DNA from: Simmondsia chinensis
Taxonomy: Eukaryota > Streptophyta > Magnoliopsida > Caryophyllales > Simmondsiaceae
Assembly: GCA_018398585.1 (NCBI GenBank)
Contig: JAGTTD010000008.1
Coordinates: 6,398,501 to 6,462,500 of the forward strand
Reading direction: 5' to 3'
Length of the DNA: 64,000 nucleotides
Part shown: one piece after another, positions 1-64,000 of the stretch
Numbering within the stretch: position 1 is the first letter of the stretch
How the letters are laid out: each line of letters starts with the position of its first letter
The notes under the pieces: generated by a model
What the model was told of the DNA's origin: nothing
Seen by the model: only the letters and a program-made list of their open reading frames with translations
The model's database searches: none
Program-made: the position numbers and the translations under genes

Positions 1-1
1 T

Positions 2-703
2 GCATATGATGATGAAATTTATAGTGATCTTCAATGGCTTAGTAAAGGACCAAGTAGACTAGTAAGGAGGTTCAAAAAGTTTAATTACAATGGCTTCAAG
101 TTCGGCACAAGAGATGTAGAGGCTAATTCTCCCACCCAAAATAGTGGAGTGGCTGTGAATTCAATCATTTCTGATGAAGATCAAGTCACGTACTATGGAA
201 CTTTTGTAGAAATGTTGGAATTAAATTACTATCAGGGAAGGATAGTTGTTCTACTTATGTGTGACTGGGCTGACTTGGGAAAAGGGGTTAAGCAGGATTT
301 ACTGGGCTTGACTTTAGTAAATTTTTGACACTTGTTGAAAAGTAATGAGCCATTTGTGTTAGCATCTCAAGCGTTCCAAGTGTTTTATACACCTGACCTA
401 GTTGAGGCAAATTGGAATGTTGTTACAAAGACAAAACCTAGAGGTGGTTTTGACATGGGAGATGAGGATCCCAACGAAGACACCAAGACAAACTTTGATT
501 GTGAGCCCATAATTGATCATAGTTTGCTAAATATAAATGAAGTTGAAGTTTGTCCTGAAGTCATTGAAGAAGACAATGATGGAAACGATTTAGAATTAGA
601 TAGCGGTGACAATGACGAAGACTTTGATTATGATTCAGAAGATGGAAGTGAAGAGGACCCCACTTTACATGATTATGATGATTATACTGATGATGAGAGT
701 TGA
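2..703 (+). pseudogene. TNP2-type transposase C-terminus (DUF4216-like), in-frame stop
   Basis: One frame reads from position 2 to 703. It contains the DUF4216 pattern: a tyrosine-rich DQVTYYG segment, then CDWAD, LVNF, ASQAFQVFY and KPRGGFDMGD. The C-terminus is very acidic (Asp/Glu/Asn-rich), as in other TNP2 proteins. A TGA at 326-328 follows LVNF where family members usually have a basic residue, so a CGA to TGA change would explain it. The protein probably continued from upstream of the window. In CACTA elements TNP2 is the catalytic transposase; the catalytic core is not visible here. Confidence 0.8.
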
Positions 704-894
704 CTGATTTTTGAGTAATTTGTGTTTTTGTTACTTCATGCGGATGAAAGTGAGTATTGCTAGTATTTAATGTAATTGGCTTTGTAAATGACTTTTTAAG
801 TATTGGATTGATCTTTGTTCATTATTTTCTGATATTATAATGAAAATTATGTTGTTATTACTTTATGTTTACATGAAATGCAATGTAGAGCACA

Positions 895-2677
895 ATGATC
901 AGAAACATTAGAAAGAGTCTAGTGAATGCCAAGGGTGGAGATCCAGAAGTTGTGCTCCAACCTAATGATCCTTCAGATGATGGAAGTTCCGACAATGTAA
1001 GTTCGGGTTTTGAAAGTTTTGAAGATGGGACTTCTAATGATGAATCAATTTACGAAGAACAGAATGTAGAAACCACCTCTAAAACTTCTCAAGCATCCAA
1101 TGGCAAGGGTAACATAAGCCTTACTTTGTTATTTTTTCCAAGGTTATCTATATAGAGAAGATCTTTTTATATTTTACTATTTATTTATTATTTCTTATGA
1201 TTGATAGATGGTTCTAAGAAGCCACGTCGAGGACCAAATAAGTGCTCAAACTTTCGAGGTGATGAAAAAATTGTTGTTGAATTAAATAATGATGGACAAC
1301 CGATTGGTAAATCAGGAAGATGTTTTTCTTCATACCTTGGGATGTTGGCTAGAGATCCAAATTTAGTGCCCTTTGATATGAAGAATTGGAAGATATTTTA
1401 AAGGGAACAAAAAAAGAAAGAGTTATGGGATATTATTGAGGTAAAATATGTTATTTTATATTTTATCAATGATATAAGATTAGATTATTTAGTTATAGTC
1501 TTGTGGTTATATTATTTTCTAATTTTTGGTCGTGATTGAAATATTTTAATCAAGGTTTACTTTTAGTGCTCCAAGTCCAAAAGAATGGGCATTTGAGAAG
1601 ATGAATCATTGTATGAGATCGTGGAGAGCTAAGTTGAAAAAAAAACCACTATAGAGTTGTAAAGAGTCTTGAACTGAAGTTAAAACCACCAAATGACAGA
1701 GTGGATCCACAACAATGGAGGAATATGGTATATCGTTGGGAATCTACTGAGGCGAAGGTATCTTCAAACGTGTTGTTATATACATTTATTTGTCATACGA
1801 ATTTATTTTCTTATTTAGCCTTTTCATTTCTTTGTTTATGAATTATGTTATAGAAAATAGCTGCTCAAAACACTGAAAATCACGGCTCGAGCAAAATGGT
1901 ACACCACTTGGGGACTAAAACCTATGCTCAAAAACGAGAAGAATTAGTAAGTGACATGTTCTATGCATGTACTTTAGTGCTTTTATGTCATCTTTGATAC
2001 TTCTTTTAATGTGTTTGTGTTTTATTTATTGGATCTAGAAAGAGAGCAATGGAGGAAAAGAACCAGATCGAGTGGAACTTTTTCAAGTGGCATATGGACA
2101 AACCAAAAAAGCATTTGTGGATCCGGATTCGCAGACAAAGCTTGTATGTAGCTTATAATTTTTGCAATTAATCAATCTATAATATTGAACATGTTTATTA
2201 TACAATGTGAATTAACTCAAATGTGGATTCAAATACAGGATGCCATACAAAGAAAGTTAGCTGTAGTCTCTTCAGATTCTGATGTAAATGAGAAGCGAGA
2301 TAAAATTTATAAAGAAGTTGTGGGAGAAGACAAATACGCATATAAGAAGACGTGGAATTGGAGTGAAGAGAAGTTGCATTGGTGGGTCAAAACGGAAAAA
2401 TCATGAGACATTAATGATAGTTGCTGAAGAAGTGCAAAAGAGAAGAGCGTTAGAAGAAGAAATAGCTACTGAGAAAGAGAAACGACAGAAACTTGAGGAA
2501 GAATTTTTTATTAAGACAAAAGCCATGGAAGAAAAACAGCAAAAATTGGAGGAAGATTTTGTTAATAAGACGAAAGCCATGGAAGAAGAAATACGAATGC
2601 TAAATGAATTTTTTTTCAAGTCGAAATTATCTAGGAAAAAGGTATTTTTCTTCCTAATGACATTTTTATTGTACTAA
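895..2677 (+). pseudogene. Transposase_24-like (Ptta/En/Spm) second CACTA gene, fragmented
   Basis: Several open blocks on the plus strand belong to one gene split by introns or decay. The block at 1201-1401 reads RRGPNKCSNF, then KIVVELNNDGQPIGK and FSSYLGMLARD, a strong Transposase_24 signature. Later blocks (about 1560-1760 and 1860-2180) keep WRNMVYRWES-like, HLGTKTYAQKREEL and NGGKEPDRVELFQVAYGQT segments. The 3' block (about 2400-2640) is a Glu/Lys-rich coiled coil with two similar KAMEE repeats, consistent with an oligomerising tail. A frame change near 2335 is needed to join DKIYKEVVGEDKYAY to the coiled coil. AG/GT borders at several junctions fit introns, but I cannot fix exons exactly. 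Confidence 0.7.
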
Positions 2678-3289
2678 TATGATTGTCATATAATTTCCTA
2701 ATAATGGTCTTATTAAACGTTGGATTGTCATGGACTTGCTTATTTTTCTGTATCTTTCTTAAGTGATACACAAAATTATTATTGGTTTTTTTTATTTTTT
2801 GGTTGTACTATGGCAAATATTTGGTTGTACTATACTATTGTGCGGATCAATTTATTTTTTATTTTTGCAGTGGTCAAGTTCAAACTAAGGATGCGATCAA
2901 TGTCATGAGGATGTTTTTGTGGTCTTGTTGCGTCATGTTTATGGATTGGCTTTTTTGTGACATGTTCAAAGTTGGTTTGTTCGTGATGCTGAAACACGTG
3001 TTTGGAAATATCTTTTTTGGAGACTTAGTCATTTGTAATATTTTGTACTAGGAATTTAGAAAGATTTGATGTAGAACTTTTACATACCTTGAACTTAGTT
3101 TGCTTTACCTACTATGTATTAAAGTGAATATTTTGGATTATAATAGAAATTGGTAGTATTAAATTATAGTTTCGTGTGAAGTAATTTCTATTGTTTATTT
3201 ATATTATGCTTGAATCTAAATTGGATGCCACTGAACATTACAAATATCACAAAAAATTAAATAGAATTTAAAAGTTGTTTTCAATTCTG

Positions 3290-3692
3290 TTATAGTCGTC
3301 TTTTGCATCAATTATTAATTGATACTAATCATATTAATAGTATTGGAAAACAATCTGATACTATTATGGCTAAGCCAATAGTATCAGAAAGGAGATTTTT
3401 GATACTATTGTATTAACCTTTGGCAACGGAAAGATGCTGATACTAATGGTGTCAATAGTATCGGAAATAACCACAAATTGATACTATAGAAAATTCGTTT
3501 GCATCAATAACCTTCCATACTACATCCGATACTATTGCTCTAGATTCATTAGTATCGGATAAGTTTTGTCTGATACTAGGGCAATATCCACGCCAGTATT
3601 GCGATTGAAAAAATTTTCTGATACTAAAGGTCAGAAAATAAGCTTTTAGTATCGAAAATTTTCTAATACTAAATCGTCTTTTTCTTTTAGTG
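3290..3692. repeat. CACTA subterminal repeats and 3' terminus
   Basis: The motif GATACTA/TAGTATC occurs about ten times in both orientations. In CACTA elements such short subterminal repeats bind the TNPA-type protein and bring the ends together. The tract ends with TAGTG at 3688-3692. Confidence 0.75.
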
Positions 3693-3951
3693 ACTACCAT
3701 ATACAAGGTTTACATAACATTATCGCTAGCACGTCAAACTCAGGTAGTATAGTCTAACTAATGGTCAAAATTCAATTCAAGGGATCTGCAACCTTATTAT
3801 GTGCTCCAGACTTGTGTTTGAGGACAAAGAGAAAAAGTTTAACGAATTTCACCCACTTTTGATGTGTCTCCTGAAAGCTTGTCCTGAAAATATACTTCAG
3901 CGAGGCATTGTCTGAATAAATTAGAAACTCTCAACCGAAAAAATACAACTT
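3693..3951. other. Spacer, nothing recognised
   Basis: No open frame or repeat recognised between the CACTA end and the first gypsy-related sequence. Confidence 0.5.
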
Positions 3952-4101
3952 GATGCAACCCGCAACTTGGTGAGACGGGTTATAACCCTTGTCTTGGTGG
4001 ATCGGGCCAACAGTCCACTTCAGGCATAGCTTCGCAGGATGGAGGCCGAGCGTGTACGGACATGACCCGGGCGAAGGAGTTTAACTTTAAAGAGGAGAGC
4101 T
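3952..4101 (+). repeat. 3' internal tail of a gypsy element upstream of its LTR
   Basis: This matches the internal sequence just before the 3' LTR at 7340 (compare 7188-7339); both contain GTGGATCGGGCCAACAGTCC. It ends in a purine-rich GAGGAGAG tract (polypurine tract) directly before the LTR at 4102. Internal sequence upstream of what should be a 5' LTR means the LTR at 4102 is also the 3' LTR of an upstream, truncated copy. Confidence 0.75.
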
Positions 4102-4389
4102 TGATGTAGTTTAGTAGATATTATTATTTATCTTTTTATTTATTTTTTTTTAATTTTAGAATTTTATTTTAGATAGGAAAGCTCCTCTATTTAAGAAAGA
4201 GGATGGTTAGGGTTTTTTGGATTTCAATTATTAGATTTTCTCTATTTTATGTGTTTTTCTCTTATTCTCAGGTTGTGATAGTTAAGATTAGAATTTTTCC
4301 TTTGTTTCTAATCATTTTAACAATAGAAAATTAAAGGAAGGTTGTTAAATCCTTCCGTTCCCAAATTTTGATCATTCTACACTGCATCA
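4102..4389 (+). repeat. Gypsy 1 left LTR
   Basis: Starts TGATGTAG and ends CTGCATCA, an imperfect terminal inversion with TG..CA ends. About 288 bp, followed by a primer binding site two bases later. It contains AT-rich promoter-like sequence. Confidence 0.75.
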
Positions 4390-4569
4390 ACTGGTATTAG
4401 AGGTCAAAACATTTCCCATGACGGCACATGGATGACAGAGGTATGCGTCCGTCAGAGAATTGTATGAGAGAGACCTTCAACATCAGATGGAAAGGAGATT
4501 CGAGGGCATGGAGGAGAGATTCCGGCGTATTGAGCTATGTTTGGTGTGATTGGGTGTGGTGCCCATCCA

Positions 4570-6056
4570 AATGGCTACAACTCAGCCTCAACAACCACCT
4601 GACATGGGAGGACGGGATGAAATCGAAGAGAGCTTCAACAACCCATTTGAAAGAGTTGGAAACCAAGGACGGAATATAAAGAGGGATCGACCACATTCTG
4701 ACGTTTTTGATTACTCGGAAGATCGGAGATGGGAATCTGGACTTCGAATTGAATTCTAGAGTTTGCTGGCGGAAGACAGCCTGAGGAGTCTGAGGATTGG
4801 TTGATTGCTGCAGAGAAGGTGCTTGAATTCGAGGAGGTTCCGGAGCATAAACAAATACAGTTGGTAGCTACCAGTTGAGGGGTCGAGCCGCTACCTAATG
4901 ATAACAGCTGAAGCATACCCGGCTTACGTAGGATAAATCAATGATAGAGACATGGGAGAAGATGAAGAAGCATATGCAAAGTGCCTTCCTTCCCCACAAT
5001 CATGCCAGGCTTATGTATCAACGCCTTCAAAACTTGCGTCAGGGTTCTTGGTTAGTGGAAGACTAAACGGCAGAGTACTATGCCCTAGTCACTGGGAATG
5101 ACTCAGCAGAATGAAAGGACTAGTTAGCGGATTGGTACATTGGCTAGTTAAGGGAGTCAATCCAGGAGGTGTTAAACATGTTTGACATCTTTCCGGCCTC
5201 GGAAGCAAGTCATAGGGCTTTGAATACCAAGTAGCAACAAAGACGACATCATATTGACGATAATTGAAACACCCTGAATAATGGGCGTGATCCGGTATGA
5301 TTACCAACCAACTTTGCAGTGCAAGGTAGGCCTAGTTTTTCCAACCCTAGCAAGCCGAGTAACCAAGGCTTGGAAGGTAGCTCAGAGACCCGTTGTTTTA
5401 AGTGTGAAGAGATGGGTCACCATGCCGCTGAGAGTCAAAAGGGTGATAGACCTAAGAAGGGATAGTACATCGAGGGTATCTCATTTGAGAATAGCGAGTT
5501 AGTTGAGGAGGAGGATCTGGACAAGTTGGCGATAAGTGGCAAAGAAGAAGTTGTGGATGATGAGGGCCACCTACAAGTGGTCAGGCGAGTTTGCTTCATG
5601 CCTAAGGAAGCAAAAGAAGATGGTCAACTCAAAAATAAAATATTCCAGACGACACGTATGATTGGTGAGAAAGTATGCAGTCTAGTCATCGATTCCGAAA
5701 TTTGTGAAAAATTTATCTTTGAGGAAACAATCCAAAAATTATGGATGAAGACAGAGGATCATCCGAAACCATACAAGTTATCCTTACTCAAGAAAAGAAA
5801 CCAAGTAACTGTATCTAAACATTGTCTGGTTAACTTTTCGATTGGGGCTAAGTACCAAGATGGAGTATGGTGTGATGTCGTTACCTTGGATGCGTACCAT
5901 TTGTTGCTTGGACAACCATGGCAATTCAATAGAGGCGGCACCCATGACCGAAGACGAAACACCTACAACTTTGTATTTGAGGGCACGAAGATAGCCTTGT
6001 TGTCCAAGAAGGACGAAGCGCCACGTTCAGTACTAGTCGAAAGCCTGAATCTTTAG
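4570..6056 (+). pseudogene. Gypsy 1 gag-protease remnant
   Basis: A gag start with MATTQPQQPP is near 4571, with a gag-like segment through about 4880 (GGRQPEESEDWLIAAEKVL) broken by a stop near 4758. A zinc knuckle near 5390-5450 reads CFKCEEMGHH but the last cysteine is serine, so it is damaged. The open block 5526-6056 is the protease region: KVCSLVIDSEICEKF stands where the family has an Asp-centred motif, and YHLLLGQPWQFNR is the conserved downstream motif. Non-functional. Confidence 0.7.
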
Positions 6057-6179
6057 ACCAGGATCATGCTCGCCAAAGAAGTTGGCCAGAACAAAGAAAA
6101 GTTTGTATTGATTGGCAAGGAGTGCAATGAGGAACAGGGGAAAATACCAAAAGCAGTGAAAGGCTCGTTGAAGGATTTT

Positions 6180-7190
6180 GCTATCATCTTCCCATGAGAA
6201 TTACCAAGTGCTTTACCATGCTGAGGGACATGATGCACTAGATAGACCTGAAGCCGAAAGCCGCCTTATCAAATAGGCCACAATACCAAATGAGCCTTGC
6301 GGAGCATGAAGAGCTTGGGCACCAAGTTGACAAATTACTTGCCATGGTTATCACCCAGGAGAACTTGAGCCCTTGTGTGGTTCTATCTCTCTTAACACCA
6401 AAGGAAATGGAACTTGGCGGTTGTGCATTGATAGTAGAACCATCAATGAGATCATAGTACATCATAGGTTTTCTATTTCGAGATTGAGTGACTTACCCCC
6501 CGACATTTGGTCAGATAGGGATGTCCGCTTTGTGAATAATTCTTGAAGACTTTATGGAAGATGGCAAAGGCCTTTCTTGTCTTCCATACTAGTCATTACT
6601 TGCAAACGGATGCTCGGGCTGAAGTGATGAGTAGATCATTGGGTAACTATCTCGAATGTCCTATTGCTGATAACGTCAAAGGAAGGGAGAAAAAGTTGTA
6701 TCAAGCCAATTTGGCTTATAATAGCTTATAAATCAAAGCACATGGTTTCTGCAATTCTGAATTGTCTATGTCTTCATCCCTCGTTCACCAATAGATCTTG
6801 CACCAGTGCCAGTTCTTATTCGCCCACATGGAAAGGCGAAGGACTTCATCTTTGACAGGAGATAAATGAGCTCACTCGAGCAGGGTTGCTTGAGGCAAGC
6901 GCCAAATAGAAGATGGCGAGTGACAAGCGATGCCTAGCAACGCAACTCGAAGTTAGCAATCAAGTATGGATGATTTTGACAAGAGAGTGGTTTACGGCAT
7001 GGGAGTACAACTAGTCTACTGCACAAGATTGGACTACTGTGTGTCATTGAGAAAGTCAATGATAATGCATACCGCCTGCAACTACCGAGCGGAATGGGGA
7101 CTTCCAATGTATTCCTTACTTTGGCGGGAATGACCCGAACGAACCGTTGGCGAATTCAATGGCAAATTCTCTCCAAGCTCGGGAGAATGA
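6180..7190 (+). pseudogene. Gypsy 1 reverse transcriptase start joined to integrase remnant
   Basis: From about 6235 the frame keeps the linker and N-terminal reverse transcriptase motifs (HEELGHQVDKLL, NLSPCVVLSLLTPK) with frame changes. It then jumps to integrase DRDVRFVNNS near 6515, followed by an ANLAYNS-like motif and the C-terminal DNAYRLQLPSG near 7060. The catalytic reverse transcriptase core, RNase H and zinc-binding integrase domain are absent, so a large internal deletion lies near 6490-6515. Confidence 0.65.
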
Positions 7191-7339
7191 TGCAGCCCGC
7201 ATCTTGGCGAAACAAGTTAGAACCCATGTCTTGGGTGGATCGGGCCAACAGTCCACTTTTGGGTGAGCTTGGCGAGATGGAGGCCGGCAATGTAGAGACA
7301 TGACCTAGGCAAAGGAGTTTAACTTCAAGGAGGAGAGTT

Positions 7340-7620
7340 TCATGTAGATTAGTAGCTATTATTATTATTTTTTATTTACTTGTTTTAATTTTAGTATTTT
7401 ATTTTAGATAGGGAAGCTCCTTTATTTAAGGAAGAGGATGGTTAGGATTTTTTGACATTCAATTATTAGATTTTCTCTATTTTTTGTGTTTCTGTCTTAT
7501 ACTCGGAGTTGTGAGAATTAAGATTCCGAATTTTCCTTTTGTTTCTAATTATTTAAGCAATAGAAAACTAAAGAAACGCTGTTGAATCCTTCTGTTCCTA
7601 AATTTTCATCATTCTACGCT
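7340..7620 (+). repeat. Gypsy 1 right LTR
   Basis: Aligns along its length to 4102-4389 with scattered substitutions. Its first bases are mutated (TCATGTAG instead of TGATGTAG) and its last bases diverge after CATTCTACGCT, so the right border is approximate. Confidence 0.7.
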
Positions 7621-7624
7621 ATAT

Positions 7625-8739
7625 TATAATTTCTAGTGTCTAAGTTCCCGTACTACATCATAGTACCCCACATAATACGTCGAGTGCCTCAATAACTAAG
7701 CTTCCCATTGAAATGGGAAATCGACCTCCTTCATGGCTGAGTACTTCTCCACTTCGTATCCATAAAGCATATGTTTGTAACTGACACATCTACTGGAAAT
7801 TTGACAACACTAGTGCAAGTGTTGTGACCAACTTCTGCTTAATTGATTCAAGGACAATGGACACTCTAGTGTCCCTCTAAGATTCCATGTCTTCGTGCAA
7901 TCTGTTATTCATGCGCTCATTATGCTGAAATGTGGAACGAATCCTCTGTAGAGAGAAGAACATTTGTGAAACTACGAACCTCTATCAATGTAAATGCTAG
8001 TGCCCAATCCCGAATTGGTGCCAAGAAACATTACCCAGTCCATCATGAAAGTCCACTTCTTCATGGCTGACAATAAGTGCTACTCCCTCAAGGTACCAAG
8101 TAATCATCTTAGTTGCTCCAAATGTACCCGCCCCGCCCGGCCCCCCGAACTGGGTATTAAATCAAAATATCATCAACCTATACTACCACAAACTTTCCAA
8201 TGCTAGGCCCTAATACTTGAAGCATCTAACAATATAAAAAGATCAAAATGCCCCTACTTAATTGGTAGTCTACCACGTGCCACACTGACTAGGCATACTA
8301 TTTTAGATTTTTCAAATTTAATACCCTATTTTGGAAATTTTGAATTTTTTCATACTATTTCGAAATTTAAAATGTCAAAATATGCTATTTTAAAAAATGA
8401 TCCGAATCACATGCCGTGCTTCTTTAGTTGTTATCTAGTATCATTTTGCCACTTTCAACGAGCTGGAGCATGTGAAATTGGCGTCATTACTAAACGTATT
8501 GTCTGGTGTAACACATGATGGATATTTATATGAATATACTATGTATTCTTAAATTTTTTAAATAAATGACCATATTATTTTATTTCATGGAATTTATTTG
8601 TTTTCCAATCACAATGACGCGCCAACCAGCGTATAAAATTTATCATTTTGATAGCCTAAGTTTTAAATATTTATCATCAAAATATCCAAAAATTCTAGTG
8701 TATATAATGACTTGCCCTGATGTTCAAATCCTTTATAGC
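7625..8739. other. Unassigned sequence
   Basis: No convincing coding region. Short open frames on either strand have no motif I recognise. The right half is AT-rich. Confidence 0.4.
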
Positions 8740-9226
8740 TGTTAGGGTATGTCTCAAATTTGAGGTATTTATTGGTATTTTATTTAGAGTTGTACGCCGT
8801 GTGTGTGCCGATCGATCGGGTATCAGAACCAATCAATCGGGGAGCTCTCTGTCAAATTCTGAGATGCCGCTGCAGAGCGGGTGCCGATCGATCGGGAACT
8901 GGCGATAGATCGGGACATCCTGATTGACCGGGGTCCTAATTTTCACGGGGTTATAAACACCGCACGAGGGTTTCGCTTTTGGGTATCCAATTTTTCTTGA
9001 GAGTGTTTCCCAGTGGTGCCACCAATAAAGAGAGAGAGAGAGAGAGAGAAAAGGAGTGATTGTAATTCTTCTTTTCGATTCAATAATAAAAGCTCCAATC
9101 TTCGCCCGTGGTTTTCTCCCCTTTCGATTGTAAAGGGGTTTCCACGTAAATCTTTGTGTCGTTTGTTTCTTTTCTCTTTTAGTCCATTTACTTCTTGTAT
9201 TGTCGTGGTATTTGATTCAGATTGCA
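8740..9226 (+). repeat. Ty1/copia-type LTR, probably truncated or solo
   Basis: Begins TGTTAGGGTATG. It has repeated CGATCGATCGGG motifs (about 8808-8900), a GGTTATAAACACC TATA-like site near 8950, a GA microsatellite near 9028-9050, and the CGTGGTTTTC and CACGTAAATC motifs typical of plant copia LTR 3' regions (9108-9155). The right end is uncertain and no target duplication was found. Confidence 0.5.
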
Positions 9227-9396
9227 TGCTGGGAGTAGAGTTTTTCCTCACAATAACCTTATGCCAAAGTCTATTAACTTTCTCTAAATTTGCAAATTTT
9301 CTGATAAAATGGTGATATGGCACATATATATTGTCAAAGTTACATGTTATCATATCGTCATTATCCTGCAAAGAGTTCAATCTGAGTGAGGACATG

Positions 9397-9896
9397 ATGC
9401 AGTGCGTCTAAAGGTTGCACCGCAGCCTGACGCATGGTGCGATAAGATAAAGCGCTTCTAACCAGTTGATAGTACCCAATGATGCCAGAATGAGATGGAT
9501 GGGCTAAAACTCGTTGATTCTGCAAATGCTCAAGCAATAACCTAAAAAATAGCTATGTAGTTTTATTAAACTCTTTCAAAATAAAACTACAAAGATCACT
9601 CAAACATAAAATTCATGAAATTATTTTCATTATTCAAAAGCTTCCTAATAAAACTATAAGCTAATGGCCTATTTATAGGTATAAAAAACCTACTCATAAT
9701 AATAATCAAACTCTAAGAACTAATCCTACTTTAAATCAAATTCTGCTACTCCTAATAAAAATCTAGATCTAAAACCTTAAACCTAATTACATAATTCAGT
9801 AAAATTAAACATTTATAAATAAAGTCTTAATTAGACCATAATTAAAACTCCTCTTGTCGTCTTGATCGGGTTACTTTGATTCCTATTTGCATCATT
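9397..9896 (-). repeat. Gypsy-type LTR, minus orientation (3' LTR)
   Basis: On the minus strand it begins TGATGCAAATAG, directly after a GTGGGCGAGAA purine tract, and ends CACTGCATCA at 9397. A TATA-like CCTATAAATAGG lies near 9670. It is an inverted copy of 10475-10988. Confidence 0.65.
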
Positions 9897-10420
9897 CTCG
9901 CCCACTTGAACAAAATTCATCCTCGAATTCAATCCGTTAGTCTTGTTGGAGGATGAAATGGCAATTGAGAAAATCAATAAGATCCAATCGGGGACGTGCT
10001 GGAGTTTTCTCAATGTGAAAGTGATTTAGCTAGTGTTTGTGATGGAGTCATGGACGGTGTTGGGGTGCGGCTATGGTGAACATTGGATGATTTTGATGGC
10101 AGCTTAATGGTGGGGAAACGTGAAGAAACATGGTGCTACATGGGGCCAAAAGAGGCAATGATGAAAGCAATCAGGGTAAGTAAGTGGCAAAGGAATAACT
10201 CCCCAGTTTTAATGACGATGGCGACACGGGTTGAAGGCGTCGACTAGACATGGAAGAGGCTTTACAGTGGAGGAACTGGCCTGACCTATCTGCTACCAAG
10301 GCTTCTATCTTCCAGAGCCTCTCGTCACTCCTTTTCAACTTCAAATCCCACATGAGAATTTGCACCATCTTCTCCCTTCTCGGTGACATAACTCTGGAAC
10401 ATGTCTTTGTTCTAGTACCA
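9897..10420 (-). pseudogene. Minus-strand gypsy internal remnant between two inverted LTRs
   Basis: Reading leftwards, a TTGGTACTAGAAC primer-site-like sequence at about 10400-10412 is followed by a gag start MSPRREKMVQIL (from 10389). After a deletion comes a polyprotein C-terminus ending LNSRMNFVQVGENDANRNQ (about 9930-9880) and the polypurine tract before the LTR at 9896. The spacer is thus a minus-strand element reduced to its two ends. About 50 bp of LTR end remain at roughly 10420-10470. Confidence 0.55.
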
Positions 10421-10474
10421 ACTTATGCAAATCGGTCTAAAGATCCAACCTGCATGGATTTTATTTGTGATCTA

Positions 10475-10988
10475 ATGATGCAAATAGAGATCAAAGTAAC
10501 CCATTCAAGACGACAAAAAAAGTTTAATTATGGTCTAATTAGGATTTTATTTATTGTTGTTTAATTTTACTGAATTATGTAATTAGCTTTAAGGATTTAA
10601 AATTATATTATTATTAGGAGTAACAGAGTTTGATTTAAAGTAGATTAGTTCTTAGAGTTGGATTACTACTATGAGTAACTTTTTTATGCCTATAAATATG
10701 CCAATAGCTTATAGTTTTATGAAGCTTTTGATTAATCGAAACAATTTGATGAATTTTATGTTTAAATTGATCTTTATAATTTTATTGTGAAAAAATTTAA
10801 TAAAATTACATAACTCGTTCCTCTCTAGGTAATTGCTCGAATATTCACAAAATCAACGAGTTTTAACTGATCCCTCTCAATCCAAAGTTAATGGGTTCTA
10901 TCAACAGGGGTTAGAGGCACCCTATCCTATCCCACCGTACATATTCGAGGTTTGAGCCTATGGTGCACCTCCAGGTGTGCTACATCGG
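10475..10988 (+). repeat. Gypsy-type LTR, plus orientation, inverted relative to 9397-9896
   Basis: Starts TGATGCAAATAG and ends near GTGCTACATC. It aligns to the reverse complement of 9397-9896 over about 500 bp. TATA-like CCTATAAATATG lies near 10690. The expected minus-oriented 5' LTR of the intervening element is replaced by this plus-oriented one. Confidence 0.6.
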
Positions 10989-11220
10989 GATACTTATATA
11001 TTATTAGAATTGAGTTCAAATGTGGCATCTTCCATTGAAAATATTTTGTTGAACTCTAGCATAGAGTACTTGATTTACGAAATTTGAAACTACAAACTAC
11101 CCGAGTGATAAAAATTTAAATATCAAGACATAAAGTAACTTATAATATAACATTATATATTATAGCTAGTTGTACTATTTATTTCTTATTAATTATGAGG
11201 AAAATTTTCTCATTGAATAT

Positions 11221-11700
11221 TAGAAGTCATTTTTCCAAAAATACAAGTAAAGGAAAAAAGGGTACAAATTTGTGGGGAGGACAAGGGGAGGGATGTTAAT
11301 GTAGGAGCACAACAGGATCAAAGTAAGGCTACAGTCAACCAGCGCTCTCCATTGTATGCAACTAGAGAGGAAGTCTAGGATAGTGGTAGCGGTAGCCATG
11401 CAGCATCTGAACAGGTCGTTCTGCATCTAGAGTTGGACATAGAGGAGGAACACAATCTGCAAGGTCCTTTCATGCAATGGTGGATGGATACACCTAGGTA
11501 ACCTGCAATAGCCTCGAACCAAGTAATGATCATCAATTTAACAGTGTCAATTATGCGTATCCAATCAGGAGAAGTATTCTAGAAGATAAAGACATTCCTT
11601 GCTTCCCAAATTGCGTTGAATACAACGAAGAAGAACCTGAGCCACACTTTCTTTGTCAAGCCTTTGAGCAAAGATAAATGTCATTATTAAAACAGATCTT
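11221..11700 (-). pseudogene. L1-type LINE C-terminal fragment
   Basis: On the minus strand near 11680-11440 one frame reads KKVWLRFFFVVFNAIWEARNVFIF, a stop, then DWIRIIDTVKLMIITWFEAIAGYLG. This resembles the region after the zf-RVT domain of plant L1 elements (compare KKKVWITVFFLVVWTIW at 56280-56350). A T-homopolymer lies at about 11973-11999. Recognised from pattern only. Confidence 0.5.
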
Positions 11701-12233
11701 TGAGGTTACTTGAGCAAATAAGAATAATCCCCTACCACTACATGATATGAGTCAAAAAACTCCATGATGTCCTACAAGTAAAAAGTTAGTCCATAAAAAT
11801 AAAATAACACTATAAATATTACATTACATAAAAAAAAATTTTAAAAAAATGCAATGAAAAATCATGCGGGAAAGAGCTAATTATTTATAAGTTCAAGGCT
11901 GAGAAGGCCACCAGTCCACATGCTTGGTCTCGTGCTCCTCGCCATCTCACTCGGGAGCCCAACTTTGCGTCCTTTTTTTTTTTTTTTTTTTTTTTTTTTG
12001 TAAATGTTATTATCAGGTAAAAGAAAATGTTATTGTTAAATCTTTGCTTTTAACAAAATTATGTAGCTCTTATTTTTTGTATTTTACTTAATTACTTTGA
12101 TAATAAATATTTTTACTTTGTCAATAACAATTCCTTCTTTTTGGGTTTTTTCCGTCTTTTTTGATGTGTTACTGCTTTTTGCAGAGGAGCTCACTAGCTC
12201 ACTAGACACATCCAAGGAGAGATACCTTGGTGT

Positions 12234-12959
12234 ATGTTTTTTACAGATGACATAGTTTTGGTAGGGGACTCCAGAGCGGACATAAATAAAAAGCTGGAAT
12301 TGTGGAGAGGTGATTTAGAATCGAAGGGCTTAAGGATTAGCAGATCTAAGACCGAGTACTTGGAATTCAAATTCGATCATTCCACCACGTCTAGTACAGA
12401 GGAGGTCAAGATAGAATCGGAGATCGTGCCGAGTAATGAGAGTTTCAAATACCTGGGATCTATGATACATCAGAATGATGAGGTGGATGAGGATGTCAAC
12501 AATATGATTAAAGTTGGCTGGCAGAAATGGAGGATGGCATCCAGGGCGCTTTGTGATAGAAAGTTCCCGCTAAAGCTGAAGGAAAAATACTATAGGACGG
12601 TAGTTAGACCGGCTATGTTATATGGGGCAGAGTGGGGCCCAATGAAACAAAATCAAACACGGAGGATGAAAGTGGCAGAGATGAGGATGCTGCGCTGGAT
12701 GTGTGGCCACACAAGGAAGGATAGGATCAGGAACAATGTAATAAGAGATAAATTGGGTGTAGCATCGATCGAGGATAAACTGAGGGAGCACCGCCTAAGA
12801 TGGTTTGGACATGTTAGCAGGAGGCCGACCACAACCCCAGTTAGGAGGTGTGAACAGCTACAAACGACGCTGGGAAGAAGAGGGAGGGGCAGGCCAATGA
12901 GGAGTTGGCTGACACGACCTAACCCACCTAAACCTAAGAGAGGATATGGCCTCAGATAG
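12234..12959 (+). pseudogene. RTE LINE 1 reverse transcriptase C-terminal fragment
   Basis: An open block of 241 codons. FFTDDIVLV near its start is the catalytic YxDD-type box (Phe-Thr-Asp-Asp). Then follow a SKTEYLEFKF thumb segment, FKYLGSMI, RPAMLYGAEWGPMK, RMLRWMCGHTRKDRI and LRWFGHVSRRP, the conserved C-terminal series of plant RTE proteins. The endonuclease and N-terminal reverse transcriptase are missing, so it cannot be active. The same frame continues upstream to about 12190 without a start. It differs in sequence from LINE 2 at 40528, so they are separate insertions of one family. Confidence 0.85.
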
Positions 12960-13203
12960 GGCACGATGGAGGGCTAGCATAAAGATAGCAGAGGTGACAG
13001 CGTAGGATAGCGAGGCGAGTGACTTGTAGTTTAAGATCCCTAGGCTAGCATTTTCATACTGTTTAGTTAGTTCTGATTACTAATCTGTTTTGGCATACAT
13101 ACATACATACTTAAATGCTTGCATGCCTTTTCCTTTAATTCAGGTGGTATATTATTTTTACTAAATCCATTGGTGATAAATTGATTCTATACTTGCAGGT
13201 TTA

Positions 13204-13338
13204 CACACACTTCAGGTTGGGGGTCCTCGGAAACAGCCTCCTTTCCACTCAGAAGGGGTAAGGCTGCGTACATCCACCCCTTCCAGACCCTGCTTATTGC
13301 GGGAGCTGCGAGGCACTGGGACTGTTGTTGTTGTTTGG
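13204..13338 (+). repeat. RTE LINE 1 3' tail shared with the SINE family
   Basis: Contains GTTGGGGGTCCTCGGAAACA, AAGGCTGCGTACATC, CAGACCCTGC, a GGGAGC block, GGCACTGGG and (TTG)n. The same series occurs at 42284-42407 and in the SINE copies. Confidence 0.85.
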
Positions 13339-13354
13339 TGTGTTACTGCATGAG

Positions 13355-14010
13355 TATTGTTGCTTCCTGATTAATCTAGTATTAGTTTTTAGCTTCTAGT
13401 TTTCAAAGAATTTAAAGATAATTTTTTAAATAGAGTTATTTCTCTTATTTTTTATTTATAGTTTTTATTTTAAGCCTAGTTTTCAATGAATTTAAAGGTA
13501 ATTTTTAAATAGAATTGTTTTCCTTATTTTTAATTTATAGTTTTAATTTTAAGCCTAAATCTTTTTATTGCAATTAAAAAATCAAAATCATAATGAAACT
13601 TAATTTTTAATCTTCAGCAATAAGATATTAAAAATAATAATACAACTGACTTAATTTTTAATCTTCAGCAATAAGATATTAAAATAATAATACAAAATTT
13701 AGTTCGCTGCTTTTATTTTGTACCTTTTATATATAAAGAGCCCCGAAACTTTTGTTTGAGACCCAAAAATTATCACGGCCAGTTCTGATGTTATTGTATA
13801 AGTATTGTTACTTTCTGATTAATCAGGGATTATTTTTTAACTTCTAGTTTTCAGTATATTTAAAGGTAAAATTTAGATGAAATTATTTTTCTTATTTTTG
13901 GTTTTATTTTACACCGAAATCTTTTGGTCACTAACTAAAAATTTAAAATCATTTCTAAAACTTAATGTTTAATTTTAAACAATAAGATACTGGAGAATTA
14001 CTACGAAATT
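13355..14010 (+). repeat. Local tandem duplication, AT-rich
   Basis: A segment beginning GTATTGTTGCTTCCTGATTA near 13355 recurs near 13800 (GTATTGTTACTTTCTGATTA) with the same order of motifs. A shorter unit (TTTTTAATCTTCAGCAATAA) is repeated at about 13600 and 13655. LINE 1 inserted at the left edge of the first unit. Confidence 0.6.
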
Positions 14011-14031
14011 CAGTTTTCTGTGGCTTCGATT

Positions 14032-14322
14032 TGTTGGGTTAGTGGAGTCTGATTGTATTATGCATTATTAATAAGGTAGAAGATTTAGCCAATCCAATAC
14101 ATACTCATGACACACGAGGGTTTTAGTGTGAGAGGCTTTAGATTTGTCTATGTCAACATTAGGGTTGAGAAATAGTTTAAAGTTAAGACGTCTCATATAA
14201 ACTTGTAATAATATAGTAGATTTACTGTGCTCCCTTCCATAAATGTAAGCTTCAGCTAAACCATGTAAATTCTGATTTTTTTTTTTTTTTAACTTCTTCA
14301 TTCCCTTTTGTTTCCCCAACTA
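14032..14322 (+). repeat. Ty1/copia-type LTR
   Basis: Starts TGTTGGGTTAGTGGAG and contains ACACGAGGGTTTTAGTGTGAG, TGTGCTCCCTTCC and CATGTAAATTCTGATTTT, the usual series at the 3' end of plant copia LTRs. The right border lies after a T-rich tract at about 14278-14290. No internal domain follows, so it is truncated or solo. Confidence 0.5.
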
Positions 14323-15248
14323 GATTTAGGGTTCGATATTTTATGGGTGGTTTCAAAAAGTTTTTAGAAAACGCAATTACTGAAGCGTAACAAAAGATTC
14401 CACAAGAAAACAAACACAAATGCACAGGATTCACATAGTTTGGCCTAAAATGCCTTGCTTGGAAGTTTTATGGGGAGTTTTTCTGATTTCACGACTCTCT
14501 CTTGAACCCCAAACAACATTTATATATATATATATACACACACACACAAGGAAGAAACTCTAATCACCCAATAATAAATCAATATAATGGATCTGGGCTT
14601 TCTCCTGGGCCTAAAATTAGGCCCAAAAAACTTCTTTCGTGGGGCTACATCCCCGGACCCCATAGAGAGTCAACGGGCATAAAACTAAACTATACAAAAT
14701 AAGCCCAACGCGATTTTCCCTTTTTCAAAATGATAAGACAATATTAACCCAAAAACATATATCACATTTTTGACATATATAGGGTAATGTTGTGTCAAGG
14801 CAATTTTGTTACAGCCAAATCTGATTTATAAAATTTTGTGACTATTATTCACTACATGTCATATTATTCATCTTAAGATAATTTTCTCTCTTTTTTTTTT
14901 TTTTTTGAAAAGTAATATATATGTAAGATTCTATCCTTACATTACTTTAAAAAAAAAAAAAACAATAATATTTTTTTGTTGTACCAAAAATAACACCCGA
15001 TTAATATCATTGGGAGTAAAACGAGATGCAAAGATATAAATAAAGTAAAAGATATTTTTAATTAAAAATAGTAAGTGATTTGCAGCATTATCAAAGAGTT
15101 TGCCAACTTCGATTATGAAGTGTACCATGCTGGTGGCCTCATTTGTAAAGAGAACTAGACAGTCAGACTTGCACGTGATCTTCTCTTGATTTACACAGCC
15201 ATTTTCATTTCCATTTTTTTTATCACCTCCAAATATACCATATTATAT
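14323..15248. other. Unassigned sequence with microsatellite
   Basis: A (TA)n(CA)n microsatellite lies at about 14520-14548. A segment near 14400-14480 resembles the reverse complement of a copia LTR end. Several A- and T-runs; no coding region. Confidence 0.4.
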
Positions 15249-15257
15249 TATAATTAA

Positions 15258-15614
15258 GGATTATTTATGTCAAAGCTTTCTATACTTTATTTATTGTGTC
15301 AATTTAGCTCTTATACTTTTAATTGTGTCAATTTAGTCCTCATACATGTCAAAAAGTGTTAATTTGGTCCTTAAGAAAATTTTTAAGTTAAGTTATTAAT
15401 GAAATTTTTAATGGTTCAACTGTAATTTGAGTTAAATTAAATAAACAGATGAATTTATAATAAGTTATGCATCTCGCTTAATTTTTTTTGCACAAAATTA
15501 CGTCATTAACTTAACTTAAATTTGACTAAAGGACTAAATTGACACATTTTAAATTGTAAGTGGACTAACTTGACACAATTTGCAAAGTACAGGAGCCTTT
15601 AGCATAAATAACCC
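15258..15614. mobile_element. Mutator-type non-autonomous element (long TIR), copy 1
   Basis: Starts GGATTATTTATG and ends CATAAATAACCC, with inverted arms extending over 100 bp (GTGTCAATTTAG blocks on the left, their complements on the right). It is flanked by a perfect 9 bp duplication TATAATTAA (15249-15257 and 15615-15623), the length typical of Mutator-like transposition. No coding capacity. Its termini resemble those of 38456-38971. Confidence 0.85.
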
Positions 15615-15623
15615 TATAATTAA

Positions 15624-16182
15624 AAAAATTATCACTCAAGTATCTTGAGGTTTGATGATTTATTATCTAAGTGCCCTGAGATTTTAGTATATACAATAAA
15701 GTACATTCAATTTTGAAAGTTCTATCACCCAAATATCTCAAAGTTTCAAATTTTAATATTGGGTATTAATTCTTTGCCAAACTTCGATGGATTTTAATGA
15801 GAGGTTGCTAATGTGGAACATAGTTAAAACAATATAGAAGTCTCTTCTATTATAATGTTATGACTTTTTGTCATAAAATGCCAACATGACACATGTTTCG
15901 CTAATACATAGATATCTTTCGTCATAATTAAGTGAACATTTCATAATCCGCTAAATTTTAAAAAATATTGATATAATGTATATATATTGTTGTAATCAAG
16001 TACTATATTAACATTTTATGATGAAAATTTATCGGATTTTGATAAAACTTCACCAAATTTTGGCATTGGATATCTAAGTGATAAAATTTTGAAACATTTG
16101 GATATCTTATATATATATTAAAATGTCAATATATCTAGGTAATAAATGTTCAAACCTCGTAAGCACCTAGTGATGAATTCCC
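15624..16182. mobile_element. Long-TIR element of a second Mutator-like family, copy B1
   Basis: The left end reads ATTATCACTCAAGTATCTTG and the right end is a diverged inverted copy (AAGCACCTAGTGATGAATTC). Arms of about 150 bp match with substitutions. Related termini occur at 24083, 27106 and 45113. It abuts the right duplication of the previous element; no clear duplication of its own. Confidence 0.6.
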
Positions 16183-16620
16183 TGTTATAGTTATATTGCA
16201 TCTACCACCAAAGTTTTGAACTCATGACATTTTTGCTATGCGTAGGGATACTTTTATATTTAATTTGATTACTTAGTAAGAACAGTAAAAATTATGGAAT
16301 TAATTTCACAAAAAGTTTTTGATGTTTGGATCAATGTGTCAATTTCACAAAAAGTTTTGTATTGCCAATAAAAGTGTATTTTTTAAATTGTTTGTTTAGT
16401 GGCAAATCATTGAAGTCGTGGTTGCCAATATCTAAGATTACCGGGATGACGAGTTATATACACTGGACTTGTACGATTGAGTACAAACTGGAGCCACACT
16501 TTATATAGCATAGGATTCTTTAAAGAGCAAACTCTAGATTTTTCCATATAAGATGGCCTACTCATGAAATGTATCAGATTTATCTTCCCATTTGATATCC
16601 ATATTCCCGCGGAGTATAGG

Positions 16621-16873
16621 TGACTTCTGAGGGCACCAACACGCTGTCACCGGATCCCATGAGAACTCCGAAGTTAAGCGTGCTTGGGCGAGAGTAGTAC
16701 CAGGATGGGTGACCTCCTAGGAAGTCCTCACCCTCAAGTTGGGGGCACTGAGAAACAGTCTCTCTTCAGGTTAACACACTGAAGGGGAAAGGCTGCATAC
16801 ATCCTCCCCCCCCCCCCCCCCCCCCCCGGTCCCTGCGTAGGCAGGAGCCCTTGAAGCATTGGGTATGTTCCTT
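16621..16873 (+). mobile_element. 5S rRNA-derived SINE, copy S1 (complete)
   Basis: A 253 bp unit with a 5S rRNA head (16648-16729 nearly identical to plant 5S) and a 3' tail (16736-16867) homologous to the RTE LINE tails at 13204 and 42284. It is flanked by an 18-19 bp direct repeat, ATTCCCGCGGAGTATAGG at 16603-16620 and ATTCCCGCGAAGTATAAGG at 16874-16892, as expected for LINE-mediated insertion. A poly-C run (about 16806-16827) interrupts the tail. There are no LTRs or primer binding site, which argues against Cassandra, the plant TRIM element carrying 5S in its LTRs. Confidence 0.88.
16648..16729 (+). promoter_or_regulatory. 5S rRNA-like core with internal Pol III promoter
   Basis: Matches the plant 5S rRNA body with about three differences in 82 bases, counted by eye against the remembered consensus. 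Box A region AGTTAAGCGTGCTTGG (16672-16687), the intermediate element GCGAGAG (16688-16694) and box C region GGATGGGTGACCTCC (16703-16717) are all present. These bind TFIIIA/TFIIIC in true 5S genes, so the element could be transcribed internally. It is not a functional 5S gene: the 5' end is altered and no T-run terminator follows the 5S part. Confidence 0.85.
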
Positions 16874-16904
16874 ATTCCCGCGAAGTATAAGGCCGGCAAA
16901 CTTG

Positions 16905-17112
16905 AAGTCAGGGTCAGACATAACCCTAAGTAATTGCATCAATTGCTTAGGGCCCCCAAATTTTAGGGGCTCCAAAATTTTTGATTTGTAATTTTTAAAG
17001 CACCAATTCTTAATATTAGTACATTTTATGGCCAAAAATTTTATAATTTATTGTATACAAAGGGTTCCTTTAAAATTTTCGCTTGATGTCCTAAAAATGT
17101 TAGGACTAGCCC
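16905..17112. repeat. Short interspersed repeat, copy 1 (MITE-like)
   Basis: Aligns over about 200 bp with 56483-56677. Shared blocks include CACCAATTCTTAATATT, a TAGGGGCTCC/TAGGGGCCCC block and an AGGACTAGCCCT-like end. The ends look weakly inverted (GGGTCAGAC against AGGGCTAGTCCT), suggesting a small DNA transposon, possibly hAT. Confidence 0.6.
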
Positions 17113-17350
17113 TACCTTCAGTCACCATCCTCTCACTCTTGCTCCACATTTAACCAACTTTGGCTAACAGATGAACCAAGATAAGCATTATCTTATTCAT
17201 AAAGTTATAATTTATCAACAAAATGTCCTATAACTTAGTGTCATGCACTAAGTGACGTAGGACCATACGGGAAAAAAATCGATAATTACCGATTATGGTG
17301 AGGTTAGGAACCCAAAACTATGGTAAAGCCAATATCACCACCTTGGTAGG

Positions 17351-18421
17351 TGTCACGGCTATTTTATGAGTTAGGTGCACGGTGAGGTTTGCTCACCCGA
17401 ACAAGAACAAGCAACAAAGAAATGAACACAATAGAAATTCAAAAGGAAATATGAGACAATTTTTCACACGAAATGGAGGGACTTTCTCATTAATAATTTC
17501 TGAGATTACAAGATATCCAAATGAATGTAAATTACACATATTTATAGACCTTGACAACCCCAAGGTCATGCGTAACCGTTCCCGCCCTTTTTCCCCTCTT
17601 TCTCCAAGCCGTGCCCCACTCTCTCTTGCATGCCTTGGGCGGTTACTAGTCAAGCTGCTCAAAGCACATGTCTTATTTATTTAGGCACCACATTTAAACT
17701 GGCGGTTACCTCCACTTCAGCCCACTCTCCCATTTTCCCGCTCTTTTCCTCGTTTGAACTGGTCAACGGTCATTCCCGCTTCTTTTCCTTTGGTAACCGT
17801 CTCCAATATGTGTCACGTGCTCTTTCTCACCATTCTTCAAGGTCGGGCTTCATTGGGCCTCATTGGGCCTACTTGGGCCTGGGCCAGGCCAGTGCCCTGC
17901 ACTGGGCCAGTGCCTATCGCTACTCGTCTGCGCTCTTGGGTCGGCCCAATGCCATGACACTACCTAGGTCAAGCCCTGCCTATGTCCTGACATTGTCTAG
18001 GACCGAGCCAGGGCCTTGTCATGGCACTGTCTGGGGCCGAGCCTGGGTCTTGTCATGACACTGTCTGGGGCCGAGCCTGGGCCTTGTCATGACACTGTCC
18101 TGGGTCGTGCCAGACCCTTGTCACGACACTGTCCTGGAGCGTGCCTGGCCCTTGTCATGGCACTGTCCTGGGCCGTGCTAGGTCCTTGTCACGACACTGT
18201 CCGGGGCCGTGCCAGGCCCTTGTCATGACACTGTCTTGGGTCCGCGTCCATCTCGGTTCCCACTTTGTCCATCACTTAGGCCTAGGTCCGTGGAGGCCTA
18301 ATGCACCCCTAACTGAGTGTGCACCATGTCCACACAATGCCAATCATTGGCAGCCCATTTGACACGGCACAGGCTCAAGGCGCACACCTGTGCCCCGGTC
18401 CGAAGTGTCACGGGTCTTACA
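17351..18421 (-). mobile_element. Solo LTR with internal minisatellite
   Basis: On the minus strand it starts TGTAAGACCCGTGACA and ends AGCCGTGACA. It is flanked by a perfect 5 bp duplication GTAGG (17346-17350 and 18422-18426). A TATA-like TCTATAAATATG on the minus strand near 17540 marks the promoter side. The part around 17960-18240 is a GC-rich 34 bp tandem repeat. At about 1.07 kb with no internal region, this is a recombination-derived solo LTR, inserted in sequence next to gypsy 2. Confidence 0.82.
17960..18240. repeat. 34 bp minisatellite inside the solo LTR
   Basis: About eight units of 34 bp (one of 33) following CTGTCCTGGGCCGTGCCAGG then CCCTTGTCATGACA. Because 34 is not a multiple of three, several frames stay open, producing spurious open frames here. 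Confidence 0.85.
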
Positions 18422-18770
18422 GTAGGCTAAGCCAAGGATACAAAAAACTCTCTAAACTCACATAGAGAATTGAAGAGAACACTCAAGTTAATGAGAACTT
18501 TAATTGAAATTGATATTAATAACAATGAATGAACAAAGTGAACAACGACCCTCTATTTATAGAGGAATAGATATAGCAAAAGACTAAAATAACCCTAGGG
18601 CTATAATAAGCATAAAGGGGCAAAAAGAAAATTGGATGAAACCCTAATTTACTTGACTAATATAGCGGATACTCAAATATATTGCAAATCCTAAAATCTA
18701 AAATATTCCTAAAAATTAATAAAAGCTAAATTAATTGAATTAAACTAATTAATTAATCTTAGGTCAATCT
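18422..18770 (-). repeat. Gypsy 2 3' LTR (partial)
   Basis: AT-rich sequence directly after the gypsy 2 polyprotein stop, with minus-strand TATA-like CTATAAATAGAGG near 18560. It probably continues to the left of the solo LTR insertion (below 17346). Its exact ends were not found. Confidence 0.5.
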
Positions 18771-18977
18771 TCATAACACTCCGTGTCATAATCCTTTGAT
18801 TGGAGAAGACTCGCCATCGAGTCTTTAGAATCTTCATCTTGTGCATCTTCATCTTCATCTTCATAATATGGGAAAAGATCAGCAACATTACATAGCAGAA
18901 ACTCCACAATCTCCAGGAAGCTCAATCTTGTAAGCTTTGTGGTTGATATGTTTCAAGACACGAAAAGGACCATCAGC

Positions 18978-19724
18978 TCAAGGGGAAAGCTTAGCGTGTG
19001 CTTTAGCAGGGAAACTATCCTTCCTGGGATGAATCCAAACCAGATCTACTTCACTCAACTTTGTATGCCTGTGATGATTTTTTGCTTGCCTTTGATATGT
19101 TGCATTTTGACGTTGGATCCTTCTGCGAACTTCTTCATGAAGCTTCTTGATCTCCTTCACTTGCTCGTTTGCATGATGGCTGAAATGTTTGGAAGTGATT
19201 AGAGACGTGAGGTCCAAAGGACTTAATGGCCACCTTCCATACATGATTTCAAAGAGACACTGTATTGTAGTTTCACTGATAAAATTGTTGTAGGCGAACT
19301 CAGCTTGGGCAAAAACTAGGTCCCACTGATGAACATGCTTACCTGCAAAACTTCGTAAAGGATTTCCCAAAATCTTGTTCACAACTTCAGTTTGTCTATC
19401 CATTTGAGGGTGGCTAGTTGTGCTAAAGTGCAACTACGTACCTATTTTACGCCAAAGTACTTGCCAAAAGTGACTCAAAAACTTGGCATCTCGATCAAAT
19501 GTGATAGTCTTGGGAATTCCATGAAGACGCACAATTTCCTTGAAGTATAGATTAGCAATACTAGAAGCATCATAAGTCTTGTGGCATGGTATAAAATGCG
19601 CCATTTTTGAAAATCTAACAACAGCAACCATCACAGAGTCTTTTCTCTGTTGAGTTCTTGGTACTCTTAAAACAAAATCCATGCTTACATTTTCCCATGG
19701 GGCTTGTGGAACATGTAAAGGCAT
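18978..19724 (-). pseudogene. Gypsy 2 integrase
   Basis: Two adjacent open blocks (19434-19724 and 18978-19433) read [16 protein letters not shown] (first catalytic Asp), [12 protein letters not shown] (second Asp), SHPQMDRQTEVVNK and AQAEFAYN (the Glu). Then come the C-terminal FEIMYGRWPLSPLDL and a Lys/His-rich tail. A stop between the blocks after the KIGT segment breaks the protein. The usual QTDGQTE motif reads QMDRQTE. Confidence 0.78.
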
Positions 19725-20205
19725 ATAAAGCCCAGTATTTTAATTACACATTTTGGCAGTGTGGCAAGTGTGACATCTCTTGATATATCACAACATCTCT
19801 CTCAATTCTAAGCCAGTAAAAATTCCCTTTAAAAAGATTTACTATCTTGTCTCTTCCAAAGCGACCAGCAAATCCTCCATCATGAGACTCCTAAATGATA
19901 GAGCGATGTAATGAATCTTAAGGGGTGCATAGTTGATTGCCCTTGAATAAGAACCCATTCTACTTATGAAAGAGTCAATATGGACCTTCGGCAATATTCT
20001 TCCATATCTCTCCTTCAGGATGATCTTTGTACAATCCTTTCATAGTTTTGAAACCAACAACTTTCAATTGCAATGTGAAAAGAAGCACATGACATCGACT
20101 TTGAGCATCAGCAACCTTGTTTTGAGTGCCTGACTTGTGCTTGAATAAAAATGAAAAAGCTTGAACAAATTCACTCCATGCAACATGCCGACGATTAAGC
20201 TTTTG

Positions 20206-20487
20206 CTATGAATTCAAATGCTTTAGGGCTTCATGATCAGAGTATAGGATGAACTCCTTAGGCAGTAGGTAATGACTCCAATTATCCAATGCTCGAATGA
20301 TAACATAGAACTCCTTGTCATATGTAGAATACTTCAGCTTAGCATCATTCAACTTTTCACTAAAGAAGGCAATAGGACGACCTTCTTGGCTAAGGATGGC
20401 ACCAATGCCCACATTTGAGGCATTGCAATCAACTTCAAATACCAAATTAAAATTATGTAATGCCAATACAGGTGCTTCAATGATCAT
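20206..20487 (-). pseudogene. Gypsy 2 RNase H
   Basis: Open block with FEVDCNASNVGIGAILSQEG (first Asp), RPIAFFSEKLN, STYDKEFYVIIRAL (the Glu) and LYSDHEALKHL (Asp), the retrotransposon RNase H series. Downstream towards integrase the frame is broken. Confidence 0.75.
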
Positions 20488-20526
20488 CTTCTCTAGCTTT
20501 TCAAAACTTCTTTGCGCTTTATCATT

Positions 20527-21096
20527 TCAACAGTAGAGGTCTCCTTTCCTGCATTCAATCATCATAGTAGCAACTAAGCTAAAATTTCGAATGAAACATC
20601 TGTAGAAAGAGGCAAATCCATGGAAGCTTCTGACTTCATGTAGTGTTTGGGGTGTGGGCCACTTCACAATTGCTTTAACTTTGCTATGGTCCATCTCAAT
20701 GCCTCGGCTTGAGATGACATAACCAAGAAAAGTAACATTCTTAGTTAAGAAACCACACTTTCTGAGGTTAGCATAAAGTTTCTCATTCCTAAGCACTTCA
20801 AAGATGTCATGAAGATGCTCGACGTGCTTCTGCTTGTTTTTGTTGTACACCAAAATATCATCAAAGTAGACAACAACGAATTTTCCTATGAAAGGTCGAA
20901 AGACTTGATTCATGAGGTGCATGAAGGTACTTGGTGCATTGGAGAGGTCAAAAGGCGTAATAGGCCACTCATATAACCCATCTCGAGTCTTGAAAGCAAT
21001 CTTCCATTTATCTCCAGGTCGCATTCTAATCTGATGAAATCCACTGCGAAGGTCAATCTTCGAGAAAATGGCAGATCCATGCAGTTGATCTAACAA
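20527..21096 (-). pseudogene. Gypsy 2 reverse transcriptase
   Basis: Contains [15 protein letters not shown] (first catalytic Asp), [38 protein letters not shown] (the YxDD box as Phe-Asp-Asp) and [17 protein letters not shown]. The N-terminal part and the protease-RT linker lie at 21097-21506 with stops. It then reads into [16 protein letters not shown] before a stop near 20530. Confidence 0.8.
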
Positions 21097-21611
21097 ATTA
21101 TCGAGGCGAGGTATTGGGAAGTGATTTTTGATTATATCTTGTTCACTACTCTGCTATTGATACACATTCTTTATGTCCCATCTTTCTTAGGGACTAGAAG
21201 CGCAGGTACAATACATGGGCTAACACTTTCTTTGACTAATCCCTTAGCCATGAGTCCCTTCACTTGGCGTTGAAGTTCTTCAAGCTCTTGAGGACTCATT
21301 CAGTAAGCAGGACAGTTAGGAATAACAGCTCTAGGAACAAAGTCAATGGCATGTTGGATATCTCGCATGGGCGGTACTGCAGGTGGGATTTCGTCAGGTA
21401 CAATATTAGAAAATTCTTTGAGTATTGGCTTAGGAGTTGACTTAAAACATTCATTTTCCTCAAACACCAACAAAAAGCATGCTATCAACTGCTCACAATA
21501 TTTCACCGAGCCTTCTCTCTCTTGGTTTTAGATTACGGTCGCTGACTCTCTCTCTCCATCTCGTTCTATATTATTCAGAGAGCTGCAGCAGCTCCTTTGC
21601 ATGCCTCAGAA

Positions 21612-22117
21612 GAGAAGAGGTGGCCAATCGGTCGATTTGAATCGACCCATGATCCAACCCGCAGCTTGGGATTGTACAAATGGGTCATACCCTTTCATAC
21701 ATCGGGTTGGGACAGGCCGAGTTGGGGGGACAATTCTAGGCCTCGTTCGTCCCATGACACAGTTTGAAGATGGTTCGTTTTGAAACAGGTCATGGGTCAG
21801 ACCTACACCAGATGAAAACAATGCAAAGCGAATCATCTCACTTTTTTTTTTTTTTCCAAAACAAGAAAATAATATAAAATATAAACTATAAAACATAATA
21901 TAACGAGTCATTACCATATCATAATATAGGTCTAACACGGGTCATATGTCGCCCATATGGTTTGGGCCTGGTACTAAAAAATTGACCGCGACTTAGCCAC
22001 TACAGATAAAGGGTCGAACCGGGTCTACCCGACATCATGGCAGGTTGGATCAAGTAGGTTCATTTACACATAGGTTGGTTCGTTTGTCAATCTGACTTAT
22101 TGGCCACCTCTATACAA
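21612..22117. mobile_element. hAT-like non-autonomous element
   Basis: Bounded by inverted AGAGGTGGCCAAT (left) and ATTGGCCACCTCT (right). The inside is rich in GGGTC/GACCC words, as in plant hAT MITEs. I found no matching 8 bp flanking duplication. Confidence 0.5.
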
Positions 22118-22549
22118 AAGCAAACAATCTATAAAGGATTTTCTTCACTAAAGAAAGGTGGGCCCACGTGGGCCCTTCGTGGGCTCACAAAAGTAAAACT
22201 GCTTGGGTCAAGAAAAACCTCTTTTAAATTTTTCTTTTCTTTTCATCCAAAAACACTTTTTAACTTGTGAGATGAATCATAGTGTATATTATACACCTCA
22301 TAATTTTAACCAACCCGACTTATTTGTTGGGCTCAATTGTTGGGTAAAGATAATCATGACCAGTGAGTGGGCTTAATTGTTGGGCTCTGCAGCAGCATTT
22401 TTGGGCTTGGGCCCCTAATGTTTTCCCGAAATCCATCCATTTGTAAGTCCAAGACATTTTCCTAGTTTCCAACAATTTAAGCTTAGAACCCCATATTGGA
22501 CTTAGGGTGCATTATTTTAACATCCATCTCCGTATCTTTTTACAGTGAG
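22118..22549. other. Unassigned sequence
   Basis: Non-coding sequence with repeated TTGTTGGGCT words near 22326-22388; no feature recognised. Confidence 0.4.
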
Positions 22550-23362
22550 TTATTTAGTTATGCAATGCAAAAGGATCCTTTTTACATAATAAAGTATTAG
22601 ATACAAGTTTAAAATAGAATTTATCTATTGTAATCATAACAAATTACTCAATAATATAAATCAAATAATAATAGTAGGAAGAAGATAATCATGATAATAA
22701 CTAGTCATCGTAGTGGAAAGTAGTTAATGTAATGACCCATGGTAGTAAAAGGACATGTAGTCGATGCAAATGATGATAACAAGTAAAAATAGACCATGGT
22801 GGTAAAGATTTAATGCTAATATGGTCTTTTTAAAACATGTTTTTTTAAACTAAAAAAAAAAGAAAAAAAGGCTACGAAAAGATCTAGTTTAATTTACATC
22901 TTATTATACTTTGCTGCGTTTGGTTCAACTTTTAAACAACTTAAAGCTATGCAAAGTTCTAATTGACTGCAAGGCCCGCGTTTGTTTGACATAAAAGATT
23001 TTTTACATCTTTTTCACAGCTTAAATTGAAAGATAAAAAAACTGTTTTATAACTAAGTAAAAATAAGCAAAACTGGATCCTTTTTCACAACTTATTTCAA
23101 AAAATATTTTAAAAACACTATATTAACAATAAATCTTTACCATTTACTTGTTATCACTACTTCCACTGACCACCAGCCTTTTATGATCACAATCGCTACC
23201 ATAATCAACTATTATCATGAGTCTGTCTTACTTATTTTTATTAGTTAATTTATATTAATAAGTCATTTTTTTTATCATAGTAGATAAGTTACTTATATAA
23301 ACTTATATCAAAATGCTTTATTATGTAAAAAAAGATCTTTGTGCATAGTGCATTGCACAACC
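22550..23362. mobile_element. Long inverted-repeat element
   Basis: The left arm (about 22552-22850) aligns with the reverse complement of the right arm (about 23100-23360). Shared blocks include TTTACATAATAAAG, GATAACAAGTAAA, GGTAAAGATTTA and TGCAATGCA at the tips. The centre (about 22910-23100) has its own GCGTTTGGTT motif, with a partial inverse near 23510, suggesting a second nested element. No coding capacity. Probably Mutator-like or foldback. Confidence 0.6.
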
Positions 23363-24082
23363 AATTAAAAACTTCATTTTAAAACGATACAAATCTTATT
23401 GAAACAGATAAGCCAAAAAAAAATAAGTGGAACCAAATACAACGTTATTTATAAAACAGTTTTTTTTATTTTCTTATTTAAACAGTAAAAAATATTATTT
23501 ATATCAACCAAACACAAAAGTTGAATTAAATGCAACTTTAATTTCAGCTAAAAGGTTAGCTTACCAAAGAAGGCATACATTCACCTTATTGTACAAGTAT
23601 ATATGCCCCACTGATGGACATTTATTTTCTGAGCATTATTTTAGTCTCGTTTTTTCTTAAATACACTGTTTAGTTTTTTATTTTAATTAAAAATCATAAA
23701 TAATTAACGAATTTATTGAAAGGCAAGTAAATGCAACAATTGCGCATTGTGGGCACGTAGGAAATAGAAGACGGTTCGCAGTCTCAAGCTGGCATATACC
23801 ACAAGCCGGCTGATGCCATCTGTGTTTGAGGATGGTAATGACGTGGGTAAAATTCGTTACATACAGGCGTCCGTTTTATTTGGGATGGGTGTAAGTGAAA
23901 AAGGTAGTATGAGCCAGATACACATTGGCCATGGACAATGCCCGTTACGAGTATGAGACAGGTACACGAGTGTAATGTTGTGCCCATCCCGCTCAGTCTC
24001 ATACCGACACTATAGTAGCTCCAATTTGTATGTAATTAACTTTCAAACTACAAGAATATGTACATAAATTTCAATTACCTAA
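23363..24082. other. Unassigned sequence
   Basis: AT-rich left part and a more balanced segment near 23770-24005. No recognised coding or repeat feature. Confidence 0.4.
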
Positions 24083-24498
24083 GGAAATTATCACTTAGGT
24101 ATCATAAGGTTTAAGCATTTATCACCTGGATACACTATCATTTCAATATATATAATGGTGTAACTTGAGTTCTAAATATTTTATCAATCAAATACCATTT
24201 TAAAGAAGAAAGAGAAAATAAAATAAATAATTGGGCCACTTGATAATGTAAGCCCTTCCCTTCGTATTATATTTATAGAATTTATAAAAGGTAATATATA
24301 TACAATCAAGAGAAATATACAAAATAAATATTCTATCGAGATAAAGTCAACAACAGATAAATAAACACTTAAATCTACACTAAAATATCTTCATGATAAC
24401 ATCAATATCAGATCAGCCATGGCTTTGGGGGTAAAGATTGAGTATTGACTTGTTCGGTTGAGTTGAGAATGAGGAAGATTGTGAAGATAATATTTTGT

Positions 24499-24622
24499 TC
24501 GGTTGGGGGCACTACGAAACAGCCTCTCTTCAGGTTAACACCCTGAATGGGGAAGGCTGCATACATCCGCCCCCCCAGACCCTGCGTAGGCAGGAGCCCT
24601 TGAGGCACTGGGTATGTTCCTA
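24499..24622 (+). repeat. SINE/RTE 3' tail fragment, copy S2
   Basis: Reads GTTGGGGGCACTACGAAACA, AAGGCTGCATACATCC, CAGACCCTGCGTAGGCAGGA and GGCACTGGGTATGTTCC. It shares the GGGTATGTTCC ending with S1 rather than a TTG tail. The 5S head is missing. Confidence 0.8.
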
Positions 24623-25800
24623 TCCTCCACAATCATAGTGGGGATGGAACAATGCAAAGAATTGTTCAAAACCATGCAAACTGAGCAGAGGGAAGATCTT
24701 AGTTAGTCAATCAGCAATTTGATTTTTAGAGGCAATGTATAAGACGACCAAATCCCCTCGTTCAACTTTTCTCGTACAAATGATAGTCAATTTGAATATG
24801 TTTTGTCCGTTTATGAAAAACCGGATTGGAAGTCATATACTTGGCACTTAAGTTATCACATAGCAAACGAGGACTACTAAGGAGAGAGAAGCCGAGCTCC
24901 TTAAGTAGCTGTTGAACCCAAATAATTTTCATTGTATCAAAAGCAACAGCACAATATTTTGCTTCTGTACTAGAACGAGCAACAACTTACTGTTTTCTAG
25001 AACACCAACTTATAAGACTACCACCATAAAAGACAACATAGCTATGAGTAGAACAACGGTCATCAGGATCATCGGCCAAGTCAGCATCAAAGTAAGCCAC
25101 AATACTTGGTTTCGAAGATGAACTAAGGAACGAACGAAATGAAGATGTGCCCTTTAGATATCTCAAAATTCGTTTTACAGCTTGCCAATGAAGAGTCGTC
25201 GGCGATGACATGTGTTGACACACCCGATTTATAGCAAAAGCAATGTCAAGCCGAGTTATAGTAGCATACTGAAGAGCACCAACAATGCTACGATAGAGTG
25301 AGGGATCAGACATAGGTTCTCCAACTCGACAGTGATGTGAGTTAGCTTCAGCCGGTGTGGGGATAGGTTTGGCACCTTCCATATGTGCCTTATGAAGGAG
25401 TTCATTCACATACTTTGACTGAGACAAGAAGACACCATCAAATGCTCGATTGACTTCAACACGTACGAAAAAATGAAGAGATCCAAGATCTTGAAGAGAA
25501 AATATTTTGTTAAAAGACTAAACTAATTCATCAATGTATGCGGCATCACTTCCTGTTACAAGGGCATCATCAAAACAAACAAGCATATAAGTAATACAGT
25601 GCCCACTTCGTTGAACAAAAAGCAAAGAGTCAGAATAACATGTTCTGAACCCAAATTGTGAGAGAGATGAACACAGCTTGTGAAACTAGGCTCGGGGAGC
25701 TTGTTTAAGGCTATAAAGTGCCTTTCGTAACAAGCATACATGATTAGGAAGGGAAGCTACATGAGGAACAGAGGCAAGGACTGGCGACATACCAGTGGAC
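24623..25800 (-). pseudogene. Copia 1 reverse transcriptase C-terminus and RNase H
   Basis: The block 24987-25427 reads LSQSKYVNELLHKAHM-like, SLYRSIVGALQYATITRLDI, HWQAVKRILRYLKGT, FDADLADDPDDRCSTHSY and GGSLISWCSRKQ, the end of copia RT passing into RNase H. Further left the frame reads RSSTEAEYCAV, LLCDNLSAKYM and KHIQIDYHLYEK with frame changes. To the right, remnants of the RT core (25556-25741) are broken by stops. Confidence 0.75.
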
Positions 25801-26009
25801 AACCTTGAGTAAGTACTAGGAGGATGATGAGGTGACCGAGTGGAAGAAGTAGAGAGCGAGGGAGCAAGTGGTAGAGGAGCTAATGGAGCTACAGGTGGCA
25901 GTGTTAATCAAACACACGCATCATCATCTAGGAGAGATAAACACTAGAATTGGGTGGTGAGGAGGAAGATGACGACAGGTGAACAAGGGAAGAGTAGGAA
26001 AATTTTGCT

Positions 26010-26460
26010 TCATAAAAAATTACATGATGAGCTATGTAAACTCAATTTGTTGAAGGATGAAGACATTGAAAACCTTTTGTGTTTATAACTATATCCAATA
26101 AAAACACATGGTTGGGAACTAAAATCAAGTTCATGTTTGTTATAAGGTCGTAAAAACGGATAACACAAACAACCAAACGTTTTTAATGGGGCATAATTTG
26201 GAGATCGATTATAGAGTTTTTGATATGGAGATAATACTGAAGTATAGGAGTTATAGTTCGATTCATTAGAAAAAAGTAGTGTTAAAAGCATGTTCCCAAA
26301 GTGTGAGTGGAAGGGATGCGTGAACAAGTAAAGAAAGTCCTTTTTCAACAATGCTACGATGACGTCATTCAACAGCACCATTTTGTTCTTGTGTGTGTGG
26401 ATAGGAGACACGATGTGCGACTCCTGAAGTGTCCAAAAAACTAGAAATATTACAAAATTC
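26010..26460 (-). pseudogene. Copia 1 integrase C-terminal fragment
   Basis: Shows an SPIHTHKNK stretch (degenerate H/Q-N-G motif), then SPYQKLYNRSPNYAPLKTFG, CLCYPFLRPYNKHELDF and CVFIGYSYKHKRF. These are the copia integrase C-terminal and GKGY-like motifs. The apparent start lies in the LTR because the upstream polyprotein is deleted. Confidence 0.7.
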
Positions 26461-27141
26461 TCCTCCCCAATTGGGTCACTTAATGATATGAGCCCTTCCC
26501 TTTGTATTATATTTATAGAATTTACAAAAGGTAACATACAATCAAGATAAATATACAAAATAAATATTCTATCTAGATAAAGCCAACAAGAGATAAATAA
26601 ACACTTAAATCTACACTAAAATATCCTCATGATAACATCAATATCAGATCAGCCGTGGCTTTGGGGATGAAGATTGAGCACTGACTTGTTTAGTTGAGAT
26701 GGAATGAGGAAGATTGTGGAGGTAATATTTTATCATTAACACCTTTTGTTGAAATTCGACAGATTCTCATTGGAAATTGCTAAAATTGAACATGATTGCA
26801 ATAAAATATTAGTATCTTCATTACAATTTGAGAATTTTTGCTCACTGAACTTTGGGTGAAAATATTTTAACAGAAACCACTGAACTTTGGGTGAAAATAT
26901 TGGCATGACTTATATTTATTATTGTAATCATGTATTATTATTTGAATTTTTTGTACAAATTAGGTCAGATTATTATAAAAATTCATTAAATTCTAACATA
27001 AGGAATCTAGGTGACCCTCAGGGTACCTCATTATATATATTGAAACGTCAGGGTACCTGTACGATAAACGGTCAAACGTCAGAGTACCTAAGTGATAATT
27101 TCCTGCTACCTAATTTATCTGTCATTAATATAGAAAATTAT

Positions 27142-27629
27142 TGATGCGGAATGGAAATGAAAAGTTCAAATCAAGCCCATTAAATTCATAAAACAATATC
27201 GGAATCCACAGAAGAGAGAGTAAAAACTAGGGTTTGTATTCAGAAATTTGGGAATGAAGATTACAACTATCTATAGCTACTATTTATAAGTAAATAAAGG
27301 AAAATCCTAATAAGTAAAATTATAAAAATACCCTAAAATACGAAATGAAGAAAATGCCCTTAAGCTATGCCAAAAGCATATAAGTGGCCCAAAAATACGT
27401 TTAGAGGCCAAATTTTGGAAAAATAGGCGGGGCCAAAAGTGAGGTGCTTGAGGTTGCATGATTTAGTCTAATAAATTTGTTTTGACAGATTACAGGCCCC
27501 GTAACCCTTACGGACCAAAAGTTATGACCATTTGAAATTGGTCGCAAAAATATGTGCTTCCGACTCACCCATTTGGGTTTCTAAGGATCCAGCTGCTCTA
27601 GAAATTCTTTTATTATTCGTCCTACATCA
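27142..27629 (-). repeat. Gypsy 3 3' LTR
   Basis: 488 bp; minus-strand ends TGATGTAGGACG and CCGCATCA. It carries a minus-strand TATA-like site (TATAAATAGTAGC) near 27280-27292. Confidence 0.85.
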
Positions 27630-27775
27630 GTCCCTCCACTTGAAAAGAACTCAACCCCAAGTTAATATCTGTATAGAGCGATGTCTCAGAAGGGTGATAG
27701 TCATACAGGTCCGCCACATTGAAAGTTCCGGATATTCTGGTAGCTCCACCACCTAGTTGTTGTCACTGATCTTTT

Positions 27776-29439
27776 TCAGTATCTTGTCAGGACCACACTT
27801 TTGCGGGTTGAGCCTGTTGTACGTTCCCACAGGAAATCTATCCTTACCATATGACCTTCATAAAAGATATTTTCCCACTGATGCTTGTTTGCGGAAGCCT
27901 TGTATTTAGCATTCTTCTCTTCCAGTCTCCTTCTGACCGCAGCCTCTATAGTTTGAACTTCATCTACCATCTTCTCTGCAGCAATGCTCAGTCTAGGAAC
28001 CTTTGGAAGTTGAACTAAATCAACGGCTAGCTTTGGCGGCTTCATATAAATCATTGCAAATGGTGCCTTTCTTGTATTGCAATGAGCAACACTATTATAG
28101 GCAAACTCCTCTTGGGCCAACGGATTATCCCTCTTTTTGGGGCTATTATCACATTGCTTCTTATCAAATTCCCCAGCGTCTTATTCAAAACTTCCGTCTT
28201 ACCATCTGTTTGAGGATGGGCTGTGCTACTAAATTTCAGTGAAGTGTCAAACCCGTCTTCCATAAAGTAAGCCAGACATGGCTAAGGAACTTGGTATCCT
28301 GATCGAATACTAGAGATGGCAATTGAAACCGAATCAATTGGATATCCATCCAACCCGATCCATTTATGGTGAATTTGGATTTGAAAAATAAGTTTTAAAT
28401 GGATTTGAATTTGGATGTTGATAAATGGATTTTGGGTCAGGTTGGATTTCGATGACATCAAATCCAACCCCGTCCTATCTCAAATCCGACCCGAAATTAT
28501 ATTTAGTATACAATGATTATTGGTCAAGAGATTTTTAAATAGTTGTCTAATATTATATTATTATACATATTAAATGGAAAAAAAGCATAATAGTTAATCC
28601 AAATATTGGCTTTTAAGGTACAATTATTACACTAATATTATATATATAATCATAGAATTATAATTTTATAATTTTTTCTAGGGTTTAAATGGTTATAGAT
28701 TTGGGTCAGGTATCCGTTTCACCCAATGGATTTCGATTTGGGTTGAATTTTTATAGAATAAATGGTTTGTTTCTGGATTCGGGTTGAGTTGAGGTTTTTT
28801 TGGGTTTGATCTGGATGGAGGTAAACCCGACCAAAATCTGACCCATTGCCATTCTTATCGAATATGAAGGACATGGGTACCCCATGAAATCAAACAACCT
28901 CACAACAGAACAAACGAGAGATGTCCAATGCATCCTAAGTCTTACGGCAAGGAATGAAGTGACCCATATTTGAGAATCTATCTAACACCACAAAGACTTA
29001 GTCAACCCCTATTGAGTAAGCGATAATACCAACATAAAATCCATGGATAAATCCTCCCATAGACCGTTAGGGACTGGTAATGGCACATATAACTTGATAT
29101 TCTGAGCACTTCTCTTGGAATTCTGGTAGCCATAGCACTTTCGAACGAAATTCCCCACATCCCTTTTAAATCTTGGCCAATAGTACATCTCCTCAACACT
29201 AGAGATGGTCTTATCCCTACCAAAATGCCTACTAAGTCCTCTGCCATGTAAGTCGCAAATAATCTTCTCAAAGAGTGACACACGGGGAATGAAGAGTTGG
29301 TTACTCCGAAACAAGTAACCATCAGTAATGTGGAAGTCCCTTGTAGCAGATCACCTCTTTGAGAAATCAGTCTAGATTGTCTAAAAATCTTCATCATTGC
29401 AGTATTGCCCCTTTCGACACTCAAATCTGACAACCTCAC
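27776..29439 (-). pseudogene. Gypsy 3 integrase, split by a hAT insertion
   Basis: Right to left: [20 protein letters not shown] and [20 protein letters not shown] (zinc-binding region, near 29280-29130), [11 protein letters not shown] (first Asp), then a second-Asp region interrupted at 28310-28856. After it come [20 protein letters not shown] and AQEEFAYNS (the Glu, near 28110), and [18 protein letters not shown] with a Lys/Glu-rich C-terminus. Several frame changes; not functional. Confidence 0.75.
28310..28856. mobile_element. hAT-type non-autonomous element inside gypsy 3
   Basis: Ends TAGAGATGGCAAT and ATTGCCATTCTT are imperfect inverted repeats. It is flanked by an 8 bp duplication ATCGAATA (28302-28309 and 28857-28864), the length typical of hAT. 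The inside has GGATTTGGAT-type and GGGTC-type words and no coding region. Removing it restores continuity of the integrase sequence. Confidence 0.85.
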
Positions 29440-30814
29440 TACTAAGAGTCATCAATAAAGAGGCTCGCCGACTCAATGCATCTGCTATCTTGTTTGAAAC
29501 TCTAGCCTTGTAATGGAGGACGAATAGGAATTTCTGTAGATAAGCTGCCCACCAAGCATGCATCTTACCTAAGTGCTTCTGATTATTCAAGTACTTTGAG
29601 GCTGTTCAAGTACTTTGAGGCCTAATAATTAGAGTACAATACAAACTCCCAGAAGATAAGATAATGCTCCCACTACTTAATTGCTCAAAGCACAACATAT
29701 AACTCATGATTGTTAGTAGACTACTTCTGTTGAGCATCACTGAGCTTCTCACTAAAAAAATCCTACAGGTCTACTCTCTTGGGAAAGAACAATGCCAGTC
29801 CCCACTCTACTAGTATAACACTGAACCCCTAATAACTTATCAAAATTGGGCAACGCTAAGACTGGGGCAGTACACAACTTTTCCTTAATAAAGGAAAAAC
29901 TCCTTTCAAATTCTTCTCCCCACTTTCCTTTCTTCAAATAATTAGTGATGGGTGCCATAATATCTGCAAAGTTCCTAATAAACCCGTGGTAGAAAGTAGC
30001 AAGCCCATGAAAGCTTCGGGCTTCACTGACACTACGAGGTGTTGGCCACTCTGTAATTGCCTTTACTTTCTCTTTGTCGACCAATATCCCCCCTATACTA
30101 AAAATATACCCTAAGAATAACAATTTCTAGGTCATAAAGACACGCTTCTTCAAGTTCACATATAGTTTATTATCTTGTAATATGTGGAGGAATTGCCACA
30201 AGTGGTCAATATGATCTACTTTACTCCTACTATATATCAATATATCATCAAAGCAAACTACAATGAATCTCCCAAGGAAAGACTTGAGTGCATCATTCAT
30301 AAGTCGCATGAAGGTACTTGGTGCATTCGTGAGACCAAGGTGCATAAGCAACCACTCATATAAGTCCTCCTTGGTCTTGAACGCGGACTTCCACTCACCC
30401 CCGAGACGGTTCTTGATCTGATGGCCCACTCCGCAAATCAATCTTCGAAGATAGTTTTGATGTATCCAACTATCCAGCATATCCTCTAAGCACGAAATTG
30501 GGAAATTGTTCCTCACTGTAATCTTGTTGATGGCACGACTATCAACACACATACACCAACTTCTATCCTTCTTTGGGGTAAGCAAAGCAGGCACAGTACA
30601 AGGGCTCGTACTCTCCCTAATAAACCCCTTGTGTAGCAAGGTCTCTACGTTCTCTCGCAAGATCTCAACTTTCTTTGAACTAATTTGGTAGTGCGCCAAG
30701 TTAGGAAGCCTAGCCCCTGGGATTAGATCAATATGATGTTGTATGCCTCACGTCAAAGGTAACTCACTTGGTCGGTCATCAAAAACCAACTCAACAAATT
30801 CATCCAGTAGATAT
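29440..30814 (-). pseudogene. Gypsy 3 reverse transcriptase and RNase H
   Basis: The block 30127-30699 reads [68 protein letters not shown] and [14 protein letters not shown] (the YxDD box as Phe-Asp-Asp). The block 29752-30123 continues with [35 protein letters not shown] and an RNase H start with Cys in place of the first catalytic Asp. RNase H end motifs and VSNKIADALSRR appear near 29500. The RT block has a local frame disturbance near 30420. Confidence 0.78.
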
Positions 30815-31606
30815 TATTTGTGGTGTTTAGTAGCCGATCGGAAAGAAACTGAACACAAGCTACTTTTAAAGATTATCGAGACCCCCTTTTTCTCTTTTGT
30901 TTTTCTTGTCCTTCTTTCTTTCTTCACCTTGTTTATTTATAGTATTATGGTGGACTTAGGTGTTATTTTTGACATGGGCGAAAGGACAAGTGTCCCTTTT
31001 TTACTTGCAAGTTAAGTCTTCTTTTGTTTAAGCTAATATCATTTTAGATGTGTCTTAAAAGAAGTAAAAGTGGATAAGTTATATTGTTTTGTTCTTATAT
31101 GGGTGAATTACGTTGATTTTTATCCCTATTGGGCGAATTGTGTTGTTTTTATCCCTACTGGGCAAACTACGTTAATTTTTCTCCTACTGGGCGAATTATG
31201 TTGTTTTTTATTCCTACTAGGCGAATTGTGTTATTTTTCCTCCTACTGGGTGAATTATGTTATTTTTTTACCCTACTGGGTGGATTGTACTGTTTTTTAT
31301 CCCTACTGGGTAAATTGCGTTGTTTTTCCTCCCACTGGGAGAATTGTGTTGTTTTTTATCCCTGCTGGGCGAATTGTGTTGTTTTTCCTTCTACTGGATG
31401 AATTGTGTCATTTTTTGTCCCTATTGGATGAATAGTGTTGGTTTGTTTCCCTACTGGGTGCATTGTGTTGGTTTTTCTCCTATTGGGTGAATAGTGTTAT
31501 TTTTTAACCCTACTAGGTGAATTGTGTTTTTTTGTCCCTACTTTGTATTGTTTTTCCTCCTACTAGACGAATTGCGTTAATTTTTTGGTTTTTTCTAAAT
31601 TACAAA
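30815..31606. mobile_element. Insertion with 8 bp duplication carrying a 30 bp minisatellite
   Basis: Flanked by TAGATATT at 30807-30814 and 31607-31614. Outside it the gypsy 3 frame is continuous: the minus-strand frame reading LGEVKYL on the right meets LLDEFVEL on the left. Ends are weakly inverted (TTTGTGGTGTTTAG against TTTGTAATTTAG). The 8 bp duplication fits a hAT-like element. Most of its length is the tandem array at about 31095-31590. Confidence 0.7.
31095..31590. repeat. 30 bp minisatellite
   Basis: About sixteen degenerate units following TACTGGGCGAATTGTGTTGT then TTTTTATCCC. Unit length near 30 keeps all three plus-strand frames open for long stretches, giving repetitive hydrophobic peptides that are not genes. 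Confidence 0.85.
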
Positions 31607-31614
31607 TAGATATT

Positions 31615-33360
31615 TTACTTCACCAAGAATCTTCTTAACGGACTCTTACTCACTCAATAAAACTGATCCCACTATAATAGCATGGACCTCTTGTGAGGCC
31701 TTAAGATCCCTCTCAAATTCAGACTCAGGAGTTGCGATAGAAAAAAGTGATCATTCCTCCACTTTAGAAGTGTCTAACCCATTTGTTAAAGGTGCAATGG
31801 CAATCTTATGAACTCTCCAATTAAATACATACAAATTATCCCGCCCCTATGAATGATATCAACATCAAACTGCTATGGTCTTTCTAAAAACAAATGACTG
31901 CATCCATAAGCACAAAGTCACCGTCTACTGTATCATGATAATGTTTTCCAATAGAGATAGGACTGCGACAAAGTTCAATTACCTTAACCTATGGACCTTT
32001 CTTAATCCACCCAATTGAATAAGGGGCTGGATGCTTCTCTGTGGGTAGCTTCAGGTGACCCCCCAGGTGCTTGGACATGATGTTTTCATAGCTATTATCC
32101 AAAATCAGATCACACGCCTTTTCATTTACATAATGACTGACCGAAAGATGTTGTTCTGTTGAGAAAAATACTCTTGCACAACACTGTGTAAAATTCGCCG
32201 CACAACACAACTAACCCTTTCTCCTTCCTCTTCAACAAATTCAACGCCATCAAGGAAACTAGACTCATTATGGTCCTGAGATCCCTCTCCTTCATCCTCC
32301 TCATGCTCTGCTAGGTTCACACTTAGTCAACTCGGGCAGACATTAGAGATTCATCGGGTTTCCCACATTGGTAACACTTCACGGGCCCTGGCTTGACATA
32401 TGTATTTTGAGTTATGGGTTGGTCCCCATTAGTAGCAGATCTCCTGGAACCTCTTGCAGCACCATTGCCAGCGCGGTGGTCTAGGCTGGTGCAGGTAATT
32501 TACCCCTAGCTACCGATTGATTGGATGATTCGGCAATATTCCGCCTCTAAAATTTGACTTTTCTATTGTTGTCCTTCAATTTAGCCTTCTATGCCATATT
32601 GTATGCCTCATCCATAGTCCAAAGTACTCGTAACCCAATTTTGTCTTGAATATATGATTTCTGCCCATTAACATATCGAGAGAAGTGTTGGATCTAAGTT
32701 TTAAATAGGTTGTTTCTCGTTGTAAGTCTCAAGAATTCAGCAGTATAATCCGCTACAGAGTGTTTACGTTGCACACAGTTCTGATACATCTGGGATAGAT
32801 GCTGCTCATGATCTGGTGGGAGAAATCTTACCCTTAAATGCTTCCTCATTTTTCTCCAGCTCCTGATTTTATCTTCCCCCTTCCTTTCACGATTTTGCTG
32901 CACTTGGCCCCACCAAACTGAAGTGCCACCTTTCAGTTTGTAAGCTACCAGTTTATCCCTCCAGTGTTCAAGAACGTCAATCATATCGAAGAAATGTTCA
33001 ACCTCTAAGAGCCAATCAAGTAAACCTTCAATGTTTAAGTTACCATTAAAGGTAGGTAACTCAGCCTTGATATGGTAACCACCATCGTTTCGATTGTAAT
33101 GAAGGGGTAGGCTCCTCCTCACATGCACACCATCTTTGAAAATTTCATCTGAATTAGAAGAGCCACTATCACTAAGACTACGTCGATTAGGAACACGATG
33201 AACATTAGGGTTTGGTTCTGGATGGCCTTAGGTGACTCCCTCAGTGCGAACATCACTTACAGGGTGAATAGGGTTAGGATTGTTGTCAACCCCGAGAGCA
33301 CAACACAACAACTCGCGAAGCTCAGCCATCTGACACCTCTATTCTTCAATTGCCGCCCAT
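31615..33360 (-). pseudogene. Gypsy 3 gag and protease
   Basis: Gag (32694-33128) reads IKAELPTFNGNLNIEGLLDW, EVEHFFDMIDV, KLKGGTSVWWGQVQ and FLPPDHEQHLSQMYQNC, the standard gypsy gag core. Upstream are GVDNNPNPIHPVSD and SLSDSGSSNS segments. Downstream comes a degenerate zinc-knuckle region near 32370, then a protease region (31985-32210) with [20 protein letters not shown], where the catalytic motif is not preserved. Multiple stops. Confidence 0.72.
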
Positions 33361-33409
33361 AGATTAGCCTCCCATGACCAGTGAAGTTAAGTTTGTCTCG
33401 TTTTTGGAT

Positions 33410-33881
33410 TGATTGGCCATAAACGAAAAGTTCTAATCGAGCAGGTCAAATTCGAAAAATAATATCGGAATCCACCGAAGAGAGAGTGAAAACTAAGGTT
33501 TGTATTCAAAAATTTGGGAATGAAGATTGCAACCATCTATAGCTACTATTTAGAGGCAAATAAAGAAAAACCCTAATATGCAAAATTACAAAAATACTGT
33601 AAAATACAAAAATTTTCTTAAACTATGCGAAAAACATAAAAGTGGCTCAAAACACATTTACAGGTCGAATTTGGGAAATGGGGCCAGAGGTGAAGCGCCT
33701 AGGGTTGCATGGTTTAGTCTAATGGCTTCGTTTCGACAAGTTTCAAGCCCCTTAACTTTTTACGGACCAAACGTTATGACCATTTGAAGTTGGCTGCACA
33801 AATTAGCACTTTCGGCCCACCCGTTTGAGTTTCTAGCAATCTAGCTACTACGGAAATTCTTTTGATACTCATCATACATCA
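33410..33881 (-). repeat. Gypsy 3 5' LTR
   Basis: Minus-strand ends TGATGTATGATG and GGCCAATCA. It aligns to 27142-27629 with many substitutions, so the insertion is old. Confidence 0.8.
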
Positions 33882-33894
33882 ATTATAATTGAAT

Positions 33895-34740
33895 TTAAAA
33901 AAAACAACAATTAATTTAAAAGTAACCCAACTTAATATACCAAAAAGTAACCCAACTTTATTTTGTAACCAAAAAATAATCCAACTCTAACTTTTCTATC
34001 AAAAAATAACCAAACTCTAAAATAAATCTAAATATAACCCAACTCTAAAAATTTGATTTAAAAAATACTGAATTGTGATGCTCCGACAGTATATTTTTCT
34101 TTTACATATTTTTGGTTTGGCTTGTTCTCTGTAAGCGGTCTCATTCACTAAACAAGCAGAGCGAGCACAGATATGCAGCTCAGTTAGATAAATGATACCA
34201 ATATCGAGCTGGTTTCATTTAGTTAATGAGCCGAGTCGAGCTGATCAAGCTGTGGCTCGGCTCGGCTCGGCTCATTTGCAGCCCTAGTTCTGATGTTGTA
34301 TTCCTCTGTTGTTTTGCTTTTTCTTTGCCCCTGGGATGTTGCCTTTTTGTGGGGTTGTACTCAATTATTGAAAAAATATATTTTTAGTCCAGTTAGGTGA
34401 GAAAAGAAATCAAGCCAAACCAAAAATACATAGAAGAAAAATATATTGTCGGAGCATCGTACCACACTCCACGCTTAGCCGCCAATTCAGTATTTTTTTA
34501 AATTAATTTTAGAGTTTGGTTATTTTTTAGTACAAAAGTTAGAGTTGGGTGATTTTTTGGTAAAAAAGTTAGAGTTGGTTTAATTTTTAGTTAAAAAATA
34601 CAGTTGGATTATTTTTTGGTAGAAAAGTTATAATTGGGTTATTTTTTGATTAGAAAATAGAGTTGGGTTATTTTTTTTGGTATATTGACATATAATTGGT
34701 TATTTTTAGATTAATTATTATAAAAAAAGTATTAAATAAT
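33895..34740. mobile_element. Long inverted-repeat element with AACCCAACTCTAA arrays
   Basis: The left arm (about 33900-34130) and right arm (about 34380-34720) are inverted copies. Each is built of degenerate ~20 bp units around AAAAATAACCCAACTCTAA. Near the centre both share a GATGCTCCGACARTATATTT-like block. The centre has a GCTCGGCTCGGCTCGGCTC tract near 34257. No coding capacity; Mutator-like or foldback type. Confidence 0.65.
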
Positions 34741-37348
34741 TAATACGGGTGAATATAGATTTGGCACTAATATTAGGACGGGTATGGGCTTACATATTAA
34801 GGATCCATTTGATACTCACGTGTAATAAGACAGATATAAATACTATAACGAATAATAAGGCAGATATAAGTATAAAAAAGGCACCCCACGTCCTATTACC
34901 ATCCCCAATTTTTCCTACGCACATTTTTCGTTATGTCTCCGTTGCTTTCAGATCCAAGGATGGGCCCCACTTCTTTTGTATTTAGTGCGTAAACTTTTGG
35001 CTTTAGATTTTAAAATCTACAAGTTAGGGTGCAATATTCTTTTAAACTTAAGTACCACAACTGAAATTTGTAAAAATACCAAAAACACAATTACCAAAAT
35101 ATTATATTTTAGATATAATATAAGAATATTCTAAAAGTTTTTATATTTTATTCACTGTATCAACTTAGTCTTTGTCAAAAAAATTGGAACACTGAACTGA
35201 CCCACTTAACTTGTTTATTTCTCAACTATTATGAGAAATAAATAATTTATAGTATGCTATTAGCTGATGACTGTAATGAGAGTGGTTTAAACTCGTTCAT
35301 GTTTGTGTATATCACTTTGATATATTCAGAAGTGAGGTCTATCCAAGTGGGTATATTAAGAAGTAGCATAAAACATGGCGGGACAAACATCCATACGAAA
35401 TTCACAGCCTGGTCTTGCGAGAGAAATGTCCCCTTAAATGGATTTGCATATGTTTGAAAATTATAAATCATTAGTCAAATTATTTCAAGTGAATATCACT
35501 AAAATTTGATACTAGAAAAGTGTTTTCCGTGTAATTGAATTTTTGAAAAGGGTGAATTGTGGAAACTTAAACAAAAGTTGCCAAAAATATAATGATAGTA
35601 ATTTCAATTATTTTTTATGATTGATATCTAATAAAGGGGTCAATCGTTTATGTTGCAATAATATGAGAATTTTTTAACAAATATATTTAATTGTGGAGAG
35701 CAACAATATTTATTTAGTAGAATTGTCCATGAAGTCTCTTTCCAAGCCTTAAAAAATATGTCATTGGTAAATATTTAAATTGAATTTATAAGATAAATAA
35801 ATTTTATTCTAAATTATATTGAATTCATATGGGATTAAAAAAAAAAAAAAAAAAAAGGCAACAAAAAAAAGGCAACAGTGAAACCCACCGCGTAAAATAT
35901 ATACAGGAGGTCGCCAGTCAATAATGGAGAAAGGCACATGGCCACATGCATACTCCCGGCCAAGCCTTCCGCGAAGACGAGGGTGTCGTGTGGCAAGGTT
36001 GGCATCAAAGGTATCAAATCAAACCAATGTTCTATACAAAACTCAGCATCTTATAATTAAGCTCACTCTCAACTAAAATACTACATCCGCCACTGAGTGG
36101 CAACCCTTACGTGGATTTAAAATTTTATATCTTCAAGCACCATATGGGCACCCATTTTAGATATTATTTTGAACCGTATTTTAAGTACAAGTTTTGTGTC
36201 ATTATTCTAAAATAAAATTCTCCAAACCATATTTTGTTTACAACATGAATAGAAAAGAAAAAAGAACGTACATAGCTTTGTTGGATTGGTTGGAAGTAGA
36301 AGCGGGAAGTATAATTTCATCAAAAGTAGAGATTTAACCTCTTATTTGGTTAGCATAAAATTGACAGAACGTGGGGAAAAGGAATTAGTTAACAATTTTA
36401 AATTTTTTTAAAACACATGAAGTAACTTATCTAATCTTCCAAGTGAATTCTAATTCTTTTATTTTTAACTAATATCCCCAATAAAATTCTAATTCTCATT
36501 TTAACAGCTAAACATCTTCTATTTTGTCGAGGCAATTCGATAGCATCAGTCCTACTCTCAGTTCTTGTGCTGATCTTCTGTTTCAACTTCAGCTGAGGTC
36601 CCTGTCTGAGTTGTTCTAGCTCGCTATATTGTCCCGTCTCCCTATATCTTGTATGGACCTGTTCTCCGTGTCCGCTGTATCGTATTTGGGGCGAGTGTCT
36701 TTTCCTGTTCTTCTATCCTTTTGTTTTGTGTTGTTTGTTTTTGGTCCCCGTCTTGTTACGGTTGGACTCAGGCCTCGCCTAGCGAGTGATTTGCTTGTAT
36801 GGCGACTTGGTCACAATTTATCAAAAAAAATTATCTTCTACTTACTTCCTCAAAAATTAACACATGAATTAAATTTATAAAAGATATAACTTCTCCTAAA
36901 ATTTCAATTCACACCGTAACCAAACAAATTTATGAAAGTACCGTTCCAACGGTGAAACTCATGAGTCATAAATATAACAGGAGGCGATGGTTATTAGTTG
37001 GGGGTTTATATTCTTATTTCTTCCCGCATTCCTTTTATTTATAGAATAATAAATGCAAAAGGGCAGCATTGTACATTATTGGAGTATCTATACAAACATA
37101 TAAAATACGGATAATTCTCTATGCTAAGAAAAATGTAACACAAAAATTGCACGAATAGGGGGTTCAAAACCCAATTATCTCACGTGTTAGGCACACCCAC
37201 CACCATCTGAGCTACTACTCTTTTTATAATTTATTTGAGTAAATAAATATTTAAACTGTCTTATTATAATATCACCTCGTACATTTTCGTGTGCCATTTT
37301 CTTATGACGTATGGAATTATCTATAAAATATACTTAATTTATATGTTT

Positions 37349-37351
<3 letters not shown>
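34741..37351. other. AT-rich unassigned sequence
   Basis: A-run at about 35838-35857. A less AT-rich stretch at 36530-36830 ends TTTATCAAAAAAAATT and could be the tail of an L1 LINE, but I see no coding match. No gene recognised. Confidence 0.35.

Positions 37352-37409
<58 letters not shown>
37352..37409. repeat. (AT)n microsatellite
   Basis: Uninterrupted AT dinucleotides over about 58 bp. Confidence 0.95.
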
Positions 37410-37412
<3 letters not shown>

Positions 37413-37998
37413 AAAATATTAGTAATTAATTAAAAGTAATTTAATTTAATATAATGTTTTAGGGTACAATAAATTTGAACTTTATAGTTAAATACAAAAA
37501 CTTAGGTATTTAAATTAAAGTGTTAACAAAAAATATTATATATACCTAATTTAATAACTTACATTATAATCTAAAATTATTAATAAAAGCAATTATAAAA
37601 TAATTATTTTTATAAATTTATAACTTTTGTTTTTTTTTTTTTTTTGGGACAAAATAACTTTTGTTATTTTATATATATATATATGTATGTATGTATGTAT
37701 ACGGTGGCGTTCTTATAAGAGGGTGAGAGAGTGAGAGAGGTAAATTCCGGTCTTCCATTATAATGGAAAGCCAAGATTTGTTAGATATTTAAAAAATAAT
37801 AATTTATAACTAATATTTGTTGAGTATTGAAAAAAATAAACATTTTTTTCCCTTACCCCTTCTTTCTTTAATAGTAATTTTTTACATAAATAGAATTTTT
37901 TTTTTTTATAAAAGCACAGCTAATTTGTATTTTAAAAATTATTGTATTAAAACTATTTTACATAAATAATTAAAAATTTTGATAATTTTTTAAATACA

Positions 37999-38257
37999 AT
38001 ACAACAACAATAACGACAGACCCAGTGCCTAAAGGGTTCCCGCCTCAGTGATGCCTTGAGGGGTAAATGTACGCAGCTTTACCTTTTTAGGGTGTAACCC
38101 TACCGAGAGGCTATTTCCGAGGACCCTAACCTTATAGGGTTAGCAACACGAGGACTTTCCAGGAGGTCGCCCATCCTGATAGTACTCTCACCCAAGCACA
38201 CTTAACATCGGAGTTCTAATGGGATCCGGTGCATTAGTGCCTTGTAAATGAACCCTA
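37999..38257 (-). mobile_element. 5S-derived SINE, copy S3 (near full length)
   Basis: On the minus strand it starts AGGGTTCATTTACAAGGCAC, runs through the whole 5S-like head (about 38142-38255; box A as GTTAAGTGTGCTTGGG, box C as AGGATGGGCGACCTCC) and the RTE-type tail, and ends GTCTGTCGTTATTGTTGTTG. The head starts like true 5S, which shows the family contains essentially the whole 5S sequence. Confidence 0.85.
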
Positions 38258-38261
38258 TATG

Positions 38262-38339
38262 TACATTAGTGCATTAGTGCATACATCCACCCCCTCAGAC
38301 CCTTCATAGGTGGGAGCTCTTAGGGCACTCGGAATGTAT
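38262..38339 (+). repeat. SINE/RTE tail fragment in opposite orientation, copy S3b
   Basis: GTGCATACATCCACCCCCTC, CAGACCCTTCATAGGTGGGA and GGGCACTCGGAATGTATG match the S1/S2-type tail. It abuts S3 head to head. Confidence 0.65.
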
Positions 38340-38455
38340 GTTGCTTTCTATTTATTATATTTTATATAGTGAATAATAACGATAATATATACATACCATT
38401 TCATATTTAGGTACTCGTTAAATTTTTGTTGAATATAAATTATGCATTACTTTTT

Positions 38456-38971
38456 GGATTATTTATATTTTAGTACCATGATATTTTTGAAAATAATAAA
38501 AAAGGACTCTTACCTTTTTGAATTATTTAAAAAGCCCCTAAGTTTTTGGCTTATTAATAAAAAGGCCTCTAAGTTTTTGTTGCATTAATAAAAAGGCCCA
38601 TCTCCAATATGATTATGTCATTTTTAGTAGACAGAGCTGACATGACAGCTATTTTTTTGTTAATGCTATAGTAAAATGACAAAACTAACATTTAATAACC
38701 ATATTTTGAAATAAATTAATATAAAATTTTGAATTTCGTACTTATAAAGTAAGATAAAGGGTGTGGAAGCGTACTTTAGGTCATTTTATTGTAGCCTTAA
38801 TAAAAAGCAGTTGCCACATCAGCTCTGTTCATAAAAAATGACATCATCACGCTTGAGATTGGCCTTTTTATTAATATGACAAAAACTTAGGAGCCTTTTT
38901 AATAATTCAAAAAGGTCATGGTCCTTTTTATTATTTCCAAAAACGTCGAGATACTAAAATGTAAATAACCC
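38456..38971. mobile_element. Mutator-type non-autonomous element (long TIR), copy 2
   Basis: Starts GGATTATTTATATTTTAG and ends CTAAAATGTAAATAACCC. Inverted arms run over 200 bp, with AAAAAGGC-containing blocks. Flanked by a perfect 9 bp duplication TTACTTTTT (38447-38455 and 38972-38980). One arm has a ~35 bp internal tandem duplication (CTAAGTTTTTG...AAAAAGGCC). Non-coding. Confidence 0.87.
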
Positions 38972-39469
38972 TTACTTTTTGGATGAAAACATAAATGGTG
39001 AAAGTTTTCCAAAATGATATTGTACATAGCAAGAGTAACATACTTTACAAAAACAACTACGAAGAAAAATATTCTTTAGAAAAGGATCAGGAAAGATATC
39101 AATTATTTATAAGTAACAGAAATAATTAGTCGAAAAAATAACATGACAATCAAAAAGAATATATGGTAGATGACGTGACAATTAAAAAGATGACACATAC
39201 GATGTTATGATGAAGTTAATGTGCTTTCTTACAAAAATAAATTTTAAAATTTATTGGATTTAAAAATTATTATAATTTTAAATTATTTACGTAAAATAGT
39301 TTTAATATAATAATTTTTAAAATACAAATTAGTTGTGCTTCCATTAAAAAAAATACTATTCATTGTATACATTGACAAATGAATAGTAAAGTGTGCCAGT
39401 TTGATAAATATTTTTGTAATTATACCATTATGGTTTTTTTTTATTGAAGTGTGCCATTTTTGTAAAAAA

Positions 39470-40060
39470 AAACTCAAAATTTGGGGTATAAACGTAAAAA
39501 GGGAAAAAAAAAAAGAGAAAATTTTTTGATGAAAGGTTAAAGAAGAAAGAAGAGAGTAAACAAATTGGAGTGTAAACATCAAAAAGGGGAGGAGAGAAAA
39601 AAAATTGATGAAATGTTAAAAGGAAAGAAGAGAAAGTGAAAAAATTTTAGGTGGAAACGTAAAAGAGAGATGAGAGAGAAAAAAAAAACTAGTGAAAGGT
39701 TAAAAAAGAGAGGAGAGAGAGTAAAAAAAATTAAAGTGTAAATATAAAAAAGGAAGGAGAGAAAATAAAATTGATGAAAGGCTAAAAAAGAAAGGAGAAA
39801 GAGAAAAAATTTGGGACATAAACGTAGAAAGAGAAAGAAAGAGAAAATATTGGTGAACATTTAAAAAAATGAGAAGAGATAGTAAAAAAATTAGGGCGTA
39901 ATAGTAGAAAAGGGAGGAGAAAAAAAAAAGATTAGTGAAAGGTTAAAAACATAGAGAGTAAAAAAATTGGTACAAGTTTAAAAAGAAGATGTGAGAGAGA
40001 GTTTAAAAAATTGGGATGTAAATGAAGGGGAGAGAAAAAAAAATTTGAAGTTTAATTAGA
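39470..40060. repeat. ~80 bp purine-rich minisatellite
   Basis: About seven degenerate units with GGGGTGTAAACGTAAAAAGG, GGAGAGAAAAAAA, TTGATGAAAGGTTAAAAA and GAAAGGAGAGAGAGT in order. Strong A/G bias on the plus strand; open minus-strand frames rich in Phe/Leu/Ser here are artefacts of this bias. Confidence 0.8.
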
Positions 40061-40180
40061 ACAATTGATAAAAATCTTATTTAAGATCTAACGGTATAGA
40101 TTTAATTTTCTTATATTTTTACGAAATTTGTATTCTCATTCCAGCCGCTCCCATGTATATATACGCACACACACACACCC

Positions 40181-40422
40181 CACAACAATAACAACAACAG
40201 ACCCACTGCCTCAAGGGCTCCCACATAAGCAGGGTCTGGGAGGGGTGGATGTACACAGTCTTATCCCTTCAGGGTGTAACCCTGCCGAGAGGCTGTTTCC
40301 GATGACCCCCAACTTCGTAGGATTGGCAACACGAGGATTTCTCATAATGTCGCTCTAGCCTAAGCACGCTTAACTTGGAAGTTCTAATGGGATGCCTTAG
40401 TACCTGGTAAATAAGCCCTCCC
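40181..40422 (-). mobile_element. 5S-derived SINE, copy S4
   Basis: Minus strand: head starts CTTATTTACCAGGTACTAAG, keeps box A (AAGTTAAGCGTGCTTAGG) but has a damaged, shortened box C region. The tail is complete with GGGTCTGTTGTTGTTATTG. A CA microsatellite adjoins it at about 40166-40179. Confidence 0.83.
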
Positions 40423-40532
40423 ATATTTTTCGAAAAATGATCTAGGACCTTTACGTGACGATAGAACAACCTTATTGATTGCTTAAACGACCAACCTCCT
40501 TTTATATATTCATTAGTTATAAATTATTTTGC

Positions 40533-41990
40533 AGGCAAGTTAGCCCCGAGGAAGTCAAGGAAGCCCTGAAATTCATGGAAAGGGGTAAAGCAGTTGGCCC
40601 AGATGACATACCCATAGAAGTACGGAAATGCCTTGGACAGAAGGGTGTCAGTTAACTAATTAAACTATTTAACCAAATTCTCCAGGGGAGAAGATGCTTG
40701 AAGAATGGAGGAAGAGCACAGTGATCCCGATATATAAGAATAAAGGCGACATTCAGAGTTGCGCCAACTATCAGGGTATCAAACTAATGTGCCACACTCT
40801 GAAGTTGTGGGAACGAGTCATAGAGAGGAGGCTAAGGCTACAGACAAAGGTGTTCGAGAACCAATTTGGATTTATGCCCAGGAGATCAATCATAGAAGCC
40901 ATCCACATCCTAAGGCGAACAATAGAGCAATACAGGGAGAGACAAAAGGACCTTCACATGGTTTTCATTGATTTAGAGAAGGCATATAATAGGGTGCCAA
41001 GGGAGGTCCTTTGGAGAGTTTTGGACAGGAAAGGCATTCCGGTGCCATACATCCGAGCCATTAGAGACATGTATGAGGAGGCATAAACTATAGTGCGCAC
41101 AGAGGACGGGGAGACAGACGTTTTCCCAATAACAGTAGGGTACACCAGGGGTCGGCTTTGAGCCCCTACTTGTTCATTCTGGTTCTGGACGAGCTCACTA
41201 GACACATCCAGGGATGTGTACCTTGGTGCATGCTTTTTGCAGACGACATAGTGTTAGTGGGGGAGTCGCGGGAAGAGGTAAATGAGAAACTGGAATGGTG
41301 GAGAGGGGCACTAGAGTTGAAGGGTTTATGACTAAGCAGAGCCAAGACCGAGCACATGGAACTCAAATTCGATCCGTCCACCACGCCTAGCCGGGAAGAC
41401 GTCAAGATTGGATCTGAGACCATAGCAAAGAAGGAAAGCTTCAGGTACTTGGGGTCCATGGTACAGGACAACGGTGAAGTTGACGACGATGTCAACAACT
41501 GGATTAAAGCGGGATGGCATAAGTGGAGATTGGCCTCCACGGTACTTTTTGATAGAAAGTTCCCCTTGAAGCTAAAGGGAGGGTACTAGAAGACGGTCGT
41601 GAGGCCTGCCATGACGTATGGGGGGGAGTGCAAGGCGATGAAACAACAACACACATAGAAGATGAAGGTGGCGGAGATGCGAATGCTGAGGTGGATGTGC
41701 GGACACACAAGGAAGGATAGGATCGGAAACGATATCATAAGAGACAAATTGGGCGTAGTCCCCATCAAAGATAAATTGAGAGAGCAACGTTTGAGGTGGT
41801 ACGGTCATGTTAGAAGGAGACCGGACAACGCTCCAGTAAGGAGGTGCGAACAACCCTTACTACATTAGGCAGGAGAGGAAGAGGCAGGCCAAAAAAGAGA
41901 TGGATGGAGACGATCCGACAAGACCTCACCCACCTGAACCTTCAGGAGGAGATGGCCTTAGATGGGGCCCAATAGAGGGCTAGTATAGGG
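40533..41990 (+). pseudogene. RTE LINE 2 reverse transcriptase
   Basis: In order: VSPEEVKEALKFMERGKAVG (N-terminal RT), [78 protein letters not shown] (first catalytic Asp), [18 protein letters not shown], then [14 protein letters not shown] (Phe-Ala-Asp-Asp catalytic box near 41231-41275). The C-terminal series RYLGSMVQDNGEVDDDVNN, AEMRMLRWMCGHTRKDRI and LRWYGHVRRRPDNAPVRRCE follows. Stops and frame changes occur near 40650, 41083, 41150, 41329, 41588 and 41657. The catalytic boxes survive but the frame does not; the endonuclease domain is missing by 5' truncation. Confidence 0.87.
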
Positions 41991-42283
41991 GTTATAGATG
42001 TTCCAGTTGGAATAGAGTAGTTTAGCTTTTTAGTGCTAGACCGTGTTATCCTCCTGGTGCACTTAGGTTGCGTACTTGCTCCCATGAGCTTCTACATGCA
42101 GGCATGTATACCTGCCTACCTATCATTTGATTTCATTTGATTTTTGATCATTTGATTTCTGCTTGATGTGTCTTGCTTGGTGTCTTGTGTCTTGGGTCTT
42201 GTGTGTTTTGTGCTTGCTGTCTTAACCGCTTTGTTGCTTTCCTGTTGCCAGGTCTCATGCTCTTGGCAGTGGACCAGTATCTC

Positions 42284-42407
42284 AGGTTGGGGCTCCTCGG
42301 AAACAACCTCTCTTCAAGGTAGCCCCCTGAAGGGGAAAGGCTGCGTACATCTACCCTCCCCGGACCCTGCTGTTGTGGGAGCCCTTTGGCACTGGGTTTG
42401 TTGTTGT
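42284..42407 (+). repeat. RTE LINE 2 3' tail shared with the SINE family
   Basis: AGGTTGGGGCTCCTCGGAAA, GAAAGGCTGCGTACATCTAC, CGGACCCTGC, TGGGAGCCCTTTGGCACTGG and a TTG-rich end align block by block with S1-S5. Confidence 0.88.
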
Positions 42408-42420
42408 AGTTATAAATTAT

Positions 42421-43018
42421 AATTGCACTTTCTTTACCTGCAGAAAGGGGAAAATGAAGAGGTGTGGGACAGACAACCGTTTATGAATGAAGGAACCACT
42501 CTTTTGGTGTTTTTTTTATTTTTTATTTTTATAATAATGCAAGGACAATAATAATGTATCATGATGGATAATCTCATAGAGGGTGCGACACATGCTTCCA
42601 TCCCTTCTCGCTTAACCTTAATAGTTAGCTGTAACTTGTCGAGGCTATCCAATTTGTTGCTAAATTACTTTCTCAAAATACCTCAATGACACAAAATATA
42701 TCAAACCTCTTGAGCATTTTTCAAATATTTTCAACAATAATGCAAGCATGTCAAGGGCAACTCTACTCTTTCTTGGTAACCTTCATTGTCACTAGATTAT
42801 ATTATACTCAATGTGGACACGCGTAACTCCCATCACCATGCACATATAAATGCCATCTCTAGCCGTTATTGCTTCCACAACTAGGACCAATGTGTTTCCA
42901 ACTCCCCTACACCCATGAGCTAGCGATTGACCAATGGAGCCCCTAATGATATGTCTTGATATTCTTATCGAAATTAAGCTTAACCTATTTGTTTCCAGTG
43001 GCGCCTGTAAACTTAAAT

Positions 43019-43028
<10 letters not shown>
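42421..43028. other. Unassigned sequence
   Basis: No coding region or repeat recognised; short T- and A-runs near 42512-42535. Confidence 0.4.
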
Positions 43029-43093
<65 letters not shown>

Positions 43094-44420
43094 TATATTA
43101 GTGCATAAAACGTAATTCTCATACACCTTATAACTTCATGATTTTGATACGTATATGAATCAAGAAATAACTTGATTAATACCAATCATTGAATGACCTG
43201 TAGAATATGCAAAAGAGAATGGTTTACATAGAAATCTTATTTCTCTCTCTTAACCACTTTCATGGTAGGATGGAGTATCGTACTCTTATTTATTGTTCAT
43301 GCTTATTAGGTTGCGGTTATGAGAGTGGCCAGATTGTTATTTATAGGGGAGCAAGGAGTGTGTTTCATAAAAATACCTAAGTTATATGTTCTCTTGGTAA
43401 TAAACATATCCTTTCAGTAATAGATAAACATTTTCATTGATAGGCGAGTGTTATCCCGTGCAATGCATAGAGGCTTTTGTGTTTTTTAATTTTCTATACT
43501 ATCACATTGCAATTGTATTAAATCTTGCTTTCTCTTGCTTTTTTTTTTTTTTTTTTTGTTAATCATATTTACTTTGTAAGTTTTATATTATACCATAAAT
43601 ATGTAAAACTTAAATTATATACATAAGTATTAGTACATAAAATAACATTTTCCATAGATCTTAAACTTAATGACATGCAAACATTAATAGTAAGGACATA
43701 CCTTAATTAATATCAATTATTGATTGAACGTTGAGTATGGATACCGAAAAAAATCTAATTTCTCCCTCTTAACCATTTTCTTTAATATATAATGTACGAT
43801 GAAGTATCGTACTTTTCCTATCTTTCATGTTTATACGTTTATAAAAAAATCTAATTTCTCCCTCTTAACCACTTTCTTTAATATACAATATACGATAGAG
43901 TATTGTATTTTTACTTATCTTTCATGTTTATGTGCTTATATGTTGTGGTAGAGAGGACCAAATTATTATTTATAGAGGAGTAAAGGATGTTTTCATCAAA
44001 ACATCAATGATCGTGTTCTTTTGTTAGTAGACGTGTCCTTTCAATAATAGACATGTATCTTCATTAATAGATATGTCTCTCAACTAAAAGATATGTCTCT
44101 TTACTAAGAAACATATCAAATGGACCTTTTTTTGGTAAGTATATCAAAGGGACATGCCTCTTAATTAAAAGACATGGTCTTTCAGCAAGACATATATATT
44201 TTCCTTAAGAGACATATGTGTTTTCTTCGATGGGGCTTTAGAAATGCATGATTTAGGATTTGAGGGTTTTTGATTTGACAATAATATAATAGAAAGATAT
44301 GTCTTTCACAAAATGAAATATCTCTTCGCTAAGAAACATATCCTTTCTCCAAAAGACATACCTTCTTACTAAAAGTTATTTTCTTTCATTAAGACATTTG
44401 TTTTCTTAAGAGACATACAA
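43005..44420. repeat. Diverged tandem duplication with TATA-bearing units and RAGACATRTC repeats
   Basis: 43005-43390 and 43590-44010 share order and sequence: an AACTTAAATTATATA start, TCTTTTAACCACTTTC-like, ATGGAGTATCGTACTC-like and TTATTTATAGRGGAG blocks. The second copy contains an ~84 bp internal duplication (43750-43920). Read on the minus strand each copy has a TATA-like CTATAAATAA. From about 44000 to 44420 a ~20 bp word such as AAAGACATGTCTCTT recurs. This may be LTR-derived, but I cannot identify the family. Confidence 0.5.
43029..43091. repeat. (TG)n microsatellite
   Basis: About 31 uninterrupted TG units, next to a short TA run at 43020-43028. Confidence 0.95.
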
Positions 44421-44664
44421 TAGCAAACCTCTTCAGAAACCAATTGGATTAAACATAATTAAAACCACTTAATCATCAAATGCAAAATAAATATTTAATA
44501 AAACAATCATTAAAATATCATGTGGTCATAATTATTCTTGCAGCATGTAGCAAAAGCACTCATGATGACACTCCATCGATCGGTAATAGAGTAACTTTCT
44601 TAACTAATATAAATCTCATTTTTTTTGGGTAAGTATTATAAATCTCATATGCTCTTTAATAAGC

Positions 44665-44885
44665 CACAACAACAATAACAGATCCAATACCTCAAGGACT
44701 CCGGCATAAGCGAGGTCTGGTAGGGATGGATGTACGCAGCCTAACCCCTTCAGGGTGTAACCCTACCGAGAGGTTGTTTCTGAGGACTCCCAACCTTATA
44801 GGGTTGGCAGCACGAGGACTTCCTAGGAGAACTTCAAAGTTCTAATTGGATCCAGTGCCTTAGTGCCTGATAAATGAACCCTATA
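44665..44885 (-). mobile_element. 5S-derived SINE, copy S5, deleted in the 5S head
   Basis: Minus strand: starts AGGGTTCATTTATCAGGCAC, keeps GGATCC and AGAACTTTGAAGTT, then jumps to CTCCTAGGAAGTCCTCGTG. About 45-50 bp covering most of box A through box C is lost. The tail is complete and ends in GTTATTGTTGTTGTGG. Confidence 0.83.
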
Positions 44886-45112
44886 ATATATCTAGAAACA
44901 CAAAATACTAAAATTATACAAATGTCAAAAATTTACATGCTGATATGGCAACCCACCGCAATGATTTACATCAAATAAAAATCTAGGAGTCAAAACTACA
45001 TGCAGACAGTACATAGATCACCAATATAAGGAGAGACAGTCACAGCCTGATCATACCACTGACCTTCAATGGCTATAAATTGACCTGCATTTACTCCAGG
45101 CAAAGGATTTTT

Positions 45113-45245
45113 ATTTCGAAAATTTATCACTCGGGTAACATGGGGTTTAAACATTTGCCGCTAAATATCTTGACATCTTAGTATACAAAATGAGATATCC
45201 CGAGGGTTGAAAATTTTATAATCTAGGTACCTAACATTGGGTTTG
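45113..45245. repeat. Mutator-like family B terminal fragment, copy B3
   Basis: GAAAATTTATCACTCGGGTAAC, then GGGGTTTAAACATTTGCC and TTAGTATACAAAATGAG, match the left ends at 15624 and 24083. The right end is missing; LTR A begins at about 45246. Confidence 0.55.
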
Positions 45246-45358
45246 GTTGGTACCGGCAAGGTTGGCCGTACCGGCTAGGCGGGGTACCCGTTGGGTGAGT
45301 GGTATCGGCAAGGAGAGGGCGGTACCTGTTGGAGAGAGGGGTGTCGTGGGGAAGAAGG
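45246..45358 (-). repeat. Fragment of LTR family A interrupted by gypsy 4
   Basis: GGTACCGGCAAGG-type words and GGAGAGGGCGGTACC match 53990-54120. The sequence resumes after gypsy 4 at 50830 (GAAGGAAAGAGGGGAGAG), so gypsy 4 inserted into an older LTR. Confidence 0.75.
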
Positions 45359-45669
45359 TGTTATGTTTCCAATTATCTTTCTTATGTAATAAGTTGTAAT
45401 TGTCTCGTTAACATTTGAATTGTCTTTTGGCGCCAAAGTTAGTTAGCCGGGTAGTTGGTTTTGGCGGGAAATGTGCTGAGTTGTAGTAGAGGCGTGAGCC
45501 TTGTGTTTAGTTCCTATAAAGAGCTAGATTGATGTAAGGTTTGATCATCCAATGAAATATAGCTAATCCTTGTGATTAATTTCTTTTCTTCTCATCTCTT
45601 TTCAATTCTTTCTCATCTCAAATTCTATTGTTCTTAGGTTAAGTTTAAGATTCAATCTAGAACTTAACA
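45359..45669 (+). repeat. Gypsy 4 5' LTR
   Basis: TGTTATGTTTCC to CTTAACA. TTCCTATAAAGAGC near 45510 is a likely TATA box. Confidence 0.92.
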
Positions 45670-45702
45670 TTTGGTATCAGAGCCTCGTTCGAATTACAAT
45701 TT

Positions 45703-47592
45703 ATGGAATCAAACGACAATCTGGTGATTGTTGGTGTCACCACTAGATCAGCAGCAGCACGAGCAGCCTCCAGATCAGCCAATGCAACTGAGGCTGATGC
45801 ATCTGTACAAGAGTGGGTGACGATCGCGCAATTGGACAGTAGATTGGACAACAAATTTGCATCAATGCTGGTTTAATTCAAGCAAGCTGTCATTGAATCT
45901 TTACCGCAACAGATAGAGGAAAGAGTGGAGCAACAAGTACAGCAGGTGGAATCTAGGATTACAGATCAGGTCTCTCGACAAACTCAGGATCTAGAGGAGA
46001 GAATCAGCCAGCGAATTGATCAACAGATCTAGCAGCTTGAAGTTAAAATTACTGAGAATCGAAGGCCCAATCATGATCCCTTATTACCTGCTAGCTTGAT
46101 TCAGACAGCTCCGCAATTGAGGCCACACAATGTGGAGAGGGAGAACCTTCCCAATATTGGAGGTACAAGCAATGGCGGTGAGAGGAATGTGGAACCAAAT
46201 CAAGGGGCATTGACACCAGATGGAAGACAGGGTAACAATGAACAAGCGTTACCTCAATCATCCAACTAGAATGCTGGAACTGGACCACGAGTGACTTAAC
46301 TGGACAGACCTCCAGATCATGTGATGCAGCAGCGATCATGAAGTAATGAGGAATCTTCTAACTCCAGAAGCCAGAATCACAGGCAGTCGCGAGTCCAGAT
46401 TGAGGCATTTGAAGGAAAACAACCTCACTCATGGCTAAGGAGGTGTGAACGATACTTCCATTTTTATCACATTGAAGAATCTAAAAAAGTACAGATAGCT
46501 GTTGTATACTTGCTAAGGGATCACGAGGTATGGTTCTATAGCTTGTTAAGAAGTAGACCTTTCATTACATGGAGTGAATTTGCAAGAGCCTTGTGTGCAC
46601 GTTATAGTGATGAAGATGATAGTGATATACTGGACAAATTCAACAAAGTTAAACAAGAAACGACTGTGAAGGACTACATGACTAGATTTGAAAATCTAAG
46701 GGCTAGCATTGTGAATGAAATTGAGGCCTCTGAATCCTATTATGTAGCTGCTTTCATTAGTGGGCTGAAGCCTAAGCTAAAAAACTTGGTGAAGGCCGTA
46801 GATCCCATTGATTTATCCATGGCTTTTGCTAAAGCTAAACTATATGAAGCCACTGGATTGACATCTAATGATGTATCCAAGCCTAGAAGCAGCAGCTCCC
46901 ATCTGCAACAGGGAAGATTCAGGCCCAACAGAACAGAAAATCATCAGCAGCAGAAGTTATGCTATCGTTGTAATCAACCTTATCAATTTGGCCACAAGTG
47001 TAATCCCAAGTACCTCATGTCGGCTAAAGGTACTAAGGTTGGCGAGCTTTCAGAAGAAGAAGACACTGAGGATGATAGCACTAATTCTGATCAGGAGATT
47101 GAGGAGGATCCAGATGAAACTGCAGTGGAAATTTCAGTAAAAGCTCTTATCGGTAATGGAGCTCATAGCACAATCCGGATCAAGGGAAAGGCTGGAAAAA
47201 GATCCATTATCATCCTTATTGATAGTGGAAGCACTCATAGCTTCATTGATCCCAAGGTTGTCAAGAAGGTGGGCCATGAAGTGATACAAACTCATCCTCT
47301 CGCTGTGACAGTGGCTAATGGCAAAACTGTCATGACTCAAAACAAATGCAAGGGGTTTTTCTGGCTGATGCAAGACCGTAAGTTCCAATATGATTTCAGA
47401 ATCTTGCCGTTGGGAGGGTGTGACATGGTGCTTGGGGTGGATTGGATGAGAACTTTCAGTCCAGTATTGTTTGATTATGCCAATCTCACAGTCTCATTTG
47501 AAGTTCAAGGCTCGAAGGTTACACTACAAGGCATTGCAGAACAGGCTCAAATTCAAGTAATTACAGGAAGTAAGATGAAAAAGGGTCTTTAA
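45703..47592 (+). pseudogene. Gypsy 4 gag and protease
   Basis: One frame from ATG at 45703 (MESNDNLVIVGVTTRSAAAR). Gag core FEGKQPHSWLRRCERYFHFY near 46410, zinc knuckle CYRCNQPYQFGHKC near 46960, protease ILIDSGSTHSFIDPKV (catalytic Asp-Ser-Gly) near 47215, and a GGCDMVLGVDWM motif. In-frame stops at 45874, 46030, 46267, 46297 and 46339 all lie in the N-terminal coiled-coil-like part. Each could come from a single C-to-T change of Gln or Arg codons. The 46510-47592 part is continuous up to a TAA at 47590. Confidence 0.88.
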
Positions 47593-47643
47593 AGCTGTGC
47601 ATACCAGCGGGTAGGCCAATTATTTGCCATATCTTCAGTTGAA

Positions 47644-49584
47644 ATGATCAGCATAACAGAACCGGAAGTGCAGCTGCTGGTTACAGAATTCAGTGATGTC
47701 TTTGAAGTGCCTAGGTGCTTGCCTCCCAAGAGGAGTTTGGATCATGAAATACCTCTCAAAGAGGGTGCTGTACCAGTGAAGATAAGGCCTTCTAGATACC
47801 CACATGCTCAAAAGACAGAAATTGAAAAGCAGGTAGAGGAGTTGCTCAAGACAAACTTCATTCGAGCCAGCCATAGCCCTTTTGCCTCCCCGGTTATTCT
47901 TGTCAAGAAGAAGGATGGCTCAGCAAGCATGTGTATTGATTATAGGCAACTCAACTCTATGACGGTAAAGGATAAGTTTCCTATACCAGTTATAGATGAT
48001 TTGTTGGATGAGTTAAATGGAGCTCGAGTCTTTTCCAAGTTGGATCTTCGCCAAGGATATCACCAGATCAGAGTAGGAGAGCATAATGTGTACAAGACTG
48101 CTTTCCGGACACACCATGGTCTCTTCGAATTTGTAGTCATGCCATTTGGCTTGACCAACGCTCCAGCAGCATTCCAGGCTCTCATGAATGATGTCTTCAA
48201 ACAATTTCTTAGGAAATTTGTTTTAGTTTTCTTTGACGACATCCTCATCTATAGTGCATCAATTGAAGAGCATTTGGGACATTTGAAGGAGGTTTTTCTG
48301 GTCATGCATGAACACAAGCTGTATGCTAAGTTGGGCAAGTGTTCTTTTGCTCAAACACATTTGGAATATTTGGGTCATGTGATCTCCTTTGAGGGTGTTG
48401 CCACCGATCCATCAAAAGTATAAGCCATGAGGGATTGGGCTGTTCCGGTCACCTTGAAAATATTAGGGGGAATTCTGGGTTTAACTGGCTACTATCGCAA
48501 GTTCGTAGCTCACTATGGGTCCATAGCCAAGCCCCTAACTAATTTGCTCAAGAAGGATTCCTTCAGATGGTCAGAAAATGCTCAAAAGGCCTTCAATGCT
48601 CTCAAAACAGCAATGTGCAGAGCTCCAGTTCTTGCTATGCCAGACTTCTCCTCAAGCTTCATTCTGGAGACTGACACAAGTGGAAGTGGTATTGGGGCAG
48701 TGTTGTCTCAGGAAGGGAGGCCTATAGCTTACCTCAGCCAAGCCTTGAGTGCAAAACATCAAGCTCTTTCCACATACGAGAAAGAGTACCTTGCAATCTT
48801 GCTTACAGTTGATAGGTGGAGGCACTACTTGGATGGGCACCATTTCATCATTAAGACTGATCATCAAAGTCTTAAACACTATTTAGAGCAGAAAATCGTC
48901 ACAAGGATCCAAAGAAAGGGGCTAATGAAGATGTTGGGGCTGAATTATAGCATCGAGTACAGAAAAGGCAGAGAAAACTATGCAGCAGATGCACTGTCAC
49001 GCAAGTTTGAAGCCCATCAGCAAGGATCCCTTGGAGCCATTTCCGTGATTTCTCCTGCTTGGATGGAAGAGATACACCAATCATATGAGAATGACACCTT
49101 TGCACAAGAATGCATTGCTGCAGCAAGCATTGGCAAGGCGAGCAATCTGGCTGCTGAAACAGGAATTTCTGTAACCCGAGGTGTGATCAGAGTTCAAGGG
49201 AAGCTGTACGTTGGCCAATCTACTGATCTAAGACAACAAGTCATCAGTGCTGCTCATGATTCTTCATGGGGAGGACACTCAGGCATTGAGGGGACATATC
49301 AGAGGTTAAAACTTCATTTTAGTTGGCCTGGCTTGAAGAAGGAAGTGGCTAACTTTGTGCAAAGTTGTGAGGTTTGTCAACAAACCAAACTTAGTGATCA
49401 TAGATACCAAGGTTTGCTTCAACCCTTGCCTGTCCCTGAAGGTGTTTGGCAACACATAAGCATGGATTTCATTGAAGGCTGGCCCAGATCAGAAGGGAAA
49501 GAAGTAATTTGGGTAGTTATTGATCGCTTCACCAAATCTAGTCATTTCTTTGCCTTAGCCGACCTGTCACTGCAGAGAAATTAG
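47644..49584 (+). pseudogene. Gypsy 4 reverse transcriptase, RNase H and integrase N-terminus
   Basis: Same frame as gag. RT: VKKKDGSASMCIDYRQLNS, FSKLDLRQGYHQIRV (first Asp), MPFGLTNAPAAFQALMN and [10 protein letters not shown] (Phe-Asp-Asp box). A TAA at 48421 stands where Gln is expected. Tether: GLTGYYRKFVAHYG. RNase H: ETDTSGSGIGAVLSQEG, STYEKEYLAI, KTDHQSLKHYL and NYAADALSRK. Integrase: the HHCC zinc motif (HDSSWGGHSG and CEVCQQTK near 49255-49390) and ISMDFIEGWP (first Asp). A frameshift near 49560 ends the frame at 49582-49584. Confidence 0.9.
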
Positions 49585-50489
49585 CTCGTGTGTTCTTGGA
49601 CAACATCTACAAGTTACATGGGCTACCACGGACCATAATATCTGATAGAGACAAGATCTTCACAAGCCGATTTTAGAAGGAGCTGTTTGGACTTTTGGGA
49701 ACGACCTTGGCCCTCAGTTCAGCTTATCACTCTCAAACTGATGGACAAACGGAGAGGGTTAATCAGTGCATCGAACAATATCTAAGGAGTATGGTGTTTA
49801 ATCACCCAAAAGGGTGGGGAAGATGGCTTTCATTGGCAGAATTCTGGTACAATACCCATTTCCGCACTTCCTTCGGTACAACACCCTTTAAGGCTTTGTT
49901 TGGATATGATCCTCCATCACCCTTTGGGTTACAAGGTGTTGGGACACACATAGAGGCAGTGGCTGACATAATCCAGCAGAGAAAAGAGGTCTTACAGCAA
50001 TTGAAGCTCAATCTCAGTCAATCACAAGCACGAATGAAATGGTATGCTGACAGAAAGACAGTGGACAGAAATTTTGAAGTTGGGGACCTGGTATATCTGA
50101 AATTGCAACCATACCGACAGTCTATAGCAGCAGTTAGGCATAATGTCAAGCTTTGTGCTTGATTCTTTGGACCTTATATGATCTTAGAGAAGATTGGCAA
50201 GGTGGCTTACAAGCTGGAGCTTCCTCCCGACTCTTACATTCACCCTATTTTTCATGTTTCACTTCTGAAAAAGCAGGTTCAAAAGGACTATAATCCTTCT
50301 TCCCGACCTCCTGAAGTAGGTTCCAATGGTTCGTTGATCTTACAACCAGCTGCAGTGATCGAGCAGGTGCAAGGAACAGCAGCCAAAGACCAGAAATTTC
50401 GCGTCTGCTGGAGCAATTTGGAGAAATCATTCACCACATGGGAAGAGAAGCAATTTTTGTTGAGTCAATTTCCTTCTTTTCATTCTTGA
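49560..50489 (+). pseudogene. Gypsy 4 integrase core and chromodomain-like C-terminus
   Basis: After the frameshift: RVFLDNIYKLHGLPRTIISD with the second catalytic Asp, a TAG at 49674, then SAYHSQTDGQTERVNQ, LSLAEFWYNTHFRTSFGTTP (the Glu) and the GPYMILEKIGKVAYKLELP linker. The end (about 50355-50480) reads IEQVQGTAAKDQKFRVCWSN then WEEKQFLLSQFP, a chromodomain-like module thought to guide chromoviruses to heterochromatin. A TGA at 50160 fits CGA to TGA. The frame ends at 50487-50489, just before the polypurine tract. Confidence 0.88.
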
Positions 50490-50518
50490 GGACAAGAATG
50501 TTTTTAAGGGGAGGGGAT

Positions 50519-50829
50519 TGTTATGTTTCCAATTATCTTTCTTATGTAATAAGTTGTAATTGTCTCGTTAACATTTGAATTGTCTTTTGGCGCCAAAGTT
50601 AGTTAGCCGGGCAGTTAGTTTTGGCGGGAAATGTGCTGAGTTGTAGTAGAGGCGTGAGCCGTGTGTTTAGTTCCCATAAAGAGCTAGATTGATGTAAGAT
50701 TTGATCATCCAATGAAATATAGATAATCCTTGTGATTAATTTCTTATCTTCTCATCTCTTTTCAATTCTTTCTCATCTCAAATTCTATTGTTCTTAGGTT
50801 AAGTTCAAGATTCAATCTAGAGCTTAACA
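50519..50829 (+). repeat. Gypsy 4 3' LTR
   Basis: Same length as the 5' LTR with about nine substitutions and no gaps seen. Confidence 0.92.
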
Positions 50830-50834
50830 GAAGG

Positions 50835-51365
50835 AAAGAGGGGAGAGAAAAGTGAAAAAAGAAGGCACGTGGGAGAGAGAGAAGAAGAGAGGGTCAAAAA
50901 GCACTATACAAAAACATCTGAAAAGGAACATACACAGCATACAAGCCAGCCGTCGATACTACGACAAAAACATGCATATGTTAAGTACTATACAAAAATC
51001 AACATTTAGCTTATTCAAAAACTTACAAGTATTGTCATTCCAAAGCAAAAATACCTTCTAAAACAAATAAAAAGACAAAAAACTATTCTAGATCAAGTAT
51101 ATTAAGAACTTAGCAAAAAAGACTCTAGTCTCTTTAGAATTGGACCCGCGCTCCTTCTCCAAAAGAGATGTCTCAGGTTCGCCACCCCGGCTCTAGAATT
51201 CGTCAACTCTGCTCTGGAATTCCTCAACTTCCTGAGGCCTGCACTTGTCTATGCCATACCAGTCTTCGGATGTTATACATTCCACGGTCGAATATGACCA
51301 AATTTACATTCGCCTCCAGCTAAATATAAACCCACTCACATTCGACCATGGAGTGGGGGGCTATC
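50835..51365 (+). repeat. Family A LTR fragment (left) and internal 3' end
   Basis: The first ~60 bp continue the interrupted LTR fragment. The right part (from about 51240) ends GAGTGGGGGGCTATC, a polypurine tract before the LTR at 51366. No coding region recognised in between. Confidence 0.55.
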
Positions 51366-52330
51366 TGTAAAGAATAAAAATAACTAGATTAATATTAAAA
51401 TAGAATAACGAAATGATAAACTTAAAAGTACAAAAGAACAAATAAATTCCTCATCGCCACCTTTTTCTCTCTCCTCTCTTCTTCTCTTTCTCCCATGTGC
51501 CTTCCTTTTTCACTTTTTTTTCTCCTCTTTCCTTCTTCCCCACGATACTCCTCTCTCCAGGTACCGCCCTCTCCTTACAGGTACCACTCACCCAACCAGT
51601 ATCCCGACGACCTCGCCGGTGTCGCCAACCTCGCCGGTACCACTCACCCAGCCGGTACCCCCGACGACCTTGCCGGTACCAACCACCTCACCGGCACCAA
51701 CCACCTCGCTGGTACCGTCACCTCCCACTACCGCCAGCCTCGCTGGTACCGTCATTACCCACTACCGCCAACCTAGCCGGTACTGCCACCACTTGCTACC
51801 GCCATCCTCATCGGTACCATCACCTCTCCTTATTAGCCACCAACACCTCCCCTTCTCTATAAATTTCAACCCCCTCCCTCCATTTAACAGGATAGCAACC
51901 CCACTCTCTCTCTCATCTACACCAACCCCTTGATGTTCTCTCTTTGCCTGGCGTCACCATGCCCAAGCTACTTCAACACAAAGCTCGGTCCCCTGGACAA
52001 GCAAAGGTTGAACCTCAAGACTTAAACCTCATCCCAAACACCTCATGATTTCAAGATATTTACCTCAACCTAAGTATTCCACCCAAGCTAAGTGTTTATT
52101 ACACTTATATTTTAATTAACCGTGACCCTTACTGATTTAGGCATCGGAGGGGTCCCCCGCGATCCAAACCACCGCGGGTCCCTCTGACGGCCTTGCTTCT
52201 TTTGCAGGTATGCCCAGGTTAAACGCGCCAATAGCTGCTTTCTCAGTGAGCTCGAGTCCCGCGATTTGTTTGTGTCCCCATCTAACATTGGGGGCTCGAC
52301 CCTTTATAACCTAGTCAACCGCTAAGACCA
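51366..52330 (+). repeat. Family A LTR, plus orientation
   Basis: Starts TGTAAAGAATAAAAATAAC after a polypurine tract. It contains degenerate GGTACC-centred repeats (51558-51820), TATA-like CTCTATAAATTTC near 51859, and GGAGGGGTCCCCCGCGATCC near 52146. Its left ~650 bp are an inverted copy of 53660-54277. The right border is uncertain, possibly near 52260 with duplicated sequence beyond. Confidence 0.6.
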
Positions 52331-53659
52331 AAAGCTAACACTTTACAAATCCGTAATATGGAAAGAACTGCGATCTTTAAAAGGCTGAAAATTACAAGCT
52401 ATTAGCCACATCACAAGCAAAAACCCAAGCAATACCCATACAAAGAAGTCTCATACCTGGCGCATACAAGGTAGCTCATGATCAGCACACCTTAACAGAG
52501 GCGTAAAATATTACGAGCCAATTAAAAAGATACTAGAAACGCCTACAAGAGCTATCATTCAAGATATCTATTCTAGAGTTGAACGCTAAATACAAAAACC
52601 AAAAGTCCAAAAACATCGAAACCAAAGATAACACTTGCACACCACCTCAGCCCATGGCTAGGGCCCGATCATCATAATTCAACGAGGCCAAGCTACTTCA
52701 ACACAAGGCTCAGTCCCCTGGACAAGCAAAGGTTGAGCCTCAAGACTTAAACCTCATCTCAAACACCTCATGATTTCAAGATATTTACCTCAAGCTAAGT
52801 ATTTTATTATGCTTATATTTTAATTAACCGCGACCCTTACTGACTTAGGCATTGGAGGGGTCCCCCACGATCCAAACCACAGCGGGTCCCTCTTACGGCC
52901 TCGCTTGTTTTGCAGGTATGCCCATGTTAAACGTGCCAGCAGCAGCTTTCCCAGTGAGAGCTTGAGTCCCGCTTTCGTCCAGAACCTACAAATATTTGTT
53001 ACTTGGGGCATTTCGGTCTGGCTCACAAACTGAACCAAATTTAACCGAAACAAGGGGCGATAAACTTTCACCTAACATGAGAGCCCGCATTGTTTGGGTC
53101 CCCATGTAGCATCAGGGGCTGGCCGTTGTTTGGCTCCACTTGAAATGGGAGCATAAAGTACTCGGGCAGTAACTTTCACCTAAATTGGGAGCCCGCAATT
53201 TGTTTGTGTCCCCATCTAACATTGGGGGCTTGACCCTTCATAACCTAGCCAACCGCTAAAGACCAAACGGTAACACTTTACAAATCTGTAATATGGAAAG
53301 AACTGCGATCTAACATAAATCATGTAAAAACAACTCATGTAATTCATGTAAATCACATTTGGGAACGTAAATCACATCAGGGAACATAAATCACATAGAA
53401 AACATTAAGCCCTCAACCCCAGGCTAGGGACTGGGCTGCACATAAACCATAAAAGAAAAGTTAAGCCCCCAGCCCCCGGCTAGGGACTGGGTTGAACATA
53501 AACCACATAAGAAACGTTAAGTCCCCAGGCCCCGGCTAGGAACTGGTTTGAACATAACGTGTATAGATAAACACGCCTGCTTGAGAAGGGCTTATGGCTC
53601 GACTAGTCATTGCCGACTTGAAGGTGGTGGTATTGGGGTACATATGTTGCCGGGCTCTA
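52331..53659. repeat. Rearranged family A sequence with tandem repeats
   Basis: 52690-53056 is a third partial copy of the LTR 3' half (AAGCTACTTCAACACAAGGC to CCAAATTTAACCGAAACA). 53190-53310 repeats 52255-52380 (TTTGTTTGTGTCCCCATC). 53405-53570 holds three ~57 bp tandem units around GGCTAGGGACTGGG. No coding region. Confidence 0.6.
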
Positions 53660-54277
53660 CCTTTGCTCGTCCAGGGGACCGAGCCTTGCATTGAAGTAGC
53701 TTAGGCATGGTGACGCCACGCAAAGAGAGAACATCAGGGGATCGGGTGTAGAGGAGAGAGAAGAAAGGGAGAGAGAGAGAGAGAGAGAGAGAGTGGGGTT
53801 GATGTCCTGTTAAATGGAGGGAAGGGATTGATATTTATAAAGAAGGGGAGGTGTTGGTGGTTGATGAGGAGAGGTGACAGTATCGGTGAGGCTGGCGGTA
53901 GCAGGTGGTGGCGGTACCCGGGATGTTGGCACTAGTGGGTAATGACGGTACCGGCGAGGCTGGTAGTAGTGGGTGGTGATGGTACTGGTTGGGTGAGCGG
54001 TACCAGCGAGGTGGTTGGTACCGGCGAGGTCGTCGGGGTACCGGTTGGGTGAGTGCTACTGGCAAGGAGAGGGCGGTACCGATTGGAGAGAGGGGTGTCG
54101 CGGGGAAGAAGGAAAGAGGAGAGAGAAAAGTGAAAAAGGAAGGCACGTGGGAGAGAGAGAAGAAGAGTGGAGAGAGAAAAAGGTGGGATGAGGAATTTAT
54201 TTGTCCTTTTATGCTTTTAAGTTTATTATTTTGTTACCCTATTTTAATATTAACTTGGTTATTTTTATTCTATACAG
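53660..54277 (-). repeat. Family A LTR, minus orientation
   Basis: Minus strand starts TGTATAGAATAAAAATAACC at 54277 and aligns to 51366-52010, including GGTACC repeats and a TATA-like TTTATAAATATC near 53835. A (GA)n tract is at about 53771-53793. Confidence 0.7.
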
Positions 54278-54284
54278 ATTGTTT

Positions 54285-54503
54285 TGGTTAAATTTGGTTC
54301 AATATGTGAGCCAGATCCAAATGCCCCGAGTAACAAATATTTGCAGGTTCTGGACGAAAGCGGGACTCGAGCTCTCAATAAGTCAGCAGCTGCTTTCTCA
54401 GTGAGAGCTCGAGTCCCACTCTCGTCCAGAACCTACAAATATTTGTTACTCGAGGCATTTGGGTCTGGCTTACAGACTGAACCAAATTTAACCGAAACAG
54501 GGT
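54285..54503. repeat. Large palindrome of LTR 3' ends
   Basis: The left arm GGTTAAATTTGGTTCAATAT... (54285-54378) and the right arm (about 54411-54503, ending CCAAATTTAACC) are about 92 bp inverted copies with roughly eight mismatches and a short centre containing CAGCAGCTGCTTTCTC. Each arm equals the LTR 3' end at 52957-53056. The left arm abuts the start of the minus LTR with only about 3 bp between (AACAATC then TGTATAG), like a two-LTR junction. Confidence 0.75.
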
Positions 54504-54879
54504 TCAAGTGAAATTTTGTTGAAATTCAACAAATTTTCCCAAGAAAATACTAGTGCATCACATGATTACAATAATATATGTGCTATGTCAGCATTTTCTA
54601 ACAAAAGTTGTGGAACTTCGAAAATGACTGGATTTTGGCCTACAGTACCTATATAGTATCAAAACAATTTCATATTAGCACTTCGACGATAAAAGTCAGC
54701 GAATCCAACTTTAATTCATCAAATTTCCCCAATTTTTATTTTGAGTATGAACAACCTTAAATAATAGCAATTTGAACTTTTTTTCTATAGATAAACTCAA
54801 TATTATTCATCAATCAATCCGATAAAAACTTCAGTACTCCCAATACAAAATATTTATTTCCAATCCTACTACTAGTAGC
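54504..54879. other. Unassigned, with a Mutator-like family B internal match
   Basis: 54515-54580 (TTTTGTTGAAATTCAACAAA) resembles 26747-26810 inside copy B2. The remainder is AT-rich and not recognised. Confidence 0.4.
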
Positions 54880-55427
54880 ATTGATCTACCTATTAAACCA
54901 AACTACAATGGTGTTGACCTCTGATTTCCGCTCTTTGCAAGAGTATTCACTAGACTATTTGCTTCGCGATTTGTGTAGACGAACAACGTTAGCTGAAATA
55001 CGAATGTTAAAAGTAAAATTCTATTATGCAACCACTTCATTTTCCAAAGTATCTCCACCTCCGATGTACGCCATTATATTGCATTCGTTGAGTCCTACTC
55101 TATTATTAGTCTTTTGCCTTGCATTGCCGGTTTCTGGGTTGATATCTTGCAAGCATGCCAGATTGCCTCCATTATCGCTTCATTGGAATCTTTAATCCCA
55201 ATAGGAACTGAAAACACCCCAATATATCTACCTCGATCATCCCAAAGGACCCCTACAATATTTGCCGGACTTGGTTTACCTCACGTGCTTCCATCGACAT
55301 TTCACTTCAACTATCCCACTGGTGGTTTCATCCATGGCCTTGTCTGCACACGTCTAGTTTTGATCAACAAGTTTAGAATTGCTCCAATATTGGCCGCTAT
55401 CTCTGTGGTTGAGTACGGTGTCTTTTT

Positions 55428-56199
55428 TGTTAGAACAAAATGTCAAAATACTTGCAAAATACTTGCAACTGGGTAACCGAGAGATCTCAGGTGTTGAGGC
55501 CGTGTAATCACTTTCCTTAAGGTTTATTTCGTTATACGAAATATCCTCGGAGATACAACAACAACCAAAAATAAAGTGAGAATGTGTAAAGGGAGAGAAA
55601 GATCGAGATATGGAGAGATTGGAGTTTTTGTTCAAGAACACAACACATGAACACTTTTATGCAAAGACCCTTTCAATCTTATTTTCTTCTTGTGTTTTTC
55701 ATCCAATTATTAAACCATCAAAGTGTGGAGATAAATATATGTATACATGTAAAGAGACGTCCCAAAACGAAGAGCCAAAATAGAAAATAAAGAATCGGGA
55801 AAAACCACGCAGACAAATCGTCGAAACAGACCTATGTATCAAAGCTGTGTATTGACACACAACTACTGTGTGTCGACACATAGTTCGACACATAGAGTAC
55901 TGTAGATCTGTGTGTCGACACACACTTCCTATGTGTCGACACACAGACTTCCTCCGTGTACTTCTGTAAAAGGTTGTGTGTCAACACACGGGCCATGTGT
56001 GTCGACACAACTGTTTCTCCATCGTTCTGTTGGATTGTGTGTCGACACACATGGTCCATGTGTCAACACACACCCCTAACAAGCTCTAAACATTCAAAAC
56101 AAGTATCGGGACAATCTCAAATACATCTTATACATACATAAACAACATTTAACATCTATATATGTATTACTCAACACATATTTTGAAAATACACCAACA
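55428..56199 (-). mobile_element. Solo LTR with palindromic TGTGTCGACACA repeats
   Basis: Begins TGTTAGAACA and ends CACCAACA. Flanks are both TTTTT (55423-55427 and 56200-56204), compatible with a 5 bp duplication although homopolymeric. Minus-strand TATA-like ATATATTTATC lies near 55735. It interrupts the L1 sequence cleanly. No internal region. Confidence 0.7.
55845..56075. repeat. Array of self-complementary TGTGTCGACACA motifs
   Basis: About nine copies or near copies (some TGTGTCAACACA or TGTATTGACACA), spaced irregularly at about 15-40 bp. Each is a near-perfect 12-14 bp palindrome centred on GTCGAC. Confidence 0.85.
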
Positions 56200-56482
56200 T
56201 TTTTTACTGAAGCCTTCACCTAAAGCCCCACTCTTGCCTTGACTTGGAATATGGCATCCTGCATAACCAAATAGTCCAAACCACAAGGAAGAAGACCGTA
56301 ATCCACACTTTCTTCTTGAATTTTTGAAATATTATATTTTGCCATAATTCGAACCACTCCTTTACATCTCCCACTACTACTAATGTTTGACCCCACTCGT
56401 CACACACCCTCATCCGTATACACCAGTCAAACAGATATGATATAAAGAGGTGCGATACTCTTTCCGATTCCATCCCACGCAC

Positions 56483-56677
56483 AAGGTCGGACTAACCCCA
56501 AGCAACCGCTTGGGACCCCCTTATTTTAGGGGCCCCAAATTTTTTGGAGCTGTGATTTTTAAAGTACCAATTCTTAATATTCGTAAATTTTATGCTCACA
56601 ATAATTTTAATTTGTTGTATATGAAGGCCTCTTTTGAGATGTTCATTTGAGACTCCAAAAATATCAAGACCAGCCCT
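56483..56677. repeat. Short interspersed repeat, copy 2 (MITE-like)
   Basis: Aligns with 16905-17112 (GTACCAATTCTTAATATTCG, TTAGGGGCCCC). It sits inside L1 sequence, so it moved as a unit. Confidence 0.6.
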
Positions 56678-56990
56678 GCCCACACAACACACAGTGCTCT
56701 TGGCTCTGAGGAAGTAAAGCGAATCTTACCAACCTCTCTCTTGTAGTTATTTTTTTAAGAATCACAGGCCAATTTAGCAGTTCGAGTTTAGGTGGTACAC
56801 ATCCCTTCGAAATTCCTTTTACAACATCCGAACATATGTACGCACAGAAAAAGACTGCATCTTGTGTAGAAATTTACTGATGAGAGCAATCCAAAAGTGC
56901 CAACGCAGAGGGGTCTGCTAGGCTCTTTTTCTCGTAGTTGACCAATTCCCGGCAATCTCGCCCTTTTACAAGTCAACTAATCTACCCATA

Positions 56991-57876
56991 AAATATTTAG
57001 GACGTTATCTTCAATGTTAAGTGTTACATTATGCACCTATTTCTTAATTAATTTAATAATTTTATTATTGTTTTCTCAAAGTGAAACTTAAAAGTGGTAT
57101 TATTGTCCCTAAAAAAGAGTATTATACACTATATTTATGATAAGCAAATACTGAATTATAATTTCTTGTGGTGATGTCTGAGTGGGTTTCTAACTATGAT
57201 ACGAACTTAGATCAAATCAGGTTCAATTTATGGAATCAAATACTCACACAAGTAATAATCGAAGCTATAGGTAGTAAACAGCTGCCCTATTGTATGATTT
57301 GTATATATTTGTAAGTATATTCCCCTAAAATGGAGTAATTACGTAAGAAAAAGAGGAGAAAATAGAGAGAGAGTTTGAGGGAGAAGAAGAAAGGTTTACA
57401 TCAACACATCAAAACATACCCCACTCTAATCCTAATGTCCTTTATTTATACTATGGCCCTAAACAGCCTTAATTACTATAATTAAAGCTTAATTAATTAA
57501 TGATGACACCAACTAATTAATACCGTAGTCGCCCGCATTTTAATATTAAATATTAATATAATATCCTTAATACCCTCTATTGACCCGGTTTCGTAATTGA
57601 GTCTAATATCGGATTTGTATCAAACTATCAAAAGTCATATTCTTGCCGTATGAATACGATACTTTTCTCTATATTTGGGCTTGTCTTTTATGAAGTTTTT
57701 TTGACAGATTTTGGTACTATTTTGCTGTTACATTTGATCAGTTTATCAAACTATAAATCTATTACTAGTATTATATGCTGGTGACTAGTAACGTGATGTT
57801 CATATGTTCATAGTATTTTTGTTCATTATAGTTATTATGGTTTTAAATTTTATAATTTTTCTCATGTTATTTAATT
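56991..57876. other. Unassigned sequence
   Basis: AT-rich. A minus-strand TATA-like TATAAATAAAGGAC near 57440 and GA-rich sequence near 57345-57390 suggest LTR origin, but no borders were found. Confidence 0.35.
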
Positions 57877-58069
57877 TGTTAAAGGATATGAATGTATTAA
57901 AAAAGTCAACTAGGGTTATTACACCCCTGCCTGTTCATCCTTCGCTAGCTTAAGGTTATTTATGCCATTTGTCTTAATTAGTCATTGAGCTCCATAAATA
58001 GAGCAAGTCTTGTACTCTTTTACTCGTTCAATACAATTCATTCTTTCATATTTATATGGTATTAGAGCC
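57877..58069 (+). repeat. Short copia LTR followed by a primer binding site
   Basis: Starts TGTTAAAGGATATGAATG, has TATA-like CCATAAATAGAGC near 57993, and is followed by TGGTATTAGAGCC at 58057-58069. The internal region is cut off at about 58084 by another LTR. Confidence 0.55.
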
Positions 58070-58083
58070 TTTGTAAGAGTATC

Positions 58084-58185
58084 TGTTAGGAAACGCAACA
58101 ACGAAAATTCAAGGAGAAAAATGAATAATAAACACAAAGATTTACGTGCTAAAATTGCCTTCTTCCACGGAGTTGCAAGACTATT
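58084..58185 (-). repeat. Copia LTR fragment, left part, split by copia 2
   Basis: Starts TGTTAGGAAACGC. On the minus strand it carries CTCCGTGGAAGAAGGC and CACGTAAATC, copia LTR 3' motifs. It continues after copia 2 at 62999, where a minus-strand CTATATATACTCGG TATA-like site lies near 63070. Confidence 0.55.
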
Positions 58186-58361
58186 TGAAACAAAGGAATT
58201 ATGGAATGATTGGTACCTCTAGAATGGGAGCCCTCTCGTATATATAATGAATACATATAATTACAATTTATGGAAACATATCCTAAATATTCTAATCATA
58301 TTATAATATATTCTAGCAATATATTCTAACCATATTTACTATATAACAATTTATTCCAACA
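58186..58361 (-). repeat. Copia 2 3' LTR
   Basis: Minus strand TGTTGGAATAA to TTTGTTTCA. About 93-95% similar to 62821-62993, with small indels. Confidence 0.88.
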
Positions 58362-59932
58362 TCCCCCCTCAACCGAAGCAGGAGGGAAACAAATGCGGAG
58401 GTTGTGTCTAAATAGAAGAAAGAGTTGCCGCGGTAGACTCTTTGTGAAGATGTCAGCTGTTTGTTGTGACGAGGGAATATGGAGAACACGAGCAAGACCC
58501 ATGTGGACCCGCTCTAGAACAAAATGAATGTCGATCTCAATATGCTTGGTTCGAACGTGCTGCACTGGACTAGTGGACAATATATAGCAGAAATATTGTC
58601 ACAATAAAGCAAGGTGGCACGGGAAAGAATAAGACCAAGCTCACCAAGAAGAGAGCGAAGCCAACAACACTCAGAGACGGCATTAGCTACTGCCCCATAC
58701 TCGGCCTCAGCGCTGGATCGAGAAATTGTGGGCTGACGTTTGGAGGACCAAGAAATAAGGTTGCCTCCCAGAAAGACACAAAACCCAGATGTGGAACGAC
58801 AAGTATCAAGACATCCATCCCAATCTGCATCAGAGTATGCGACAAGTTGATCAACACGAGAAGGAGAAATAGTCAATCCATAAGTAATAGTGCCCTTAAT
58901 GTATCTGAGAATGCGTTTAACAGCCATCCAATGAGGTAAACGGGGAGCATGCATAAACAAACATACTTGGTGCACAGCGTAGGAGATATCGGGGCGAGTG
59001 AAAGTGAGATACTGAAGAGCACCAACTGTAGATCGATACAAGGTAGGGTTAGGCATGAGATCACCATCATCTATGGAAAGCTTAGACTTGGAATCTGTAG
59101 GTATAGCAACAGGCTTGCTGGAGAGCATGTTGGTTTTATCAAGCAGATCATGAGCATACTTGGGCTGAGATAAGAAAAGGCCATCTGAAGAGTGTGAGAC
59201 GGAGATGCCGAGAAAATAATTGACCCGCCCTAAATCAGTCATATCAAATTCAGAATGTAGCGAACGAAGTAAAGCTTGAAGAAGCACAGTGGACGATGTA
59301 GTAAGAACGACATCATCAACATAAACCAATAATATAGCAGTGTCACCACCACGACGTAAAATAAATAGTGAAGAGTCAGACTTACAACCCGTGAAACCGA
59401 GTTTGTATAAAAATGAGGCGAAGCGATTATACCATGCCCGGGGCGCTTGTTTAAGACCATAAAGGGACTTGTTTAACTTGCACACATGATCTGAAAATTG
59501 AGAGTTGAGGAAACCTAGAGGTTGGTTCATATAAACCTCTTCATAGAGATAACCATTCAAAAAAGCATTTTTAACATCGAGCTGATGAATAGGCCATTGA
59601 CGAGAAGTAGCTAGAGCGAGAACTGTGCGAGCTGTAGCTGGCTTGACAACAGGACTGGAAGTCTCATCATAATCAATGTCGTATCTTTGTGTGAAACCTT
59701 GTGCAACCAAATGAGTTTTATATCATTCAACTTCACCTGTAGGAGTTTGCTTAATGCTAAAAACCCATTTAGAACCTACAACGTTACCATAAGAAGGTGG
59801 AGGAACAAGATCCCACATCTGATTACGAATAAGAGCATTGTACTCATCTTGCATAGCATTCTTCCAATTCTCATATGTAAGAGCCTGCTTATAGGAGAAA
59901 GGAACCTCGGGCAATATATTATGAGCAAGCAT
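58362..59932 (-). pseudogene. Copia 2 reverse transcriptase and RNase H
   Basis: 59723-59932 starts the RT (YENWKNAMQDEYNALIRNQM, VGSKWVFSIKQ). A TGA just below 59723 replaces an expected Arg. 58514-59710 then reads VAQGFTQRYDIDYDETSSPV, LDVKNAFLNGYLYEEVYM (first Asp), LYGLKQAPRAWYNRF, LLVYVDDVVLT (intact YVDD catalytic box), SDADWDGCLDTCRSTSGF, SSAEAEYGAVA and LLYCDNISAIY. A frameshift near 58575 separates the final HVRTKHIEIDIHFV and ADIFTKSLPRQ segment. Confidence 0.9.
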
Positions 59933-59989
59933 AGAAGGTCGAATAAGAGGTTTTACAATACCAGCTTTGGAACGTGTGAGCGTAGGATG

Positions 59990-61042
59990 ATGAGATCGGG
60001 TCGAGGTACAGCGAGGCTCTCAGGTCTCGATGGCCTCAACCATGGCAGCCGGTGAACTGGGCAGTGACGGTGGACGGGGCAGTGGGGAAGAGGCGGGTAG
60101 CGGTGCAAGCACGGGTGCCCGTGGCGGTGCACCCACGGCTGGGGAACCCGGTTGAGGTTGAGTCATCTCGGGTGGCGGGGCGGGCATGCTACCAGCGAAA
60201 GGAGAGAAAGTGAGAGGTGATGCGATCACCTATTAAAGACGACTCATCGTAGCTTGAGAGAAAGTACCCAACTGAGCGAAAGAAAAATATGTTTCATCAA
60301 ACACAACATGCCTTAAAATAATGACTTTGTTAGTAGAAAGATCTAAGCACTTGTAGCCCTTGTGGTTCGGTGGATAGCCCAGGAAAACACACAAAGTAGA
60401 ACAAGGAGCAAGTTTATGTACAGCAGTAGCACTCAAGTTGGGATAGCAGGCACTTCTGAAAACACGAAGGTGATCATAATCAACCTTTTGTTTATACAAA
60501 CGTCGATATGGAATCTTTTTCTTAACAGTAGTAGAGGGCAATAAATTGATAATGTGAGTAGCAGTAGAAACAGCTTCAACCCAATATTCCCAAGGCATAC
60601 AGGATTGAAAAAGCAAAGAGCGCATCATATTACCAATAGTTCTATGCATACGTTCAGCCTTTCCATTTTGTTGGGATGTGTGAGGGCACGAGACCCTGCT
60701 GAGAATACCCCGTTGCATAAAAAGTCCATTAAAGTCACGATTAATGTATTATGTCCCATTGTCACACTGAAATTGTTTGATTTCCACACCAAACTGATTT
60801 AAATTAAGAGCACGGAATGCAAGAAACAGATCAAACACCTCAGATTTAGAGCGCATCGGGTAAATCCACACAAAGTGAGAAAAATCATCCAAAAATAACA
60901 AATAATACTTATAACCACTGAAATTAAGTACAGGTGATGTCCATACATCGGAATGAACAATATAAAAAGGACGCTTAGTACTAGAAACTAACTTCTGAAA
61001 AGGTAAACGACTATGCTTGCCTAGTTGGCAAGCATGACACAA
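59990..61042 (-). pseudogene. Copia 2 integrase
   Basis: 60749-61042: CHACQLGKHSRLPF (zinc-binding region), HSDVWTSPVLNFSGYKYYLL (first Asp) and KQFQCDNGT (second Asp), then a TAA at 60749-60751. 60233-60718: CPHTSQQNGKAERMHRTIGN (the Glu), PWEYWVEAVSTATHIINLLP and CVFLGYPPNHKGYKCLD. A Pro-rich linker (60020-60229) separates it from RT by stops. Confidence 0.85.
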
Positions 61043-61758
61043 AATGGACTCTAAAGGACCTGAATAGAAAATAAACTTTTGTTTGACTAATGATGATAAA
61101 ACAGGCTCTCCTGGGTGGCCTCAGCGACAGTGCCAAAGAGAAGAGGAGACTTGTGAAGCAACGAACGATGTATTGATGGTAGGTGATCCTGGTACTGTAA
61201 AGAGAGGCCCCGGACTGACAGAGTGGATGATAGTTGACTTCAATTTAGGATCCTTGACAGAAAAACCAAAACAGTCAAATTCAAGAATACAATTATTATG
61301 AGCAATTAACGCACAGAAAGTAAATTTTTGGAGAGCCCAGGATCAAATAAAACTTTGTTTAAAACAAAGCGACCTGCAGGAGTAGATATGAAACAGAACC
61401 CAATACCAGCAATAGAGAGACAAGCACCATTACCAACAAGAATTTTATCAGACCCAATATATGGAGACAAGGATGTTAGGATACCTGAATTATTGGTCAT
61501 GTGGGAGGAGGCCCCACTATCCATGACCCAAGAGGGGTCAAGGGTAGGGGTGGAATAATATTGTAGAGATAATTGATTTGCATCAAAACTTGGATAGAAG
61601 CCATAGCCAGTGGTATAAACATTATTTGCGGGATGAAATTGTGGATTAGAAACGTTACCACCCGATGGAGCAAATGGAGGAGGCCGAAATTGCATGTTGA
61701 ACGGTGGCATGTACGGCATATACGACATCCTATAATTCGAGCCCCACATATTTGGCAT
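61043..61758 (-). pseudogene. Copia 2 protease and integrase N-terminus
   Basis: WVMDSGASSHMTNNSGILTS near 61530-61470 is the copia aspartic protease active site; SIAGIGFCFIST and LSKNLLSVR follow. The pre-integrase zinc region reads LWHCR then a TGA near 61121 and GHPGEPVL, where an Arg or Leu is usual. Confidence 0.8.
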
Positions 61759-62681
61759 CCACTGATTGCCATAGCCTCAGCCATTTTTACCACGACCACG
61801 ACCATTACCATGGCCTCCACGACCACGGCCGTTACCACGACCATTACCATACGGATGTCCAAAACCGAATTGCTGCTGTTGGACGGGAAAGGCGGATGGC
61901 TGCTCAGGGGCAACCGGTGCTGGTGGTGCCGGCGGCGGAGCCTTGTGGGCATCTCTGTTCCCGGTTGCGAGAAGAACGGATGAAGTACCTGCATTAGCAT
62001 TCTTAAGACGACTTTCTTCATTCATCAGCATAGACCGAGCCTCAATGAAAGATGGAAAAGGAACACGAGATGTAATAGATGTACACACAACATTAAAATC
62101 TTTTTCATCAGAAAGACCATCCACAGCAGCCAGAACCATATCAACATCAGTAACAAAGGCATTAACAGACTTGAGATTATCAGCCAAGGATTTAATTTTT
62201 GTGAGATAGCCTAACATAGAGAGATTGCCTTTTTTTTAATATTAGTCAATTCACGCTTAAATTGCAACTGACGTGATTGGGCATAATCAGTAAAAAGGCG
62301 AATGATAGAGCTCCAAAGTGATGCAGCAATGACATCATCATCGTTACCACATACAACACTAGCAAGGTCGGGAGAAACAGTACCGAGTATCCAGGAGATT
62401 AGAAGGTTATCAACCTGTCTCAAATAGCGATAGTGGGGACCTAACGTAGTAGGTTGAGACGAAGTGCCATCAAGATGATCATCCACAGCATACCCTTTAC
62501 AGGCAGAGAGAAAAGATCTGCGCCAAACAAGATGCGTGGATGGATCGTTTAGATCTAAGGTTGAAGAAATCGGATGTCGAATATTGGATACACTAAATGG
62601 TGTGGGAAGAGAGAAACCACCGGTAGGATGGGACGGCCTCGCATCAGGAGGAGCCGTGGTGGAAGAGGTTTCGTCTGCCAT
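61759..62681 (-). pseudogene. Copia 2 gag
   Basis: ATG at 62681 (MADETSSTTAPPDARPSH), 140 bp after the primer binding site, is a natural gag start. The gag core includes WRRSFLSACKGYAVDDHLDG, LISWILGTVSPDLASVV and SRQLQFKRELTNIK. A frameshift in an eight-T run (62230-62237) moves the frame to MLGYLTKIKSLADNLKSVN and a Gly/Arg-rich end (YGNGRGNGRGRGGHGNGRGR). No CCHC knuckle is seen; the GRG tail may stand in for nucleic-acid binding. Confidence 0.83.
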
Positions 62682-62820
62682 GAGAGAAAGAAGAAGACGA
62701 CGGCGAAGCTGGGCGGCGGCTAGGGTTTGCTGGGTGGCGGCGCCTCCTTTTTTTTGTGGAAGGAAAGACGGCTAGGGTTTGCCTTTGTTTATGAGAGAGT
62801 TAGGGTTAGCTCTGATACCA

Positions 62821-62993
62821 TGAAAGAAAGGAATTATGGAATGATTGGTACCCCTAGAATGGGAGCCCTCCCGTATATATAATAAATACATATAATTACA
62901 ATTTATGAAAATATATCCTAAATATTCTAATCATATTATAATATATTCTAGCAATATTCTAACCTTATTTACCATATACAATTTATTCTAACA
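62821..62993 (-). repeat. Copia 2 5' LTR
   Basis: Minus strand TGTTAGAATAA to TTTCTTTCA, directly followed by TGGTATCAGAGC. Confidence 0.9.
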
Positions 62994-62998
62994 CTATT

Positions 62999-64000
62999 TT
63001 TATTTCTTGGAATTGTTAATGAGAAGTTTCTTCAATTTCGCTCATTTTTTTAAATCCTAGAACCGAGTATATATAGGCACACCCCATGAAACCCTAGATA
63101 ATCAACTGAACCACCAATCACGAGCTTGAAGCTCGACCTGGGTCGTATCCTCCACTCCATCGAACTTGGCCCCTTACAGTATGAAACCGGGCTCCACACG
63201 AAGTAACCCAACAGTATCTACACTTCTCTGCCTCTTTTCTCTGTTCTTTGTTTGATTTTCAAATATGTTGGCTCTCAATAATTATTTCTAATGGGAGCAA
63301 ATAACCCTACCCCCCCCCGCGAACTCCCCCTTGTTCCCCAGTCAAACTGCCACCTTTTAGGGCACGATGGACCCTGCCATGTCGGTGGTTCCTCAGGTCT
63401 CGGGACAGCAGGTCTTACCTTGGGTATGCCGATTTCCCTTGTGTCGATTCCATATTCTTGGATCTATTCTTTAACCGTCTAACGGATGCCGGCCTCACCA
63501 TCTTCGATTAATCATTAGCCCCCTTGAGACCATAAGTATCTCAATTTCTTTACTATTGCATCCCTAACAACCACCCCCCCCCCCCCCCCCCCCCAAAAAA
63601 AAACCATTCCTCTCCACAGGTAGCCTCCCCATCAACTTCAGCCTCCCTTCGCCAACCACCCATAGTCTGTTAAATGGAATCGTAGGGCCTATCGGTTCAA
63701 TGGTAGGATTAGTGGCTCTATTGGTAGTGGCATCGATCCTACAAGTAGCGAGTTGGCTACGCCTTGTGATGGTAGTGACAATGTTGCTAGTGCCGGTACT
63801 TTCGCCTCCCCTTTCCATCAAACCCCTAATATTTACTAAACTATCCCTCCCCCCGCTTCCCTTTTACAAGGATACCAAATATTGTTACTCTAAAATTGGA
63901 AACAAAACTAACTACCCTGCCTAAAGGAAACAATTTTACATGCTTTTAGTTTCCCATCAATTAATGAGTTATATAAATGGTACCTAACTCCCCCTCCTCC
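62999..64000. other. Copia LTR remainder, then unassigned sequence
   Basis: The first ~100 bp continue the LTR interrupted by copia 2. The rest has poly-C runs (63311-63318 and about 63574-63593) and no recognised coding region; a Gly-rich minus-strand frame here is a product of the C-run. Confidence 0.4.

Follow-up and report, generated by a model that had tools for sequence, protein, structure and literature searches.

The genome of jojoba (Simmondsia chinensis) harbours a dispersed family of short elements with a 5S rRNA head and an RTE-type LINE tail, which very probably moves as a SINE, would be transcribed by Pol III from the 5S promoter and would be copied by a LINE enzyme. In the window, referring to the whole 64-kb stretch of DNA analysed here, and in the rest of the assembly, the family is marked by a recurrent head-tail junction, a tail common to LINE 3′ ends, long target-site duplications (TSDs), a T-stretch insertion signature and many dispersed copies, with no LTR pair around its copies in the window. 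This amounts to a genuine plant SINE family with 5S heads, high in copy number and including young copies; it belongs to a known kind of element (the 5S-derived SINEs) in a form, 5S plus RTE tail, that is apparently new.

Copy 1 occupies about 16619-16872 on the plus strand of the window and consists of a 5S head and an RTE-type LINE tail between direct repeats. A sequence-only reading of this DNA had placed a 5S plus LINE-tail unit between direct repeats at about 16603-16892, and Rfam and the repeats locate it there. The parts of copy 1 are as follows.

16591..16593, plus strand: TTT, insertion signature of the Tn-TA type, 9-11 nt upstream of the left duplication
16602-16618, plus strand: left target-site duplication, TATTCCCGCGGAGTATA (repeat comparison, spacing control)
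16629..16735, plus strand: 5S-rRNA-derived head of copy 1 (Rfam, core alignment, genome matches)
16736..16872, plus strand: RTE-LINE-type tail of copy 1 (tail searches, alignments), with a C-run at 16806-16827
16873-16889, plus strand: right target-site duplication, TATTCCCGCGAAGTATA (repeat comparison, spacing control)

The Rfam 5S rRNA model matched 16625-16740 (+) with 72.6 bits and an E-value of 2e-13, and the promoter core at 16648-16729 was identical to plant 5S at 78 of 82 positions. The near-perfect 5S body described earlier holds for this core, the match in copy 1 being strong only there. The direct repeats TATTCCCGCGGAGTATA and TATTCCCGCGAAGTATA, earlier given as near-identical and 18-19 bp long, do flank copy 1 and measure 17 bp with one mismatch (score 15). 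This score was reached by 7 of 3000 equally spaced pairs in the window, in about 1% of 400 random draws and, within the blind sample described below, by 16 of 2000 pairs, so the duplication of copy 1, taken alone, is moderate evidence. That the repeats enclose the whole unit is true apart from its left margin, where the 10 nt from the left repeat to 16629 depart from the family consensus; family copies start with ACCAAAGAGGG right after the duplication. The tail contains a run of 22 C at 16806-16827, which is possibly a hypermutable site or a hotspot of assembly error, and the 40-copy consensus has a C-run at the same place. Beyond the 3′ side of copy 1, a tandem array with a 34-bp unit extends over 17978-18260 (7.6 copies, 84% matches).

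In total, eight LINE-type tails were found in the window by tail-sequence search, at 13221, 16741, 24505, 38261 (a fragment, excluded from tail alignment A1) and 42284 on the plus strand and at 38138, 40308 and 44802 on the minus strand; matches of the tail query at 63567-63594, outside these eight, involved the C-run only and were dropped. By alignment, four of the eight tails carry a 5S head upstream at a homologous junction (16621 on the plus strand; 38138, 40308 and 44802 on the minus strand). The copies other than copy 1, and two tails without a head, are given below.

38000..38259, minus strand: copy 2, with a 5S head at 38259-38138 and a tail to about 38000 with (TTG)n (Rfam, tail search, alignment)
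40177..40424, minus strand: copy 3, with a degenerate 5S head (40424-40321) and a tail with (TTG)n (tail search, Rfam)
44660..44885, minus strand: copy 4, with an internal deletion in the 5S head and a tail with (TTG)n (tail search, alignment)
24504..24620, plus strand: tail without a head, sharing 91% identity with that of copy 1 (tail search, alignment)
38278..38343, plus strand: tail fragment, head-to-head with copy 2 (tail search)

The head of copy 2 (38259-38138, minus strand) matched the Rfam 5S model with 61 bits and an E-value of 2.4e-10, that of copy 3 scored 21.4 bits, below the gathering score, and copy 4 gave no Rfam match. The second locus proposed by the sequence-only reading, 37999-38257, indeed contains a 5S head and a tail; it lies on the minus strand, and scoring of its flanks for repeats revealed no clear target-site duplication. 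A convincing duplication is present around one of the four window copies only, which counts against the SINE reading. Between copies 1 and 2, the head cores are identical at 73 of 82 positions and the tails at 72 of 110 (Fisher p 1.6e-4). The better-kept head core fits a constraint on the promoter, as judged from these two sequences, and a fresh capture of 5S sequence is a conceivable alternative for the closer heads. Short repeated GTGCATTAG motifs lie between copy 2 and the head-to-head tail fragment on the plus strand (38259-38343).

Searching the 831-Mb assembly (35 contigs) with copy 1 yielded 40 scored head-plus-tail matches on 23 of the 35 contigs, which, as the best of 7499 first-look candidates, are biased towards young copies. 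All 40 span both head and tail, and their identity is 90-93% apart from copy 1 itself (100%). A lack of any repeated 5S/tail junction elsewhere, named beforehand as fatal to the proposal, is contradicted by these 40 matches and by all nine 5S-like sequences of the blind sample. The family consensus, built from copy 1 plus 39 copies fetched with about 300 bp of each flank, is about 250 bp long and starts with ACCAAAGAGGGCACC; the mean divergence of the copies from it is 3.6% (range 0.8-6.1%), and its core is identical to plant 5S at 79 of 82 positions. With this short unit of about 245-250 bp, its spread over 23 contigs and nine occurrences in the blind 200 kb, the family shows the many dispersed copies of a SINE, and the earlier proposal of a SINE family with a 5S head as candidate Pol III promoter gains a genome-wide family in its support.

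Exact duplications of variable length, 10-21 bp, surround 31 of the 40 genome copies, in line with the earlier statement that no 5-bp duplication is involved; the remaining nine have no exact duplication of at least 10 bp. When 5′ and 3′ flanks were taken from different copies as a control, exact duplications of at least 10 bp appeared in 3 of 1000 cases. In 18 of these 31 copies a TTT is found 8-14 nt ahead of the duplication, while control positions taken from the same flanks have one in 106 of 713 cases (p 3.6e-8); this interval was chosen once the base counts had been seen and brackets the published 10 nt. Passages of PMC13295347 describe a T stretch located some 10 nt 5′ of the TSD start as an insertion signature of plant RTE LINEs and their SINEs, and report TSDs starting with T and then A for plant elements mobilised by RTE. 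Over the 31 copies, the exact TSD match opens with T in 14 cases and with A in another 14, and copy 1 fits the T-then-A pattern; the boundary of the TSD is ambiguous because the tails end in T.

The blind sample comprised 20 stretches of 10 kb, each at position 5,000,001 of one of 20 contigs and picked before looking. Family profiles detected 20 tail loci in these 200 kb (two adjacent matches in L067 being counted as one), nine of which carry a 5S head. All nine 5S-like sequences found by BLAST are joined to a LINE-type tail or its start, with most of the tail in seven, one (L056) cut by the end of the stretch and one (L059) retaining about the first 24 nt, and no free 5S gene occurs among the nine. 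Extrapolation from nine per 200 kb gives a rough figure of about 37,000 copies in the genome (Poisson 95% about 17,000-71,000). For the TSDs, a score of at least 13 was obtained in four of the eight copies tested, L056 being left out, and those of the others are weak or absent; random pairs reached this in 19 of 2000 cases. The copy at L052 is 5′-truncated within the 5S head and bounded by repeats identical at 17 of 19 positions, which fits what target-primed reverse transcription gives. Another 5S-headed SINE, L062a, lies inside an RTE reverse transcriptase frame (L062 135-1356), and a second SINE with a different junction type is located downstream at 1103. Among the 11 headless blind tails, one (L057) lies 3′ of RTE reverse transcriptase sequence.

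The LINE character of the tail, asserted earlier, is borne out by two RTE-type LINE remnants of the window, whose 3′ ends share the tail.

12078..12999, plus strand: RTE-type LINE reverse transcriptase fragment (Pfam RVT_1, protein relatives)
13221..13336, plus strand: 3′ end of the first LINE, homologous to the SINE tails, with (TTG)n (tail search, alignment)
40673..42002, plus strand: second RTE-type LINE reverse transcriptase region (Pfam RVT_1)
42284..42407, plus strand: 3′ terminus of the second LINE, with homology to the SINE tails (tail search, alignment)

The tails at 13221 and 42284, two of the four headless tails in the window, are located 220-280 nt 3′ of reverse transcriptase sequence on the same strand. 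For the protein of 12078-12999, 1640 database relatives were retrieved, with 53-62% identity among the 120 listed, and the organism-named relatives among the matches listed are from plants, for instance Capsicum, Lycium and Nicotiana. We take this protein to belong to the RTE clade from its motifs (MLRWMCGHTR... and LRWFGHV). The (TTG)n ends of the window LINE tails are a second ground for this assignment, as such ends are given for plant RTE LINEs in a part of PMC3747384. Over 106-117 aligned columns, identity between the SINE tails and the 3′ ends of the two window LINEs amounts to 68-81%, too low to pin down the actual partner LINE; both window LINEs are fragments, and no intact RTE LINE was seen.

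Three types of junction between head and tail can be distinguished. Type A (...GTCCTCACCCTCAGGTTGGGGG) is found in copy 1 and the 40-copy consensus, with L056 and L062a close to it; type B, close to ...GTGTTGCCAAYCCTATAAGGTTGGGGG, in window copies 2-4, L048 9673, L050, L066 and L052; and type C, close to ...GTGTTGCACCCCTCAGGTTGGGGG, in L062 1103, L048 7932 and L059. A short T run closes the type A copies, and (TTG)n the type B copies of the window (2-4). At the place matching the type C junction the window LINE copies read TCAGGTTGGGG, so that type C reads as a nearly unaltered 5S 3′ end followed by LINE sequence, and one variant keeps a junction of GTGTTGCACCCCT directly followed by CAGGTTGGGGG. 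This suggests, and does not prove, that the family originated by template switching from LINE RNA to a 5S transcript, in which cDNA synthesis would have started on the LINE 3′ UTR (CAGGTTGGGGG...) and then switched to the 3′ end of the 5S transcript, creating the fusion of head and tail.

As for its present propagation, transcription by Pol III from the 5S head and mobilisation by an RTE LINE are both likely, judging from the strong evidence of its anatomy. By Rfam and the core alignments, the 5S-derived head includes the internal control region, as in elements of the SINE3 type. TFIIIA and Pol III would act on the box A / IE / box C region that the head has kept, Pol III would read through the 5S end into the tail, the RTE reverse transcriptase would recognise the tail, and target-primed reverse transcription would insert copies at new sites. 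A TTTT occurs inside one of the 40 genome copies and none of the four window copies, so that transcription by Pol III could extend into the tail.

RNA structure was considered as well. The folded head of copy 2 was not more stable than its shuffles (z -1.0), and the predicted tail structure showed two-sided change in 3 of 28 pairs, with an unfavourable covariation term, a weak signal that was given no weight in favour of the family. Copies 2 and 4 each possess a perfect 9-bp closing stem, TATAGGGTT/AACCCTATA, reached by none of 2000 shuffles in either case. The terminal arms of copy 1 are 6 bp long, as reached by 196 of 2000 shuffles (206 of 2000 for real 5S), copy 3 is without terminal arms of 5 bp, and the blind relatives L048 9673 and L066 are without TATA. 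Because copy 3 is armless, copy 1 not significant and these two relatives without TATA, a conserved terminal stem was dropped and is not claimed.

Three other explanations deserve weighing. That the copies represent a Cassandra-type LTR retrotransposon with 5S sequence inside its LTRs, or solo LTRs of such an element, is highly improbable. The target duplication of Cassandra is 5 bp, whereas the TSDs here are 10-21 bp, including 14 bp around the first unit alone at locus L044. Cassandra does have in its favour that it is the known plant element carrying 5S sequence (PMC10853983, in part), together with a second 5S core in L044, which has the orientation of the first and lies 432 bp downstream of it; since a 14-bp duplication belongs to the first unit alone, the second core appears to be a separate insertion. 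Within L044 (293-849), the second core begins at the 5′ end of the element and its tail lies beyond the stretch. A single 5S core is present in 39 of the 40 genome copies, within about 300 bp of each flank. The absence of LTRs, as stated in the sequence-only reading, was confirmed for all four window copies, around which no LTR pair exists within about 1.3-1.5 kb, and the direct repeats nearby are one-sided (for copy 1, 17983-18242; for copy 4, 43747-43940 and 44069/44295). Moreover, the unit is about 250 bp against the 563-968 bp of Cassandra with its 5S in mid-LTR, and it ends in a tail with homology to the 3′ ends of LINEs.

There is very little to recommend independent processed 5S rRNA pseudogenes, inserted beside or into LINE 3′ ends without forming a self-propagating family. 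5S transcripts can be retrotransposed and the tail is LINE-derived, as this explanation would have it, but all 40 scored copies have the same junction, three related junction types recur in the blind sample, and the duplications enclose head and tail as a single unit. A LINE-derived or DNA-level repeat containing 5S by chance and spread by segmental or tandem duplication would agree with the abundance of the copies and of the LINE tail; it is hardly credible given 23 contigs, individual TSDs and the T-stretch signature of the RTE type. A 5S-headed family moving as a SINE is the reading retained here.

Among known plant SINEs, those of the Angio-SINE superfamily are tRNA-derived and have a conserved 37-bp 3′ Angio-domain. 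The tail of the Simmondsia family presumably resembles the 3′ Angio-domain of the Au SINE and the Angio-SINE superfamily. Au SINEs also end in a short T stretch (PMC3747384 Table 2), as does the subfamily of copy 1. The TS SINE of tobacco and the RTE-1_Stu LINE of potato have about 100 bases of 3′ end in common and are both (TTG)n-ended, as described in part of PMC3747384, so that TS is likewise a plant SINE with the 3′ end of an RTE-clade LINE, and three of the four 5S copies in the window also carry (TTG)n. The head of TS is tRNA-derived, in contrast to the 5S head of the Simmondsia chinensis family, and an ARAGORN scan of the 64-kb window gave no tRNA gene.

The nearest analogue is Ped-1, a SINE of the springhare with a 5S head and a BovB/RTE tail (PMC3747384 Table 1), which has the same two-part design of 5S rRNA head and RTE-clade LINE tail. 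Ped-1 is mammalian and its tail comes from BovB; compared by description, Ped-1 and the jojoba family are likely of independent origin. The animal SINE3 and other 5S-derived SINEs (zebrafish SINE3, Deu-SINEs, OS-SINE1, HaSE3) are short non-coding retroposons with a 5S promoter head, as here, but their hosts are animals and the tails of the Deu-SINE types derive from CR1 or RSg-1 LINEs, according to a section of PMC3747384. An origin independent of animal SINE3 is likely because tail and host differ, and SINE3 families are said to have several origins in a passage of PMC10886601. The TRIM element Cassandra resembles the family as a plant retroelement with a 5S-derived Pol III promoter and differs in its LTRs, methionine primer site, polypurine tract, mid-LTR 5S and lack of a LINE tail (PMC10853983, in part).

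No plant 5S SINE was seen among the papers listed in searches of the open literature, Repbase, SINEBase and most subscription journals being outside the scope of the search, so the earlier suggestion that this is not an established plant family is supported, not proven. Besides those of animals, 5S SINEs are listed for Aspergillus (PMC5063351), the three land-plant SINE/LINE pairs in Table 1 of PMC3747384 all have tRNA promoters, a passage of PMC10853983 cites the gain of promoters such as 5S for animal SINEs, and one in PMC10886601 offers the speculation that the 5S promoter of Cassandra came from a SINE3-like insertion into an LTR. We put at slightly better than even the full proposition that this is the first 5S-headed SINE of a plant, joining a complete 5S RNA to an RTE tail in parallel with Ped-1 and independently of the SINE3 of animals, with tens of thousands of copies, some of them recent, and that it is the sort of plant 5S SINE, lacking until now, from which the 5S promoter of Cassandra has been proposed to come. 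A high-copy 5S family in a plant means that the fusion of 5S and RTE exists outside animals too, and with a plant 5S SINE the speculated step from SINE3 to the Cassandra promoter would become testable. In Simmondsia chinensis, copies with a 5S head may interfere with the counting of 5S rDNA copies, with 5S probes and with the mapping of 5S-derived small RNAs.

Two wider searches accompanied the analysis. IMG/VR and GTDB contigs gave no match to the junction, the tail or plant 5S and no relative of the LINE protein, and a control 25-mer of plant 5S was also unmatched, which makes this search uninformative on plants. Comparison of an antisense frame across the junction with predicted proteins gave 37 matches, eight inspected and four aligned; the solid match covers the 5S half only and no chimera was seen, in what is a weak test.

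The window contains other repeats apart from the family. A tandem array with a 30-bp unit in 15 copies occupies 31100-31542, and an inverted repeat lies at 54280-54499, its two arms of 110 nt being 88% complementary with no spacer between them; a weak Rfam MIR529 match falls within it (40.5 bits, below gathering), and the repeat has the look of a MITE or of a microRNA precursor. At 46342-49584, three consecutive open stretches on one strand encode Gypsy-type gag, protease, reverse transcriptase, RNase H and integrase zinc-binding domains, and the first of these stretches (gag) has relatives of at most 47% identity in assorted flowering plants.
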